This document shows, in pieces, positions 1 through 64,000 of a stretch of 64,000 nt of DNA. The translations under genes were made by a program, and so were the position numbers. Numbering within the stretch: position 1 is the stretch's first letter; every line of letters begins with the position of its first letter. This DNA comes from Isoptericola dokdonensis DS-3 (GTDB lineage Bacteria > Actinomycetota > Actinomycetes > Actinomycetales > Cellulomonadaceae), in assembly GCF_001636295.1 (NCBI RefSeq), contig NZ_CP014209.1:1674001-1738000 (forward strand), written 5' to 3'. The notes below the pieces were generated by a model, which saw nothing but the letters and a program-made list of their open reading frames with translations, had not been told where the DNA came from and made no database searches.

Positions 1-469
1 TCGCCCACTCGGCCACGGGCGTGAACCGCAGGTCGCGGTTCGTCACGATGCCGACGAGCTTGCCCGCGGCGTCCAGGACCGGGAACCCGGAGACGCGGAA
101 CTCGCCCGCGCGCTGGTCGAGCTGCTCGAGCGTCGCGTCCGGGCCGATCGTCACCGGGTTGTCGATGATGCCGGTCTGGGTGCGCTTGACGAGGTCGACC
201 TGCCGCGCCTGGTCCTCGATGGACAGGTTGCGGTGCAGGACCCCGAGCCCGCCCTGACGGGCCATCGCGATCGCCATGCGGGCCTCGGTGACGGTGTCCA
301 TCGCGGCGGAGACCAGCGGGACGCGCAGGGAGATCTCCCGGGTCAGCCGCGAGGTCGTGTCGATGTCCGACGGCGCGAGGTCCGAGTACCCCGGCAGCAG
401 CAGGACGTCGTCGTAGGTCAGGCCGAGGAATCCGAACGGGTCGTGCGCGGGCGAGGAGGTGTCCGTCAT
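1..469 (-). CDS. guaB: IMP dehydrogenase, N-terminal part (cut by window edge)
   Basis: Converts IMP to XMP with NAD+, the committed step of guanine nucleotide synthesis in the cytosol. The first 156 residues are present and the rest runs off the left edge. Residues about 13-30 (LTYDDVLLLPGYSDL) are the classic IMPDH amino-terminal signature. They are followed by VPLVSAAMDTVTEARMA and GGLGVLHRN, the first strands of the barrel. The segment from about residue 95 (VKRTQTGIIDNPVTIGP) begins the CBS-domain insert. The start is ATG at 469. A TAGACT hexamer lies at 476-481 on this strand, 6 nt before the ATG, and there is no Shine-Dalgarno, so the mRNA may be leaderless. Assignment is secure; only length is unknown. 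Confidence 0.96.
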   Translation of the reverse strand, partial: MTDTSSPAHDPFGFLGLTYDDVLLLPGYSDLAPSDIDTTSRLTREISLRVPLVSAAMDTVTEARMAIAMARQGGLGVLHRNLSIEDQARQVDLVKRTQTGIIDNPVTIGPDATLEQLDQRAGEFRVSGFPVLDAAGKLVGIVTNRDLRFTPVAEWA

Positions 470-560
470 GGCACGAGTCTACGGCGACGCCACGCACCCT
501 CCGGGGCGGTGTCCGTCACACGCGCGGGCCGGCGGCCGCGCCCTCCTGACCTGGCCGCGG

Positions 561-1658
561 TCAGGCCTCGACGACCTCGAGGATCTCGTGCAGCATGCCC
601 GTGAAGGACCGCACCCGCTGCACCTGGGGGGCCAGCGGCAGCTCGGCCGCGGCGTCGTCGCGGCGCAGCCCCACGAACACGGGCAGCTGGGGGAACCCCT
701 CGTGCACGGCGTGCACCAGGTCGAGGTCGGGACGCCGTTGGAGCGTGGCCAGGACGAGCGCCGCGGGCCGGACCATCGTGATGAGCTCGAGGGAGCGCCG
801 CACGCTCGCGGGGCCGGTGACGATCCGCGCCGTCTTGCCCTTCGCGGTGAGCGCCGCGGCCAGCGCGTGGGCGGACAGGGGCACGACCTCGTCCGGCGCC
901 GCGAAGATCAGCACGATGTTGCGCATGCGGCTCGGGTGGTTGGCGGGCGGGCCCCCGTTCTGCACCACCGCCTGCTCCAGCGCCTCGGTGAAGGTGCGCA
1001 GCGCCTGCAGCGCGGCGGTGGCGAGCACCAGCTCGGGCACGGCACCGGGCCCGGCGAGGACGGTCCGCTCCGCGAGCCGGCTCCACGCCGGGTCGACGAG
1101 CTGCGACCACCACAGGGCGGGGTCGCCGTTCACGGGGATGCGCAGCAGGTCGTCGCAGCGGGACTGGTCGTAGGCGAGGGCGGAGTCGACGACCGCGGAG
1201 ACCCGGCCGGACGTGTTCTGCCCGGCCGTACCGCCGGCGGCCGGTGCCCTGCTGCCCTGGCCGCCGCCGGGCAGGGCGCGCAGGTGCCCTCGTCCGCGGG
1301 CTGCGGCGTCGGCGGACTCGTCGGTCTCCGGGGCGGGTTCGCGCGGCACCGGCGGCTCGGCGCGGCGGGCGGCCTCGAGCTCCTCGACGTCGGCGGCGAG
1401 CGCCGCCTCGGCCGCGTCGACGGGTGCGACCCCCTCCAGCGTGAGCCGTCGCATGACGAGGAGCCGGGCGACGTCCTCCGGGGTGTAGCGGCGGTGCGAC
1501 CCGGCGGTCCGGTCCGACGGGCCGAGGCCGTAACGCCGGTCCCAGGTGCGCAGGGTCGCCGGGGCGACGCCGAGGCGGCGGGCCACCGCGGCGACCGCGA
1601 GCCCGGGACCCGACGTGCGAGCGCCCCCCGAGTCCTGGGCGGGTCGCGATGTGGTCAT
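561..1658 (-). CDS. MerR-family regulator with B12-binding-like C-terminal domain
   Basis: A 365-residue DNA-binding regulator. Residues about 20-75 form a MerR winged helix (VARRLGVAPATLRTWDRRYG, then GSHRRYTPEDVARL). A low-complexity Pro/Ala/Gly linker follows, then a helical segment from about 155 and an alpha/beta domain from about 245 that resembles the cobalamin-binding half of CarH/LitR regulators. The usual cobalamin-ligand pattern (E/D-x-H-x-x-G) is not evident; the equivalent stretch reads PDEVVPLSAHAL. It may therefore bind another ligand or none. I chose ATG at 1658 because the MerR fold begins soon after; an in-frame ATG at 1694 is also possible. It is divergent from the WhiB-type gene across about 200 bp. 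Target genes are unknown. Confidence 0.8.
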   Translation of the reverse strand: MTTSRPAQDSGGARTSGPGLAVAAVARRLGVAPATLRTWDRRYGLGPSDRTAGSHRRYTPEDVARLLVMRRLTLEGVAPVDAAEAALAADVEELEAARRAEPPVPREPAPETDESADAAARGRGHLRALPGGGQGSRAPAAGGTAGQNTSGRVSAVVDSALAYDQSRCDDLLRIPVNGDPALWWSQLVDPAWSRLAERTVLAGPGAVPELVLATAALQALRTFTEALEQAVVQNGGPPANHPSRMRNIVLIFAAPDEVVPLSAHALAAALTAKGKTARIVTGPASVRRSLELITMVRPAALVLATLQRRPDLDLVHAVHEGFPQLPVFVGLRRDDAAAELPLAPQVQRVRSFTGMLHEILEVVEA

Positions 1659-1824
1659 GCGTCGATTCTGCCCAGGGGTGCCCGGTGCCGCCACCGCGCC
1701 CCGCGGCGCGCCTTGATCCGGATCGATGAATCATGTCGAACCAGGTCAGGCGATGGGCAAAGCGGGGCGCAAGCCGGTCAGGGGGTGTCCAGCCTGTCCT
1801 GCATGCCCAACTTGCTCCCGGGCC

Positions 1825-1853
1825 TTGAACAACTTCTGCACAACTTGTAGGTT
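1825..1853 (+). promoter_or_regulatory. Predicted sigma-70-like promoter of the whiB-type gene
   Basis: TTGAAC (1825-1830) and TAGGTT (1848-1853) are 17 bp apart. The -10 ends 7 nt before the ATG at 1861, so transcription would start at or next to the start codon. The region also holds an imperfect inverted repeat (TTGAACAAC at 1825-1833 / GTTGTTCGA at 1851-1859) and repeated AACTT words at 1809, 1831 and 1842, which could be a regulator site. Confidence 0.55.
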
Positions 1854-1860
1854 GTTCGAC

Positions 1861-2151
1861 ATGACGGAGATCTCGAGACTGCCTGGGCCGGTCATGGAGC
1901 TGTGGGAGTGGCAGTACCAGGGTTCGTGCCGCGACGCGGACGACACCCTGTTCTTCCACCCCGAGGGCGAGCGGGGATCCACCCGCCGACGCCGGGCCGA
2001 GGCCGCCAAGGCCATCTGCCGGTCGTGCCCCGTGATGATGGAGTGCCGCGAGCAGTCGCTGCGCGTCCGCGAGCCCTACGGCGTCTGGGGCGGGCTCAGC
2101 GAGGACGAGCGCTCGGCGATCCTCGCCGGCCGCGAGCGCAAGACCGGCTGA
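1861..2151 (+). CDS. WhiB-family iron-sulfur regulator, WhiB3/WhiD type
   Basis: A 96-residue actinobacterial transcription factor that holds a 4Fe-4S cluster and works with the primary sigma factor. The four cluster cysteines are C23, C53, C56 and C62 (C-X29-C-X2-C-X5-C). The WhiB turn GVWGGLSEDER follows, then a basic C-terminus (GRERKTG). The sequence WEWQYQGSCR, then FFHPEGERG and REPYGVWGGL, matches the WhiB3/WhiD branch better than WhiB1 or WhiB2. In relatives that branch is linked to redox sensing and, in Streptomyces, late sporulation; its role here is inferred. The ATG at 1861 is preferred over upstream in-frame codons because a promoter -10 sits 7 nt before it and the family usually starts here. 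Confidence 0.92.
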   Translation: MTEISRLPGPVMELWEWQYQGSCRDADDTLFFHPEGERGSTRRRRAEAAKAICRSCPVMMECREQSLRVREPYGVWGGLSEDERSAILAGRERKTG

Positions 2152-2188
2152 CGCCACCCCGCGCAGCACCCCCGCGCACCCCGCACAG

Positions 2189-2226
2189 CACGAGGCCCCG
2201 CATCGATGACGATGCGGGGCCTCGTG
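2189..2226 (+). terminator. Perfect 17-bp hairpin, terminator after whiB-type gene
   Basis: Arms 2189-2205 and 2210-2226 are perfectly complementary (CACGAGGCCCCGCATCG and its complement) with a 4-nt loop. The hairpin is 38 nt beyond the WhiB stop. There is no clear T-tract, which is common for actinobacterial terminators. It lies between convergent genes, so it may act on both strands. Confidence 0.75.
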
Positions 2227-2249
2227 ACGTACCTACGTCGTGGGCTGGA

Positions 2250-2350
2250 TCAGCCGACGATCACGCTGTCGGCATCCCTGCGCCTCCGCTGCGGGCGAGC
2301 GCCTCGTTCCTCGGCCCTCACCCTTCGCTGCAGCCTCGGTCAGCCGACGA
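2250..2350. repeat. About 90-bp segment bounded by 11-bp direct repeats at the groES 3-prime end
   Basis: TCAGCCGACGA occurs at 2250-2260 and again at 2340-2350, where it contains the groES stop codon. The sequence between is GC-rich with no open gene. This could be a small insertion with a duplicated target, or a partial tail duplication of groES. The pattern is short, so chance is possible. Confidence 0.35.
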
Positions 2351-2636
2351 CGACCGCGAGGATGTCGCGCGACGACAGGACCAGGTAGTCCACGCCGCCG
2401 TACTTGACCTCGGTGCCGCCGTACTTGGAGTAGATGACCTTGTCGCCGACCTTGACGTCGACCGGGACACGGTTGCCCTGGTCGTCGAAACGGCCCTCGC
2501 CCACGGCCAGGACCTCGCCCTCCTGGGGCTTCTCCTTGGCGGTGTCCGGGATGACCAGGCCGGAAGCGGTCGTGGTCTCGGCCTCGACGGCCTTGACGAC
2601 GATCCGGTCCTCGAGCGGCTTGATGGGGACCGACAC
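2340..2636 (-). CDS. groES: Co-chaperonin GroES (Hsp10)
   Basis: A 98-residue subunit of the heptameric lid that caps GroEL during ATP-driven protein folding. Diagnostic stretches are [11 protein letters not shown] near the N-terminus, [18 protein letters not shown] (the mobile loop, residues about 23-41), [15 protein letters not shown] and the C-terminal DILAVV. The start is GTG at 2636 with a strong AAGGAGGT Shine-Dalgarno 5 nt upstream. No groEL follows: the next thing downstream is the hairpin of the convergent WhiB gene, so groES is a single-gene unit here and its partner must lie elsewhere. A CIRCE operator precedes it. Confidence 0.97.
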
Positions 2637-2732
2637 GTCGGACCTCCTTGTTCGCGATGACTAGCTGGACTGGGACGCGCCCGAGCGCTGTCCGTCGTCG
2701 CGGGTGCCGGCACAGCGAGTGCGCTGGGACCA

Positions 2733-2761
2733 AATCTAGGCAGCGGTTAGCACTCTGACAA
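2733..2761 (-). promoter_or_regulatory. groES promoter
   Basis: On the minus strand TTGTCA (2756-2761) is followed by exactly 17 bp and TAGATT (2733-2738). The -35 element falls inside the CIRCE spacer, so a repressor bound there would block RNA polymerase. Confidence 0.75.
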
Positions 2762-2773
2762 GTCGAGTGCCAA
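2747..2773. promoter_or_regulatory. CIRCE heat-shock operator (HrcA site)
   Basis: TTAGCACTC-N9-GAGTGCCAA matches the CIRCE consensus TTAGCACTC-N9-GAGTGCTAA with one mismatch, in the right arm. HrcA binds this element to repress chaperonin genes in many bacteria. It also lies 25 bp before the divergent methyltransferase gene. Confidence 0.9.
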
Positions 2774-2798
2774 CAGGTGGACCTGAGACGATGGAGAG

Positions 2799-4055
2799 AT
2801 GGACCCCTCGTCGCTCGCCAAGCTGCTCAGCCCCGAGGGCTGGGCGCTGGTCAACGCCCTGCCCCCGTACGACGAGGACCGCGCGATGGCCCTGGCCACG
2901 CGGCTGCGGGCCGAGGGAGTGGACCCGGACCTCGCCGCTGCGGCGCTCACCCAGTCCCGGCTGCGGGCCAAGGCCCGGGCCAAGCTCGGCGCGTTCGCCG
3001 ACGGCATGCTCTTCACCCCCGACGGCGTCGAGCAGGCCACCCGGCTGGTCGTGGCCGCGCTGCACGCCCGCCGCTACCTCGCGGCCGGCGTGACGAAGGT
3101 CGCGGACCTCACCAGCGGCATCGGCGCGGACGCCCTCGCGTTCGCGGGCGTGGGCCTGCAGGTGCTCGCCACCGACGTCGACGAGGCCACGGCCGCGCTG
3201 GCGACCGTGAACCTGCGGGCGTTCCCCGAGGCGGAGGTGCGCCACGCCGACGGGCTGACCCTCGACCTGCACGCCGAGGGCGTCGACGGCGTCTACGCCG
3301 ACCCGGCCCGGCGCACCCGCGGCGGCAAGCGCATCTTCGACCCGGCCGCCTACGCTCCCCCGCTCGACGCCGTGTGGGCGCTGCGCGCGCAGGTGCCCGC
3401 CCTCGGCATCAAGGTGGGGCCGGGCGTCCCGCACGCCGGGCTGCCCGCCGACGCCGAGACGCAGTGGGTGTCGGTGGACGGCGACGTCGTCGAGGCCGGG
3501 CTGTGGTTCGGCCCGCTGGCACCGGCCGGGCCCGGCCGGTCCGCCCTCGTGCTCCGCTCGACGGCCGGAACCGGGCAGGGCGACGGTGCGACGGCCCCGG
3601 GCACCGTCGGCAGGACGCTGCGCACGGGTCCGGACGACGTCGACCTCGTGCCGGACGTCGGCGCCGTCGGCGGCTACCTCTACGAGCCGGACGGTGCCGT
3701 CGTGCGCGCCGGTCTGGTCGCGCACGCCGCGGCCGAGCTCGGCGGACGGCTGGTGGACCGCACCATCGCCTACGTCACGACCGACTCCCCCGCCGACGCC
3801 CCGCGACCGGGCGAGGCGGCGCTGGCCACCGGCTACCGGGTGCTCGACGTCATGCCGTTCAACCTGAAGAAGCTCAAGGCGTACCTGCGCGAGCGCGGCG
3901 TGGGCAGCCTGACCGTGAAGAAGCGGGGCACCGCCGTCACCCCCGAGCAGCTGCGTGCCCAGCTCGCGCTGTCCGGCGACGCCGCGGCGACGGTCGTGCT
4001 CACCCGGGTCGACGGGCGTCAGCACGTGCTCGTCGTGGAGCCGCTCGGCGCCTGA
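2799..4055 (+). CDS. Class I SAM-dependent methyltransferase with THUMP-like C-terminus
   Basis: A 418-residue predicted RNA or protein methyltransferase found widely in actinobacteria. Residues about 100-112 (KVADLTSGIGADA) are the glycine-rich SAM-binding motif I, and ATDVDEAT (about 124-131) carries the acidic residue that binds the ribose. A YADPARR stretch (about 166-172) lies where the catalytic motif IV of N-methyltransferases is expected. The C-terminal part (about 345-418, VLDVMPFNLKKLKAYL and TVKKRG) is the THUMP-like region thought to contact nucleic acid. Substrate is unknown. The start ATG at 2799 has GACGAT 6 nt upstream and only a weak Shine-Dalgarno, suggesting a leaderless transcript. 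It is divergent from groES. Confidence 0.85.
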   Translation: MDPSSLAKLLSPEGWALVNALPPYDEDRAMALATRLRAEGVDPDLAAAALTQSRLRAKARAKLGAFADGMLFTPDGVEQATRLVVAALHARRYLAAGVTKVADLTSGIGADALAFAGVGLQVLATDVDEATAALATVNLRAFPEAEVRHADGLTLDLHAEGVDGVYADPARRTRGGKRIFDPAAYAPPLDAVWALRAQVPALGIKVGPGVPHAGLPADAETQWVSVDGDVVEAGLWFGPLAPAGPGRSALVLRSTAGTGQGDGATAPGTVGRTLRTGPDDVDLVPDVGAVGGYLYEPDGAVVRAGLVAHAAAELGGRLVDRTIAYVTTDSPADAPRPGEAALATGYRVLDVMPFNLKKLKAYLRERGVGSLTVKKRGTAVTPEQLRAQLALSGDAAATVVLTRVDGRQHVLVVEPLGA

Positions 4056-4116
4056 CCTCCCGGGCGCGACCCGCGGCCCGGCAGCAGCCCGGCGACCGGC
4101 GTGGAACGATGTCCGC

Positions 4117-5265
4117 ATGGTCCTGGAGTTCGCGTCGTCACCCCGGTCGAGCGTCGGCCTGGAGTGGGAGCTGGCGCTCGTCGACGCCGACTCGGGCAAC
4201 CTGCGCCAGGTGGCCCCGGCCGCGATGGCCGCCCTCGCGGGAGATCCGCGCGCCGCGCACGTCAAGCCGGAGTTCCTGCGCAACACGCTCGAGGTCGTCT
4301 CGGGCGTGTGCACGACGATCGGGCAGGCGACCGACGACATCGCCGCCGGGGTCGCCGCCATCCAGGACGTCATCTCCCCCATGCGGGCCGAGCTCATGGG
4401 CGCGGGCACGCACCCGTTCGCGCACTGGTCCCAGCAGCAGGTCACCGACAAGGAGCGGTACGCCACCGTGGTGGACCGCACCCAGGTGTGGGGCCGCCAG
4501 CAGGTCGTCTACGGGGTGCACGTGCACGTCGGGATCGAGGACCGCGACAAGGTGCTGCCGATCGTGCGCTCCCTGCTCGTGTACGTCGCGCACCTGCAGG
4601 CGCTGTCGGCGTCGTCGCCGTTCTGGGAGGCCGCCGACACCGGGTACGCCTCCATGCGCGCCCTGCTCTTCCAGCAGCTCCCCACCGCCGGGCTGCCGTA
4701 CCAGTTCGCGCAGTGGCACGAGCTGGAGCGCTACGTCGACGACATGCTCCGCACCGGCGTCATCGACGACTTCACGGAGGTCCGCTGGGACGTGCGCCCG
4801 GCCCCGCACTTCGGCACGGTGGAGGTGCGGATCTGCGACGGCACCTCCAACCTGCGCGAGCTCGCCGCGCTGGGCGCCCTGGTGCACTGCCTCGTCGAGC
4901 ACCTGTCGACGCTGCTCGACGAGGGCCGCCCGCTGCCCACGATGCCGCGCTGGTACGTGCACGAGAACAAGTGGCGTGCCGCCCGCTACGGGCTGGACGC
5001 GATCATCATCCTCGACGAGGACGGGAACGAGGAGCTGGTCACGGACGCGACGTCCCGGCTGCTGGACGACCTCGCCCCCGTCGCGGCGCGGCTCGGCTGC
5101 TCCGCCGAGCTCGACGGCGTACGCGACATCCTCCGGCTCGGCGCGTCCTACCAGCGCCAGCGCGCGGTGGCCGCCGCGCACGGCGCGGGGCAGCCCGCCC
5201 TGGAGGCCGTCGTGGCCTCGCTCGTGGCCGAGCTGCGCGCCGGCCGCCCGCTGCCGTCGGCCTGA
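4117..5265 (+). CDS. Carboxylate-amine ligase / glutamate-cysteine ligase, GCS2 (YbdK) family
   Basis: A 382-residue ATP-dependent ligase of the family that joins the gamma-carboxyl of glutamate to an amine such as cysteine. Visible family marks are GLEWELALVD near residue 15 (metal-binding acidic strand), YGVHVHVGIEDRD near 130 and TVEVRICDGTSN near 236. Actinobacteria usually use mycothiol rather than glutathione, so the physiological product is uncertain. The start ATG at 4117 was chosen because homology begins there and AACGAT lies 6 nt upstream; earlier in-frame codons overlap the methyltransferase. It converges on tsaD with a 19-bp gap. Confidence 0.82.
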   Translation: MVLEFASSPRSSVGLEWELALVDADSGNLRQVAPAAMAALAGDPRAAHVKPEFLRNTLEVVSGVCTTIGQATDDIAAGVAAIQDVISPMRAELMGAGTHPFAHWSQQQVTDKERYATVVDRTQVWGRQQVVYGVHVHVGIEDRDKVLPIVRSLLVYVAHLQALSASSPFWEAADTGYASMRALLFQQLPTAGLPYQFAQWHELERYVDDMLRTGVIDDFTEVRWDVRPAPHFGTVEVRICDGTSNLRELAALGALVHCLVEHLSTLLDEGRPLPTMPRWYVHENKWRAARYGLDAIIILDEDGNEELVTDATSRLLDDLAPVAARLGCSAELDGVRDILRLGASYQRQRAVAAAHGAGQPALEAVVASLVAELRAGRPLPSA

Positions 5266-5284
5266 GGGCACCCGCCGCGAAGGC

Positions 5285-6334
5285 TCAGACGGTGACGATC
5301 GCCATCGGCATGGACGAGTCGACGGGGATGTCGAGGTCGGACGGCGCGACGCCGGCCCGCACGACGGCCGACCCGAGCGCGGCGATCATCGCGCCGTTGT
5401 CGGTGCAGTAGCGCAGCGGCGGGATCCGCAGGTCGATGTCGGCGGCGGCGCAGCGCTCGGCGGCCATGTCGCGCAGCTGGCTGTTGGCGGAGAACCCGCC
5501 GCCGATGACGAGGGTGTCGACGTCGTGGGCCTGGCAGGCCGCGATCGTCTTGGCGGTGAGGACGTCCGCGACCGCGGCGGCGAACGACGCGGCGACGTCG
5601 TGCAGGGGGATCTCCTGCCCGGCGTCCTGGCGGGCCTCGACCCAGCGCGCGACGGCCGTCTTCAGCCCGGAGAACGAGAAGTCGTAGGCGTGCCTCTCCT
5701 GGTCCTTGCGCGCGGTGAGGCCGCGGGGGAACCGGATGGCCTCGGGGTCGCCCTCGCGGGCGAGGCGGTCGATGTGCGGGCCGCCCGGGTAGGGCAGGCC
5801 GAGGAGGCGGCCGACCTTGTCGAACGCCTCGCCGGCGGCGTCGTCGAGGGTGGAGCCGAGCTCGGTGACCTTCGTGGCGACGTCCTCGACGAGCATGAGG
5901 GTGCTGTGCCCGCCGGAGACGACGAGCGCCATCGAGCGGCCGGGGAACGGCCCGTCGACGAGCTGGTTGACGGCGGCGTGCCCGATGACGTGGTTGACGC
6001 CGTACAGCGGCTTGCCCAGGCCGATGGACAGCGCCTTGGCGGCGGACGCCCCGATGGTGAGCGGGCCGACGAGCCCCGGTCCCGCGGTGACGGCGACGGC
6101 GTCCACCTCGGACAGGTCGACGTCGGCCTCGCCGAGCGCACGACGGATGGTGGGGACCATCGCCTCGAGGTGGGCGCGGCTGGCGACCTCGGGGATGATC
6201 CCGCCGTAGCGCGCGTGCTCGTCCATGGAGGAGGCCACGGCGTCGAAGAGGAGGGTGTCGCCACGGACCAGCGCCACGCCGGTCTCGTCGCAGGACGTCT
6301 CGATGCCGAGGACCAGGGGGTCGCCGTTCGTCAT
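5285..6334 (-). CDS. tsaD: tRNA threonylcarbamoyladenosine synthase subunit TsaD
   Basis: Transfers the threonylcarbamoyl group from TC-AMP to A37 of ANN-decoding tRNAs, working with TsaB and TsaE. It is 349 residues long, normal for the family. The metal ligands H115 and H119 are seen in [22 protein letters not shown] at the N-terminus and VVSGGHSTL in the middle are ASKHA-fold phosphate-binding loops, and CTDNGAMIA near the C-terminus is conserved. I chose ATG at 6334, with CAAGAT exactly 6 nt upstream; GTG at 6340 is an alternative. tsaB, tsaE and rimI, its usual neighbours, are 14-16 kb away on the same strand with the urea island between. Confidence 0.96.
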
Positions 6335-6400
6335 GGACACATCTTGTCACCGCGCGGCCTCACGGCCGTCCGTCCCGGATGGTGAGACCGGACAAAAAGG

Positions 6401-6416
6401 GAAACAGGATGGTTAC
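6401..6416 (+). promoter_or_regulatory. GlnR-like half-site pair upstream of urtA
   Basis: GAAAC (6401-6405), six bases, then GTTAC (6412-6416). Actinobacterial GlnR boxes alternate GTNAC and GAAAC-type half-sites at six-base spacing, so this fits the b1-a2 part of such a box. The next half-site positions on either side are poor matches. GlnR control of urea uptake and urease is known in related actinobacteria; here it is inferred from sequence only. Confidence 0.45.
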
Positions 6417-6448
6417 ACGCGGAGCATCCGTCGGACACGTCGGCGTAC

Positions 6449-6468
6449 TTAGGTTCATCTGAACCTAA
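6449..6468. promoter_or_regulatory. 20-bp perfect palindromic operator candidate before urtA
   Basis: TTAGGTTCA-TC-TGAACCTAA: nine-base arms with no mismatch, ending 36 bp before the urtA ATG. The outer seven bases of each arm equal those of DtxR/IdeR iron boxes (TTAGGTTAG.CTAACCTAA), but the arms diverge at the centre and the spacing is one base longer. A metal- or nitrogen-responsive repressor could bind here; I cannot name it. Confidence 0.6.
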
Positions 6469-6504
6469 CCGGCCCGTCCCGGGCCCGACCGAACGGAGCA
6501 AGTC

Positions 6505-7776
6505 ATGCGTCACCGTCCGACGTCACGTCCCGCGGCGCGGCTCGCCGTCACCTCGCTCGCGGCCCTCTCCGTCCTGTCCCTCGCCGCGTGCGGCGCCCAG
6601 GTGGACTCCCCCCAGACCGAGGGCTCCGCCTCGGCCGCCGGCAGCTGCGTCGACACCTCCGGCGACAGCGTCAAGGTCGGCTTCCTCAACTCGCTGTCCG
6701 GCACCATGGCGATCTCCGAGCAGACCGTCCACGACTCCCTCCAGCTCGCCGCCGCCGAGATCAACGCCGACGGCGGGGTGCTCGGCAAGCAGCTCGAGAT
6801 CGTCACCGAGGACGGCCAGTCCGAACCCACCGTCTTCGCCGAGAAGGCCACCAAGCTCATCACCAGCGACTGCGTCGCCGCCGTCTTCGGCGGCTGGACC
6901 TCCGCCTCCCGCAAGGCGATGCTCCCCGTCTTCGAGTCCAACGACTCGCTGCTGTTCTACCCCGTGCAGTACGAGGGCCTCGAGTCCTCCCCCAACATCT
7001 TCTACACCGGCGCGACCACCAACCAGCAGATCGTCCCCGCGCTCGACTACCTCGCCGAGCAGGGCGTCACCTCGCTGTTCCTCGTCGGGTCCGACTACGT
7101 CTTCCCCCGCACCGCGAACAAGATCATCAACGCCTACGCGCAGGCCCACGGCATCGAGATCGTCGGCGAGGAGTACGCCCCCCTCGGCCACACCGACTTC
7201 TCCACCATCGTCAACAAGGTCAAGTCCGCCGACGCCGACGCCGTGTTCAACACCCTCAACGGCGACTCCAACGTCGCGTTCTTCAAGGAGTACACGAACG
7301 CCGGGCTCTCCGCCGAGGACATGCCCGTGCTGTCCGTGTCCATCGCGGAGGAGGAGATCGGCGGCATCGGCGTCGAGAACGTCGTCGGCCAGCTCACCGC
7401 CTGGAACTACTACGAGACGGTCGAGAGCCCCGAGAACGCCGCGTTCGTCGAGGCGTTCAAGGCGGAGTACGGGCAGGACCGCCCCACCTCCGACCCGATG
7501 GAGGCCGCCTACACCTCGCTCTACCTGTGGCGCGAGATGGTCGAGAAGGCCGAGTCGTTCGCCGTCGCGGACGTCCAGGAGGCCGCCGACGGCGTCACCT
7601 ACGACGCGCCCGAGGGCACCGTCGTCGTGGACGGCGACAACCACCACATCTCCAAGACCTCGCTCGTCGGCAAGATCGGCGACGACGGCCTCATCCACAC
7701 CGAGTGGAGCTCCGAGGAGCCCATCGAGCCCGACCCGTACCTCGAGGGCTACGACTGGGCCGACGGCCTGTCCTGA
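6505..7776 (+). CDS. urtA: Urea ABC transporter substrate-binding lipoprotein
   Basis: Captures urea outside the cell and delivers it to UrtBC. It has 423 residues. A basic N-terminus and hydrophobic stretch lead to the lipobox LAAC with C29 as the predicted lipid anchor, so it is tethered to the outer face of the membrane. The mature protein shows the UrtA/FmdD pattern: KVGFLNSLSGTMAISE, FGGWTSASRKAMLPVFE, FYPVQYEGLESSPNIFY, VGSDYVFPRTANKI and the C-terminal SSEEPIEPDPYLEGYDW. A GGAGC Shine-Dalgarno precedes the ATG. It opens an operon whose genes overlap or are separated by 28 bp or less; predicted GlnR-like and palindromic sites are upstream. Confidence 0.96.
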   Translation: MRHRPTSRPAARLAVTSLAALSVLSLAACGAQVDSPQTEGSASAAGSCVDTSGDSVKVGFLNSLSGTMAISEQTVHDSLQLAAAEINADGGVLGKQLEIVTEDGQSEPTVFAEKATKLITSDCVAAVFGGWTSASRKAMLPVFESNDSLLFYPVQYEGLESSPNIFYTGATTNQQIVPALDYLAEQGVTSLFLVGSDYVFPRTANKIINAYAQAHGIEIVGEEYAPLGHTDFSTIVNKVKSADADAVFNTLNGDSNVAFFKEYTNAGLSAEDMPVLSVSIAEEEIGGIGVENVVGQLTAWNYYETVESPENAAFVEAFKAEYGQDRPTSDPMEAAYTSLYLWREMVEKAESFAVADVQEAADGVTYDAPEGTVVVDGDNHHISKTSLVGKIGDDGLIHTEWSSEEPIEPDPYLEGYDWADGLS

Positions 7777-7790
7777 CGAAGGGGCCGACG

Positions 7791-8672
7791 ATGGACATCC
7801 TCTCCCAGCTCTTCGCCGGACTGAGCCTCGGCTCCGTCCTGCTGCTGGCCGCGCTCGGGCTCGCCCTGACCTTCGGCCAGATGGGCGTCATCAACATGGC
7901 GCACGGCGAGTTCATGATGGCCGGCGCGTACACGGCGTTCGTCGTGCAGGGCGTCGTCTCCGGCGCCGGCGTCAGCCTGCTGGTCGCCCTGCCGCTCGGC
8001 TTCGTCGTCGGCGGGCTGCTCGGCCTGCTGCTCGAGGCCACGCTCATCCACCGCATGTACGCCCGCCCGCTCGACACCCTGCTCGTCACGTGGGGCGTCG
8101 CGCTGGTGCTCCAGCAGGTCGCCCGGGACGTGTTCGGCGCACCCAACGTGGACGTGTCGGCGCCCACCTGGCTGTCGGGCGCGGTGGAGATCGGCGGGCT
8201 CGCCCTGCCCCGCACGAGGCTGTTCATCCTCGGGCTCGCCGTGGCGTGCGTCGTCGCCCTCACCCTCCTGCTGAGGGCGACGCCGCTCGGCCGGCGGATC
8301 CGCGCCGTCGTCCAGAACCGCGACCTGGCCGAGTCGTCCGGGATCTCGTCACGGACCACCGACCGGATCACGTTCTTCCTCGGGTCGGGGCTCGCCGGCA
8401 TCGCCGGCGTCGCCCTCACCCTGCTCGGCTCCGTCGGACCGACGCTCGGCACCAGCTACATCGTCGACGCGTTCCTCGTCGTCGTGGCCGGCGGCATCGG
8501 CCAGATCAAGGGCACCGTCGTCGCGGCGCTGTCCCTCGGCATGATGCAGGCGTTCTTCGAGTACTCCACGACCGCCTCGGTGGCGAAGGTCCTCGTGTTC
8601 GTCGCCGTCGTCGCCTTCCTGCAGGTACGACCCCAGGGCCTCGTGTCGGCCCGGACGAGGAGCCTCGCATGA
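7791..8672 (+). CDS. urtB: Urea ABC transporter permease UrtB
   Basis: One of two membrane subunits of the urea importer, in the LivH branch of branched-chain amino acid permeases. It has 293 residues, almost all hydrophobic, with about eight predicted membrane spans. INMAHGEFMMAGAYTAF near residue 25 and GIGQIKGTVVAALSLGM near 235 are hallmarks of this family. The ATG at 7791 is 14 bp after the urtA stop. The stop codon overlaps the urtC start (ATGA), so translation is probably coupled. Confidence 0.94.
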   Translation: MDILSQLFAGLSLGSVLLLAALGLALTFGQMGVINMAHGEFMMAGAYTAFVVQGVVSGAGVSLLVALPLGFVVGGLLGLLLEATLIHRMYARPLDTLLVTWGVALVLQQVARDVFGAPNVDVSAPTWLSGAVEIGGLALPRTRLFILGLAVACVVALTLLLRATPLGRRIRAVVQNRDLAESSGISSRTTDRITFFLGSGLAGIAGVALTLLGSVGPTLGTSYIVDAFLVVVAGGIGQIKGTVVAALSLGMMQAFFEYSTTASVAKVLVFVAVVAFLQVRPQGLVSARTRSLA

Positions 8673-9793
8673 CCGTCCTCGACAAGCTCCTCGCCCCCGG
8701 GCGGCCGCGCGTCCTGCTCGGGTTCGCCCTCGCCGCGGTCCTGCTGCTGGCCGTCGCACCCGTCGTGCTCAGCCCGTTCCGGCTCGGCCTGCTCGGCAAG
8801 TTCCTCTGCCTGGCCATGGTCGCCGTCGGCATCGGCCTCGCCTGGGGCCGGGGCGGCCTGCTCACCCTCGGGCAGGGCGTCTACTTCGGGCTCGGCGCGT
8901 ACATCATGGCGATGCACCTCAAGCTCGCCGACGCCGGCCCCGACGGCGTGCCCGACTTCATGCTCCTGTACGGCACCGGCGAGGTCCCCGCCTGGTGGGA
9001 GCCGATGCGCTCGCCCGGCCTCGCCCTGCTCCTGATCGTCCTGGTGCCCGCCGCCCTCGCCGGGCTCCTCGGCTGGGCCGTGTTCACCCGGCGGGTGCGC
9101 GGCGCCTACTTCGCGATCCTGTCCCAGGCGCTCGCGGCGGCGTTCGCGATCCTGCTGATCGGCCAGCAGCAGACCACGGGCGGCACCAACGGTCTCAACG
9201 GCTTCCGCGGGTTCTTCGGCTACGACCTCTCGGACCCGGCGAACCAGCGGATGCTCTACCTGATCGCCGCCGTCGTGCTGCTGGTCATGGTGGCGGTCGT
9301 GCGCCAGCTGACCGTGTCGCGGTTCGGCGAGCTGCTGGTCGCGGTGCGCGACGGCGAGGACCGGGTGCGGTTCCTCGGCTACGACCCGGCGGCGGTCAAG
9401 ACGGTGGCGTACGTGGTCGCGGCCGTCATGGCGGCGATCGGCGGCGCGCTGTTCGTGCCGATCGTGGGGATCATCTCCCCCGCCGACGTCGGTGTGGTGC
9501 CGTCCATCGGCTTCCTCATCGGCGTCGCGATCGGCGGGCGGGCGAGCCTGCTCGGCCCGGTGCTCGGCTCGATCGCGGTGAGCTGGGCGCAGACGTCCAT
9601 CTCGGAGCAGTTCCCCTCGGGCTGGATCTACTTCCAGGGGGCGCTGTTCATCGGGGTCGTGGCGTTCCTGCCGGGCGGCCTCGCCTCCCTGGCGACCCGC
9701 CGGCGACGCCGCGCGACCTCCGACGACGACGGGCCGGACGATCCGGCAGCCCGGCCCGCACCGCAGCCCGCCCCCGAGGGGAGCACCCCGTGA
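8669..9793 (+). CDS. urtC: Urea ABC transporter permease UrtC
   Basis: Second membrane subunit (LivM branch) of the urea importer, 374 residues. Hydrophobic spans begin about residue 15. LTLGQGVYFGLGAYIMAM, then TTGGTNGLNGFRGFFG in the periplasm-facing loop, are typical of UrtC. The last 35 residues are a polar Arg/Asp/Pro tail on the cytoplasmic side. It starts with ATG overlapping urtB by four bases and ends in a GTGA overlap with urtD. Confidence 0.94.
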   Translation: MTVLDKLLAPGRPRVLLGFALAAVLLLAVAPVVLSPFRLGLLGKFLCLAMVAVGIGLAWGRGGLLTLGQGVYFGLGAYIMAMHLKLADAGPDGVPDFMLLYGTGEVPAWWEPMRSPGLALLLIVLVPAALAGLLGWAVFTRRVRGAYFAILSQALAAAFAILLIGQQQTTGGTNGLNGFRGFFGYDLSDPANQRMLYLIAAVVLLVMVAVVRQLTVSRFGELLVAVRDGEDRVRFLGYDPAAVKTVAYVVAAVMAAIGGALFVPIVGIISPADVGVVPSIGFLIGVAIGGRASLLGPVLGSIAVSWAQTSISEQFPSGWIYFQGALFIGVVAFLPGGLASLATRRRRRATSDDDGPDDPAARPAPQPAPEGSTP

Positions 9794-10683
9794 CCGACAC
9801 CCCCGCCACCACCGGCCCCGACCTGCAGGCCGCGTCCGAGCTGCTCGGCACCGACACCTCGCGGTTCCGCCACGACTACCTCCAGGTGCGCGGCCTGCGC
9901 GTCGAGTTCGGCGGCTTCGTGGCCGTCCGCGACGTCGACCTCACCGTCACGCAGGGCGACCTGCGGTTCCTCATCGGACCCAACGGCGCCGGCAAGACGA
10001 CGCTCATCGACGCGGTGACCGGGCTCGTCAAGGGCACCGGCTCGGCGACCTTCGGCCGCACCGAGCTGCTCGGCCGGGCCACCCACCGCATCGCGCGCGC
10101 CGGGGTGGGCCGCACGTTCCAGACGGCGAGCGTGTTCTCCGAGCTCACCGTCCTGCAGAACCTCGACATCGCCGCGGGCGCCCGGCGGCGGCCGCTGTCG
10201 CTGCTGCGCGCGCGCCGCGGGGTCCCGGACGCCGTCGAGCAGGCCCTGGAGACCGTGGGCCTGACCGCGCAGCGCGACGTGCCCGCCGGCATCCTCGCGC
10301 ACGGCCAGAAGCAGTGGCTCGAGATCGGGATGCTGCTCGTCCAGGACGCCCACCTGCTGTTCCTCGACGAGCCGGTGGCCGGCATGACCCACGAGGAGCG
10401 CGAGGAGACCGGCGAACTGCTGCGCCGCATCGGGTCGCAGCGCGTGGTGGTCGTCGTCGAGCACGACATGGAGTTCCTGCGGTCGTTCGCCGACTCCGTC
10501 ACCGTCATGCACCAGGGCCGGGTGCTCGCCGAGGGCACCGTGGCCGAGGTGCAGAACGACCCGGCCGTCGTCGAGGTCTACCTCGGGTCCCCGGTCGACG
10601 CGCCCGAGCCCGACCCCGAGCCCGAGCCGGACCCCGACCGGGCCCGCCGGGACGCCCCCGCCCTGGAAGGAGAGACCGCGTGA
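9790..10683 (+). CDS. urtD: Urea ABC transporter ATP-binding protein UrtD
   Basis: Nucleotide-binding subunit, LivG type, 297 residues. Walker A is GPNGAGKTT (63-71), the ABC signature reads LAHGQKQ (169-175) in place of LSGGQ, a form close to the LSHGQKQ usual for UrtD, and Walker B is LLFLDEP (189-195) followed by a histidine switch in VVVEHDMEF. An unusual acidic Pro-Glu-Asp repeat tail (PEPDPEPEPDPD) occupies the last 30 residues. GTG start overlaps urtC; stop overlaps the urtE ATG. Confidence 0.95.
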   Translation: MTDTPATTGPDLQAASELLGTDTSRFRHDYLQVRGLRVEFGGFVAVRDVDLTVTQGDLRFLIGPNGAGKTTLIDAVTGLVKGTGSATFGRTELLGRATHRIARAGVGRTFQTASVFSELTVLQNLDIAAGARRRPLSLLRARRGVPDAVEQALETVGLTAQRDVPAGILAHGQKQWLEIGMLLVQDAHLLFLDEPVAGMTHEEREETGELLRRIGSQRVVVVVEHDMEFLRSFADSVTVMHQGRVLAEGTVAEVQNDPAVVEVYLGSPVDAPEPDPEPEPDPDRARRDAPALEGETA

Positions 10684-11381
10684 TGCTGGAGCTGACCGGC
10701 CTGAGCGCCGGGTACGGACGCACCACGGTCGTGCACGACGTCGACCTCGGCGTCGCCGACGGCACCCTCACCGCCGTGCTCGGGCACAACGGTGCCGGCA
10801 AGACCACCCTCCTGCGGGCCGTGCTGGGCCTGCTGCCCGTGCAGTCCGGCCGCGTCGTGCTCGCCGGCGAGGACGTCACGACCCGGCCCCCGCACCAGCG
10901 CGTCCGTCGCGGCGTCGCCTACGTGCCGCAGGGCCAGCAGTCGTTCGGCCAGCTCAGCGCGCGGGAGAACCTGCAGGTCGTCGCGGACGCCCACGGCCGC
11001 GACGGCCGCCGCCGCACCGACGAGGCCCTCGACCTGTTCCCGGCGCTGCGCGACCTGCTCGGCCGGCAGGCCGGCCTGCTCTCCGGCGGGCAGCGCCAGC
11101 AGCTCGCCATCGCCCGGGCCCTGGTCACCGGTCCCCGGCTGCTCGTGCTCGATGAGCCGGCCGAGGGCATCCAGCCGAACGTCGTCGCGGAGATCTACGG
11201 CGCGATCTCGACGCTCCTCGCCGGCGGCGGCCTGTCCGTGCTGCTGGTCGAGCAGCACCTCGGGTTCGCCGTCGAGCACGCGGCGCAGTACGCCGTGCTC
11301 GCCACCGGGCGGGTGGTCCACCGGGGCGCCGGCGGCGGCCCCGACGTCGTGCCCGAGGTCCGCGCGGCCCTCGCCCTGTGA
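10683..11381 (+). CDS. urtE: Urea ABC transporter ATP-binding protein UrtE
   Basis: Second nucleotide-binding subunit, LivF type, 232 residues. Walker [10 protein letters not shown] (34-42), Q-loop VPQGQQSF (81-88), canonical signature LSGGQRQ (133-139), Walker B LLVLDEP (153-159) followed by AEGIQPN, which is typical of UrtE, and the switch LVEQH. I use ATG at 10683, in a TGATG overlap with urtD and with GGAGAG upstream; the adjacent GTG at 10680 would add one residue. Confidence 0.94.
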
Positions 11382-11409
11382 CCGCACCCGCCACCCGGAG
11401 GGAGACACC

Positions 11410-11712
11410 GTGCACCTGACCCCTGCCGACACCGAGAAGCTGCTGCTGGCCGTCGCCGGGATGGTCGCGCGCGACCGCCTGGAGCGCGGCGTGCGGCTCA
11501 ACCACCCCGAGACCGTCGCCCTGCTGTCCTGCTGGGTGCTGGAACGGGCCCGCGAGGGCGCCGACGTGGCCACCCTCATGCGGACCGGCCGGGAGGTCCT
11601 CGCCCGTGACCAGGTGATGGACGGGGTCGCCGACCTGCTCACCGACGTCCAGGTCGAGGCCACGTTCCCCGACGGCCGCAAGCTCGTCACCCTGCACCAC
11701 CCGATCCAGTAG
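11410..11712 (+). CDS. ureA: Urease gamma subunit
   Basis: Structural subunit of the nickel urease, 100 residues, the standard length. It opens [23 protein letters not shown] and carries [16 protein letters not shown] and LMRTGREVL, all conserved in UreA. It packs with UreB and UreC in the (alpha beta gamma)3 trimer. Start is GTG at 11410, 28 bp after urtE, preceded by a GGAGGGAGAC purine tract. Transporter and enzyme are thus in one transcript, linking urea entry to hydrolysis. Confidence 0.96.
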
Positions 11713-11720
11713 GAGGCTCC

Positions 11721-12103
11721 ATGTCCAGCACCTCGTCGACCGGGCCTGGAGCGGTCCGGACCGCCGACGGCCACGTCGAGCTCAACGTCCGGCCCCCGCA
11801 CGAGCGCCGCCGCCTGGTCGTCGTCAACACCGGTGACCGGCCCGTGCAGATCGGCTCCCACCTGCACCTGCCGGACGCGAACCCGGCCCTGGAGATGGAC
11901 CGCGAGCGCGCGCACGGGTTCCGCCTCGACATCCCCTCGGGCACGTCGCAGCGGTTCGAGCCGGGCGCCAGCCGGGAGGTCGACGTCGTGACGCTGCGCG
12001 GTGCACGCCGGGTGCCCGGGCTGCAGCGGGGCAAGGCCGACGGCGGTGCGCTGGGCCCCGTCCCCGGCGCGGACGACGGCGACGCCGACGGCGGGGAGCG
12101 CTG

Positions 12104-12104
<1 letters not shown>
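11721..12104 (+). CDS. ureB: Urease beta subunit
   Basis: Structural subunit, 127 residues. [17 protein letters not shown] and [19 protein letters not shown] are the conserved UreB core, which in other ureases sits over the active site. The first 12 residues and the acidic Asp/Gly-rich last 20 residues are extra compared with the roughly 102-residue classical form. A perfect AGGAGG precedes the ATG. The stop overlaps the ureC start (TGATG). Confidence 0.95.
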
Positions 12105-13807
<1,703 letters not shown>

Positions 13808-13815
13808 GCCGGTCG

Positions 13816-14505
13816 ATGACGTCGCCGCACGCCCTGTCCGTCGCCATGCTCCTGGCGGACGCCCGCCTGCCCGGGGGCGGGCACGCGCACTCCGCGTCCC
13901 TGGAGCCCGCGCTGCTGGGCGGGCTGCCCGAGGCGGCCGTGCCCGCCTGGATGACCGGACGGGCCACGACCGTCAGCCTCGTCGAGGCCGGCACCGCCGT
14001 GGTCACGGCCCACCTGCTCCGCGCGGGTGCGCCCGCCGCGCTGCACGACGTCGTGCAGGCGTGGGCGGCGCGGACGCCGTCACCGGCCCTGCGGGACGCC
14101 GCCCGGCTGCTCGGACGCGGCTACCTGCGGGTGGCGCGGTCCTTGTGGCCGACGGATCCGGCGGTGCGGGCCGCCGTCGCGCGCGAGGCGGCCCACGGCC
14201 CGCTGCCACGCGCCGTCGTGCTGGGTGCCGTCGCCGCCGCGACCGGCCTGGCACCCGCCGACGTCGTCCGCCTCACCGTCTACGACGACGCCCAGACCGC
14301 GGCGTCGGCGTTCCTCAAGCTCGCGCCCTGCGACCCGCTCGTGCCCGCACGGTGGGTCCTGGACGCGTGCGCCGCGGCCGAGGAGCACGTGCCCCTCGTC
14401 GCGGCGTGCACCACCCCGGAGGAGATCCCGGCCTCCGGAGCCCCGCAGACCGAAGGCTGGGCCCAGGCCCACGCCCTGACGAACCAGAGGTTGTTCCGTG
14501 CCTGA
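13816..14505 (+). CDS. ureF: Urease accessory protein UreF
   Basis: Part of the UreD-UreF-UreG complex that inserts nickel and controls UreG GTPase fidelity. It has 229 residues and is mostly helical. The N-terminal [22 protein letters not shown] corresponds to the UreF substrate-binding start (usually LPvGgfsyS), with His replacing the usual aromatic residue. [19 protein letters not shown] is the conserved C-terminal helix. Moderately divergent but supported strongly by position between ureC and ureG. Its last eight bases overlap ureG. Confidence 0.9.
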
Positions 14506-15244
14506 CACCATCGAGACCACCCCCCGCGCCCTCCGCCTCGGCGTCGCCGGCCCCGTCGGGGTGGGCAAGTCGTCGCTCATCGCCACCCTGTGCCGCGCGC
14601 TGGCCGACGAGCTCGCGCTCGGCGTCATCACCAACGACATCTACACCGACGAGGACGCCCGGTTCCTGCGCTCGGAGGGCGTGCTCGACCCCGACCGGAT
14701 CCGCGCCGTGGAGACGGGCGCCTGCCCCCACACGGCGATCCGCGACGACGTCACCGCGAACCTGCTCGCGGCGGAGGACCTGGAGCGCGACTTCGCGCCG
14801 CTCGACCTCGTCGTCATCGAGTCCGGCGGGGACAACCTCACCGCCACGTTCTCCCCCGCCCTCGTCGACGCGCAGATCTTCGTGCTCGACGTCGCGGGCG
14901 GCGGGGACGTCGCGCGCAAGGGTGGGCCCGGCATCGGCCGCGCCGACCTGCTGGTCGTCAACAAGACCGACCTGGCCCCGCACGTCGGCGTGGACGTCGA
15001 GCAGATGGTCGCCGACGCCTCGGCGGCCCGCGACGGGCGCGCCGTCGTCGCCCTGTCCCGCACCGACCCCGCGTCGGTGGCGGCGCTGCGGGCCTGGGTG
15101 CTCGACGTGCTGGCCGGCTACCGCAGCGGCGAGCACGTCGCCCAGGACCCCGGTCCCATGGCGCCCCACTTCCACGCCGACGACGAGGCACCCGGCGGCG
15201 GCTACGTCCACAGCCACGACGACGCCCCCGCGCACGCGCACTGA
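14498..15244 (+). CDS. ureG: Urease accessory GTPase UreG with histidine-rich tail
   Basis: SIMIBI-class GTPase that carries nickel to apo-urease, 248 residues against about 205 in classical UreG. P-loop GPVGVGKSS (18-26), invariant Cys-Pro-His nickel site C76-P77-H78, VVIESGGDN (switch), and VVNKTDLAP (base recognition) are all present. The extra C-terminus holds six histidines in its last 25 residues, spaced by Asp/Ala/Gly. No ureE is found in the cluster, so this tail may act as the nickel store; that is inference. Start GTG at 14498 overlaps ureF. Confidence 0.95.
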
Positions 15245-15254
15245 GGCGTCCGCG

Positions 15255-15998
15255 GTGCTGCGCCCGTCGAGCGAACCCGCCCGCACGTCCGTGCACGTGC
15301 GGGCGGCCGCCGCGCCCGGAGCCCCCGTGCGCGTCGGCACCGTCGACGGCCTGCTCGCGGCCCGACGCGTCACCCACGGGACCGGCGCGGCCACCGTCGC
15401 GCTGGTCGCGCAGGGCGCGGTGCTGCTCGGCGGCGACCACGTCCAGGTGTCGGTCGAGGTCGACGACGGCCTCGCCCTGACGCTCCTCGACGTCGGCGGC
15501 ACCGTCGCCTACGACGGCGCCGGGCAGGCGTGCCGGTGGGACGTCCACGTCCGGCTCGGCGTCGGCGCCCGGCTCACCTGGGCGGGGCTCCCCCTCGTCG
15601 TCGCGAGCGGCGCCGACGTCACCCGCACCACGACCGTCCGCCTCGCGGCCGGGTCCCGGATGCTGCTGCGGGAGACCACCGTGCTGGGCCGGACCGGCGA
15701 GCGCGGCGGCCGCGTGGTCGTGCGCTCGGTCGTGCACGACGACGACGGGCCCGTGCTCGTCGAGGAGCTCACCGCCGACGGCGCCGGCCCCGTGCCCGGG
15801 ATCCTGGGCCGCCACCGCGTCCTGGACACGCTCAGCGACCTGCACGGCACCACCGCCGACGAGGACGACCCGCCCGCGGGGTCGGACCTGCAGGACGCGG
15901 ACCTCACCACGCTGCACCTGGAACGCGGCGGCACCCTCGTCCGCTGGCTCGGGCCGGCGACGCACCGCAGCCCCCTGGACCGACCGGAGGAACCATGA
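15255..15998 (+). CDS. ureD: Urease accessory protein UreD
   Basis: Scaffold (UreD/UreH) through which nickel passes to urease; 247 residues, mostly beta-strand. Recognisable parts are VQVSVEVDDGLALTLLDVGG, a Trp-Ala-Gly-Leu-Pro motif (LTWAGLPLVVASGADV) and GRTGERGGRVVV. This family is poorly conserved and the call leans on context after ureG. Start GTG at 15255 lies 10 bp beyond ureG. Stop overlaps the nickel permease ATG (ATGA). Confidence 0.88.
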   Translation: MLRPSSEPARTSVHVRAAAAPGAPVRVGTVDGLLAARRVTHGTGAATVALVAQGAVLLGGDHVQVSVEVDDGLALTLLDVGGTVAYDGAGQACRWDVHVRLGVGARLTWAGLPLVVASGADVTRTTTVRLAAGSRMLLRETTVLGRTGERGGRVVVRSVVHDDDGPVLVEELTADGAGPVPGILGRHRVLDTLSDLHGTTADEDDPPAGSDLQDADLTTLHLERGGTLVRWLGPATHRSPLDRPEEP

Positions 15999-17038
15999 CC
16001 CCCACCACCACGACCCCGACCACGACGAAGGCGCACCGCTCCGTGACGCTGCCCGTCGTCGTCGGCATGCACCTGCTGGCGCTCGCCGCGCTCGTCGCGG
16101 TCGTCCTGGCCGGCGACGGAGCGGGCGCCCTCACCTGGGCGACGGCGCTCACCGCCTACGGCCTCGGCCTGCGCCACGCCTTCGACCCCGACCACATCGC
16201 CGCCATCGACAACACCACGCGACGGCTCGTGCGCACCGGGCGCAACCCGCACGGCGTCGGCCTGTGGTTCTCCCTCGGCCACTCGTCCGTCGTCGTGGCG
16301 GCCTCCGTGCTGCTCGCGGTGGGCGTCGTCGCCCTCGTCGGGATGATGGACGACGACGGCTCGCTCCTGCGCCGGGTCACCGGAGTCTGGGGGCCGCTGG
16401 TGGCCAGCACGTTCCTGATCGTCCTCGGCGCGATCAACGTGGTACTGCTGCGCCGGGCCCTGCGCGCCCACCGTGTGGTCGGCGACCGGACGACCGCCGT
16501 CACCGTGGGCGGGCCCGTGAGCTGGGTGCTGCGCCGCTTCGAGTGGGCCACCGACCGGCCCCGGCGGATGTACGGCGTCGGGCTGCTGTTCGGCCTCGGC
16601 TTCGACACCGCGACGTCGATCGGGCTGCTCGCCACCACGACCGCGGTGACCCTGGACCAGCAGAGCTGGGTCGCGGCGGTCCCGCTGGCGCTGCTGTTCG
16701 CCTCGGGCATGTCGCTGCTCGACTCCGCGCAGGGCTCCGTGGCACGGCGCATCTACTCCGGGACGGCGGCGGCACCCGCGGGGCGCACCAGGGTGCGCTA
16801 CGACGTGCTCGTCACCGGGATGTCGGCCCTGGCGGCGTTCGGGATCGCGACCGTCACGCTGGTCCAGACGCTCGCGGAGAACTGGGGCCCCGCCGCCGCG
16901 CTGCCGGGCGCGTCGGCGAACCTCGACCCGTACGGGTTCGTCCTGACGGCCCTACTGGTCGCCGTCTGGTGCGTCGGGATGCTCGTGCTGCGCCGCCAGT
17001 CGCGCGGTGAGACGAGCCAGGACGTCGCGGCCGCGTGA
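15995..17038 (+). CDS. NiCoT-family nickel/cobalt permease
   Basis: High-affinity nickel importer of the HoxN/NixA type, 347 residues, about eight membrane spans. The signature HAFDPDHIAAID (H61 to D72, the H-X4-D-H motif in span 2) binds the metal. LWFSLGHSSVV and GLGFDTATSIGLL are the other two family motifs. It closes the urea-urease operon and supplies the cofactor for UreC. A GGAGG lies 5 nt before the ATG. The last 87 bp overlap the 3-prime end of the convergent MarR gene. Confidence 0.95.
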   Translation: MTPTTTTPTTTKAHRSVTLPVVVGMHLLALAALVAVVLAGDGAGALTWATALTAYGLGLRHAFDPDHIAAIDNTTRRLVRTGRNPHGVGLWFSLGHSSVVVAASVLLAVGVVALVGMMDDDGSLLRRVTGVWGPLVASTFLIVLGAINVVLLRRALRAHRVVGDRTTAVTVGGPVSWVLRRFEWATDRPRRMYGVGLLFGLGFDTATSIGLLATTTAVTLDQQSWVAAVPLALLFASGMSLLDSAQGSVARRIYSGTAAAPAGRTRVRYDVLVTGMSALAAFGIATVTLVQTLAENWGPAAALPGASANLDPYGFVLTALLVAVWCVGMLVLRRQSRGETSQDVAAA

Positions 17039-17356
17039 GGACAGGTGGACGCGGATGACGCGGCGGTCGACACCGTCCACCTCCCGGTAGACCAGGGCGC
17101 GGGTGACGAGGCCGTCCACCCGGCGTCCCAGCGTCGCCTTGTCGACGAGGAGGGACTCGCGCAGCTGCGACATCGTGGGTCCGTCCTCGTCGCCGAGGAC
17201 GTCCAGGATCATCCACTCGTCCAGGGTCGCGCCCTCGCGCGCCAGCACGGCGGCGGCGTCGCGGGTGGCCCGGCGCGCGGCGAGCACCGTCTCACGGAGC
17301 ATCGCGACCGCGACGGCGCCCGACACGTCGTGCTCCGAGGTGCTGCGCGTCACCAT
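16952..17356 (-). CDS. MarR-family transcriptional regulator
   Basis: A 134-residue winged-helix repressor. The helix-turn-helix spans GPTMSQLRESLLVDKATLGRRV and the wing is YREVDGVDRRVIRVHLSSRG. Signal molecule unknown. ATG at 17356 has AGGTGAG just upstream; GTG at 17365 would add three residues. It is divergent from the UrtA/AmiC-like gene across 106 bp, which contains the inverted repeat AGCCCG-TGAC-CGGGCT (17428-17443). It could control that gene, itself, or the urea operon it converges on. Its coding 3-prime end overlaps the nickel permease by 87 bp. Confidence 0.85.
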   Translation of the reverse strand: MVTRSTSEHDVSGAVAVAMLRETVLAARRATRDAAAVLAREGATLDEWMILDVLGDEDGPTMSQLRESLLVDKATLGRRVDGLVTRALVYREVDGVDRRVIRVHLSSRGRDVLARLTARLAAQHEHPDAPDGDQ

Positions 17357-17462
17357 CCGTCTCACCTGCCGTCCGATCCGTCGTCGCTCTTGTGCCCGCT
17401 CGTAGACTACCCGCCATCGCAGGCCAGAGCCCGTGACCGGGCTTCACCCACGGCGAGGCGTG

Positions 17463-18518
17463 ATGTCGGAATTCGTGGTCGGAACACTGTTGCACTTCCA
17501 GGGCCCCGGCGGGATCTACGGCCCCTCCTGCCAGGCCGTCACCGAGCTCGCGGTCGCCGAGCTCAACGCCGCCGGCGGCATCCTGGGTCGACCTGTGCGC
17601 GCCGAGCTCCTGGACGCGGGGCAGCCCCGGCCCGCGCTGCGCGGCCAGCTCGCCCGCGCGCTCGACACCGGCCGCATCCACGCCCTCACCGGGTGGCACA
17701 CGTCCGCCGTGCGCAACGCCGTCGTGCCGCTCGTGCAGCGCCGCGTGCCCTACGTGTACCCGGCCGCGTACGAGGGGGCCGAGACCCGGCCCGGGCTCTA
17801 CGTCACCGGGGAGGTGCCCTCGGCACAGCTCTTCCCGGCCATCGCCCGCCTCCGGGCCGAGGCCGGGACCCGGCGCTGGTTCGTCGTCGGCGACGACTAC
17901 GCCTGGCCACGCCGGACCGCCCAGGTCCTCGCCGCCCAGCTCACGTCGCTCGGCGTGCAGTTCGTCGGCGCGCGCTTCCTGCCCGAGCAGGGGCCCAGCG
18001 CCGCCCAGCTCGCCCACGTCCTGGCGGAGGTCGAGGCCACCGCCGCGCAGGGCGTCCTCGTGCTGATGGTCGGGCAGAACGGGGTGCGGTTCAACCGTGC
18101 CTTCGCCCGCCGCGGACTGCACGAGCGCGTGCTGCGCCTGAGCACCCTCATGGAGGAGAACATGCTCATGGGCAGCGGCGCCGCGGCCACGACCAACCTG
18201 TACTCCACGGGCGGCTGGTTCCGCAGCCTCGCCACCGGCGAGGCCCTCGACCTCGTCGGCCGGTACGTCGCGCACCACGGGAACGGCGCACCCGCCGTCG
18301 GCGCGGCCGCCGAGGCCTGCTACGAAGGGGTCTTCGCGCTGCGCACCATCGTCGAGCGCGCCGGCAGCCCCACCGTCGCCGCGACCGACCGCAGCGTCGA
18401 CGGGCTCACCTACGACGGACCGCGCGGACGCATGCTGTTCCGCGGCAACCACGCCCAGCACCGCCTCTACCTCGCCCGGGCGGACGGCTTCGACTTCGAC
18501 CTGGTCGGCGAGCTCTGA
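17463..18518 (+). CDS. Signal-less UrtA/AmiC-like ligand-binding protein
   Basis: A 351-residue type I periplasmic-binding-fold protein that has no signal peptide or lipobox, so it should stay in the cytoplasm. It follows the UrtA/AmiC pattern: AVAELNAAGGILGRPVRAEL, YVYPAAYEGAETRPGLYVTG, VVGDDYAWPRRTAQVL, AAEACYEGVFALRTI and the C-terminal DGPRGRMLFRGNHAQHRLYLA. AmiC of Pseudomonas is a cytoplasmic amide sensor that controls amidase expression, so a urea- or amide-sensing role is plausible but inferred. Start ATG at 17463 has a GAGG tract 6 nt upstream; an in-frame GTG at 17433 is less likely. Divergent from the MarR gene. Confidence 0.82.
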   Translation: MSEFVVGTLLHFQGPGGIYGPSCQAVTELAVAELNAAGGILGRPVRAELLDAGQPRPALRGQLARALDTGRIHALTGWHTSAVRNAVVPLVQRRVPYVYPAAYEGAETRPGLYVTGEVPSAQLFPAIARLRAEAGTRRWFVVGDDYAWPRRTAQVLAAQLTSLGVQFVGARFLPEQGPSAAQLAHVLAEVEATAAQGVLVLMVGQNGVRFNRAFARRGLHERVLRLSTLMEENMLMGSGAAATTNLYSTGGWFRSLATGEALDLVGRYVAHHGNGAPAVGAAAEACYEGVFALRTIVERAGSPTVAATDRSVDGLTYDGPRGRMLFRGNHAQHRLYLARADGFDFDLVGEL

Positions 18519-18545
18519 GCAGCGTGACGCACGCCACGGCCCCGC

Positions 18546-18560
18546 AACGGATGATCCGTT
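18546..18560. promoter_or_regulatory. 15-bp palindrome before the nitroreductase gene
   Basis: AACGGAT-G-ATCCGTT: seven-base perfect arms, 23 bp before the ATG at 18584. Its place between the previous stop and this gene fits an operator. No regulator can be assigned. Confidence 0.5.
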
Positions 18561-18583
18561 CGCATCGACCTGTTGTGCCGGGC

Positions 18584-19201
18584 ATGACCGAGACCCTCAC
18601 CACCGCCCCGCTGGCCATCGCCGACGAGGTCGCCGACCACCTCTTCCGCACGGCCCGCACCGCCCAGCAGTTCACGGACGAGCCCGTCACCGACGCCCAG
18701 CTCGAGGCCGCGTGGGACCTCGCCAAGTTCGGCCCCACCGCGATGAACTCGCTGCCGCTGCGCGTCCTCGTCGTCCGCACCGACGAGGCCAAGGAGCGCC
18801 TGGCCGCGCACATGGCCGACGGCAACGCCGACCGCGTCCGCACCGCCCCCGTCTCGCTCGTGCTCGCCGCCGACCCGGCCTTCCACCAGCACATGGACAC
18901 CCTCTTCCCGGCCGTCCCCGGCGTCCGCGAGAACCTCGACGGTGCCGCCGAGGTGCGCGAGCAGATGGCCCGCAAGAGCGCCCTCATCCAGGCCGGCTAC
19001 CTCGTCGTCGGCCTGCGCGCCGTCGGCCTCGCCGCCGGCCCCATGGACGGCATGGACTTCGCCGCCACCGACGCCGAGTTCTTCGGCGAGACCGGCTGGA
19101 AGTCGCTGCTCGTCGTGCGCGTCGGCCACGTCGAGGGCGAGGGCACCGGCTACCCGCGCTTCCCGCGCCTCGCCTACGACCAGGTCGCCCGGACCGTCTG
19201 A
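18584..19201 (+). CDS. Nitroreductase-family protein, RutE / malonic semialdehyde reductase-like
   Basis: A 205-residue FMN-dependent reductase. FRTARTAQQFTDEPV, FGPTAMNSLPLRVLVVR (FMN site) and KSALIQAGYLVVGLRAVGLAAGPMDGMD are features of the RutE branch. RutE reduces malonic semialdehyde to 3-hydroxypropionate in uracil breakdown. No other rut gene is in view, so the substrate here is uncertain; the link to nitrogen recovery rests on position next to the urea island. The upstream 15-bp palindrome may control it. Confidence 0.82.
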   Translation: MTETLTTAPLAIADEVADHLFRTARTAQQFTDEPVTDAQLEAAWDLAKFGPTAMNSLPLRVLVVRTDEAKERLAAHMADGNADRVRTAPVSLVLAADPAFHQHMDTLFPAVPGVRENLDGAAEVREQMARKSALIQAGYLVVGLRAVGLAAGPMDGMDFAATDAEFFGETGWKSLLVVRVGHVEGEGTGYPRFPRLAYDQVARTV

Positions 19202-19223
19202 CGCACCCGCGCTCGGCTCCGCG

Positions 19224-19330
19224 CCGGGGTGCGGGGTCGTCCTGCCGCGAGACGTCCGCTCGGCCACTCGTCCCTCGCGGCCTCCTGCCAGGCCCAGCCG
19301 GTCTCGCGGCAGGACAACCCCGCACCCCGG
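19224..19330. repeat. Long inverted repeat: 30-bp arms, 47-nt loop
   Basis: Arms 19224-19253 and 19301-19330 pair with one mismatch. The loop is GC-rich and differs from the conserved loop found in the elements at 38.0, 38.3 and 62.6 kb, though the overall build (about 30-bp stem, 40-50 nt loop, just after a stop codon) is alike. It starts 23 bp after the nitroreductase stop. May be a terminator, or part of a wider repeat family. Confidence 0.75.
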
Positions 19331-19397
19331 TAGCAGGCCGGCTCGCGTCCCGACGTCGGCCCGGCCGACCTCCGGGGGCGAACGGCCACCGAGCGTC

Positions 19398-19425
19398 GAG
19401 CCTGTCGCCAGATGGCGACAGGCTC
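19398..19425. terminator. Bidirectional hairpin between nitroreductase and sulfurtransferase genes
   Basis: GAGCCTGTCGCCA (19398-19410) and its exact complement (19413-19425) form a 13-bp arm pair with a 2-nt centre. It overlaps the stop codon of the minus-strand sulfurtransferase (19424-19426), so it could end transcription from both sides. Confidence 0.6.
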
Positions 19426-20290
19426 AGCCCGTCGCCACGGGGCGGCTCGGGTCGTTCGACCACTGGGACCAGGAGCCCGGGTAGAGGGCCGCACGGACGC
19501 CGACGCACTCGAGCGCGGCGACCTGGTGCGCGGCGGTGACGCCCGAGCCGCAGTACACGCCCACCGGCAGATCACCGGTGGCGCCGAGCGCCGCGAACCG
19601 GCGCTCCAGCTCGTCGGTGGGCAGGAACGTGCCGTCGTCGGCGAGGTTGCCGACCGTCGGCGCGGACACCGCGCCCGGCACGTGACCCGCCTGCGGGTCC
19701 ACGGGCTCCACCTCCCCGCGGTACCGCTCCGCGGCCCGCGCGTCGAGCAGCACGCCGTCGTCGGCGAGGTCCGCGGCGTCGTCCGCGTCCAGCACGGGCA
19801 TGCGGCCGGGGTGCACGTGGAGGTGCCCCGGGGCGCGCTGCGTGCTCCCGTGCTCCAGCGGGTACCCCGCCCGCACCCAGGCCGCCAGGCCGCCGTCGAG
19901 CAGGTGCACCTGCGGGTGCCCGAACCAGCGCAGCAGCCACCAGGCGCGCGCCGCCGACGTCCCGCCGACGGCGTCGTACACCACGACGCGGGAGTCGTCC
20001 GAGACGCCCCAGCGACGGGCGGCCTCCTGGAACTCCGACGCCGACGGCAACGGGTGCCGTCCCTCGGCCGCCGACGCCGTCGCGGCGAGCTCCGACTCCA
20101 GGTCGACGAACACCGCCCCCGGCAGGTGCCCCGCCTCGTAGCGCTCACGTCCGTCGGTGCGGCCCAGCTCCCAGCGCACGTCGAGCAGCAGGGGCGCGCC
20201 GCCCGCCGGGTCCTCCAGGCCGCCGAGCTGCAGGTCCGCCGCGAGCGTCGCGGCGTCGACCAGGACGGCGGACCGGGCGTCGGCCGTCAC
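19424..20290 (-). CDS. Two-domain rhodanese-type sulfurtransferase
   Basis: Moves sulfur from thiosulfate or 3-mercaptopyruvate to a thiophile acceptor in the cytosol. It has 288 residues in two rhodanese domains. The first (about 1-145) is inactive and carries YDAVGGTSAARAWW at the loop position. The second has the active-site loop C247-GSGVTA. The CGSGVT loop is the mercaptopyruvate sulfurtransferase form; thiosulfate enzymes usually carry CRxGxT(R/K). The GTG start overlaps the rimI stop (GTGA), so it is probably co-translated with rimI, tsaB. Confidence 0.9.
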   Translation of the reverse strand: MTADARSAVLVDAATLAADLQLGGLEDPAGGAPLLLDVRWELGRTDGRERYEAGHLPGAVFVDLESELAATASAAEGRHPLPSASEFQEAARRWGVSDDSRVVVYDAVGGTSAARAWWLLRWFGHPQVHLLDGGLAAWVRAGYPLEHGSTQRAPGHLHVHPGRMPVLDADDAADLADDGVLLDARAAERYRGEVEPVDPQAGHVPGAVSAPTVGNLADDGTFLPTDELERRFAALGATGDLPVGVYCGSGVTAAHQVAALECVGVRAALYPGSWSQWSNDPSRPVATG

Positions 20291-20835
20291 GCTGCGTCCC
20301 CGTCGCCGGCGTCACCCGCGGGCGCGTCGCCGGCGCGGTCGCGCGCAGCCGCCGCCAGGTCGCGGCGCATCACGTACGCGTCCTTGTCCTCCGGCTGGTA
20401 GTAGCGCTTGCGCACCCCCACCTGCTCGAAGCCGAACTGCTCGTACAGCGCGATCGCCTTCGCGTTGTCGGTCGCCACCTCCAGGAACAGGGCCGACGCC
20501 CGCAGCGTCACCGAGCGGTCGACGAGTGCCTGGAGGAGCTGCCGGCCGACCCCGCGGTGCTGGTAGGCGCGCGCCGTGCCGATCGTCATCACCTGCGCGA
20601 CGTCGCCGTCGAACCACAGCCCCGCGTACCCCACCACCAGCTTGTTGCCGAACCCGCGCAGCACGTCGCCGCACTCGGCGACGACGTACCAGCGGCCGAA
20701 CCCGGCGAGCTCGTCGGTGAGCATCCCGTAGGTCCACGCCCCGGCACCGAACAGCTCGCGCTCCAGCTCGAGCACCCGGTCGAAGTCGCCGGACTCCAGC
20801 GGGCGCAGGCGGACGGCCAGCGGGTCGTCGGTCAT
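20287..20835 (-). CDS. rimI: Ribosomal protein S18 alanine N-acetyltransferase RimI
   Basis: GNAT enzyme that acetylates the N-terminal alanine of S18 and, in some actinobacteria, other proteins. It has 182 residues. VMTIGTARAYQHRGVGRQLLQAL is the acetyl-CoA-binding motif A, and LEVATDNAKAIALYEQFGFEQVG is the RimI motif B. The last 25 residues are an Ala/Asp/Gly-rich tail not needed for the fold. ATG at 20835 overlaps the tsaB stop. In many actinobacteria tsaD comes next; here the sulfurtransferase and the urea island follow. Confidence 0.93.
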   Translation of the reverse strand: MTDDPLAVRLRPLESGDFDRVLELERELFGAGAWTYGMLTDELAGFGRWYVVAECGDVLRGFGNKLVVGYAGLWFDGDVAQVMTIGTARAYQHRGVGRQLLQALVDRSVTLRASALFLEVATDNAKAIALYEQFGFEQVGVRKRYYQPEDKDAYVMRRDLAAAARDRAGDAPAGDAGDGDAA

Positions 20836-21563
20836 GCCGTCGCCTCGCTCGCCCGCTTCGCGGCGCCCGGCACCTGCACGTCGGGTCGGCGCAGGTAGAG
20901 CGGCTCGGTGGGGAGGTCCTCCCCGGCGGCGCGCCGGGCCAGCGCCAGCCGGGCCAGCACCGTCGCGTCGGGGACCGTGGGGGCGTCCTCGTCCGCGGTC
21001 AGGTGCTCCGCGTAGAGCGTGGCGCCCTCGCCGACGACGGCCAGCCGTGCGCCGGCCTCCGCCGGAGGGTCCAGGTGCTCCGCCGCGACGTCCGCCGCCC
21101 TGCCGACGTCCGGTCCGCGCAGCCGGTCGACGACGGGCACGCCGTGCGGGCCCTCGTGCGCGACGACGCGGTACCGGGCCCAGTAGACCTCCTTGCGCCG
21201 CGCGTCCGTGGCGACCAGCACCTCGTCCCCCGGGGCCAGGCCGAGGTCTGAGACGGCCTGCGCGGCGAGCACGTCGACGCTGGGCACGCCCAGCACGTCC
21301 ACCCCGAGGGCGAGCGCGAGCGTGCGCGCCGTCACCAGGCCCACCCGCAGCCCGGTGAACGGGGCGGGACCCGTCCCGCCGACCACGGCCGTCACGTCCG
21401 TGCGGGTCAGACCGGCGTCGGCCAGCACCTGCTCGATCAGCGGGGCCAAGGACTCGGCGTGCCGGCGCCGCTCGTCGGCGCTGCGGGCGGCGAGCCGCCC
21501 ACCGTCGTCGTCGACCAGGGAGACCGTCACGGCTGCAGAGGTGTCGAGTGCGAGAACTGCCAC
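20832..21563 (-). CDS. tsaB: tRNA threonylcarbamoyladenosine biosynthesis protein TsaB
   Basis: Non-catalytic ASKHA-fold partner that dimerises with TsaD in t6A synthesis. It has 243 residues. VLALDTSAAVTVSL, RRHAESLAPLIEQVL and GGTGPAPFTGLRVGL are the family motifs. The start is GTG at 21563 with TAGGCT 6 nt upstream and no Shine-Dalgarno, so it likely has its own leaderless promoter. This agrees with the 211-bp repeat-filled gap that separates it from tsaE; otherwise this gene run is tightly overlapped. Confidence 0.94.
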   Translation of the reverse strand: MAVLALDTSAAVTVSLVDDDGGRLAARSADERRRHAESLAPLIEQVLADAGLTRTDVTAVVGGTGPAPFTGLRVGLVTARTLALALGVDVLGVPSVDVLAAQAVSDLGLAPGDEVLVATDARRKEVYWARYRVVAHEGPHGVPVVDRLRGPDVGRAADVAAEHLDPPAEAGARLAVVGEGATLYAEHLTADEDAPTVPDATVLARLALARRAAGEDLPTEPLYLRRPDVQVPGAAKRASEATA

Positions 21564-21597
21564 GGCACCAGCCTACGGCGACCTGCCGCCGTCGTCG

Positions 21598-21760
21598 GCG
21601 CTGACTCGTGCGTCCGTGCGCTGACTCGACGGCCGGTGCGCTGACTCGACGGGCCGGTGCGCTGACTCGCGAGTCAGCGCTGGTCGGCGCGAGTCAGCGC
21701 TGGTCGGCGCGAGTCAGCGCTGGTCGGCGCGAGTCAGCGCTGGGCGGCGCCAGTCAGCGC
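21598..21760. repeat. Array of nine 11-bp words at 20-bp spacing (locus 1)
   Basis: GCGCTGACTCG occurs at 21598, 21618, 21638 and 21659. Its complement CGAGTCAGCGC follows at 21670, 21690, 21710 and 21730, and a one-mismatch copy (CCAGTCAGCGC) at 21750. The two orientations meet at 21659-21680 as a perfect 22-bp palindrome. Spacing is 20 bp, except one 21-bp step and the central junction. The array fills the gap between tsaE and tsaB. The same words at the same spacing recur at 38.1-38.4 kb. Confidence 0.92.
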
Positions 21761-21774
21761 AAGGACCGACGACG

Positions 21775-22296
21775 TCAGGCCGGGAGCAGGGCGGAGAGGT
21801 CGACGCCGGCCCAGCGGTCGCCGACGGCGCGCAGCGTCGCGTGTCGGGTGCCCGCCTCGGGGTTCTCCGTGTCGACGTCACCGCCCCGGGGCCGCTGGAG
21901 GTCGATCTCGAGGCGGTCCTCGGTGAGCGCCTCGGCAAGCCCCCGGCCCCACTCGACGACGGTGACGGACTCGTCGAGGGACGAGTCGAGGTCGAGCGCG
22001 TCGAGCTCGTCGAGGCTGCCGAGCCGGTACGCGTCGACGTGGACCAGCGCCGGGCCGCGGGTGCCGTCCTCGCGGGGCAGGGGCGGGTGCTCGCGGGCGA
22101 CGATGAACGTCGGGGACGCGACCTGGCCGCGGATGCCGAGCGCGGCGCCGAGGCCCTGGGTGAGGGTGGTCTTGCCGGCGCCGAGGTCGCCGGTGAGGAT
22201 GACGAGGTCCCCGGCGCGCAGCACGCCCGCGAGGGCCGCGCCGAGCGCACGGGTGGTGTCCGCCTCGGGCAGGTCGATGGTCACGGCGTCGCTCAC
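21775..22296 (-). CDS. tsaE: tRNA t6A biosynthesis ATPase TsaE
   Basis: P-loop ATPase that resets the TsaBD complex between catalytic rounds. It has 173 residues. Walker A GDLGAGKTT (36-44), SPTFIVAREH (switch-like) and LVHVDAYRLGSLDELDALDL are the conserved segments. Start GTG at 22296 overlaps the alr stop (GTGA). Downstream lies the 11-bp repeat array rather than tsaB directly. Confidence 0.94.
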   Translation of the reverse strand: MSDAVTIDLPEADTTRALGAALAGVLRAGDLVILTGDLGAGKTTLTQGLGAALGIRGQVASPTFIVAREHPPLPREDGTRGPALVHVDAYRLGSLDELDALDLDSSLDESVTVVEWGRGLAEALTEDRLEIDLQRPRGGDVDTENPEAGTRHATLRAVGDRWAGVDLSALLPA

Positions 22297-23504
22297 TCGT
22301 GGTCTCCTTCGTGGACGTGCACCCGGGGCACGCGGGCTCCCAGGCGGGTGACGATCTCGTAGCTGATGGTGCCGGCGGCGTCGGCCCAGTCCTGCGCGTT
22401 CGGCACGGTGGCGCCGTCCGCGACGCCGTCGGACGCGCCGAAGAGCGTGACGACGTCACCTTCGCGCTCGACGGCGTCCGGGCCGAGGTCGAGCACCATC
22501 TGGTCCATGCAGACCCGCCCGACGACGCGCAGCACGCGGGCGGCGTCACCGGAGCCGACGGCGACGGGCCCGCCCGGTCCGGCGGTGCCGCCGGACGCGT
22601 GCCGCGGGATGCCGTCGCCGTACCCGAGGGGCACGAGCCCCACGCGGGTGTCCCGCGGCGTCGTGTAGAGGTGGCCGTAGGACACGCCCTCCCCCGCCGG
22701 GACGTCCTTGACCTGGGCGAGCCGCGCCTGGAGCGTCATCGCGGGCCGCAGCCCGAAGTCGCCCGGCGTGCCCAGCAGCGGCCCCGGGGAGAACCCGTAG
22801 ACGGAGATGCCGGGCCGCACCAGGTCGAGGTGCAGGTCGGGGCGGGTGAGCGTGGCGGCGGAGTTCGCGAGATGCCGCACCGAGGGCCGGAGCCCGGCCT
22901 CGTGCAGGACGTCGGTGGCGGCGGCGAAGGCCGTCGCCTGCCGGTCGACCGACGGGTGGCCGGGCTCGTCGGCCGCCGCGAGGTGCGACATCAGCCCGAC
23001 GACCTGCACCGTGCCCGCGGCCTCCAGGTCGGCCAGACGGCGGGCCACGTCCGGCAGCGCTGCCGGAGCGACACCGTTGCGGGACAGCCCCGTGTCGACC
23101 TTGACGTGCACGCGGGCGGGACGTCCGGCGGCGCGCGCCCCCGCGGCGACCTCGTCCACCGACCACGGCGCCGCGACCGTCACATCGACGTCGGCGGCGA
23201 CCAGCGCGGCGAACGGCGCACCGGGAGCGAGCAGCCAGACCAGCAGCGGCACGTCGACGTCGCGCAGCCCGGCGCGCAGCGCCAGCGCCTCCTCGGCCGT
23301 CGCCACACCCAGCCACGACGCACCGCCCGCGAGCGCCGCCCGCGCGACGGGGAGCATGCCGTGCCCGTACCCGTCGGCCTTGACCACCGCCATGACGGCC
23401 GCCGTCGGCGCGTGCCCCCGCAGGGCGCGCACGTTGTGGGTGACGGCGGCGAGGTCCACGACGGCGCGCGCCGTGGTGCCGGCGGCGAAGGGCGGGATGG
23501 TCAC
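22293..23504 (-). CDS. alr: Alanine racemase
   Basis: PLP enzyme converting L- to D-alanine for peptidoglycan. It has 403 residues. The PLP lysine is K42 in AVVKADGYGHG. The second catalytic residue, Tyr of GVSYGHLYTT, lies in the C-terminal domain, and VCMDQMVLDLG is also conserved. Start GTG at 23504 overlaps the stop of the upstream pseudouridine synthase (GTGA). It continues into tsaE by a four-base overlap, an arrangement (alr-tsaE) widely seen in actinobacteria. Confidence 0.96.
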   Translation of the reverse strand: MTIPPFAAGTTARAVVDLAAVTHNVRALRGHAPTAAVMAVVKADGYGHGMLPVARAALAGGASWLGVATAEEALALRAGLRDVDVPLLVWLLAPGAPFAALVAADVDVTVAAPWSVDEVAAGARAAGRPARVHVKVDTGLSRNGVAPAALPDVARRLADLEAAGTVQVVGLMSHLAAADEPGHPSVDRQATAFAAATDVLHEAGLRPSVRHLANSAATLTRPDLHLDLVRPGISVYGFSPGPLLGTPGDFGLRPAMTLQARLAQVKDVPAGEGVSYGHLYTTPRDTRVGLVPLGYGDGIPRHASGGTAGPGGPVAVGSGDAARVLRVVGRVCMDQMVLDLGPDAVEREGDVVTLFGASDGVADGATVPNAQDWADAAGTISYEIVTRLGARVPRVHVHEGDHE

Positions 23505-24517
23505 GGCTGCGATTCTCTCACCCTGTCCGCCGGCCAGGCCGCGAGTCGCCGCTGCGACGTGAACGTGCGGGGACGGCCGGTGAGCGGGTCGTCGAACGTC
23601 AGCGAGCGGGCCAGGAGCTGCAAGGGCACGCCGTCCGGCCCGGCCGCGCCGTCGTCGTCGTCGAGCAGGACGGGCCAGAACGGGTCGCCGAGGATCGGCA
23701 GGCCGAGCGACGCGAGGTGCAGACGGAGCTGGTGGGTCTTGCCGGTGCGGGGCTCGAGCCGGTACAGGCCGAGGCCGCGCGCCTCGTCGCGGGCGACGAG
23801 GTCGACGCGCGACTCGGCGTTGGGCTCGCCGGGCACCTCCTGGGCGCGGACGACGCCGCGCTCCTTGACGATGCGGGACCGCACCAAGCGCGGGAACGCG
23901 TCGTCGCCGGGCGCGGGCAGGGGCGCGACGGCCTCGTACACCTTGGCCGCCCGGCGCTCCTGGAACAGCGTCTGGTAGGCGCCGCGCACCTGCGGTCGCA
24001 CCGTGAGGACGAGCACCCCGGCGGTGGGGCGGTCGAGACGGTGGGCGGGGACGAGGTCCGGCAGGTCGAGGGTGCGACGCAGGTGGACGAGCAGGGTCTG
24101 CGTCACCCAGCGGCCGCGCGGCATGGTGGCGACCAGGTGCGGCTTGTCCACGACCAGCAGGTCGTCGTCGCGGTGCAGCACGGTGACGTCCGCGAGCGCC
24201 GGGACCGTCGGTTCGGCGTCGGGCGGGTCGCGGTACAGGTAGAGGAAGCCGCGCGGCGCGTACGGCGTCGCCGCGGTGACGGGCGTGCCGTCGCCGGTGA
24301 CCACCTCGCCGGCGGCGACCTTCTCGTGCAGGCGGGGTGCGTCGTCGGGGAACCGGGCCAGCAGCCAGCCGAGCGCCGTGGGGTGCGCGGCGACGGTCGC
24401 GTCGTCGTGCGGGAGCACCAGGCGGGTCGGGTTGAGCCCGTCACGCACCGGCAGGGGTGGGACGTGCACGGCCGGGCCACGACGGCCCGACGGCGGGGAC
24501 GACGACGGGAGGGGCAC
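23501..24517 (-). CDS. RluA-family RNA pseudouridine synthase
   Basis: Isomerises specific uridines in rRNA or tRNA. It has 338 residues with the chosen start. The catalytic Asp is in AHRLDRPTAGVL, followed by the family segments RTGKTHQLRLHL and LGLPILGDPFWP. The N-terminal 90 residues are an extra actinobacterial domain (GWLLARFPDDAPRLHEKV). Target site unknown. I chose GTG at 24517 because GACAAT lies exactly 6 nt upstream; an ATG at 24598 would overlap the start of the divergent peroxidase gene and add 27 low-complexity residues. Confidence 0.88.
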   Translation of the reverse strand: MPLPSSSPPSGRRGPAVHVPPLPVRDGLNPTRLVLPHDDATVAAHPTALGWLLARFPDDAPRLHEKVAAGEVVTGDGTPVTAATPYAPRGFLYLYRDPPDAEPTVPALADVTVLHRDDDLLVVDKPHLVATMPRGRWVTQTLLVHLRRTLDLPDLVPAHRLDRPTAGVLVLTVRPQVRGAYQTLFQERRAAKVYEAVAPLPAPGDDAFPRLVRSRIVKERGVVRAQEVPGEPNAESRVDLVARDEARGLGLYRLEPRTGKTHQLRLHLASLGLPILGDPFWPVLLDDDDGAAGPDGVPLQLLARSLTFDDPLTGRPRTFTSQRRLAAWPADRVRESQP

Positions 24518-24596
24518 GTCGCCATTGTCGCGCGCCGTCGCCCGGGAACCGGAGTCGGCCCCTTGACCAGCACCGACGATGGGCGAGGATGAGGCC

Positions 24597-25079
24597 ATGG
24601 ACCTCTACGACATCGAGTTCGACCGCATGGACGGCACGAAGGCCAGCCTCGCGGAGCACCGCGACGACGTGGTGATGGTGGTCAACGTGGCCTCCCGCTG
24701 CGGCCTCACGCCGCAGTACGAGACGCTCGAGAAGCTGCAGCAGCTGTACGGCGAGCGCGGGTTCACCGTCGTCGGGTTCCCCTCGAACCAGTTCCTCCAG
24801 GAGCTGTCCACCGACGACAAGATCGCGGAGTTCTGCTCCACGACGTACGGCGTCAGCTTCCCGGTGGTGTCCAAGGTGAAGGTCAACGGCCGGAACGCGC
24901 ACCCGCTGTACGCCGAGCTCACCAAGACCCCCGACGCGAGCGGCCACGACGGCCGCATCCGCTGGAACTTCGAGAAGTTCCTCGTCCTGCCCGGCGGCGA
25001 GGTGCGCCGCTACTCGCCGCGCACCGTCCCCGACGCCCCGGAGATCATCCAGGCGATCGAGGGGCACCTGCCGCGCTGA
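24597..25079 (+). CDS. Glutathione peroxidase-family thiol peroxidase
   Basis: Reduces hydroperoxides; 160 residues. The peroxidatic residue is cysteine C35 in NVASRCGLTPQY, not selenocysteine. Q65 (FPSNQF) and W123 (IRWNFEKF) complete the catalytic tetrad, and C80 (AEFCSTTYG) is positioned as the resolving cysteine. The two-cysteine form is normally thioredoxin-dependent, which fits a mycothiol-type actinobacterium. ATG at 24597 has GAGGAT 6 nt upstream. The 3-prime end overlaps the convergent MarR gene by 35 bp. Confidence 0.93.
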   Translation: MDLYDIEFDRMDGTKASLAEHRDDVVMVVNVASRCGLTPQYETLEKLQQLYGERGFTVVGFPSNQFLQELSTDDKIAEFCSTTYGVSFPVVSKVKVNGRNAHPLYAELTKTPDASGHDGRIRWNFEKFLVLPGGEVRRYSPRTVPDAPEIIQAIEGHLPR

Positions 25080-25656
25080 CGCGGGGTACCACCGCAGCGC
25101 CGGACCCGGTCGACGTGGCCGGGTCCGTCCGTGCCAGGCGACACCCGACGGCGTCCAGCCCGGCGGTCAGCCCGGCGAGGACGTCGGCGGGCAGCCCGGC
25201 GACCAGGGCTTCCTCGTGTGCGAGCAGCTCCCGCACCACCCGGTCGACCCGTGCCCGCCCGGCAGGGGTGAGCCGCACGGCCACGGCACGGGGACCGGCG
25301 TCGGACGCCCCGCGGCTCACCAGGCCGTCGTCCTCCGCCCGCGCCACGCGCTGGCTGATCGCTCCCGCCGAGACGAGGCACTGCGCGGCGAGCTCACGGG
25401 TGGTGAGCGTCCACGGGTCCCCGGCACGCCGCAACGTGCTGAGCAGGTCGAGCGTGGCCGCGTCCGTGCCGAGCCGGGTCAGCGTGCGGCGGCGGTCGTC
25501 GTCGAGGAGCTTGGCGACGCGGCGCAGCGGGGTGATGACGCCGATGCTCGCCGTCGGCACCCCGGGCAGCTCGCGCTGCCAGGCGGCGGAGATCTGGGCG
25601 GGCGTTGGCCGCGTGCCGCCCGTGCCGCCCGTGCCGCCGGTGTGGTCCTGGTTCAT
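25045..25656 (-). CDS. MarR-family regulator
   Basis: A 203-residue winged-helix protein. LTTRELAAQCLVSAGAISQRV is the helix-turn-helix; RAVAVRLTPAGRARVDRV forms the wing and next helix. The N-terminus has a short Gly/Thr repeat (TGGTGGTGGT). An AGGAGGT Shine-Dalgarno precedes the ATG. It shares a 41-bp intergenic region with the divergent SDR gene, and a 16-bp palindrome sits at its centre, so repression of both genes is likely. The last 35 residues after the fold look disordered. Confidence 0.86.
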   Translation of the reverse strand: MNQDHTGGTGGTGGTRPTPAQISAAWQRELPGVPTASIGVITPLRRVAKLLDDDRRRTLTRLGTDAATLDLLSTLRRAGDPWTLTTRELAAQCLVSAGAISQRVARAEDDGLVSRGASDAGPRAVAVRLTPAGRARVDRVVRELLAHEEALVAGLPADVLAGLTAGLDAVGCRLARTDPATSTGSGAAVVPRVSAAGAPRSPG

Positions 25657-25668
25657 CCCGACCTCCTG

Positions 25669-25684
25669 TGTTTAGATCTAAACA
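25669..25684. promoter_or_regulatory. 16-bp palindromic operator between marR and SDR genes
   Basis: TGTTTAGATCTAAACA is a perfect palindrome and unusually AT-rich for this genome. It lies between the two Shine-Dalgarno sequences of the divergent genes (CCTCC at 25662-25666 on the plus strand; AGGAGG at 25686-25691). A MarR dimer bound here would occlude both starts. Confidence 0.75.
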
Positions 25685-25697
25685 TAGGAGGTTCCCC

Positions 25698-26414
25698 ATG
25701 TCTCGCACCGTTCTCGTCACCGGCGGCTCCGGCGGCATCGGCCGCGCCGTCGTCCGCTCCTTCGTCTCCGCCGGGGACGACGTCCACCTCACCGGCCGGC
25801 ACCACGCCTCGCTCGACGTCGCGGCTGCCGAGACCGGCGCCACCGGGCATGCCTGCGACGTCGCCGACCCGGACGACGTCGTGAGGCTCGCCGCCCACGT
25901 CGGACCGGTCGACGTCCTCGTGGCAACCGCCGGCGGCAACACCGACTTCGACGCCCCACCCGGCGAGTCCCTCTCCGACGTCGCCCGCTCCTGGCGCGCG
26001 AACCTCGACGCCAACCTGCTCAGCACCGTCCTCGTCGTGACCGCGGTCGCGCCGACCATGCCCTCCGCCGGCACGATCGTCACGGTCGGCTCCATCGGCG
26101 CGGAGTACGCGGGCACCTCGTACGGCGTCGCGAAGGCCGCCGTCCAGGCCTGGACGGCCGGCCTCTCCGCACGGGTCGGCCCGCGCGGCATCACCGCCAA
26201 CTGCGTCGCGCCCGGCTACGTCGCGGACACGGGCTACTTCAAGGGCCGGCTGACCGACCAGCGCCGCGAGTCGCTGATCGCCTCCACGCACGACCGGCGG
26301 GCCGGACGCCCGGAGGACATCGCAGCGCTGGTCGAGTTCCTCGCCTCCCCCGGCGCCCGGCACGTCACCGGCCAGACGCTGCACGTCGACGGCGGTGCGT
26401 TCACGACACGCTGA
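25698..26414 (+). CDS. Short-chain dehydrogenase/reductase (SDR)
   Basis: NAD(P)-dependent oxidoreductase of 238 residues. TGGSGGIGRAVV near residue 9 is the nucleotide-binding loop (TGxxxGIG). The catalytic Tyr-Lys pair is in TSYGVAKAAVQ, with the Ser supplied by VTVGSIGAEY. CVAPGYVADTG and the C-terminal GQTLHVDGG are standard SDR parts. Substrate unknown. It probably forms a stress- or substrate-inducible pair with the divergent MarR gene. It overlaps the convergent GNAT gene by 14 bp. Confidence 0.92.
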   Translation: MSRTVLVTGGSGGIGRAVVRSFVSAGDDVHLTGRHHASLDVAAAETGATGHACDVADPDDVVRLAAHVGPVDVLVATAGGNTDFDAPPGESLSDVARSWRANLDANLLSTVLVVTAVAPTMPSAGTIVTVGSIGAEYAGTSYGVAKAAVQAWTAGLSARVGPRGITANCVAPGYVADTGYFKGRLTDQRRESLIASTHDRRAGRPEDIAALVEFLASPGARHVTGQTLHVDGGAFTTR

Positions 26415-26901
26415 CCCCCGGCCGCAGGTCGGCCGTCATGAGCAGCCCGACACCCCCGGCGAACGGCACCCGGTGGAACGACGACGCCCGTGCCACCTCG
26501 CGAAAGCCCCACCGCCGGTGCAGCTCGATCGACGCCGTGTTCGCGGCGTTGACGAGGTAGTGGACGGCGGCGGTGCGCGGGGCGAGCCAGGCCAGCCGAG
26601 CCTCGGTGAGCGCGGCCCCGACCCCCTGCCGCCGGTGCTCGGGGGCCACCGTCACACCGCCGAGGTAGTGCCCGGCGGGCGCGGGGCCGTCGGCGTCCGG
26701 GTAGAGGTGCGTCTTGGCCCAGCCGACGACCTCGCCGTCGACGACCGCGACGACCACGGTCCGCCCGGGGTCGAGGATCGCCGCCCGCACCGACTCGATC
26801 TGCACGGAGCGTTCCGCGGCCTGCTCGACCCGCTCGACCGCGGCCAGGTCCGCGACGGTCGCGGTGCGCACCCCACAGGCCTCCTGGGGGCCCGGGGTCA
26901 C
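26401..26901 (-). CDS. GNAT-family N-acetyltransferase
   Basis: A 166-residue acetyl-CoA-dependent acyltransferase. The CoA-binding motif is VTVAPEHRRQGVGAALTEARL, and LVNAANTASIELHRRWGFREV is motif B. Acceptor unknown. The GTG start at 26901 overlaps the stop of the NAD(P)HX repair gene (GTGA), so the two are translationally coupled. The 3-prime end overlaps the SDR gene. Confidence 0.88.
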   Translation of the reverse strand: MTPGPQEACGVRTATVADLAAVERVEQAAERSVQIESVRAAILDPGRTVVVAVVDGEVVGWAKTHLYPDADGPAPAGHYLGGVTVAPEHRRQGVGAALTEARLAWLAPRTAAVHYLVNAANTASIELHRRWGFREVARASSFHRVPFAGGVGLLMTADLRPGVSVS

Positions 26902-28496
26902 GGTGCGGCCCGGAGCGTGAGCAGGTCCGCGACGGTGCCGGGCACGGCGTCGGCGACGTCCAGCGCGGTGACCGGTCCTCCGGGGGTCGCCCGCTCAGCG
27001 GCGAGGCCGTGCACGAGCGCCGCGGCGGCCGCGACCTCGGCGGCGAGCGCCGGGTCGGCGACGACGGCGGCGGCCCGCCCGGCGAGCATCGCGCCGAGGA
27101 TCCCGGCAAGGACGTCCCCGGCACCGGCGGTGCCGAGCCAGGCGGGGGCGTCCGCCTGGGCGTAGACGACGCCGGGGCCGACGACGACGGTGACCGCGCC
27201 CTTGAGCAGGACGGTCGCGCCGGTGAGCTCGTGGGCGCGGCGGGTCCACCGCAGGGGTTCCGCCTCGACGTCGGCCCGGTGCACGTCGACGCCGTGACGA
27301 CGCAGCACGGTCCGCAGCTCCCCGGCGTGCGGGGTGAGGACGAACCAGGGCGGGCACCTCTCCTCGACGAGGCCGAGCCCGCCGGCGTCGAGGACGGCGG
27401 GCACCGGGCCGCGGGACAGCCCGGCGAGCTCGCCGCGCGCGGCGGCGAGGCCGGCCCGGCCGCGGGCGGTCTGCCCGTCGTCGGCGTCGTCGGCCGCGGG
27501 CGGGACCCCGGGCCCGACCACCCACGACTGGACGCGCCCGGGGGCGGTGACGACCTCGGGGCGGGCCGCGAGCACCGCGCGGGCTACGACGTCCGAGCCG
27601 CGGTAGCGCACCATCCCCGCGCCGGTGCGGGCGGCGGCGGTGGTCGCGAGCACGGCCGCCCCGGGATAGGTGGCGGTCCCGGCGACGACGCCGACGACGC
27701 CGCGCGTGTACTTGTGGTCCGCGGGGCCGGGGACGGGCCAGGCGGCCGCGACGTCCTCGGCGGCGAGCCGCCGCACGGCCGGGGCACCCGCCAGGTGCAG
27801 CCCGATGTCGACGACGCTGATGTCGCCCACCAGGTGCGCGGCCGGGGGCAGCAGGAGCCCGGGCTTGGCGGCGCCGAAGGTCACCGTCCGGTCGGCGCGC
27901 AGCACGGGACCGGGGACGGTGCCGTCGTCGACGCCGATCCCGGACGGGACGTCGACCGCCACGACCCAGGGCCTGCCGGTCACCGGGCCATGGTCAGCGG
28001 GGCCACCCGTCGCGTCGCCGGGCACGCCGGGCAGCCCGTCGGCGACCAGGGCTCGCACGACGTCGCCCCCCGTCCCCCGCAGCGGCCCGCACGCACCGAT
28101 CCCGACGAGCCCGTCGAGCACGACGTCGGCCCCGGCGACGTCATGGACCACGGACCGGACCCGTCCGGCATCGGAGGCGACGTCCACCGTGCGCCCGCCG
28201 GCGGCGCGCAGCGCGGCGAGCCCGCCGTCGTGCACCCGCTCGGCCGCCAGGACCGCGACGACCGCCAGCCCGCGGCGCGCGAGGTGCGCGCCCGCGTGCA
28301 GCGCGTCGCCGCCGTTGTTGCCCGCCCCCGCCAGGACGACCACGTGCGCGCCGCGGACGGACCGTCGTCGGGCCCGCAGGTCCGCCAGGACCGTGGTCGC
28401 CAGCGCGAACGCGGCCCTCTCCATGAGCGGCACCCCCGCGGCCAGCAGCGGCTCCTCGGCGGCGCGGACGTCGGTCGCGGACCAGGCACGGATCAT
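26898..28496 (-). CDS. nnr: Bifunctional NAD(P)HX epimerase/dehydratase
   Basis: Repairs hydrated NADH and NADPH. The N-terminal epimerase domain (about 1-235) has GAGNNGGDALHAGAHLARRG (N60, N61, D64 loop) and VDVPSGIGVDDG. The C-terminal ADP-dependent dehydratase domain (about 240-532, ribokinase-like) has VLTPHAGEL, VLLKGAVTVV and the diagnostic GTAGAGDVLAGILG. Total 532 residues, slightly longer than the usual 480-510 because of a Gly/Pro-rich insert near 140-175. ATG at 28496 is divergent from the LLM oxidoreductase gene. Confidence 0.95.
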   Translation of the reverse strand: MIRAWSATDVRAAEEPLLAAGVPLMERAAFALATTVLADLRARRRSVRGAHVVVLAGAGNNGGDALHAGAHLARRGLAVVAVLAAERVHDGGLAALRAAGGRTVDVASDAGRVRSVVHDVAGADVVLDGLVGIGACGPLRGTGGDVVRALVADGLPGVPGDATGGPADHGPVTGRPWVVAVDVPSGIGVDDGTVPGPVLRADRTVTFGAAKPGLLLPPAAHLVGDISVVDIGLHLAGAPAVRRLAAEDVAAAWPVPGPADHKYTRGVVGVVAGTATYPGAAVLATTAAARTGAGMVRYRGSDVVARAVLAARPEVVTAPGRVQSWVVGPGVPPAADDADDGQTARGRAGLAAARGELAGLSRGPVPAVLDAGGLGLVEERCPPWFVLTPHAGELRTVLRRHGVDVHRADVEAEPLRWTRRAHELTGATVLLKGAVTVVVGPGVVYAQADAPAWLGTAGAGDVLAGILGAMLAGRAAAVVADPALAAEVAAAAALVHGLAAERATPGGPVTALDVADAVPGTVADLLTLRAAP

Positions 28497-28553
28497 GGGG
28501 CCGATCCTCCCCCGCCAGGCGCGCTCGCGCAGTCAGGGGAATAGGGTCGAGGC

Positions 28554-29609
28554 ATGCGATTCGGACTCTTCATCCCGCAGGGCTGGCGGATGTCGCTCAC
28601 CGACGTCCCCCCGGAGCAGCACTGGGAGACGATGCTCTCCCTCCTCCACTACGCCGACAACGCCGCGTCCGGGGAGGCGGTCCCGGGCGGCGACTGGGCG
28701 TGGGACTCGGTCTGGGTGTACGACCACTTCCACACCGTCCCCGTGCCGAGCACCGAGGCGACGCACGAGGCGTGGTCGCTCATGGCGGCGTTCGCGGCGT
28801 CGTCGCAGCGCGTCAAGCTGGGCCAGATGTGCACCTGCATGGCGTACCGCGAGCCGACCTACCTCGCGAAGGTCGCGTCCACGGTGGACGCCATCTCCGG
28901 GGGCCGCGTCCAGATGGGCATCGGTGCCGGCTGGTACGAGCACGAGTGGCGCGCGTACGGCTACGGCTTCCCGACGGCGGGCGAGCGCCTGCGTGCCCTC
29001 GACGAGGGCGTGCAGATCATGACGCGCATGTGGCGCACCGGCTCGTCGGGCAGGTTCGACGGCGAGCGGTACCAGGTCGACGGGGCGCTGTGCTACCCGC
29101 AGCCGCTGCAGCAGCTCCCGGTCGGCGACGGGGGTGCGGCGGTGCCGAGCATCCCGCTGTGGATCGCCGGCGGGGGCGAGAAGAAGACGCTCCGCATCGC
29201 CGCGCAGCACGCCCAGTACACGAACTTCGCGGGCCGGCCCGACGAGTTCGACCACAAGTCCCGCATCCTCGCGGACCACTGCCGCGACCTGGGGCGGGAC
29301 GTCGACGAGATCACCCGGTCCGCCAACTACAACGTCGTCATCGGCGAGAACCAGGCCGAGGTCGACGACAAGCTCGCGTGGATCGAGGCGCACTACACGA
29401 AGCACGTCTCCGCCGAGCGGGGCGCGCAGGAGGTCGAGAGCTGGCGCAACGGGCCGCTCGTCGGCACGCCCGAGCAGATCGCCGAGACCCTCACCGACCT
29501 CAAGGCCCGTGGCATGACGTACGCGATCACCTACTTCGCGAACGCGGCCGCCGACCGCGACCAGATCGAGCTCTTCCAGCGCCAGGTCGTCCCCCACCTC
29601 CAGGACTGA
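28554..29609 (+). CDS. LLM-class F420-dependent oxidoreductase
   Basis: Luciferase-like TIM-barrel enzyme, 351 residues, predicted to use coenzyme F420 as in most actinobacterial relatives. MRFGLFIPQGW, VWVYDHFHTVP, LGQMCTCMAYR, VDAISGGRVQMGIGAGWYEHE and IPLWIAGGGEKKTLR are the conserved barrel segments. Reaction unknown. TAGGGT lies 6 nt before the ATG, consistent with a leaderless mRNA. A strong bidirectional hairpin follows at 29627. Confidence 0.92.
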   Translation: MRFGLFIPQGWRMSLTDVPPEQHWETMLSLLHYADNAASGEAVPGGDWAWDSVWVYDHFHTVPVPSTEATHEAWSLMAAFAASSQRVKLGQMCTCMAYREPTYLAKVASTVDAISGGRVQMGIGAGWYEHEWRAYGYGFPTAGERLRALDEGVQIMTRMWRTGSSGRFDGERYQVDGALCYPQPLQQLPVGDGGAAVPSIPLWIAGGGEKKTLRIAAQHAQYTNFAGRPDEFDHKSRILADHCRDLGRDVDEITRSANYNVVIGENQAEVDDKLAWIEAHYTKHVSAERGAQEVESWRNGPLVGTPEQIAETLTDLKARGMTYAITYFANAAADRDQIELFQRQVVPHLQD

Positions 29610-29626
29610 CCGCTCCCCGCCGGGCA

Positions 29627-29670
29627 TGCGACGAGGGCCCGTCCGCTGCGGCGGACGGGCCCTCGTCGCA
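29627..29670. terminator. Perfect 20-bp hairpin between LLM gene and acpS
   Basis: Arms 29627-29646 and 29651-29670 are exactly complementary with a TGCG loop. It sits 18 bp after the LLM stop and 20 bp before the acpS stop, so it likely terminates both convergent transcripts. Confidence 0.85.
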
Positions 29671-29689
29671 CGGGCGGCACCGAAGGGGG

Positions 29690-30040
29690 TCAGCCTTCGG
29701 CGACCACCATCGCCGAGGCGATGCCGGCGTCGTGCGAGATCGACAGGTGCCAGTGCTTCACGCCGAGCTCGTCGGCGCGTGCCTGCACCGTCCCGCGCAG
29801 CTCGACCTGCGGGGGCCCGCCGACCACGCGGTGCACGGTGGCGTCGTGCCAGTGCATCGTCCCGGGGGCGCCGAGCGCCTTGGCGATCGCCTCCTTGGCG
29901 GCGAACCGGGCCGCCAGGGACGACGCCGGCAGGTCACGTTCGACCTCCGTGAAGAGCTTCTCCCGCAGTCGCGGCGTCCGCTCGAGGGTCGCCATGAAGC
30001 GCTCGACGTCGACGACGTCGATCCCCACCCCGACGATCAT
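29690..30040 (-). CDS. acpS: Holo-acyl-carrier-protein synthase
   Basis: Transfers the 4-phosphopantetheine arm from CoA to acyl carrier protein. It has 116 residues, normal for AcpS. The Mg-binding residues are D8 ([12 protein letters not shown]) and E50 ([14 protein letters not shown]), and [13 protein letters not shown] closes the fold. ATG at 30040 follows glmS by 37 bp on the same strand, so the two are probably co-transcribed. Confidence 0.95.
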
Positions 30041-30077
30041 CCGCGCACCCCTCTGCGTCCTGCGGTGGCGGTCGAGG

Positions 30078-31976
30078 TCACTCGACGGTGACGGACTTGG
30101 CCAGGTTGCGCGGCTGGTCGACGTCGAGGCCCTTGGCGGACGCCAGCGCCATCGCGAAGATCTGCAGCGGGACGACGGCGAGCAGCGGCTGGAGCAGGGA
30201 CGGCGCCTGCGGGATCCAGAAGATCTCGTCGGCGTACGCGCGCACCGCGTCGTCGCCGTCCTCGGCGATGACGAGGGTGCGGGCACCGCGGGCGCGGATC
30301 TCCTGGATGTTCGACACCATCTTGGAGTGCAGCTGGTCGCGGCCGCGCGGCGACGGCACGACGACGAACACGGGCTGCCCCTCGTCGATGAGCGCGATGG
30401 GGCCGTGCTTGAGCTCGCCCGCGGCGAAGCCCTCCGCGTGGATGTACGCGAGCTCCTTGAGCTTCAGCGCACCCTCCATCGCGACGGGGTAGCCGACGTG
30501 CCGGCCGAGGAACAGCACCTTGTCGGCGTCCTTCATGGAGCGTGCGGTGGCCCGCACGTACTCGCCGCGCTCGATGACGGTCTGGACCTTGCGGGCCATG
30601 TCCCGCAGCTCGTCCATGATCTGCGTGACCTCGTCGGGGTACTTGTTGCCGCGCAGCTGCGCGAGGTAGAGCCCGAGGACGTACGCGGCGGTGATCTGCG
30701 CGAGGAACGCCTTGGTGGACGCCACGGCGATCTCGGGGCCGGCGTGCGTGTAGAGCACGGCGTCGGACTCGCGCGGGATGGTGGAGCCGTTGGTGTTGAC
30801 GATCGCGAGGACCTTGGCGCCCTGCTCGCGGGCGTGGCGGACGGCCATGAGGGTGTCCATCGTCTCGCCGGACTGCGAGATCGCCACGACGAGGGTGCGC
30901 TCGTCCACGATGGGGTCGCGGTAGCGGAACTCGTGGGCGAGCTCGACCTCGACGGGGATGCGGCACCAGTGCTCGATGGCGTACTTGGCGACGTGCCCGG
31001 CGTAGGCGGCGGTGCCGCACGCGATGACGATGATCTTGTCGACGCTGCGCAGCACGGACTCGTCGATGCGGAGGTCGTCGAGCACGATCCGGCCCGCGGT
31101 GTCGGTCCGGCCCAGCAGGGTGTCGGCGACGGCGTGCGGCTGGTCGTGGATCTCCTTGTCCATAAAGGACTCGAAGCCGCCCTTCTCGGCGGCGGCGGCG
31201 TCCCAGTCCACGGTGAACCGGCGGCCCTCGGCAGGGTTGCCGTCGAAGTCCGACACCTCGACGGAGCCCGGGGTGATGGTGACGATCTGGTCCTGACCGA
31301 GCTCCAGGGCCTCCTTGGTGTGCTCGACGAACGCGGCGACGTCGGACCCGAGGAAGTTCTCCCCCTCACCGATCCCGACGACGAGCGGCGAGTCGTGCCG
31401 CGCGCCCACCACCGTGTCGGGGGCGTCGGCGTGCACGGCGAGCAGCGTGAACGTGCCGTCGAGCCGGCGGGCCGTGGCGGCCATCGCGGCGGTCAGGTCA
31501 CCGGCGGCGCGGTACTCGCGGGCGAGGAGCTGGGCGGCGACCTCGGTGTCGGTGTCCGACAGGAAGACGGCACCGTCGGCCGCGAGCTCGGCGCGCAGCT
31601 CGCTGAAGTTCTCGATGATCCCGTTGTGGATGACGGCGAGGCGGTCGTCGTCCGCGAGGTGCGGGTGCGCGTTGACGTCCGTGGGCCCGCCGTGCGTCGC
31701 CCAGCGGGTGTGCCCGATGGCGGCGGTCGCGTCGGGCAGCGGGTGCGCGGCGATCTCCGAGACGAGGTTGTCGAGCTTGCCGGCCTTCTTCGCGAAGGCG
31801 GCCTGCGCGCTCCCCGGGCCGACGAGCGCGACGCCCGCCGAGTCGTACCCCCGGTACTCGAGACGCTTGAGGCCCGCGAGCGCGACCTCCAGCGGGCGCA
31901 CGGAGGCGAGACGCTCCGCGTCCACCGCTTCGGACGAACCCAGGCCTGCTCCGGCGTAGCCGACGATCCCACACAT
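30078..31976 (-). CDS. glmS: Glutamine-fructose-6-phosphate aminotransferase (isomerising)
   Basis: Makes glucosamine-6-phosphate for peptidoglycan and other amino sugars. It has 632 residues. The N-terminal glutaminase domain starts Met-Cys-Gly-Ile-Val, with Cys2 becoming the nucleophile after Met removal, and contains GHTRWATHG. Two SIS sugar-isomerase domains follow ([37 protein letters not shown]), and the C-terminal NLAKSVTVE carries the catalytic lysine. A TAGACT hexamer is 7 nt before the ATG. No glmS ribozyme is seen. With glmM 3 kb away it covers two steps to UDP-GlcNAc. Confidence 0.97.
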
Positions 31977-32093
31977 GCCGAGGAGTCTACCGAGCCTGCG
32001 ACACGTTCCGACGTGCCCCTGTCCGGCCCTCCGACCGCCCCCGCAGACCTGCGGGCTTGCGCCCGGTACCCCGGCCTCGGGCAGAATCGGCGG

Positions 32094-33116
32094 GTGACCC
32101 TTGCCAGCGCGTCCTCCTCGTCGGGCGCCGACACCCCGGTGACCGCGCCGAACCCGCTGGTCGAGCACCTGTCCCGGTTCGCGCCCGCCTCCCCGTACGT
32201 CGACTTCGACCGGGCCGCGTGGAGCCGCCTGTCCGAGCAGACGCCGCTCCCGCTGACCGACGCGGACGTCGAGCGGCTGCGGGGCCTGGGCGACCCCATC
32301 GACCTCGCGGAGGTCGACGCCGTCTACCGGCCGCTGTCCCGGCTGCTCAACCTGTACGTGCGGGCGACCGCCGGGCTGCACCGGGCGACGTCGACGTTCC
32401 TCGGCGAGGACCCGCCCCGCACCCCGTACGTCATCGGTGTCGCCGGGTCGGTTGCCGTCGGCAAGTCGACGACGGCGCGCGTGCTGCGCGAGATGATGGC
32501 GCGCTGGCCGGACACCCCGAACGTCGAGCTCATCACGACCGACGGGTTCCTCCACCCCAACGCGGAGCTGGCGCGCCGCGGGCTCATGGACCGCAAGGGC
32601 TTCCCCGAGTCGTACGACCGCCGCGCGCTCATCCGGTTCCTGTCGAAGGTCAAGGCGGGGCAGGCGGAGGTCCGGGCACCGGTCTACTCGCACGTCGTCT
32701 ACGACATCGTGCCCGGCGAGGAGCAGGTCGTGCACCGCCCGGACGTCCTCATCGTCGAGGGGCTCAACGTGCTGCAGCCCGCCCGCCCGGCGACGTCGGA
32801 CGGCACGACGCTCGCCGTGAGCGACTTCTTCGACTTCTCCATCTACGTCGACGCGCGCACCCGCAACGTGCGCCAGTGGTACGTCGACCGGTTCCTCAAG
32901 CTGCGGCGGACGGCGTTCAGCCGCCCCGAGTCGTACTTCCGCCGCTACGCCGACCTGTCCGACGCGGAGGCGACGGAGCGGGCGCTGAGCATCTGGGAGT
33001 CGATCAACGCCCCGAACCTGGAGCAGAACGTGCTGCCCACCCGGGGGCGGGCGACGCTCGTCCTGACCAAGGGCGCCGACCACTCCGTCCAGCGGGTGCG
33101 GCTGCGCAAGCTCTGA
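32094..33116 (+). CDS. coaA: Type I pantothenate kinase
   Basis: Phosphorylates pantothenate, the first step of CoA synthesis. It has 340 residues. The P-loop is [12 protein letters not shown] (115-126). [47 protein letters not shown] and FDFSIYVDA are all hallmarks of bacterial PanK-I. GTG at 32094 was chosen because CAGAAT lies 6 nt upstream; there is no Shine-Dalgarno. It is divergent from glmS and ends 3 bp before the convergent DedA gene. Confidence 0.95.
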
Positions 33117-33119
33117 GGC

Positions 33120-33848
33120 TCAGCGGGTAGCGTCCTCGGTCGCGGCGGCCTCGGCCACCGCCTCGGCCGCGGCCGCGTCGACGTCCTTCTCCGTGGGGAG
33201 CGGCGCGTGCTCGCGCATCTCCTCCAGGACCTCCTCGCGCGGCGTGAAGATCTGCACCACCCGGTCGACGAGCACGCCGAGCACGCCGCCGCCGATCACG
33301 CCGACGACCATCGCCAGGAGCGGGTCGTGGCCGAGCGCCTCGGCCGCCACCAGGCCGATCGCCGTCGAGTAGCCGACCCACAGGACCGCCGCGATGGCGG
33401 AGAACGTCGTGAAGCGCCGCTGCGGGTACCCCACGGCGCCGGCGGTCATGTTGACCGCGACGCGACCCACGGGGATGTACCGGGCGGCGATGATGAAGAC
33501 GGCACCACGCCGCGACAGGGCGCGCCGCGCCCACGAGACCGCCTTGCGGCCGCGGGCCGAGCGGAGCATCCCGATGCGTTCGGTGCCGAACCTCCGGCCG
33601 AGCATGTAGGCGACCTGGTCGCCGAGCCAGGCACCGATGCCGGCGATCGGGGCGATCAGCCAGATCCACGGCACCCCGGACGCCTCCGCGGAGATCACCA
33701 GGGTGACGAGCACCGACTCGCTGGGCACGGGCGGGAAGAACCCGTCGATGAACGCCGAGGCGAACATCGCGGGATAGATCCACAGGGACGCGGCGACGTC
33801 CAGGATCCAGGCCTCGACCTGGTCGAGCATCGCGGTCAGTCCCAGCAC
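33120..33848 (-). CDS. DedA-family membrane protein
   Basis: A 242-residue integral membrane protein. The DedA pattern is clear: FIDGFFPPVPSESVLVTL (re-entrant loop), APIAGIGAWLGDQVAYMLGR, ARYIPVGRVAVNMTAGAVG, then two C-terminal spans. Members of this family transport or flip undecaprenyl phosphate or other lipids; function here is inferred. A charged 45-residue cytoplasmic tail ends the protein. The GTG start has GAGGA upstream; ATG at 33830 is an alternative. Confidence 0.92.
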   Translation of the reverse strand: MLGLTAMLDQVEAWILDVAASLWIYPAMFASAFIDGFFPPVPSESVLVTLVISAEASGVPWIWLIAPIAGIGAWLGDQVAYMLGRRFGTERIGMLRSARGRKAVSWARRALSRRGAVFIIAARYIPVGRVAVNMTAGAVGYPQRRFTTFSAIAAVLWVGYSTAIGLVAAEALGHDPLLAMVVGVIGGGVLGVLVDRVVQIFTPREEVLEEMREHAPLPTEKDVDAAAAEAVAEAAATEDATR

Positions 33849-34014
33849 GCAGTCCTCGGTTCGTCCGCCGGGACGGACCCGGCTGCGGGTGGCACCGTGC
33901 GGTGCCTGGGACCAGCGTAGGGGGCGACGGGCCGCTCGCCGTATCGGGGATGTCCCGGGTCGTCCCCTGAACAGCCAACGTTCACAGAGGTTTCACCCCG
34001 GCAGCACGACGCCG

Positions 34015-34689
34015 TCAGGGCAGAGCGAAGCCCAGCCCGGCCGCGGCGGGCGCCGGGTCGGGGGTGCCGGCCCAGAACCGCACCATGTTGTCGTTCGAGG
34101 TGAGCGAGCGCGTCTCCGCGCCGTCGAGGTACAGGCGCCCGCCGAGGTGGTCGGTCTCGTGCTGCACGATGCGGGCGGACCATCCGGTCAGGACGTCGTC
34201 GAACGGCACCCCGTGCTCGTCCTGACCCGTGAGGCGCACCCGGCGGGGACGGGCGACGACGGCCTGCCAGCCGCTGACCGACAGGCAGCCCTCGAAGAAC
34301 GCCACGGACACCGGCCCGGCGTCGTCCGCCGGGAGCGGCTCGTACCGCGGGTTGACGAGCACCCGGAACCCGAGGTCCGCGCGCTCGCGCGGGTCGCCCG
34401 GGAGCCCGCGGTCCTCGCAGACGGCGAGCGCGAGCCCCAGACCGACCTGCGGCGCGGCGAGGCCCACGCCGGGAGCGGCGTGCATGGTGCGTCGCATCGC
34501 CTCGACCAGCCGGGGCAGCTCGTCACCGAGCTGGCCCGTGTACGGGGCGGCCGGGGTGCGCAGCACCGGGTCGCCCGCCTGCACGATCGGCAGCACGCCC
34601 GGCTGCTCGGGCCGCGCGAACGCGACGTCGAGCAGGTCCGCCACCGCGTCGCGCAGCTCCGGCACGACGCCGCCCGTCCACCCGGTCAC
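34015..34689 (-). CDS. def: Peptide deformylase
   Basis: Removes the formyl group from nascent proteins. It has 224 residues, with a roughly 35-residue N-terminal extension of the actinobacterial type. Motif [12 protein letters not shown] (74-84), motif [10 protein letters not shown] with metal ligand C135, and motif [12 protein letters not shown] with H177, E178 and H181 are complete. GTG at 34689 overlaps the glmM stop (GTGA). Confidence 0.95.
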
Positions 34690-36050
34690 AGGGCCAGCCG
34701 CTCCCGCACCACGGCGGCGAGGGTCTCCGCGACGCCGTCGGCCTGCGTCTGCGTCGCCGCCTCCACCATCACGCGCACGACCGGCTCCGTGCCGGACGGG
34801 CGCAGCAGCACGCGGCCGGTGTCGCCCAGCAGCGACTCCGCGTGCGCGACGGCGGCGAGGACCCCGTCGTCGTCGCCCGCCCGGGAGCGGTCGACGCCCT
34901 TGACGTTGACGAGGGTCTGGGGCAGGCGCGGGATCTCGGCGGCGAGGTCGGCGAGACGCCGGCCCGACGCCTTCACCCGGGCGGCCAGGTGCAGCGCGGT
35001 GAGGATGCCGTCCCCGGTGGTGGCGTGCTCGGCCAGGATGATGTGACCGGACTGCTCGCCGCCGAGCCCGAACCCGCCCGCGCGCATCGCCTCCAGGACG
35101 TAGCGGTCGCCGACGCCGGTCTGCAGCGTCGCGATGCCCGCCTTCTTCATGGCGAGCAGCAGACCGAGGTTGCTCATCACCGTCACCACGAGGGTGTCGC
35201 CGGTGAGGCGCCCCTCGTCCTTCAGGGCCTTGGCGAGGATGCCGAGGATCTGGTCGCCGTCGACGAGCACGCCGCCGTGGTCCACCGCGAGACAGCGGTC
35301 CGCGTCACCGTCGAACGCGACGCCGAAGTCGGCCTCGGCCGCCACGACGACCGCCTGGAGCTGCTCCGGGTGGGTGGAGCCCGCCTTCTCGTTGATGTTC
35401 CGGCCGTCGGGGCTCGCGTTGATGACGACGACGTCGGCACCCGCCGCGCGCAGCGCCTCCGGCCCGATCTGGCTCGCGGCACCGTTCGCCGCGTCCACGG
35501 CGATGCGCAGGCCCTCCAGCGGGCGGTGGTCCGCCGTCGTGCCGATGCTGGCGGTGAGGTGGTCGACGTACTGCTGGGCGGCGATGCCGGTGTCGGTCCG
35601 CATGCGGCCGACCTCGGCACCGACCGGCAGCTCGCGCTGCACGTGCAGGTGCTGCTCGATCTCGTCCTCGACCTGGTCGTCGAGCTTGAGCCCGCCGCGC
35701 GCGAAGAACTTGATGCCGTTGTCCGGCATCGCGTTGTGCGACGCCGACACCATGACCCCGAGATCGGCGTGCATCGCCCCGACCAGGTAGGCCAGCGCGG
35801 GCGTGGGCACCACGCCCAGGTTGACGACGTCGACGCCGGCGCTCGCCAGACCCGCCGCGACCGCCGCCGACAGGAACTCGCCGGACACCCGCGGGTCCCG
35901 GGCGACCACGGCACGCGGCCGGTGCGTCGCGCCCTCGTCACCGGCACCGAGCACGTGCGCCGCGGCGCTGCCCAGGTCGAGCGCGAGGGCCGCGGTCACG
36001 TCCCGGTTCGCCAGGCCACGGACCCCGTCCGTGCCGAAAAGTCGTCCCAT
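34686..36050 (-). CDS. glmM: Phosphoglucosamine mutase
   Basis: Converts glucosamine-6-phosphate to glucosamine-1-phosphate for UDP-GlcNAc. It has 454 residues. The phosphorylated serine is S104 in [14 protein letters not shown]. The metal loop is FDGDADRC, the sugar loop GGEQSGHI, and the phosphate-binding loop [15 protein letters not shown] at 36050 has GAGGA at good spacing. The rplM-rpsI-glmM order is common in actinobacteria. Confidence 0.97.
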
Positions 36051-36120
36051 CAGCTGTCCTCCTCGTCGGGCACCCGGTCGATCGGAGTGCCGCTGCGAAC
36101 CGCTCGTCGTCGGAGCGGAG

Positions 36121-36140
36121 GTCCGGGCACCCGCCCGGAC
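36121..36140. other. Short hairpin in the rpsI-glmM gap
   Basis: GTCCGGGC-ACCC-GCCCGGAC, an 8-bp perfect stem between the rpsI terminator and the glmM start. It may add to termination or act in the glmM leader. Confidence 0.45.
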
Positions 36141-36171
36141 GGCCCGGGGCGACACGGCCCCGGACGCGCGG

Positions 36172-36205
36172 ACGGCCCCGCCGGAACGAGTTCCGACGGG
36201 GCCGT
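36172..36205 (-). terminator. rpsI terminator hairpin
   Basis: Arms ACGGCCCCGCCGGAA (36172-36186) and TTCCGACGGGGCCGT (36191-36205) pair over 15 positions with one mismatch and a 4-nt loop, 17 bp after the rpsI stop. Confidence 0.75.
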
Positions 36206-36222
36206 GCGCCAAGCACTGAGGA

Positions 36223-36711
36223 TCAGCGCTTCGAGTACTGCGGAGCCTTGCGGGCCTTCTTGAGACCGGCCTTCTTGCTCTCCACCGCACGCGGGTCACG
36301 CGTGAGGAAGCCGGCCTTCTTCAGGGCGGCACGGTTCGCGTCACGGTCGATCTCGTTCAGCGCACGGGAGATCCCGAGGCGCAGCGCGCCGGCCTGGCCG
36401 GAGGGGCCACCGCCGGTGATGCGGGCGATGACGTCGAAACGGCCCTCGACCTCGACCAGCTTCAGCGGGTCGTTGACGAGCTGCTGGTGCACCTTGTTCG
36501 GGAAGTAGTCCTCGAGGGTGCGACCGTTGATCGTCCACTGGCCGGAGCCGGGGACGAGGCGCACGCGCGCCACGGCCTCCTTGCGACGGCCCAGCGCCTG
36601 CCCGGGGGCAGTGATGGACTGACCGCCGTTGGCCACGGGGGCAGCGGTCTCGGTGGTGTAGTTGCTGGGCGTGTTCTCGTCCAGCTCGGTGTCGACGGTG
36701 GTGTCAGCCAC
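36223..36711 (-). CDS. rpsI: 30S ribosomal protein S9
   Basis: Component of the 30S head whose C-terminal tail reaches P-site tRNA. It has 162 residues. The first 38 or so ([17 protein letters not shown] onward) are the acidic extension common in actinobacteria. The conserved core begins [17 protein letters not shown] and ends [12 protein letters not shown], the invariant tail. GTG start at 36711, 32 bp after rplM. Co-transcribed with rplM. Confidence 0.97.
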
Positions 36712-36743
36712 TGAAATTCCTTCGCTTCGCGTCTGGCAGCGGC

Positions 36744-37193
36744 TCAGGCCTGCTGCGAAACCTGGGTGATCTCGAACGGCTGGGGCTGCTGAGCCGCGTG
36801 CGGGTGCTCCGCGCCACGGTAGACCTTCAGCTTCTTGAGCTGGTCGCGCCCGAGCGTGTTCTTGGGGAGCATGCCCCGGACGGCCTTCTCGACGGCCCGC
36901 TCCGGGTTGTTGTCGAGCAGCTCGCCGTAGCTCACGGAGCGGAGCCCGCCCGGGTAGCCGGAGTGGCGGTAGGCCAGCTTCGTCTCGCGCTTGTTGCCGG
37001 ACAGGGCGACCTTGTCCGCGTTGATGACGATGACGAAGTCACCGCCGTCGACGTGCGGAGCGAAGGTCGGCTTGTGCTTCCCGCGCAGGAGCGTGGCGAC
37101 CTGGCTGGCCAGTCGGCCCAGGACGACGTCGGTAGCGTCGACGACGTGCCAGGTGGCCTGGACGTCGCCGGGCTTCGGGGTGTACGTACGCAC
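36744..37193 (-). CDS. rplM: 50S ribosomal protein L13
   Basis: Early-assembly 50S protein, 149 residues. [28 protein letters not shown] and the [29 protein letters not shown] and [12 protein letters not shown] segments identify it. GTG start at 37193 with an AAAAGGTGA tract upstream. First gene of the rplM-rpsI pair; a TTGACC/TAGACT promoter lies about 170 bp upstream. Confidence 0.97.
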
Positions 37194-37498
37194 TGTTGCG
37201 TCACCTTTTCGTGTTCGGAGTCGTCGGGCGAGAAGCGGCGCCCGATGAACAGGGTGTTGTGCGCGGGTATCTCCTGAGATGGCGTCCTGGCCTTGCGTCG
37301 TCGCAACGGTGGGAACGTGGACGACGCCGGACGCCGGAGGCATAGCACAACGGCTGTTCAGTCTAGCCGCACCGTTCGGCGAGGGTCAAAGCGACGTCGG
37401 TCACGTCCTGCCGGACCCGCGCCCGCGCCCGACCGGGCTTGCCCTCCAGGGTAACGGTCCGGGCTGCGGCACGGCGTCTCCGGGTGCACCGTAGAGAG
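37194..37498. other. Intergenic region between rplM and the DUF5709-like gene
   Basis: This 305-bp region holds the rplM promoter (37360-37389, minus strand) and a 5-prime leader of about 160 nt toward rplM. The right-hand 100 bp precede the plus-strand gene at 37499 with no clear promoter visible. No additional coding sequence is supported. Confidence 0.6.
37360..37389 (-). promoter_or_regulatory. rplM-rpsI promoter
   Basis: TTGACC (37384-37389) and TAGACT (37360-37365) with an 18-bp spacer on the minus strand. It is the best consensus match in this region. Confidence 0.7.
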
Positions 37499-37909
37499 AT
37501 GAGCGACGACACCTCCGCCACCCGCCCCGACCCCGAGTGGGGCGCCGAGGGCGACACCGACCAGCTGCCCCACGAGGACACCCTGGACGACCGGGGGACG
37601 CGCGACCTGCTCGACGAGGGCTACTCGCCGCCCGAGCGCCCCCGCAAGAACCACTGGGGCGAGACCGCGTGGGAGGAGTCGGCCGGCGAGCCGCTCGACC
37701 AGCGTCTCGCCGCCGAGGAGCCGGACGAGTGGGACGTGCCCGACCGTCCCTCGGACGCCACCCGCGCCGGCCGGCTCGTCGAGGACGACGACGCGGACCC
37801 CGGGGCCGACGGCGGCCGCTCGAACGACCTGTACGGCACCGACGCGGGCGTCGACGGCGCCGGCGCGACCGCGGAGGAGGCCGCCGTCCACTGGATCGAG
37901 GAGCCCTGA
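37499..37909 (+). CDS. DUF5709-like hypothetical protein
   Basis: A 136-residue acidic, soluble protein with no signal peptide or membrane span. The core LLDEGYSPPERPRKNHWGE and GEPLDQRLAAEEPDEWDVPD resembles the actinobacterial DUF5709 family from memory; no function is known for it. The C-terminus (GGRSNDLYGTDAGVD, then AAVHWIEEP) also fits. Start ATG at 37499 follows a GTAGAGAG purine tract. It is followed by the repeat-rich region at 37.9-38.4 kb. Confidence 0.75.
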   Translation: MSDDTSATRPDPEWGAEGDTDQLPHEDTLDDRGTRDLLDEGYSPPERPRKNHWGETAWEESAGEPLDQRLAAEEPDEWDVPDRPSDATRAGRLVEDDDADPGADGGRSNDLYGTDAGVDGAGATAEEAAVHWIEEP

Positions 37910-37914
37910 GCCGT

Positions 37915-37990
37915 GTGGCGGTGACGGCGGCTGAGTGGCGGTGACGGCGGCTGAGTGGCGGTGACGGCGGCTGAGTGGCGGTGACGGCTG
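37915..37990. repeat. 20-bp tandem repeat, 3.8 copies
   Basis: GTGGCGGTGACGGCGGCTGA is repeated exactly at 37915, 37935 and 37955, followed by a partial copy to 37990. The partial copy runs into the left arm of hairpin element A1. The word differs from the nearby CGAGTCAGCGC array, but the 20-bp period is the same. Confidence 0.95.
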
Positions 37991-38082
37991 GGGGTGGGGT
38001 TCCGGGCGCGGTCGCGCTCACGGGCCCCAGGGGGCCCTCCGCTTCCGGTCTGACGACCGCGCCCGGAACCCCACCCCCAGCC
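37986..38082. repeat. Conserved-loop hairpin element A1
   Basis: Perfect 29-bp arms (37986-38014 / 38054-38082) enclose a 39-nt loop. Read on the minus strand the loop contains GGAAGCGGAGGGCCCC and GGGGCCCGTGAGCG and is 34/39 identical to the loop of A2. An inner GGGCCCC/GGGGCCC hairpin sits in it. The stem closes with GTCG/CGAC. It follows the DUF5709-like gene. Confidence 0.93.
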
Positions 38083-38110
38083 TTCGCTCTCGTCGCCTGG
38101 CCGCTCCACG

Positions 38111-38201
38111 CGAGTCAGCGCTCGCCGGCGCCAGTCAGCGCACATCGGCGCCAGTCAGCGCACATCGGCGCCAGTCAGCGCACATCGGCGCGAGTCAGCA
38201 C
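38111..38201. repeat. 11-bp word array, locus 2 left part (five copies)
   Basis: CGAGTCAGCGC or one-mismatch variants start at 38111, 38131, 38151, 38171 and 38191, exactly 20 bp apart. The three middle copies are identical CCAGTCAGCGC units with the same 9-bp spacer. The same word and spacing occur between tsaE and tsaB. Confidence 0.93.
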
Positions 38202-38246
38202 GGGCGCCGGTGACGTCACCGGACGACGCCCGACCGCATCGCCGAA

Positions 38247-38341
38247 GGACGGCGGAGGGTGCCGCGCGTCGTCGTCAACCCCGAAGTGGAGGGCCCCCTG
38301 GGGCCCGTGAACGCGACGACGCGCGGCACCCTCCGCCGTCC
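38247..38341. repeat. Conserved-loop hairpin element A2
   Basis: Perfect 28-bp arms (38247-38274 / 38314-38341) around a 39-nt loop containing CCGAAGTGGAGGGCCCC and GGGGCCCGTGAACG on the plus strand. The stem sequence is unrelated to that of A1 except the closing GTCG/CGAC. It lies 108 bp beyond the truA stop, in the same orientation relative to truA as A1 is to its upstream gene. Confidence 0.93.
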
Positions 38342-38373
38342 GGAACCCGACGCACGCCGACTGAACGAGGTTC

Positions 38374-38424
38374 GCGCTGACTCGCCGCACCCTGCGCTGA
38401 CTCGCGCCGACGTGCGCTGACTCG
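38374..38424. repeat. 11-bp word array, locus 2 right part (three copies)
   Basis: GCGCTGACTCG starts at 38374, 38394 and 38414, exact copies 20 bp apart and inverted relative to the left part. Together the two parts flank element A2. Confidence 0.93.
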
Positions 38425-38449
38425 CGTCGAGACCTGCGACCCCGCGGGG

Positions 38450-39364
38450 TCAGCGTGGTGGCGCGACCTCGTCGGCGGAGCGGCGAGCGCGGATGCGGGT
38501 GGCGCGGGCGGCGAGCTCGTCGTCGGGCGGGTAGTCGACCTTCTCGAGGGTGAGCCCGCGGGCGGGGGCGACCGCGGCCGCCGCGGAACGGTTCCGACCG
38601 GCGAGGACCTCCGCGGGTGCCTCCGGGCCGCGGCGCCCCTCCCCCACGGCGAGGGAGATGCCGACGAGGGCACGCACCATGGAGTGGCAGAACGCGTCCG
38701 CCACGACGGTGGCGACGACGAGCCCGGCGTCGGGCCCCGCGTCGGGGCGCTCCCAGGTGAAGCGGCTGAGCTCCCGGATGGTGGTGGCGCCGTCACGGGG
38801 CTTGCAGAACGCGGCGAAGTCGTGGAGGCCGAGCATCGGCTGGACCGCGGCGTCCATCGCGGCGGCGTCGAGGGGACGGCGGTTCCACAGCACCCACTCC
38901 CGGCGGAGCGGGTCGCGCAGCGCGTGGTCGTCGGCGATGCGATAGCGGTAGGTGCGGGCGGCGGCGGAGAACCGGGCGTCGAACCCGGCGGGTGCCTCGG
39001 CGGCACGGTGCACGACGACGTCGGGCGGCAGGACGCCGGCGAGGCGGTCGACGAGCGCACGGCCGGGCTCCCGGTCGGACCGGCCGGGCAGCGCTTCCCA
39101 GGGGCCCCGCGGCACGTCGACGTGGGCGACCTGGCCGCGGGCGTGCACCCCGGCGTCGGTGCGGCCGGCGACGGTGAGGCGGGGGGCCGCGGCCCCGGTG
39201 GGCCCGCTGCGCAGCACGGTGGCGAGGGCGTCCTCGAGGACGCCCTGCACGGTGCGCAGGCGCGGCTGGGCGGCCCAGCCGGCGAAGTGCGTGCCCGCGT
39301 AGGCCAGGTCGAGCCGCACGCGGACGTCGTCGGGTGCCGGGCCGTCCGGCGTCGGGGTGCTCAT
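38450..39364 (-). CDS. truA: tRNA pseudouridine(38-40) synthase TruA
   Basis: Modifies U38-U40 in the anticodon stem-loop of many tRNAs. It has 304 residues. The catalytic Asp is D70 in AGRTDAGVHARGQVAH. DLAYAGTHFAGWAAQP, FDARFSAAARTYRYRI and DAFCHSMVRALVG are the other TruA motifs. GACAAT is 6 nt before the ATG. In many actinobacteria it sits right after rplQ; here a ROK protein and a hydrolase lie between. Confidence 0.95.
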   Translation of the reverse strand: MSTPTPDGPAPDDVRVRLDLAYAGTHFAGWAAQPRLRTVQGVLEDALATVLRSGPTGAAAPRLTVAGRTDAGVHARGQVAHVDVPRGPWEALPGRSDREPGRALVDRLAGVLPPDVVVHRAAEAPAGFDARFSAAARTYRYRIADDHALRDPLRREWVLWNRRPLDAAAMDAAVQPMLGLHDFAAFCKPRDGATTIRELSRFTWERPDAGPDAGLVVATVVADAFCHSMVRALVGISLAVGEGRRGPEAPAEVLAGRNRSAAAAVAPARGLTLEKVDYPPDDELAARATRIRARRSADEVAPPR

Positions 39365-39393
39365 GGACCCATTGTCCCCGGATGATGGGGGCC

Positions 39394-40152
39394 ATGAGCG
39401 CTCCTCTGACCCTGGCGGTGGACTGCGGCGGCAGCGGCATTAAGGCGAACGTCCTCGACGGGGCGGGCACGGCCCACGCCGAACCGGTGCGGGTGCCGAC
39501 GCCGTACCCGCTCCCGCCGGAGCGGCTGGTGGGCGTCGTCGCGGACATCGCCGCCCGGCTGCCACGGGCGAGCCGGGTGACGCTCGGGATGCCGGGGATG
39601 GTGCGGCACGGCGTGGTCGTGCACACCCCGCACTACGTGACGCGCTCGGGGCCGCGCTCCCGGGTCGACCCGGCGCTCGTGGAGCGCTGGCGCAGCCTCG
39701 ACGTGCGGGCCGTGCTGCAGGAGCGGCTCGGTGTCCCGGCGCTGGTCCTCAACGACGCGGAGGTGCACGGTGCGGGCGTCATCGCGTCGTCGGGGCTGGA
39801 GCTGGTCCTCACGCTCGGCACCGGGCTGGGTGCGGCGCTGTTCGACGGCGGCCGCCTCGCCCCGCACCTGGAGTGGTCGCGGGCGCCGGTGCGGCGCGGC
39901 ACCTCCTACGACGCGTGGTTGGGCGAGCCGGAGCGCCGTCGGCTGGGTGACGGGCTCTGGTCGCGCCGGGTCCTGACGGCCGTCGAGGCGCTCCGGCCGG
40001 TGTTCTGGTGGGACCGGTTGTACCTGGGCGGCGGAAACTCCCGGCGGCTGACGCGCTCGGCGCTGGACCGGCTGGGCGACGACGTCGTCGTCGTGCCGAA
40101 CTCGGCGGCCCTCACGGGCGGGGTCCGCGCCTGGGACCTCCTCGTGGACTGA
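39394..40152 (+). CDS. ROK-family protein, polyphosphate glucokinase-like
   Basis: A 252-residue sugar-kinase-fold protein. AVDCGGSGIKANVLDG is the phosphate-1 loop, ALVLNDAEVHGAG holds the likely catalytic Asp, and LVLTLGTGLGAALFDGG is the phosphate-2 loop. The length and DCGGSGIK resemble PpgK-type glucokinases, and the Cys-rich zinc motif of typical ROK repressors is absent, but the phosphate donor and sugar are not proven. The ATG at 39394 follows GATGGGGG; ATGs at 39382 and 39385 are possible. Divergent from truA. Confidence 0.78.
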   Translation: MSAPLTLAVDCGGSGIKANVLDGAGTAHAEPVRVPTPYPLPPERLVGVVADIAARLPRASRVTLGMPGMVRHGVVVHTPHYVTRSGPRSRVDPALVERWRSLDVRAVLQERLGVPALVLNDAEVHGAGVIASSGLELVLTLGTGLGAALFDGGRLAPHLEWSRAPVRRGTSYDAWLGEPERRRLGDGLWSRRVLTAVEALRPVFWWDRLYLGGGNSRRLTRSALDRLGDDVVVVPNSAALTGGVRAWDLLVD

Positions 40153-40159
40153 CGCGGGC

Positions 40160-40882
40160 TCACGCGCGGGCGCCGACGGCGTCGTACGCCTCCAGCACGG
40201 CTCGGGTGAAGGCGACCGGCTGGTCGAGGCTGACGAGGTGCCGGGCGTGCGGGACGACGACGACGCGCGCGTCGGCGCCGCTGCTGCGTGCCGCGGCCAG
40301 CATCGACCGCTCGTGCCCGCGGAAGTGGTCCCACTGACCGTTGACGAGCCGGACGGGGCTCGTGGCGGCGCCCAGCGCGGCCCGGACGTCGATGCCGCCG
40401 ACCGCGGCCAGGACGTCGGCCATCGCGTCGAGGGCGAAGCCCCCGGCGGCGAGGTCGACGCCGGACTGCGCGTCCAGCATGCCGCGCACCAGGAGCTCGT
40501 TGAGACGGGCCCCGCTGTCGGGCCAGCTCTCGATCCAGCGCGCCAGGTGGAGCCAGCCGGCGCGCAGCGGGGTGGCCGGGTCGGTGCAGCAGGAGGCGGC
40601 GACGAGCCCGGCGCTCTGCTCGGGGTGGCGGGCGCGGTGCTCGATCGCCACGTACCCGCCGAGGGAGAGCCCGACGACGAGGGCGCTGCCACCGGCGTCG
40701 TCGACGGCGACCCGCACGGTGTCGACGGCGTCGTCGAGCCCGAAGCGGACGTCCCGCCGGGAGCCGTGCCCGGGCAGGTCCACGGCGACGACCGGCACGT
40801 CGAGGCGGGTCAGCGCCTCGACCTGCCGTCGCCACATGGTGGCGGACGTGCGCGAACCGTGCAGCAGCACCACGGGGAGCAT
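40160..40882 (-). CDS. Alpha/beta-hydrolase-fold protein
   Basis: A 240-residue predicted esterase or related hydrolase. LPVVLLHGSRTSATMWRRQ supplies the oxyanion region, VGLSLGGYVAIEH the nucleophile S73 (G-x-S-x-G), and VVPHARHLVSLDQP the catalytic His. The acid residue is probably the Asp of NGQWDH. Substrate unknown. TACGGT is 6 nt before the ATG at 40882, suggesting a separate leaderless transcript just downstream of the rplQ terminator. Confidence 0.88.
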   Translation of the reverse strand: MLPVVLLHGSRTSATMWRRQVEALTRLDVPVVAVDLPGHGSRRDVRFGLDDAVDTVRVAVDDAGGSALVVGLSLGGYVAIEHRARHPEQSAGLVAASCCTDPATPLRAGWLHLARWIESWPDSGARLNELLVRGMLDAQSGVDLAAGGFALDAMADVLAAVGGIDVRAALGAATSPVRLVNGQWDHFRGHERSMLAAARSSGADARVVVVPHARHLVSLDQPVAFTRAVLEAYDAVGARA

Positions 40883-40903
40883 GCGTTCACCGTAGGGACG
40901 ACG

Positions 40904-40932
40904 AGAGCCCCGCACCACCGGTGCGGGGCTCT
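40904..40932 (-). terminator. Terminator of the alpha (rpoA-rplQ) operon
   Basis: AGAGCCCCGCACC (40904-40916) and its exact complement (40920-40932) with a 3-nt loop, 25 bp after the rplQ stop. Confidence 0.85.
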
Positions 40933-40957
40933 GCGACGTGCTGCAGGGAGGGAGGCC

Positions 40958-41476
40958 TCAGGCCTCCTTCTTCTCCTCGGCCTCGGGGGCCTCGACCTCG
41001 GCGGTCTCGGTCTCGGTGGCCTCGGTCTCGGCGACCGGGGTCTCCTCGACCTTCTCCGGCTCGGCGGCCTTCTCGGTGGCCTTCGTGGCCTCCTTGACGA
41101 CGGCCTGCTTCGGGCTGACCGGCTCGGTCACGAGCTCGATGACCGCCATCGGGGCGTTGTCGCCCTTGCGGTTGCCGACCTTGGTGATGCGGGTGTAGCC
41201 ACCGTTGCGCTCGGCCATGGCCGGGGCGATCTCGGTGAACAGCGTGTGCACCACGGACTTGTCGCGCACGATGCGCAGGACGCGACGACGGGCGTGCAGG
41301 TCGCCGCGCTTCGCGAACGTGATGAGGCGCTCGGCCAGCGGACGCAGGCGCTTGGCCTTGGTCTCGGTGGTCGTGATGCGGCCGTGCTCGAAGAGCGCGG
41401 TCGTCAGGTTCGCCAGGATCAGGCGCTGGTGAGCCGGGCTGCCACCGAGCCGCGGACCCTTGGTGGGGGTAGGCAT
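40958..41476 (-). CDS. rplQ: 50S ribosomal protein L17
   Basis: Protein near the peptide exit tunnel, 172 residues. The core ([42 protein letters not shown]) ends about residue 120. The remaining 50 residues are a Glu/Ala/Thr/Val-rich acidic tail absent from the classic 120-130 residue form but seen in actinobacteria. Last gene of the alpha operon. Confidence 0.97.
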
Positions 41477-41552
41477 GTCAGGTTCTCCTTGGATGTGGTC
41501 CCGCGCCGCGCGGCCCCGTCATGTCGAGCGGTGCCGCAGCCTGCGCAGAGCG

Positions 41553-42566
41553 TCAGTACGACTGCTCGTCGCCGTAGGTGGTGTCGTCGTCCCCGCCGTA
41601 GTACTGCGCAGCGGTGGGGTCGAAGTCGAGCGGCGAGTCCTTGAGGGCCAGGCCGAGCTCGGCCAGCTTCTCCTTGACCTCGTTGATCGACTTGGCACCG
41701 AAGTTGCGGATGTCGAGCAGGTCCGCCTCGCTGCGCGCCACGAGCTCACCGACCTGGTGGATGCCCTCGCGCTTGAGGCAGTTGTACGAGCGGATGGTGA
41801 GGTTGAGCTCCTCGATCGGCAGCGCCAGGTCCGCGGCCAGCGCGGAGTCCGTCGGCGACGGGCCGATCTCGATGCCCTCGGCCTCGACGTTGAGCTCACG
41901 GGCCAGCCCGAAGAGCTCGACGAGGGTCTTGCCCGCCGAGGCGAGAGCGTCGCGCGGCGCGATGGCCTGCTTCGACTCGACGTCGACGATCAGCTTGTCG
42001 AAGTCCGTGCGCTGCTCGACACGGGTCGCCTCGACCTTGTACGTGACCTTGAGGACCGGCGAGTAGATCGAGTCCACGGGGATGCGGCCGATCTCGGCGT
42101 CCGGCATCTTGTTCTGCGCGGCGGACACGTAGCCACGGCCCCGCTCGACGGTGAGCTCGATCTCGAGCTTGCCCTCGTCGTTCAGGGTGGCGATGTGCAG
42201 GTCCGGGTTGTGCACCTCGACGCCCGCGGGCGGGACGATGTCCGCCGCGGTCGCCGCCCCGGCACCCTGCTTGCGCAGGTACATCACGACCGGCTCGTCG
42301 TTCTCCGAGGAGACGACGATGTTCTTGATGTTGAGGATGATCTCGGTGACGTCCTCCTTCACACCCGGCACGGTGGTGAACTCGTGGAGCACACCGTCGA
42401 TGCGGATGGAGGTGACCGCCGCGCCCGGGATGGACGACAGCAGCGTGCGACGCAGCGAGTTCCCGAGCGTGTAGCCGAAGCCCGGCTCGAGAGGCTCGAT
42501 GGAGAAGCGCGAACGGTACTCCGAGATGACCTCTTCGGTCAGCGAGGGGCGCTGTGCGATGAGCAC
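41553..42566 (-). CDS. rpoA: RNA polymerase alpha subunit
   Basis: Assembles RNA polymerase and contacts activators and UP elements. It has 337 residues. The N-terminal domain starts [12 protein letters not shown] and includes [24 protein letters not shown] sequence; the C-terminal domain from about 255 has [20 protein letters not shown] and [14 protein letters not shown], the DNA-contact helices. A Tyr/Asp-rich acidic tail follows. GTG start at 42566. Confidence 0.98.
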
Positions 42567-42666
42567 TGGTTTGGTCCTTTCAGTGTGCGTCCGCCATATG
42601 ACGCATCACGGATCCGCGGGTCACGCGGTCCCGGGCGGGATTCGGTCCACCCGTCCGGGCAGGGGT

Positions 42667-42698
42667 CCGGCCGGCCGAGCCTGGGCTCAGCCGGCCGG
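42667..42698 (-). other. Hairpin in the rpsK-rpoA gap
   Basis: CCGGCCGGC (42667-42675) pairs with GCCGGCCGG (42690-42698); an inner GAGCC/GGCTC stem extends it. It sits 8 bp after the rpsK stop within the alpha operon, where it could partly terminate or stabilise mRNA ends. Confidence 0.5.
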
Positions 42699-42705
42699 GA
42701 CACGA

Positions 42706-43110
42706 TCAGACGCGGCGACGCTTGGGCGGGCGGCAGCCGTTGTGCGCCTGCGGGGTCACGTCCTGGATGGAGCCGACCTCGATGCCGGTCGCCTGGAGGG
42801 AGCGGATGGCGGTCTCACGACCGGAACCCGGGCCCTTGACGAAGACGTCGACCTTCTTGACGCCGTGCTCCTGAGCGCGGCGGGCGGCCGACTCGGCAGC
42901 GAGCTGAGCGGCGTAGGGGGTCGACTTGCGCGAGCCCTTGAAGCCGACGTGGCCGGCGGAGGCCCACGAGATCACGGCGCCCGACGGGTCGGTGATCGAC
43001 ACGATCGTGTTGTTGAAGGTGCTCTTGATGTGCGCCTGGCCGAGCGGGACGTTCTTCTTGTCCTTGCGGCGCGGCTTGCGCGAAGCGGCGGAGCGAGTCT
43101 TGGGAGGCAT
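42706..43110 (-). CDS. rpsK: 30S ribosomal protein S11
   Basis: Platform protein of the 30S subunit, 134 residues. [44 protein letters not shown] and the C-terminal [17 protein letters not shown] are diagnostic. ATG at 43110, 80 bp after rpsM. Confidence 0.98.
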
Positions 43111-43190
43111 GTGCTTGGTATCTCCTGGTCTGAGGTCGTCGGACCGGGGCGGACGTCAGCGACGCTGGTCCGCTCCACGGACTGCTGACG

Positions 43191-43565
43191 TCAGCGGGCC
43201 TTCTTCTTGCCCGCGACGGTGCGCTTCTTGCCCTTGCGGGTACGCGCGTTGGTCTTGGTGCGCTGACCGCGCACCGGCAGCCCGCGACGGTGACGCAGAC
43301 CCTGGTAGGTGCCGATCTCGACCTTGCGGCGGATGTCGGCGGCGACCTCACGGCGGAGGTCACCCTCGAGCTGGAAGTTGCCCTCCAGGAAGTCGCGCAG
43401 CGAGACGAGCTCGGCGTCGCCGAGGTCCTTCACGCGCGTGTCCGCCGAGATGCCCGTCGCGGCGAGAGCCTGCTCCGAGCGGGTACGGCCGACGCCATAG
43501 ATGTAGGTGAGCGCGACCACGACCCGCTTGTCACGGGGGAGGTCGACGCCGATAAGACGTGCCAT
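43191..43565 (-). CDS. rpsM: 30S ribosomal protein S13
   Basis: 30S head protein that contacts P-site tRNA and forms intersubunit bridges; 124 residues. [25 protein letters not shown] at the N-terminus and [19 protein letters not shown] in the tail are conserved. ATG at 43565. Confidence 0.98.
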
Positions 43566-43728
43566 GTGCCTTCCGGCTCCTGTACTTCGTCCAGAGGTCT
43601 TCGCACCTGCCTCCCGCGGGATCGCGGGCCCCGGCCCCTGGACCGAGGGTTCCCCTGCCGGTGAGGCAGGTTCGTGCTGGTGCGCTGGTGGCGTCAGCCC
43701 GGAGGCTGGACGCAGGTGGTGCGAGGGC

Positions 43729-43842
43729 TCAGCCCTGACGCTGCTTGTGGCGCAGGTTCTCGCAGATCACCATGACGCGACCGTGCCGGCGAATCACCTT
43801 GCACTTGTCGCAGATCTTCTTGACGCTCGGCTTGACCTTCAT
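43729..43842 (-). CDS. rpmJ: 50S ribosomal protein L36
   Basis: A 37-residue zinc-ribbon protein: [20 protein letters not shown], then [15 protein letters not shown]. Metal ligands are C11, C14, C27 and H32, so this is the zinc-containing (C+) form. ATG at 43842, 81 bp after infA. Confidence 0.96.
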
Positions 43843-43923
43843 CAGTGTTCCTCCGCCGCCTCCTGAGTACCGGTCAGGGACCGGGTGCGCAGGCGGCGAT
43901 GTCGATCGGGTGGGGGATGACGA

Positions 43924-44145
43924 CTACTTGTAGCGGTAGACGATCCGGCCACGGGACAGGTCGTACGGGCTCAGCTCCACCACGACCCGGTCCTCGGGGA
44001 GGATCCGGATGTAGTGCTGACGCATCTTGCCCGAGATGTGGGCGAGGACCTTGTGACCGTTGGCCAGCTCCACGCGGAACATCGCGTTCGGCAGAGCCTC
44101 GATCACGCTGCCCTCGATCTCGATGACACCGTCCTTTTTTGCCAT
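43924..44145 (-). CDS. infA: Translation initiation factor IF-1
   Basis: OB-fold factor that blocks the ribosomal A site during initiation; 73 residues, normal length. [39 protein letters not shown] and [19 protein letters not shown] identify it. ATG at 44145 with GCGGAGGAC just upstream. First gene of the infA-rpmJ-rpsM-rpsK-rpoA-rplQ group. Confidence 0.98.
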
Positions 44146-44339
44146 GTCCTCCGCTAACTCTCGTCTGTGTCTTTCGACGGACTGCACCCACGGCCTCGAA
44201 CCCGCTGCGGCAGACCGCAGGGAGTCTCGGGGACGTGGGTCGTGTGCTTCCGCTCGCCCTGATGCCGACCTCGGTCCTCGCGATCTCTCGCAGGAGTGCC
44301 AAGGACGAGCGCTCACGAACGGACTACACCCGACTGACC

Positions 44340-44367
44340 ATCGTACTCCATCGGATCGGTCGGGCAA
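44340..44367 (-). promoter_or_regulatory. Predicted infA operon promoter
   Basis: TTGCCC (44362-44367) and TACGAT (44340-44345) with a 16-bp spacer on the minus strand, in the 251-bp gap between map and infA. This implies an infA leader of about 190 nt. Confidence 0.5.
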
Positions 44368-44396
44368 GCCGGTGCTACGTCACACCCGTCGCGGGG

Positions 44397-45281
44397 TCAC
44401 GCGAGCCCGTCCAGCGCGACCGGCGTCACGCCGAAGGGCTCCAGACCTGCGGCGCCGAGGTCCGGCGCCGTCAGGACCGCGACGCCGGACTCGAGGACGG
44501 CCACCGAGTGCTCCCAGTGGGCCGCCCGGGAGCCGTCGACCGTCACGACCGTCCAGTCGTCGGCCAGCACCCGGGTGTCGGCGGACCCCCGGGTGACCAT
44601 CGGCTCGATCGCCAGGCACATCCCGGGGCGCACGCGCGGCCCCCGGTCCCCCGACGCCCGGTAGTTGAGGACGTCCGGCGGCTGGTGCATCGCCGACCCG
44701 ATCCCGTGGCCCGTGTAGTCCTCCACGATGCCGAGCTCGGTGCCGTGCAGGTCGCCGGCCAGCTCGACGGCGGCCTCCACCGCGTCCCCGACCTCGCCGA
44801 CGCGCCGTGCGCCCGCGAGGGCGGCGATCCCCGCCCACATCGACGTCCGCGTGGCCTGCACCAGCAGCACGTCGCCGGGGTCGAACCCCTCCCCCGCGTC
44901 CTCGGGGTCGTGGGCGCCGTCCTCGCCGAGCAGGAACGTCACGGCCGAGTCGCCGTGCCAGCCGTCCACGATCGCGCCGCAGTCGACCGAGACGACGTCA
45001 CCCGCTGCCAGCACCCGGTCGCCGGGGATGCCGTGCACGACCTCCTCGTTGACCGACGTGCAGATCGTCGCGGGGAAGCCGTGGTAGCCGAGGAACGACG
45101 GATCCGCGCCGGCCGCGCCGATGACGCCGGCCGCGACGGCGTCCAGGTCCGCCGTCGTCATCCCCGGGCGGGCCGCGGCCCGCACCGCCGCCAGCGCGTC
45201 GGCGACCACCAGGCCGGCACGGCGCATGAGCAGCACCTGGTCGAGCGACTTCAGCTCGACCTTGTCACGGGACAGGAACAC
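44397..45281 (-). CDS. map: Methionine aminopeptidase, type I
   Basis: Removes N-terminal Met from new proteins. It has 294 residues. The five metal ligands fall in VDCGAIVDGWHGDSAV (two Asp), DYTGHGIGSAMH (His), LAIEPMVTRG (Glu) and WEHSVAVLE (Glu). GYHGFPATICTSVNEEVVHG holds the substrate-side His. GTG at 45281 has GAGGAGT 3-9 nt upstream. Usual position after adk; an 79-bp gap separates them. Confidence 0.95.
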   Translation of the reverse strand: MFLSRDKVELKSLDQVLLMRRAGLVVADALAAVRAAARPGMTTADLDAVAAGVIGAAGADPSFLGYHGFPATICTSVNEEVVHGIPGDRVLAAGDVVSVDCGAIVDGWHGDSAVTFLLGEDGAHDPEDAGEGFDPGDVLLVQATRTSMWAGIAALAGARRVGEVGDAVEAAVELAGDLHGTELGIVEDYTGHGIGSAMHQPPDVLNYRASGDRGPRVRPGMCLAIEPMVTRGSADTRVLADDWTVVTVDGSRAAHWEHSVAVLESGVAVLTAPDLGAAGLEPFGVTPVALDGLA

Positions 45282-45360
45282 GGCACTCCTCGGGGCGCAG
45301 CACGACGCCGCCCCGCGCGAGGCGGGACGGCGTCGTGGTGATGACGGTGACGGGCACACC

Positions 45361-46002
45361 TCAGCCGAGCTGCTGCGCGAGCCCCGCGACGATGCGGTCG
45401 GTGACGTCGGTGATCTCACCGATGCCGTCGACCTGCACGAGCAGGTCCCGCGCGGCGTAGGCCGCCGTCAGCGGGGCGGTCTCGGCGTCGTAGATGTCCA
45501 GGCGGCGCGCGATGGCGTCCGGGGTGTCGTCCTCACGGCCCTCGATCTCGGCCCGCTTGGCGATGCGCGCGAGCAGCTCGTCGCGGTCCGCGGTGAGCTC
45601 GATGACGCCGTCGAGGTCCCAGCCGAGGTCGGTGAGGATCCCGTCGAGCGCCTCGACCTGGTGCGCGTTGCGCGGGTACCCGTCGAGGAGGAAGCCGGCC
45701 TGGACGTCGTCCTCGCCGAGACGGTCGCGGACCATCGAGTCCGTGACCTCGTCGGGGACGAGCTCGCCCTTGGCGGAGTACTCCTGCGCCAGCCGGCCGA
45801 GCTCCGTGCCGCCCTTGATGTTGGCCCGGAAGATGTCACCCGTCGAGATCGCCGGGATGCCGAACACCTCGGCGAGGCGAGCGGCCTGCGTGCCCTTGCC
45901 CGCGCCCTGCGGCCCCATGATCACGAGGCGCGTGACCCGCCCCTCGGCGTTCGGGGTGCCGTGGAGCTCACGACGGGTGGTCGGGGTGGTGGACTCGGTC
46001 AA
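45361..46002 (-). CDS. adk: Adenylate kinase (short-LID form)
   Basis: Interconverts ATP+AMP and 2 ADP. P-loop GPQGAGKGT, AMP-site STGDIFRANIKGGTELG and LDGYPRN are present. The LID region is short (EGREDDTPDAIARRL), as in mycobacterial adenylate kinase. No ATG or GTG lies where the fold begins. The only suitable in-frame initiator is TTG at 46002, overlapping the secY stop (TTGA), which gives 213 residues with a 22-residue N-terminal extension. GTG at 45924 would cut into the first beta strand. The start needs experimental proof. Confidence 0.88.
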   Translation of the reverse strand: MTESTTPTTRRELHGTPNAEGRVTRLVIMGPQGAGKGTQAARLAEVFGIPAISTGDIFRANIKGGTELGRLAQEYSAKGELVPDEVTDSMVRDRLGEDDVQAGFLLDGYPRNAHQVEALDGILTDLGWDLDGVIELTADRDELLARIAKRAEIEGREDDTPDAIARRLDIYDAETAPLTAAYAARDLLVQVDGIGEITDVTDRIVAGLAQQLG

Positions 46003-47297
46003 CGGAGGAACCCTTCGTAGTGTCGCTGCTGGAGCTGAGCATTGACCTGCTTCACGAACTCCAGGCCCACACCGACGATGATGAGGATCGAGGTGCCGCC
46101 GAACGGGATGTTCGTGGTGACCCCGAGGATCACCAGCACCAGCGTCGGGATGAGGGCGACGACGGCGAGATAGAGCGCGCCGGCGGACGTGATGCGGGTG
46201 ATCACGAAGTCCAGGTACTCGGCGGTGGGCCGACCGGCGCGGATACCGGGGATGAAGCCCCCGTACTTCTTCATGTTGTCCGCGACCTCGTCCGGGTTGA
46301 ACGTGATCGACGTGTAGAAGAAGGCGAAGAAGATGATCATCGCGATGTAGATCACGATGTACAGGCCCTGGTCCTGCTGGGCCAGGTTGTTCGAGATCCA
46401 GATGACCCAGTCGGCGCTCTGGTCGCCGAACTGGGCGAGCAGCGCCGGGATGGCGAGGATCGACGCGGCGAAGATGACGGGGATGACGCCCGCCATGTTG
46501 ATCTTGATCGGGATGTACGTGCTCGTCCCGCCGTACATGCGCCGGCCGACCATGCGCTTCGCGTACTGCACCGGGATCCGGCGCTGCGACTGCTCGACGA
46601 AGACGACCATCGCGATGACCAGGACGATCATGATCAGCACGATGATGAAGTTGAGGACGCCGTTCGCGCCGCCCGCGATCGACCAGAGGGCCGTCGGGAA
46701 GCTCGCGACGATCGACGTGAAGATGAGCAGCGACATGCCGTTGCCGATGCCGCGCTCGGTGATGAGCTCGCCGAGCCACATGACCAGGCCGGTGCCGGCG
46801 GTCATCGTCAGCACCATGAGCGCCGCGGTCATGAACCGGTCGTCGACGACCACGTCGAGGCCGCAGCCCGGGAACAGCAGCCCCGTGCGCGCCGTCGTGA
46901 TGATGGTCGTGGACTGCAGGATCGCCAGGGCGATCGTCAGGTAGCGGGTGTACTGCGTGAGCTTCGCCTGCCCCGACTGGCCCTCCTTGTGCAGGGCCTC
47001 GAACCGCGGGATGACGACCCGCAGGAGCTGCACGATGATGCTGGCCGTGATGTAGGGCATGATCCCGAGCGCGAAGATCGACAGCTGCAGCAGCGCACCG
47101 CCGCTGAAGGTGTTGACGAGCCCGAGCAGCGACGTGCTGTCCTCCAGCACCGCCGCGCACTGCTGCACGTTGACGTAGTCCACGCCCGGCGCCGGGATGA
47201 ACGACCCCACCCGGAACAGCGCCATGATCGCGATCGTGAACAGCAGCTTGCGCCGCAGGTCCGGTGTCCGGAAAGCCCGGCCGAATGCGCTGAGCAC
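45999..47297 (-). CDS. secY: Protein translocase subunit SecY
   Basis: Central channel of the Sec translocon, 432 residues, ten membrane spans. AFRTPDLRRKLLFTI starts it; FSGGALLQLSIFALGIMPYI (span 2 plug area), IPVQYAKRMVGRRMYGG and GFIPGIRAGRPTAEYLD are conserved cytoplasmic and membrane segments. GTG start at 47297 with CAGGAGG upstream. It is separated from rplO by 334 bp, so it may have its own promoter in addition to read-through. Confidence 0.98.
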   Translation of the reverse strand: MLSAFGRAFRTPDLRRKLLFTIAIMALFRVGSFIPAPGVDYVNVQQCAAVLEDSTSLLGLVNTFSGGALLQLSIFALGIMPYITASIIVQLLRVVIPRFEALHKEGQSGQAKLTQYTRYLTIALAILQSTTIITTARTGLLFPGCGLDVVVDDRFMTAALMVLTMTAGTGLVMWLGELITERGIGNGMSLLIFTSIVASFPTALWSIAGGANGVLNFIIVLIMIVLVIAMVVFVEQSQRRIPVQYAKRMVGRRMYGGTSTYIPIKINMAGVIPVIFAASILAIPALLAQFGDQSADWVIWISNNLAQQDQGLYIVIYIAMIIFFAFFYTSITFNPDEVADNMKKYGGFIPGIRAGRPTAEYLDFVITRITSAGALYLAVVALIPTLVLVILGVTTNIPFGGTSILIIVGVGLEFVKQVNAQLQQRHYEGFLR

Positions 47298-47631
47298 CTA
47301 TCCTCCTGACCCGCCTGGGCGGGGTGTCGTGTCGCCGACGGAGCCGGCGAGGTGTGGGGCGCGTCGTCGCGGAGTCACCGCGGCGCCGACGTCCCGGGTC
47401 GGTCGTGGTCCGGTCGGGGGGTTCCCGACGGCCCCGCACACACGCTGCGCGGAACGGACCGTGACGGATTCTACGTGCCTCAGGGAGTGACCCGGGCCAC
47501 TGTCGTCCGCTGGCAACCTAGCAGACCGGCAGGGCGCCGTCCGGCGCCGGGGCGCCGCACGACGGCCGTCACCGGCCCGGACAGCACGCAGGGCCGGCGG
47601 CGCATGCGCACCACCGGCCCTGCGTCCGTTC
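47298..47631. other. 334-bp gap between rplO and secY
   Basis: It contains the rplO terminator hairpin (47586-47625) and a possible secY -10 (TAGAAT on the minus strand, 47468-47473) without a convincing -35. The rest is GC-rich leader sequence. No gene is supported. Confidence 0.5.
47586..47625 (-). terminator. Hairpin after rplO
   Basis: ACGCAGGGCCGGCGG (47586-47600) pairs with CCACCGGCCCTGCGT (47611-47625) with one mismatch and a 10-nt loop, 6 bp after the rplO stop. It probably ends most spc-operon transcripts before secY. Confidence 0.75.
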
Positions 47632-48096
47632 TCAGTCCTCGGAGACCGAGCCGCCGGCCGCCAGGATCTTGTCCTTGGCAGAGCCGGACAGCGCGTCGAC
47701 CGCGACGTCCAGCTTGACGGTGATCTCACCCGTGCCGAGCACCTTCACCGGCTGGCCCTTGCGGACCGCGCCCTTGGCGACGAGGTCCTCGACGGTGACG
47801 GAGCCACCCTCGGGGTACAGCGCGGCGAGCTTGTCCAGGTTCACGACCTGGAACTCGACGCGGAACGGGTTCTTGAACCCGCGCAGCTTCGGGAGGCGCA
47901 TGTGCAGAGGCATCTGCCCACCCTCGAAGCGTGCGGGGACCTGGTAGCGAGCCTTCGTACCCTTGGTACCGCGACCTGCCGTCTTGCCCTTCGACGCCTC
48001 ACCACGACCCACACGGGTCTTGGCCTTCTTGGCGCCGGGAGCCGGACGCAGGTGGTGCACCTTGAGCGGCTGCACCTTCTCGGTGTTGTCAGCCAT
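47632..48096 (-). CDS. rplO: 50S ribosomal protein L15
   Basis: Central protuberance assembly protein, 154 residues. [35 protein letters not shown] N-terminus, [20 protein letters not shown] and a C-terminal [13 protein letters not shown] region are typical. ATG at 48096, 2 bp after rpmD. Confidence 0.97.
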
Positions 48097-48098
48097 TG

Positions 48099-48281
48099 TC
48101 AGTCGACCTCCTCGACGGTGACGAGATGCGCCACCGTGGCGACCATGCCGCGGATCTCCGGACGGTCTTCCTTCACGGCGGTGTCGCCGATCCGCTTGAG
48201 ACCGAGGGTCCGCAGCGTGTCACGCTGGTTCTGCTTGCCGCCGATGGCGGACCGGGTCTGGGTGACCTTCAGACGAGCCAT
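48099..48281 (-). CDS. rpmD: 50S ribosomal protein L30
   Basis: A 60-residue 50S protein: [21 protein letters not shown] and [20 protein letters not shown] are the conserved halves. The ATG at 48281 overlaps the rpsE stop (TGATG). GTG at 48284 is an unlikely alternative. Confidence 0.97.
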
Positions 48282-48946
48282 CACGCACCCACCTTCTCGT
48301 CAGCCTTCTTCGCGGCCTTGTCGGCGAGGCCCGCGGCCTGGGCACGCAGGAGGGAGGCCGGGGCCACGTCCTCCAGCGGCAGACCACGACGGGCGGCGAC
48401 GGCGGCCGGCTCCTCGAGACCCTTGAGGGCCTCGACGGTGGCGTGCACGATGTTGATCGCGTTCGACGAGCCGAGCGACTTGCTCAGCACGTCGTGGATG
48501 CCCGCGCACTCCAGCACGGCGCGCACCGGACCACCGGCGATCACACCGGTACCCGGCGAGGCCGGACGGAGGAAGACCACGCCGGCGGCCTTCTCACCCT
48601 GGATGGGGTGCGGGATGGTGCCCTGGATGCGGGGGACGCGGAAGAAGTTCTTCTTCGCCTCCTCGACGCCCTTGGCGATCGCCGCGGGCACCTCCTTGGC
48701 CTTCCCGTAGCCGACACCGACGGTGCCGTCGCCGTCGCCCACCACGACCAGCGCGGTGAAGCTGAAGCGGCGGCCGCCCTTGACGACCTTGGACACGCGG
48801 TTGATGGTGACGACGCGCTCGACGAACGCGCTCTTCTCCTCACCGCGGGGGTTGCGGCGGTCGTCGCGCCGGTTGGACCGACGACCGTCGTTCTTGGACT
48901 CGTTGGCGCCCTGGGGGGCGCCGGTGTTGCGCTGCCCTGCAGCCAT
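48281..48946 (-). CDS. rpsE: 30S ribosomal protein S5
   Basis: Decoding-fidelity protein at the mRNA entry side, 221 residues. The first 45 residues are an Arg/Asn-rich actinobacterial extension. The core has [38 protein letters not shown] and [23 protein letters not shown] at 48946 with AGAGGATC upstream. Confidence 0.97.
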
Positions 48947-48983
48947 CAGAGGATCCTCATCTTCCGTGCGTACGTCGTGTCGA

Positions 48984-49355
48984 TCACAGCGCCAGACCGC
49001 CTTCGCGGGCGCCGTCGGCGACCGCAGCCACCCGGCCGTGGTACTTGTTGCCACCACGGTCGAAGACGACGGACTCGATGCCGGCGGCCTTGGCACGCTC
49101 GGCGACGAGCTCGCCCACCTTGCGGGCCTTGGCGGTCTTGTCGCCGTCCAGCGCACGCAGGTCGGCCTCGAGCGTCGAGGCGGAAGCCAGGGTCTTGCCG
49201 ACCGTGTCGTCCACGACCTGCGCCACCATGTGACGCGACGAACGGGTCACGACGAGGCGCGGACGCACCCCGGTGCCCTTGATCTTCTTGCGGAGGCGAA
49301 GGTGGCGGCGCTGGCGAGCGACGGACTTGCCCTTGCCCAGAATCTTGAGAGCCAT
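48984..49355 (-). CDS. rplR: 50S ribosomal protein L18
   Basis: 5S rRNA-binding protein, 123 residues. [21 protein letters not shown] and [20 protein letters not shown] are diagnostic. The ATG at 49355 overlaps the rplF stop (TGATG). Confidence 0.97.
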
Positions 49356-49891
49356 CACTTACCAGCCTTTCCGACCTTGCGACGGACGACCTCGTCGGCG
49401 TAGCGCACACCCTTGCCCTTGTAGGGCTCGGGCTTGCGGATCTTGCGGATGTTCGCAGCGACCTCGCCGACCTGCTGCTTGTCGATGCCGGCCACGGTGA
49501 ACTTCGTCGGGGACTCCACCGTGAAGGTGATGCCCTCCGGCGCGGCGATCTGGACCGGGTGCGAGAAGCCGAGGGCGAACTCGAGGTCCGAGCCCTTGGC
49601 GGTCACGCGGTAACCGGTGCCGACGATCTCGAGCTTCTTGGCGTAGCCGTCGGTCACACCGGTGATCATGTTGGCCAGAAGCGTGCGGGTCAGGCCGTGC
49701 AGGGCACGCGACTTCCGCTCGTCGTCGGGGCGCGAGACCTTGAGGGTCCCGTCCTCCTCGGCGACGGTGATGGGGGTGGCGACGGTGTGCTCGAGAGAAC
49801 CCTTGGGGCCCTTCACGGTCACGAGCGCGCCGCTGATGGTGACGTCCACGCCGGCCGGGACCGGAACGGGGAGCTTGCCGATTCGAGACAT
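49355..49891 (-). CDS. rplF: 50S ribosomal protein L6
   Basis: Near the sarcin-ricin loop and factor-binding site, 178 residues. [28 protein letters not shown] and [20 protein letters not shown] identify it. ATG at 49891 preceded by GGAAAGGAGAG. Confidence 0.98.
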
Positions 49892-49910
49892 TGGCGTCTC
49901 TCCTTTCCGA

Positions 49911-50309
49911 TTACCAGACGTAGGCGATGACTTCGCCGCCCACACCCTTGGCCTGGGCCTGACGGTCCGTCAGGAGGCCGGAAGAGGTGGACAGGATGGC
50001 AACGCCGAGGCCGCCGAGGACCTTGGGCAGGTTGGTGGACTTCGCGTAGACACGCAGGCCGGGCTTGGACACGCGGCGGACGCCGGTCAGGGCGCGCTCA
50101 CGGCTCGGGCCGTACTTGAGGTCGATGGTGAGGTTCTGCCCCACCGTCGCGTCCTCGACGGACCAGCCGGCGATGTAGCCCTCGGCCTGGAGGATGTCGG
50201 CGATACGCGACTTCAGCTTCGAGAACGGCATGGTGACCGTGTCGTGGTGCGCCGAGTTCGCGTTACGCAGACGCGTCAGCATGTCTGCGATCGGGTCGGT
50301 CATAGTCAT
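49911..50309 (-). CDS. rpsH: 30S ribosomal protein S8
   Basis: 16S central-domain assembly protein and, in other bacteria, translational repressor of the spc operon; 132 residues. [20 protein letters not shown] and [23 protein letters not shown] are conserved. Two ATGs (50309 and 50303) are in frame; either is possible. Confidence 0.97.
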
Positions 50310-50385
50310 CGGGCTCTAGCCCTTCCTCGCCGGGGTATCCGTGCGGTGCTCGTCGAGCACCGCACGGACCTACGGCGTAGTTGTT

Positions 50386-50571
50386 TTACCAGCTGCTCTT
50401 GGTGACGCCGGGGAGCTCGCCACGGTGGGCCATCTCCCGCAGGCAGATGCGGCACAGGCCGAACTTGCGGTACACCGAGTGCGGACGACCGCACCGCTGG
50501 CACCGCGTGTAGGCGCGCACGGCGAACTTCGGCTTGGCGTTCGCCTTGTTGATCAGGGCCTTCTTCGCCAT
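50386..50571 (-). CDS. rpsN: 30S ribosomal protein S14, zinc type
   Basis: A 61-residue S14 of the short zinc-binding form; ligands C24, C27, C40 and C43 (C-X2-C, 12 residues, C-X2-C). This primary copy in the spc operon is the usual actinobacterial arrangement; a zinc-free paralog may exist elsewhere. Starts 1 bp after rplE. Confidence 0.97.
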
Positions 50572-50572
50572 G

Positions 50573-51145
50573 TCAGTTCTCCTTGAAGGGGAAGCCGAGA
50601 CGGCGCAGCAGGGAGCGGCCCTCGTCGTCGGTCGTCGCCGTCGTCACGATCGTGATGTCCATACCGCGGACACGGTCGATCTTGTCCTGGTCGATCTCGT
50701 GGAACATCGACTGCTCCGTGAGGCCGAACGTGTAGTTGCCGTGCCCGTCGAACTGCTTCGGGCTCAGACCACGGAAGTCGCGGATGCGAGGCAGCGCGGT
50801 CGACAGCAGACGGTCGAGGAACTCCCACATGCGGTCGCCGCGCAGCGTGACGTGCGCGCCGATCGGCATGCCCTCACGCAGCTTGAACTGCGCGATGGAC
50901 TTCTTGGCGCGGTTGACCTGCGGCTTCTGACCGGTGATGGCGGTCAGGTCGCGGATCGCGCCCTCGATCAGCTTCGAGTCCTTGGCCGCGTCACCGACAC
51001 CCATGTTGACGACGATCTTCGTCAGACCGGCGACCTGCTGGACGTTGGCGTGGCCGAACTCCTCGAGGAGCGCGGAGAGGATCTCCTCGCGGTACTTCTG
51101 CTTGAGGCGCGGCAGGGCCGGGGCCTCGAGAGTCGTCTCGGTCAT
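50573..51145 (-). CDS. rplE: 50S ribosomal protein L5
   Basis: 5S rRNA-binding and central protuberance protein, 190 residues. [40 protein letters not shown] and [20 protein letters not shown] are diagnostic. ATG at 51145 overlaps the rplX stop. Confidence 0.98.
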
Positions 51146-51486
51146 CAGATGTCCTTCCCGGAACGCTTCGCGACGCGGACGCGCACCGTGCGGGTGCGAC
51201 CGTCCTGCTCGACCTGCTCGGAGCGGAACCCGACGCGGGTGCCCTTCTTCGTCTCCGGGTCAACCAGCATCACGTTCGACACGTGGATCGGCGCCTCGAC
51301 GGTCTCGATGCCACCCGTGCGGGTGCCACGAGCCGACTGGCCGGCCTTGACGTGCTTGGTGACGCGCTGGACGCCCTCGACGATGACACGGTCGGAGTCC
51401 TTGAGGACCTCGAGCACGCGACCGGTGAGGCCCTTGTCGCGACCGGCGATGACGATCACCTGGTCGCCCTTCTTGATCTTGGCCAT
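51145..51486 (-). CDS. rplX: 50S ribosomal protein L24
   Basis: Assembly initiator of the 50S subunit, 113 residues. A KOW motif spans [20 protein letters not shown] near the N-terminus, and [19 protein letters not shown] follows. ATG at 51486, 2 bp after rplN. Confidence 0.98.
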
Positions 51487-51488
51487 GG

Positions 51489-51857
51489 TCAGAGCACCTC
51501 CGGTGCGAGCGAGATGATCTTCATGAACTTCTTGTCGCGCAGCTCGCGGCCGACCGGCCCGAAGATGCGCGTGCCACGCGGCTCGCCCTCGTTCTTGAGG
51601 ATGACGGCGGCGTTCTCGTCGAACTTGATGTAGGAACCGTCGGGACGACGGCGCTCCTTGACGGTCCGGACGACGACCGCCTTGACGACGTCACCCTTCT
51701 TCACGTTGCCGCCCGGGATCGCGTCCTTGACGGTGGCGACGATGGTGTCGCCGATACCGGCGTAGCGACGGCCGGAGCCACCGAGAACACGGATGCAGAG
51801 AATCTCCTTGGCACCCGTGTTGTCGGCGACACGCAGTCGCGACTCCTGCTGGATCAT
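51489..51857 (-). CDS. rplN: 50S ribosomal protein L14
   Basis: Intersubunit bridge protein, 122 residues, exact usual length. [39 protein letters not shown] and [20 protein letters not shown] identify it. ATG at 51857 with AGGAG upstream. A 136-bp gap with two hairpins separates it from rpsQ. Confidence 0.98.
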
Positions 51858-51889
51858 CGATTGATCTCCTGTCGTCGAGCTGGTTCTCG

Positions 51890-51907
51890 GCCCGGGAGGT
51901 CCCGGGC
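51890..51907 (-). other. Small hairpin before rplN
   Basis: GCCCGGG-AGGT-CCCGGGC, a 7-bp perfect stem in the rplN leader, between the larger hairpin and the rplN Shine-Dalgarno. Confidence 0.5.
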
Positions 51908-51934
51908 GAGCCTTGCCGAACGGATAGTTGCTGT

Positions 51935-51977
51935 GGTGGGGGGCCGGTGCATACGTGTGTCACACCGGCGCCCCACC
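51935..51977 (-). terminator. Large hairpin between rpsQ and rplN
   Basis: GGTGGGGGGCCGGTG (51935-51949) pairs with CACCGGCGCCCCACC (51963-51977) with one mismatch and a 13-nt loop, 16 bp after the rpsQ stop. It divides the S10 and spc gene groups and may be a partial terminator. Confidence 0.65.
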
Positions 51978-51993
51978 GGGGAAGGTCGAGTGC

Positions 51994-52278
51994 TTACTTG
52001 GCCTTCTCGAGGATCTCCACCAGGCGCCACCGCTTGGTCGCGGACAGCGGGCGGGTCTCCATGATGACGACCAGGTCGCCGATGCCGGCGGTGTTCTGCT
52101 CGTCGTGCGCCTTCACCTTGTTGGTGCGACGCATGACCTTGCCGTAGAGGGGGTGCTTCACACGGTCCTCGACCGCGACGACGATGGTCTTCTCCATCTT
52201 GTCGCTGACGACGTAACCGCGACGCACCTTGCGGGAAGCCCGCTCCTCGGTGGTCACCGTGTCGGTGTTCTCGCTCAT
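51994..52278 (-). CDS. rpsQ: 30S ribosomal protein S17
   Basis: 16S 5-prime domain binder, 94 residues. [36 protein letters not shown] core and [22 protein letters not shown] are conserved. ATG at 52278 lies 7 bp after the rpmC stop with GAGG upstream; an in-frame GTG at 52293 would overlap rpmC. Confidence 0.96.
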
Positions 52279-52285
52279 CAGTGCC

Positions 52286-52525
52286 TCACTCACTCACGCT
52301 CGGGGCCGTACGGATGCCGAGCTCGCGCTCACGCAGGACCGTGTAGATCCGCGAGATGTCACGCTTGACCGCCTTGAGACGGCCGTGCGACTCGAGCTGG
52401 CCGGTGGCCGCCTGGAAGCGGAGGTTGAAGAGCTCCTCCTTGGCCTCCTTGACCTTCGCGACGAGCGTCTCGTCGTCGAAGCCGTCGAGGTCGGCCGGGG
52501 CCAGGCCCTGGGTTCCGATAGCCAT
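52286..52525 (-). CDS. rpmC: 50S ribosomal protein L29
   Basis: Exit-tunnel rim protein, 79 residues. [20 protein letters not shown] and [20 protein letters not shown] are the two helices. ATG at 52525 overlaps the rplP stop (TGATG). Confidence 0.97.
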
Positions 52526-52944
52526 CAGTTCGCACCACCCTCGCGCACCACGAAACGGCACTTCATCGGGAGCTTGTGCATCGCGCGGCGCATGGCCTCG
52601 CGAGCGAGCTCCTCGGGGACACCGGCCAGCTCGAAGACGATGCGGCCGGGCTTGACGTTGGCGACCCACCACTCGGGGGAACCCTTACCGGAACCCATGC
52701 GGGTCTCGGCGGGCTTCTTCGTGAGGGGACGGTCCGGGTAGATGTTGATCCAGACCTTGCCGCCACGCTTGATGTGGCGGGTCATCGCGATACGAGCAGC
52801 CTCGATCTGGCGGTTCGTGACGTAGGCGGGCTCGAGAGCCTGGATGCCGAAGTCACCGAACGAGATCGTGGTGCCACCCTTGGCAGCGCCGGAGCGCTTC
52901 GGGTGGTGCTGCTTGCGGTGCTTGAGCCTGCGGGGGATCAGCAT
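52525..52944 (-). CDS. rplP: 50S ribosomal protein L16
   Basis: Binds near the A-site and 5S rRNA, 139 residues. [39 protein letters not shown], and [20 protein letters not shown] are diagnostic. ATG at 52944, 3 bp after rpsC. Confidence 0.98.
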
Positions 52945-52947
52945 GAC

Positions 52948-53781
52948 TCAGGCCTCCGTTCCGGACTCGGGCGCTGCGGCCTGCTCGGCCGGCGCGTCGG
53001 TCGCGGCAGGGGCGTCGGCAGACTGACGCTGCGGGCGCTCGGTACGACGACCGGCACCACCACGACGCTCGCCACCGCGCTCGCCACGGGGCCCACGGCC
53101 CTGGCGGGGAGCGGCGGTCGCCTGCTGCGCGGCGAACTCCTTCTCGGTGAGGTCGCCCTTGTAGATCCAGACCTTCACGCCGATGCGGCCGAAGGTCGTG
53201 CGGGCCTCGAAGAAGCCGTAGTCGATGTTCGCGCGAAGGGTGTGCAGCGGCACGCGACCCTCGCGGTAGAACTCCGACCGGCTCATCTCGGCGCCGCCGA
53301 GACGACCCGAGACCTGCACGCGGATGCCCTTCGCGCCGGCGCGCTGCGCGGACTGGATGCCCTTGCGCATGGCACGACGGAAGGAGACACGGCTCGCGAG
53401 CTGCTCGGCGATGCCCTGCGCGACCAGCTGCGACTCGATCTCGGCGTTCTTGACCTCGAGGATGTTGAGCTGCACCTGCTTGCCGGTGAGCTTCTCGAGC
53501 TCGCCGCGGATGCGGTCGGCCTCGGCGCCACGACGGCCGATGACGATGCCCGGGCGCGCCGTGTGGATGTCCACGCGGACGCGGTCGCGGGTGCGCTCGA
53601 TCTCGACCTTGGCGATGCCGGCCCGCTCGAGGCCGGTGCTCATCAGCTTGCGGATCTCGACGTCCTCGCGGACGTAGTCGCGGTACCGCTGACCGGGCTT
53701 GGTGCTGTCGGCGAACCAGCGCGACCGGTGGTCGGTGGTGATGCCGAGGCGGTACCCGTGCGGGTGAATCTTCTGCCCCAC
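52948..53781 (-). CDS. rpsC: 30S ribosomal protein S3
   Basis: mRNA-entry protein with helicase activity, 277 residues. [21 protein letters not shown], the KH domain [19 protein letters not shown] and [15 protein letters not shown] [15 protein letters not shown] are present. The last 60 residues are an Arg/Gly then Ala/Pro/Glu-rich actinobacterial tail. GTG start at 53781 overlaps the rplV stop by one base. Confidence 0.98.
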
Positions 53782-54149
53782 TATCGGGCCCCTTCCTTCT
53801 GCTCACGCGGTGCGACGACCACGGTGATGTGGCTGGTGCGCTTGAGGATCTGGCTCGCACGCCCCTGGGCCCGCGGACGGAACCGCTTGAGCGTCGGGCC
53901 CTCGTCCACGAACGCCGCCGAGACGAAGAGCTCCGTCTCGTCGAAGCGCTCGCTCGCGCGGTCGGCCTTCACCCGGGCGTTCGCCACCGCGGACTCGACG
54001 ACCTTCAGCACCGGCTCGCTCGCCGCCTGCGGCGCGAACTTCAGCACCGCGACGGCCTCGGCGGCCTGCTTGCCACGGATGAGGTCCACGACGCGCCGGG
54101 CCTTCTGGGGCGTGACACGGACGAACCGCGCCTGCGCCTTGGCTTCCAT
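53781..54149 (-). CDS. rplV: 50S ribosomal protein L22
   Basis: Lines the peptide exit tunnel; 122 residues. [20 protein letters not shown] and [20 protein letters not shown], the tunnel loop region, are conserved. ATG at 54149. Confidence 0.98.
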
Positions 54150-54203
54150 TGCTGTCCTGCTTCCTTTTCTCAGACAGTCCAGATCGCTACCACTGACCCG
54201 AGG

Positions 54204-54485
54204 TCAGCGGCGGCGACCCTTCTTGTCGTCCTTCACGTGGCCGCGGAAGGTCCGCGTAGGGGCGAACTCGCCCAGCTTGTGCCCGACCATCGACTCGGTC
54301 ACGAAGACCGGGACGTGCTTGCGACCGTCGTGCACGGCAAAGGTGTGACCGAGGAAGTCGGGCGTGATGACCGACCGGCGGGACCAGGTCTTGATGACGT
54401 TCTTGGTCCCCTTCTCGTTCTGGACGTCCACCTTCTTCTGGAGGTGGCCATCGATGAAGGGGCCCTTCTTCAGGCTACGAGGCAT
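54204..54485 (-). CDS. rpsS: 30S ribosomal protein S19
   Basis: 30S head protein, 93 residues. [39 protein letters not shown] and [17 protein letters not shown] are diagnostic. ATG at 54485, 15 bp after rplB. Confidence 0.98.
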
Positions 54486-54500
54486 CTGTCAGGCTCCTTG

Positions 54501-55337
<837 letters not shown>

Positions 55338-55368
55338 GGAAGTAGTCCTCGATCTGCTCTCGTCCGGG

Positions 55369-55671
55369 TCAGCCGACCGGACCGCCGAAGATGTCGATCG
55401 AACCCTCGCGGAGGGTGACGATCGCACGCTTCGTGTCCTTGCGCTTGCCCAGGCCGTAGCGCGTACGACGCGCCTTGCCCTTGCGGTTGATCGTGTTCAC
55501 CGAGGCGACCTTGACCCCGAAGACCTTCTCGACCGCGATCTTGATCTCGGTCTTGTTGGCGCTCGGGTCCACGACGAAGGTGTACTTGCCCTCGTCGAGG
55601 AGGTTGTAGGACTTCTCGGAGACGACCGGCGCGATCAGGATGTCGCGCGGGTCCTTCGTCACGGCGGTCAC
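55369..55671 (-). CDS. rplW: 50S ribosomal protein L23
   Basis: Docking site for trigger factor and SRP at the tunnel exit; 100 residues. [40 protein letters not shown] and [20 protein letters not shown] are conserved. GTG start at 55671 overlaps the rplD stop (GTGA). Confidence 0.97.
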
Positions 55672-56315
55672 TTGGTGGCCTCCTCGGTCTTCGGCGCGAG
55701 GAACGCGGCGAGCGCGTCCTGCGTGAAGACGACGTCGTCGGAGACGAGGACGTCGTACGTGTTCAGCTGGTCCGCGCTGAGCAGGTGGACCTGCTCGAGG
55801 TTGCGGAGCGACTTGATGGTCAGCTCGTCCGAGCGCTCGGTGACGACCAGCACGTGGGTGCGGGAGGTCAGCGCGGCGAGCGTGCCGAGCGCGGTCTTGG
55901 TCGACGGCGCGCCGTCGAGGCCGAAGCCCGACACGACGTGCACGCGACCGGCGCGAGCGCGGTCGGAGAGGGCGCCACGCAGGGCGGCGGCCTTCATCTT
56001 CTTGGGGGTCCGCTGGTCGTAGCTGCGCGGCTGCGGGCCGTGGACGGTGCCACCGCCGGCGAACTGCGGGGCGCGGGTCGAACCCTGACGGGCGCGGCCG
56101 GTGCCCTTCTGCTTGTACGGCTTGCGGCCACCGCCGCGGACCTCGCCGCGGGTCTTGGTGGACGCGGTCCCCTGGCGAGCCGCCGCGCGCTGCGCGACGA
56201 CGACCTGGTGGATCAGCGGGACGTTCGTCTCGACGTCGAACACCTCGGCGGGAAGCTCGGCGGTGCCGGCCTTCTTGCCCGCGGCGTCGAGCACGTCGAC
56301 GGTCAGGTTAGCCAT
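55668..56315 (-). CDS. rplD: 50S ribosomal protein L4
   Basis: Exit-tunnel protein, 215 residues. [30 protein letters not shown] loop (tunnel constriction) and [20 protein letters not shown] are diagnostic. In E. coli L4 represses the S10 operon; the leader element for that is not recognisable here. ATG at 56315. Confidence 0.98.
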
Positions 56316-56320
56316 GATGC

Positions 56321-56974
56321 TCAGGCTCCCTTCGCGGCGGTACGGACGAGGACGACGCCACCCTTGGGGCCGGGGACGGCGCCCTTGACGAGCAGCAGGC
56401 CCTTCTCCGCGTCGACCGCGTGGACGGTCAGGTTCTGGACGGTCTTGCGGGCGTGGCCCATGCGACCGGCCATGCGCATGCCGCGGAAGACGCGCGACGG
56501 CGTGGAGGCGCCGCCGATCGAACCCGGCTTGCGGTGGTTGCGGTGCGCACCGTGCGAGGCGCCGACGCCGGAGAAGCCGTGGCGCTTCATGACGCCCGCG
56601 GTGCCCTTGCCCTTGGTGGTGCCGACGACGTCGACCACGACGCCCGCCTCGAAGGCGGCGGCGGTGATCTCCTGGCCGAGCGTGAACTCGGCGGCGTCCT
56701 CGGTACGGATCTCGGCCACGTGGCGGCGCGGCGTGACGCCGGCCTTCTCGAAGTGGCCCTTGAGCGGCTTGGTGACCTTGCGCGGGTCGATCTGGCCGGC
56801 GGCGAGCTGGATGGCCGCGTAGCCGTCCACGTCACCGTTGCGGACCTGCGTCACCACGTTGGTGGGGACGGCGACGACCGTGACGGGGACGAGCTTGCCG
56901 TCCTCGTTCCAGGTCTGCGTCATGCCGAGCTTGGTGCCGAGCACCGCGGTCACGTTCTTCTGCTGGTTGGTCAT
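56321..56974 (-). CDS. rplC: 50S ribosomal protein L3
   Basis: Early-assembly protein reaching the peptidyl transferase centre, 217 residues. [40 protein letters not shown] and [20 protein letters not shown] are conserved. ATG at 56974. Confidence 0.98.
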
Positions 56975-56990
56975 GATGTATCCCCCAGCC

Positions 56991-57299
56991 TCAGAGCTTG
57001 ATCTCGATGTTCACGTCGGCCGGCAGGTCGATACGCATGAGCGAGTCGACGGCCTTCGGCGTGGGGTCGATGATGTCGATGAGCCGCTTGTGCGTGCGCA
57101 TCTCGAAGTGCTCGCGGCTGTCCTTGTACTTGTGAGGCGACCGGATGACGGTGAAGACATTCTTCTCCGTCGGCAGCGGCACCGGACCCACGACCGTCGC
57201 ACCAGCGCGAGTCACCGTGTCGACGATCTTGCGCGCCGAGCTGTCGATGACCTCGTGGTCGTAGGACTTGAGCCGGATGCGGATCTTCTGTCCCGCCAT
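56991..57299 (-). CDS. rpsJ: 30S ribosomal protein S10
   Basis: 30S head protein that also joins NusB in antitermination; 102 residues. [40 protein letters not shown] and [20 protein letters not shown] identify it. ATG at 57299. First gene of the S10 cluster, with a long leader upstream. Confidence 0.98.
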
Positions 57300-57622
57300 G
57301 GCGTCGTCTGACTCTCTCTCTCGAACCGCTACTGTCCGACCCCCGCGCTCGGGCGTGTCGCATTGCTGGACACAACCGGGCGCATGCCAGGACGGCGGGG
57401 GCCGTGGATGTGGTCCGCGGGAGCGGACCACGACGTTTGTCGAGCCTGTCGAACACTGGTGCTCGTGGGGCGCTCGTGCGCGTCGACAGCCGGCATCCCA
57501 CGATCCCCTCCACCGGAGGGCCATCGCACTGGTGCACCACCGACCTGAGGTCCTGAGGTGCACCGCGGTGCTACACACTGTTCGACACGAGAAAGAACGC
57601 GCCCGTGACAGGCAACTTGACT

Positions 57623-57652
57623 ATCTTGCCATACCCGCCCCAGGGATTCCAA
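57623..57652 (-). promoter_or_regulatory. Predicted S10 operon promoter
   Basis: TTGGAA (57647-57652) and CAAGAT (57623-57628) with an 18-bp spacer on the minus strand, just downstream of the tuf terminator. Confidence 0.5.
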
Positions 57653-57679
57653 CCCCTGACGGGTGTGACGCCGGACGCA

Positions 57680-57717
57680 CCGAGACCCGGACCCCGCGGA
57701 CGGGATCCGGGTCTCGG
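57680..57717 (-). terminator. tuf terminator
   Basis: CCGAGACCCGGA (57680-57691) and its exact complement (57706-57717) with a 14-nt loop, 50 bp after the tuf stop. Confidence 0.8.
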
Positions 57718-57767
57718 CAGGACCGCGTGGAGCGTCAGCTCCCCAGGATCAGCAGGTGATCGTCAGA

Positions 57768-58964
57768 TCACTTGTTGATCTTGGTGACACGGCCGGAACC
57801 GACCGTGCGGCCACCCTCACGGATGGCGAAGCCGAGGCCCTCCTCCATGGCGATCGGCTGGATCAGCTCGACCGACATCTCGGTGTTGTCGCCGGGCATG
57901 ACCATCTCGGTGCCCTCGGGCAGCGTGATGACGCCGGTGACGTCCGTGGTCCGGAAGTAGAACTGCGGACGGTAGTTCGAGTAGAACGGGTTGTGACGGC
58001 CGCCCTCGTCCTTGCCCAGGATGTAGACCTGCGCCTCGAAGTTCGTGTGCGGGGTGATCGAACCCGGCTTCACGACGACCTGGCCGCGCTCGACGTCCTC
58101 GCGCTTGAGACCACGCAGCAGCAGACCGGTGTTGTCGCCCGCCTGGGCCTGGTCCATCTGCTTGTGGAAGGTCTCGATACCCGTGACCGTGGTCTTCTGC
58201 GGGTTGCGGATACCGACGATCTCGACCTCGGAGTTGAGGTCGAGGGTGCCGCGCTCCACCTTGCCGGTCACGACGGTGCCGCGGCCGGTGATGGTGAAGA
58301 CGTCCTCGATCGGCATGAGGAACGGCTTGTCGAGGTCGCGCTCCGGCTCCGGGACGTTCTCGTCCACGGCGTTCATGAGCTCGATGACCTTGGCGGTCCA
58401 CTCGGGGTCGCCCTCGAGGGCCTTGAGGCCGGAGACGCGGACGACCGGCGCGTTGTCGCCGTCGAACTCCTGCGACGACAGCAGCTCGCGGACCTCCATC
58501 TCGACGAGCTCGAGGATCTCCTCGTCGTCGACCATGTCGGCCTTGTTCAGCGCCACGAGCAGGTAGGGGACACCCACCTGGCGGGCCAGGAGGACGTGCT
58601 CACGCGTCTGCGCCATCGGGCCGTCGGTGGCGGCGACCACGAGGATGGCGCCGTCCATCTGGGCCGCACCGGTGATCATGTTCTTGATGTAGTCGGCGTG
58701 ACCCGGGGCGTCGACGTGCGCGTAGTGGCGCGCCGGCGTCTCGTACTCGATGTGCGCGATGTTGATCGTGATGCCGCGCTGCTTCTCCTCCGGCGCGGCG
58801 TCGATCTCGTCGAAGTTGCGCTGGACGTTCGCGGGCAGGTCGGGGTACGTGTCCGCAAGCGTCTTCGAGATCGCGGCGGTCAGCGTCGTCTTACCGTGGT
58901 CGACGTGACCGATCGTGCCGATGTTGACGTGCGGCTTGGTCCGCTCGAACTTGGCCTTAGCCAC
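57768..58964 (-). CDS. tuf: Elongation factor Tu
   Basis: GTPase that delivers aminoacyl-tRNA to the ribosome; 398 residues. G1 [10 protein letters not shown]3 DAPGH, G4 NKAD, and domain II/III segments [14 protein letters not shown] and VRRGLK-like [15 protein letters not shown] are present. GTG start at 58964 with AGGAGG 7 nt upstream. It follows fusA by 124 bp, which may hold a secondary promoter. Confidence 0.98.
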
Positions 58965-59088
58965 TGTGTCCTCCTGGGACTTGGGTAGATGTTCCGAACG
59001 ATTGCGAGGCTCGGCGATCAAGCCTAACCCTGCGGGCGTTGCGGTTCCTACAGGTTGATGGTTGTGCAGGTGGTCGACCTGTGGGGAC

Positions 59089-61191
<2,103 letters not shown>

Positions 61192-61265
61192 GGTGTCTTA
61201 CCCCTCGGGTCAGTGGGTCGGGGAACCGGTGCCGGAGACCCGCCGGCGGGCCGGCTCCGGATCCG

Positions 61266-61298
61266 CGGACGACCCCGGGGATCCCCCGGGGTCGTCCG
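61266..61298 (-). terminator. Perfect hairpin between rpsG and fusA
   Basis: CGGACGACCCCGGGG (61266-61280) and its complement (61284-61298) with a 3-nt loop, 7 bp after the rpsG stop. It could lower fusA-tuf read-through or define a processed rpsLG mRNA end. Confidence 0.7.
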
Positions 61299-61304
61299 TG
61301 CGCA

Positions 61305-61775
61305 TCACCAGCGGTAGTGCGCGAAGGCCTTGTTCGACTCGGCCATCTTGTGCATGTCCTCACGGCGCTTGACCGCGGCACCGAGGCCGTTCGAGGCGTC
61401 GAGGATCTCGTTCATCAGACGCTCGGTCATCGTCTTCTCGCGACGGGCGCGCGAGAAGTCGGTGAGCCAGCGCAGCGCGAGCGTCGTGGAGCGCGTGGGG
61501 CGCACCTCGACCGGCACCTGGTAGGTCGCGCCACCGACACGGCGGGAGCGGACCTCGAGCGCCGGGCGGACGTTCTCGAGCGCGCGCTTGAGCACGACGA
61601 CCGGGTCCTGGTCGGTCTTCGCACGGACGCCCTCGAGGGCGCCGTAGACGATCGACTCGGCGGTGGACTTCTTGCCGTCGAGCAGGACCTTGTTGATCAG
61701 CTGCGTGACGACGGGCGACCCGTACACGGGGTCGACGATGAGCGGCCGCTTCGGGGCCGGACCCTTACGAGGCAT
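61305..61775 (-). CDS. rpsG: 30S ribosomal protein S7
   Basis: Main 30S head organiser, 156 residues. [36 protein letters not shown] and the C-terminal [20 protein letters not shown] are diagnostic. ATG at 61775 overlaps the rpsL stop (TGATG). Confidence 0.98.
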
Positions 61776-62149
61776 CAGGCCTTCTCCTTCTTCGCGCCGT
61801 AGCGGGAACGCGCCTGCTTGCGGCCCTTGACACCCTGGGTGTCGAGCGCGCCGCGCACGATCTTGTAGCGGACGCCGGGAAGGTCCTTCACACGGCCGCC
61901 GCGCACGAGCACGATGGAGTGCTCCTGGAGGTTGTGGCCGACACCGGGGATGTAGGCGGTGACCTCGATGCCGGAGGAGAGCTTCACACGCGCAACCTTG
62001 CGGAGCGCCGAGTTCGGCTTCTTGGGGGTGGTGGTGTACACACGGGTGCACACGCCGCGCCGCTGCGGGGAACCCTTGAGGGCCGGAGTCTTGGACTTCC
62101 CGGCCTTCGAGGTCCGGCCCTTGCGGACGAGCTGCTGGATCGTAGGCAC
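61775..62149 (-). CDS. rpsL: 30S ribosomal protein S12
   Basis: Decoding-centre protein, 124 residues. [20 protein letters not shown] starts it. K43 (TTPKKPNS) and K88 (GGRVKDLPG), the common sites of streptomycin-resistance changes, are both the wild-type lysine. GTG start at 62149 with GGAGAC upstream. First gene of the str cluster rpsL-rpsG-fusA-tuf. Confidence 0.98.
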
Positions 62150-62432
62150 TACGTCTCCGTCGTCTCTCGAGCTCACGGGGACCGGGCGGTCCCCGACGGT
62201 GGTCTGTCTGGCTTGTGCGTGCCGATCGCATGCGGCACACGCGGTCCTCGAAGGACCGCGACGCCACGTACCACCGGCTCGATGGCCCGAGCGCGCTCGT
62301 CCGCACACGGCGGTCCGAACGTTCACCCGGGATGCCCCCGCACGACGTCGGCGGCGCGTCCTCCCGATCTCGACGGACTCACGTCCGAAGCCTCGGTGGA
62401 TGCACGGCACGACAGCACGGGCACGGCTTCCA

Positions 62433-62461
62433 AGATTACCCGCGGAAGCAAGCGGGGTCAA
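62433..62461 (-). promoter_or_regulatory. str operon promoter (rpsL)
   Basis: TTGACC (62456-62461) and TAATCT (62433-62438) with exactly 17 bp between them on the minus strand. It sits in the AT-richest stretch of the gap. The best promoter match in the window. Confidence 0.85.
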
Positions 62462-62596
62462 AGGGTGGGACGCCGGCCGTCCTGTGACGTCCGTCGCCCA
62501 CCCCGTCGAGCGGTCGGTGGGAGCACCGCTCCCCCGCCGCCCAGAGCCGTCCCCCGGCGGTCGCGCCGGAGGACGGCTGTGAGGTGGGACGGCGAC

Positions 62597-62699
62597 GGCG
62601 CGGGGGGACCCGCCGTCCGACCGGTCGTGCGCTCTCCCGAAGTGGAGGGCGCGAAGCGCCCGTGAACGCGACCGGTCGGACGGCGGGTCCCCCCGCGCC
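62597..62699. repeat. Conserved-loop hairpin element A3
   Basis: Perfect 31-bp arms (62597-62627 / 62669-62699) enclose a 41-nt loop containing CCCGAAGTGGAGGGC and GCCCGTGAACG on the plus strand. These parts are identical to element A2 while the inner hairpin (GGGCGC-GAA-GCGCCC) and stem differ. The stem closes with GTCG/CGAC as in A1 and A2. It lies 14 bp after the rpoC stop and may be its terminator. Confidence 0.93.
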
Positions 62700-62713
62700 G
62701 CACCGAGAAAGGA

Positions 62714-64000
62714 TCAGCGGAAGTCGCCGAAGTCCAGGTCCTCCAGCGGGATCGCCTCGCCCGAGCCCATGCCGCCCAGCGTCGGGAAGTCGATCTCGTC
62801 GTAGCCGAAGCTCGGGTAGAGCTCCGCCTTGGCCTGCTCGGTCGGCTCCACGTCGATGTTCCGGTAGCGGGCGAGGCCCGTGCCGGCCGGGATGAGCTTA
62901 CCGAGGATGACGTTCTCCTTGAGGCCGAGCAGCGGGTCACGACGACCGCTCATCGCCGCCTCGGTGAGCACCCGGGTCGTCTCCTGGAAGGAGGCGGCCG
63001 AGAGCCACGAGTCGGTGGCGAGCGAGGCCTTCGTGATGCCCATGAGCTCCGGACGGCCGGAGGCCGGCTGGCCACCCTCCGCCACGGCCTTGCGGTTGGC
63101 GTCCTCGAAGCGGGTGCGCTCGGCGAGCTCACCCGGCAGCAGGGCGGCGTCACCCGCGTCGAGCACGGTCACGCGACGCAGCATCTGCCGCACGATGACC
63201 TCGATGTGCTTGTCGTGGATGTCCACGCCCTGCGACCGGTAGGTCTCCTGCACCGCGTCCACCAGCTGACGCTGGGTGGCGCGCGGGCCGAGGATGCGCA
63301 GCACCTTCTTCGGGTCGACGGCGCCCTGGACGAGCTGGGTGCCGACCGTCACGTGGTCGCCGTCCGCGATGAGCAGACGGGCACGCTTGGTGACCGGGTA
63401 CCGGATCTCCTCGCCGCCGTCGTCCGGGGTGAGGACGAGGTGGCGCGTGCGCTCCGTGTCCTCGATCGCGACGCGGCCGTTGTACTCGGCGATCGGGGCC
63501 TCACCCTTGGGGGTGCGGGCCTCGAAGAGCTCCGTGACACGCGGCAGACCCTGCGTGATGTCCTCCGCGGAGGCGACACCACCGGTGTGGAAGGTACGCA
63601 TGGTCAGCTGCGTGCCCGGCTCACCGATGGACTGCGCGGCGATGATGCCGACGGCTTCGCCGATGTCCACGAGCTTGCCGGTGGCCAGGGAGCGGCCGTA
63701 GCACTTGGCGCAGGTGCCGACGCGGGACTCGCAGGTCAGGACCGAGCGGACCTTGACCTCCTCGATGCCCGCGGCGATGACCTCGCCGATGACGACGTCA
63801 CCGGCGTCCGAGCCGGCGGCGGCGATGACGGTGCCGTCGGCGGCCACGACGTCGGTCGCGAACGAGCGCGAATAGATCGACGTCTCGACGCGGCCGTCGG
63901 GGACCAGCTGGTCACCGATGCGCTCCGCGACGGGCAGCGTCAGGCCGCGCTCGGTGCCGCAGTCGTCCTCACGGATGATGACGTCCTGCGACACGTCGAC
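62714..64000 (-). CDS. rpoC: RNA polymerase beta-prime subunit, C-terminal part (cut by window edge)
   Basis: The last 428 residues of the subunit that forms half of the catalytic cleft. Zinc site 2 is complete: DDCG near the left end of the fragment and [11 protein letters not shown] (three Cys). [28 protein letters not shown] is the trigger-loop region, and [18 protein letters not shown] and [18 protein letters not shown] are conserved C-terminal motifs. It ends DLDFGDFR. The gene enters from the right edge. Confidence 0.98.

Follow-up and report, generated by a model that had tools for sequence, protein, structure and literature searches.

Two genes of Isoptericola dokdonensis DS-3, truA and a gene encoding a DUF5709 protein, converge on a junction that holds two long hairpins, A1 and A2, with different arms around nearly the same loop. 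What kind of unit are they, and what keeps the stems paired while their sequence varies? A sequence-only reading of the locus had proposed selection on a folded RNA or extruded DNA, with a specialised terminator, an RNA stability element or a protein-recognised cruciform as candidate roles. We analyzed the pair in its window (the whole 64,000-nt stretch of contig NZ_CP014209.1 under study), in the genome and in related genomes. We lean towards the view that A1, A2 and a third copy, A3, belong to a dispersed, non-autonomous palindromic element that was co-opted at gene ends as a transcription stop, and whose stems are kept by template switching together with selection.

Two Hairpins of the Window Share a Loop Core

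A1 and A2 proved to be perfect 29- and 28-bp hairpins with loops of 39 nt, as claimed, and taking the minus strand of A1 gives 34 matching loop bases out of 39 and five differences (Table 1). Their arm sequences differ; the description of the stems as unrelated is too strong, however, because the arms agree at 18 of 28 positions. The A1/A2 loop pattern (≤3 mismatches) occurs twice in the window, and no occurrence is expected from 100 dinucleotide shuffles. Predicted folding of A1 and A2 was far below that of dinucleotide shuffles on both strands, whether as RNA (z −8.7 to −10.2) or as DNA (z −9.9 to −10.9). A1 lies 76 nt past the DUF5709 stop codon (plus-strand gene) and A2 108 nt past that of truA (minus-strand gene), and in both cases the strand carrying the GAAG motif is antisense to the nearest gene. 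The copy apparently called A3 by the sequence-only reading is ∼14 nt off the 3′ end of a minus-strand gene, and the inner helix common to A1 and A2 differs there.

Table 1. Position and make-up of the hairpins, adjoining genes and repeat arrays of the window.
Feature	Position	Strand	Description
Plain hairpin	2189-2226		perfect 17-bp stem, 4-nt loop, in a convergent junction
Family B hairpin	19224..19330	+	30-bp stem (one mismatch), loop of 47 nt CTCGTnCCTCGC...CTCCnGCCAGGCC, in a convergent junction
Plain hairpin	29627-29670		perfect 20-bp stem, 4-nt loop, in a convergent junction
DUF5709 gene (Pfam PF18970)	37499..37909	+	3′ end adjoins A1
Short-repeat array	37910-37985		∼20-nt repeats, flanking A1/A2
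Element A1	37986..38082	-	29-bp perfect stem, 39-nt loop, GAAGC class, motif strand minus
A1 arms	37986-38014 / 38054-38082		29 bp, zero mismatches
A1 loop	38015..38053	-	TCAGACCGGAAGCGGA-[GGGCCCC CT GGGGCCC]-GTGAGCG, as minus strand
Short-repeat array	38083-38246		∼20-nt repeats, flanking A1/A2
Element A2	38247..38341	+	28-bp perfect stem, 39-nt loop, GAAGT class, motif strand plus
A2 arms	38247-38274 / 38314-38341		28 bp, zero mismatches
A2 loop	38275..38313	+	TCAACCCCGAAGTGGA-[GGGCCCC CT GGGGCCC]-GTGAACG
Short-repeat array	38342-38440		∼20-nt repeats, flanking A1/A2
truA, tRNA pseudouridine synthase (PF01416)	38450..39364	-	3′ end adjoins A2
Element A3	62596..62700	+	32-bp perfect stem, 41-nt loop, core as in A1/A2, inner helix GGGCGC-GAA-GCGCCC

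The short-repeat arrays are built of ggtgacggcggctgagtggc and GCGCTGACTCGC units, and similar ∼20-nt units were seen beside many other copies in the own genome (G000) and in genome G010. Tandem repeats of roughly 13-20 nt start at the outer end of the right arm in copies L302, L313 and L298 (G010) and in A1; those of L302 and L313 resemble the right arm, as if copied from the stem by slippage.

The Element Is Multicopy and Found in One Family

Further genomic copies had been expected, and the element is indeed multicopy. The own genome (3.83 Mb) holds 34 copies by the corrected loop pattern, with no match to the reversed pattern used as a control, and 57 matches to a covariance model (model R1, E ≤ 0.01). 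Each of the 18 genus genomes sampled contains copies, and the covariance model found them in 39 of 200 genomes and 7 of 25 genera of the own family. The samples of the order (396 genomes) and class (394 genomes) were searched at E ≤ 1e-5, under stricter filters and with scoring limited to 10 candidates per genome; 9 and 2 genomes, respectively, had matches, every one from the own family, and at such strict thresholds weak or diverged copies beyond this family could be missed.

A scan of genome contigs with the DNA pattern returned at least 117 stretches. Among the 80 matches listed, the 38 with a long hairpin all came from Promicromonosporaceae genera (Isoptericola, Krasilnikoviella, Promicromonospora, Puerhibacterium, Xylanimonas and Myceligenerans), and the 42 without one came from other or unnamed taxa, bar one from Isoptericola BMS4. 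A phage vector was considered and rejected: the DNA pattern occurs in 12 viral stretches, and the stem in none of them. Against Rfam, a check named by the earlier reading, no match in the window reached a gathering score; at E ≤ 10 the A1-A2 region gave 19 matches, mainly to microRNA models, which were all below gathering and chance-like, and Rfam homology was discarded. Literature searches returned nothing on "palindromic element" in Isoptericola and, for Promicromonosporaceae with "palindromic", nothing related by title.

Stems Are Conserved as Pairs and the Core on One Strand

A set of 177 copies was assembled from those matching the core pattern with at most one substitution, three of 180 with stems shorter than 21 bp being dropped. 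The near-invariance of the core in this set is partly by construction, because the pattern selected the copies. As a check, the 18 of the 57 own-genome model matches that lie outside the set were read without the pattern (pattern-free copies).

The general layout is A, stem (mostly 28-32 bp), loop (38-42 nt), stem, G, over ∼90-106 bp, and the loop contains an inner helix of about 6-8 bp. Stems measured 28-32 bp in 154 of 179 copies and total length was 90-106 bp in 170 of 177, so that the unit has the terminal inverted repeats and short size of a MITE. The A immediately 5′ of the stem (68-82%) and the G immediately 3′ (68-75%) are conserved alike in intergenic and in-gene copies.

The loop core reads CC-S-GNAGY...GTGARCG around the inner helix. 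Among the 177 pattern-selected copies, the head tetranucleotide is GAAG in 140 and GTAG in 12, and GGAG also occurs; upstream of it stand CC (166 and 177 of 177 at the two positions) and a single C or G. Loop positions Y5 and R-3 covary (T-A in 147 copies, C-G in 26, C-A in 4). The inner hairpin, taken earlier for part of a fixed loop, instead varies with compensation across the family (36 distinct inner stretches among 177 copies). In the pattern-free copies GTGARCG is retained in 18 of 18, although the model used rewards it, and YGGAG is replaced in 12 (GCGCAGG in 8, TGGCAGG in 3, GGGGAGG in 1). Their usual inner helix is GGTCGC-GCA-GCGACC; 17 have a stem of 25-32 bp and one a stem of 16 bp. 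Within L416-L432 of the own genome, the subclass with the GCGCAGG core and this inner helix, which the loop pattern missed, makes up much of the remaining own-genome model matches.

The stems covary, as had been anticipated. Among 58 aligned copies, two-sided changes were found at 27 of 28 outer-stem pairs; pairing holds in 97.4% of cells, against just 37-50% in slid controls. Cells with two-sided covariation numbered 525 vs. 124 in shuffles (0 of 500 shuffles as high), and wobble pairs made up 81 of 5252 stem pairs. The 36 arms of own-genome copies have a mean identity of 60%, vs. 36% after per-arm shuffling, and therefore the stems are related and drifting. The long stems are thus conserved as pairs and not as sequence, and the core is conserved on one strand.

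Among 22 listed own-genome rows, paralogous copies match to the stem ends or slightly past in about half. In the remaining rows the similarity breaks off within the stem, in many cases symmetrically to left and right, so that the outer half seems to drift fastest. Two copies of genome G008 (L343 and L344) share ∼178 nt before the stem and 88-115 nt after it (81% identity), and a larger unit may therefore have been duplicated in that genome.

Most Copies Lie at Gene 3′ Ends, With a Fixed Orientation at Convergent Junctions

Genomic contexts were taken from a codon-usage gene finder written for the analysis, not from annotation. By this finder, the 177 copies divide into 106 convergent, 39 tandem and 2 divergent intergenic copies, 29 within ORFs and one of undetermined context. 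For 101 of the 106 copies at convergent junctions, the closer gene is the one that the motif strand opposes as antisense (binomial p 3e-24); median gaps to the two genes are 35.5 and 152 nt. The pattern-free copies comprise 13 convergent ones (11 obey the orientation rule), 4 tandem (3 and 1 by orientation) and 1 in an ORF. The placement at gene 3′ ends with a set loop orientation, read earlier from A1 and A2, thus extends to both sets of copies.

These positions might be those of clade-specific intrinsic bidirectional terminators, whose loop would bind a termination or RNA-processing factor and which would have spread by ordinary duplication. We regard this explanation as unlikely, though worth serious attention. 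A GC-rich stem shortly past the stop codon (median 35.5 nt, convergent junctions) is the arrangement of an intrinsic terminator, and the fixed orientation at 101 of 106 convergent junctions agrees with it. In the window, each of the four convergent junctions that exceed 20 nt has a long hairpin (two plain, one of family B, one the A pair), so that other hairpin kinds fill the places where A is missing; by comparison, none of the five junctions of 20 nt or less has one, and hairpins scoring ≥12 occur at 9 of the 60 junctions between tandem genes and at 0 of the 9 between divergent ones. However, tandem-gene copies show no orientation bias (19 "++" vs. 20 "--" in the main set), which weakens a terminator role. 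The U-tract appears weak as well: on the complement strand, U occupies the first three positions after the stem in 71, 37 and 26% of convergent copies (68, 17 and 24% of in-gene copies), and the enrichment, confined to the first 2-3 positions, hardly amounts to a proper U-tract.

The two plain hairpins of the window are possibly ordinary bidirectional terminators. The family B hairpin belongs to a second dispersed set, built on similar lines but around another conserved loop sequence. Among the 18 genomes of the genus, G013 has 20 matches to the family B pattern, G010 has 6, and the own genome and G014 have 2 each; the other 14 have none. Most inspected rows of family B had 20-33 bp stems that differ between copies, and the rest were short or interrupted.

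Copies Also Reside Inside Protein Genes

The 29 in-gene copies, found in either orientation, belong to six gene families: HrpA-type helicase (11), GcvP (7), an alpha/beta hydrolase-AMP ligase fusion (6), an RNase H/AAA protein (3), a PfkB-type kinase (1) and a glycosyltransferase (1). Translations of seven of them have no internal stop. In one HrpA linker compared across the family, the element (by core pattern) is present in 2 of 30 loci and the linker length is a multiple of 3 in 30 of 30. A pure terminator or 3′-end RNA stability element, two of the roles first considered, does not account for these copies, and a strong terminator within a gene would truncate the protein.

In L239 and L256, from two other genomes, the same HrpA linker encodes VVEPVETTP-like stretches, which may represent a different palindromic in-frame insert. 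A pair of GTAG-class copies spaced by 1.6 kb in the own genome was considered as transposon ends; they are really two copies within one hrpA-type gene.

In two proteins the loop is inverted between loci that share the coding site, namely HrpA L036 vs. L014 and hydrolase-ligase fusion L037 vs. five others. Template switching is described as homogenising arms and inverting spacers (PMC8604942), and these inversions correspond to the second signature reported there.

Site Comparisons Reveal Patchy Presence and Compensated Stem Changes

At the truA 3′ site the element is present in 2 of 16 genomes with downstream sequence, the own genome and G010, each with two elements. Among the 14 genomes without it, 4 have another hairpin with a 12-23 bp stem, in line with a terminator at this junction, but 10 have no hairpin scoring ≥12, contrary to what a terminator role leads one to expect.

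Between the own genome and G010, 23 site pairs were compared, and the 21 with arm identity ≥0.7 were counted. Of their stem pairs, 464 are unchanged, 44 show compensated double changes, 29 are changed on one side only and 4 differ in other ways. Transversion-type changes, which are unreachable through G-U, account for 26 of the 44, so that arm-to-arm template switching also fits; it is described as a process that creates and maintains hairpins (PMC8794818). The inference from varying but paired stems to selection therefore stands in part: pairing is kept, but selection alone is not required. In three of the 23 pairs (L291/L024, L303/L008 and L308/L017), two of them within the 21, the element is inverted relative to the flanking genes, and these may be independent insertions. 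In the 19 pairs free of this problem, arms are 90%, the core 92% and the adjoining 30 nt 36% identical (ungapped). Three aligned junctions of the two genomes offered no clean empty site, their flanks being too diverged to define a target duplication, and the analysis found no transposition event, target duplication, parent element or mobilising gene.

Could mutation alone suffice, with GC-rich inverted repeats kept perfect by template switching and with neither function nor recognising factor? Signs of arm homogenisation and spacer inversion, and the direct repeats that abut several stems, are what such a process would leave. It predicts, however, long dispersed hairpins without a conserved loop, and families A and B contradict this prediction. 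The conserved loop core (GTGARCG throughout the pattern-free copies, with the reservation made above), the bounded stem length and the non-random position and orientation also speak against it, and we find a purely mutational origin very improbable.

The GNAG head suggested a RAYT-type (Y1 transposase) REP element. GAAG, GTAG or GGAG ahead of a GC-rich imperfect hairpin, in many copies that are mostly intergenic, recalls such elements. A search for the Y1 transposase domain PF01797, positive in E. coli and 4 other genomes (5 of 14 control genomes), gave, however, 0 of 18 in the genus and 2 of 58 relatives overall, both in other families. The published head is given as GT(A/G)G vs. GAAG in most copies here, and the REPs tabulated in the same source are without the additional outer variable stem of 28-32 bp (PMC2817692). 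A RAYT-type origin is largely refuted by the PF01797 result, and we give it next to no credence. As far as Y1 transposases go, this search also speaks against an IS-end origin, which the earlier reading had named as a refuting match.

Stem Mismatches Are Asymmetric Between Strands

In the 177-copy set, stem mismatches read on the motif strand comprise 73 G-T, 30 A-C and 52 other distinct events. The excess of G-T over A-C has p 3e-5 if events are independent, and the copies, being related by descent, are not fully so. The pattern-free copies gave 9 G-T, 1 A-C and 1 other. By context, G-T : A-C ratios are 45:13 in convergent copies, 8:1 in "++" and 10:6 in "--" tandem copies, and 14:6 in antisense and 2:4 in sense in-gene copies. 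Symmetric mutation predicts equal numbers, and the fold of the motif strand, as RNA or single-stranded DNA, therefore seems to be the selected form. Because at convergent junctions this strand is antisense to the nearest gene, the hairpin in the mRNA of that gene is not obviously the selected form, a further point against terminators.

The motif strand might be a transcribed structured RNA, antisense or 3′-derived, that binds a dedicated protein, in which case the repeats would be RNA genes. Wobble tolerated on one strand and conserved internal-loop nucleotides between two covarying helices are typical of structured RNAs. Wobble pairs are nevertheless scarce in the stems, transversion-type changes are the larger class of double changes, and in-gene copies occur in either orientation; the idea appears improbable to us.

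Comparison With Known Systems

Integron attC sites lie at gene 3′ ends and conserve structure over sequence, and they are recognised as a folded strand, the one antisense to the neighboring gene. By description, the element resembles attC in structure and position, and its motif strand may be recognised in like manner, but its copies also occur inside genes. Rickettsia palindromic elements (RPE) are described as ∼150 bp long, encoding conserved peptides and lying in frame within protein genes (PMC10969869). The likeness, again by description, is that of a small dispersed palindrome also found in frame inside ORFs; unlike RPE, the present element has drifting paired stems and a conserved loop core, sits mostly at gene 3′ ends and has an actinobacterial host.

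SPRITE of Streptococcus pneumoniae, found with a sequence HMM, is reported in 30 copies in the genome described, each an 18-bp duplex with a U-rich tract behind it, and is proposed there to comprise co-opted terminators (PMC3049150). Both elements are terminator-like, with an unusually long stem near gene 3′ ends, but the stem here is mostly 28-32 bp, is conserved as pairs and is followed by hardly any U-tract. In the intrinsic terminators of Bacillus cereus, stem pairs are reported to switch while the hairpin is kept, those shared by convergent genes being more constrained (PMC5381666). Compensatory switching of stem pairs is common to both, whereas the available text of that study describes no common loop or dispersed repeats.

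Discussion

Presence at the compared sites is patchy, the preference for gene 3′ ends is strong, and orientation at convergent junctions is fixed. The defined unit, its patchy presence and its positions at gene ends and in protein linkers point to a small selfish palindromic element, which is probably RPE- or SPRITE-like and mobilised in trans by a putative enzyme. The orientation rule at convergent junctions, together with the hairpins in all wide convergent junctions of the window, suggests co-option as a transcription stop. Mobility and termination are both what we infer from these arrangements.

For the co-opted palindromic element that we prefer, the following course may be envisaged: (i) a mobilising or binding factor would recognise the motif strand folded as single-stranded DNA or RNA, perhaps as a protein-recognised fold; (ii) copies would spread as selfish DNA and persist where harmless, at gene ends and in protein linkers; (iii) those at convergent junctions would be co-opted as transcription stops, keeping each transcript out of the neighboring gene; and (iv) mutations in one arm would be copied onto the other by hairpin template switching, and selection for the fold would purge broken copies, so that the stem sequence could drift while pairing stayed near-perfect.

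More tentatively, the loop core on a folded single strand may be the substrate of an undescribed, non-Y1 enzyme or binding protein of Promicromonosporaceae. Families A and B could then be two specificities of one new class of hairpin-recognised mobile elements, in which only structure and loop are inherited and the stem sequence is free.

The element provides a natural set of well over 100 long hairpins whose stems evolve in place, in coding and noncoding DNA of related genomes, and with which the shares of template switching and selection in the upkeep of perfect stems are directly testable. It is also an example of a small dispersed unit that finds its way into protein linkers and gene ends. 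Should there be a protein that recognises it, this would be a new actinobacterial hairpin-binding factor.
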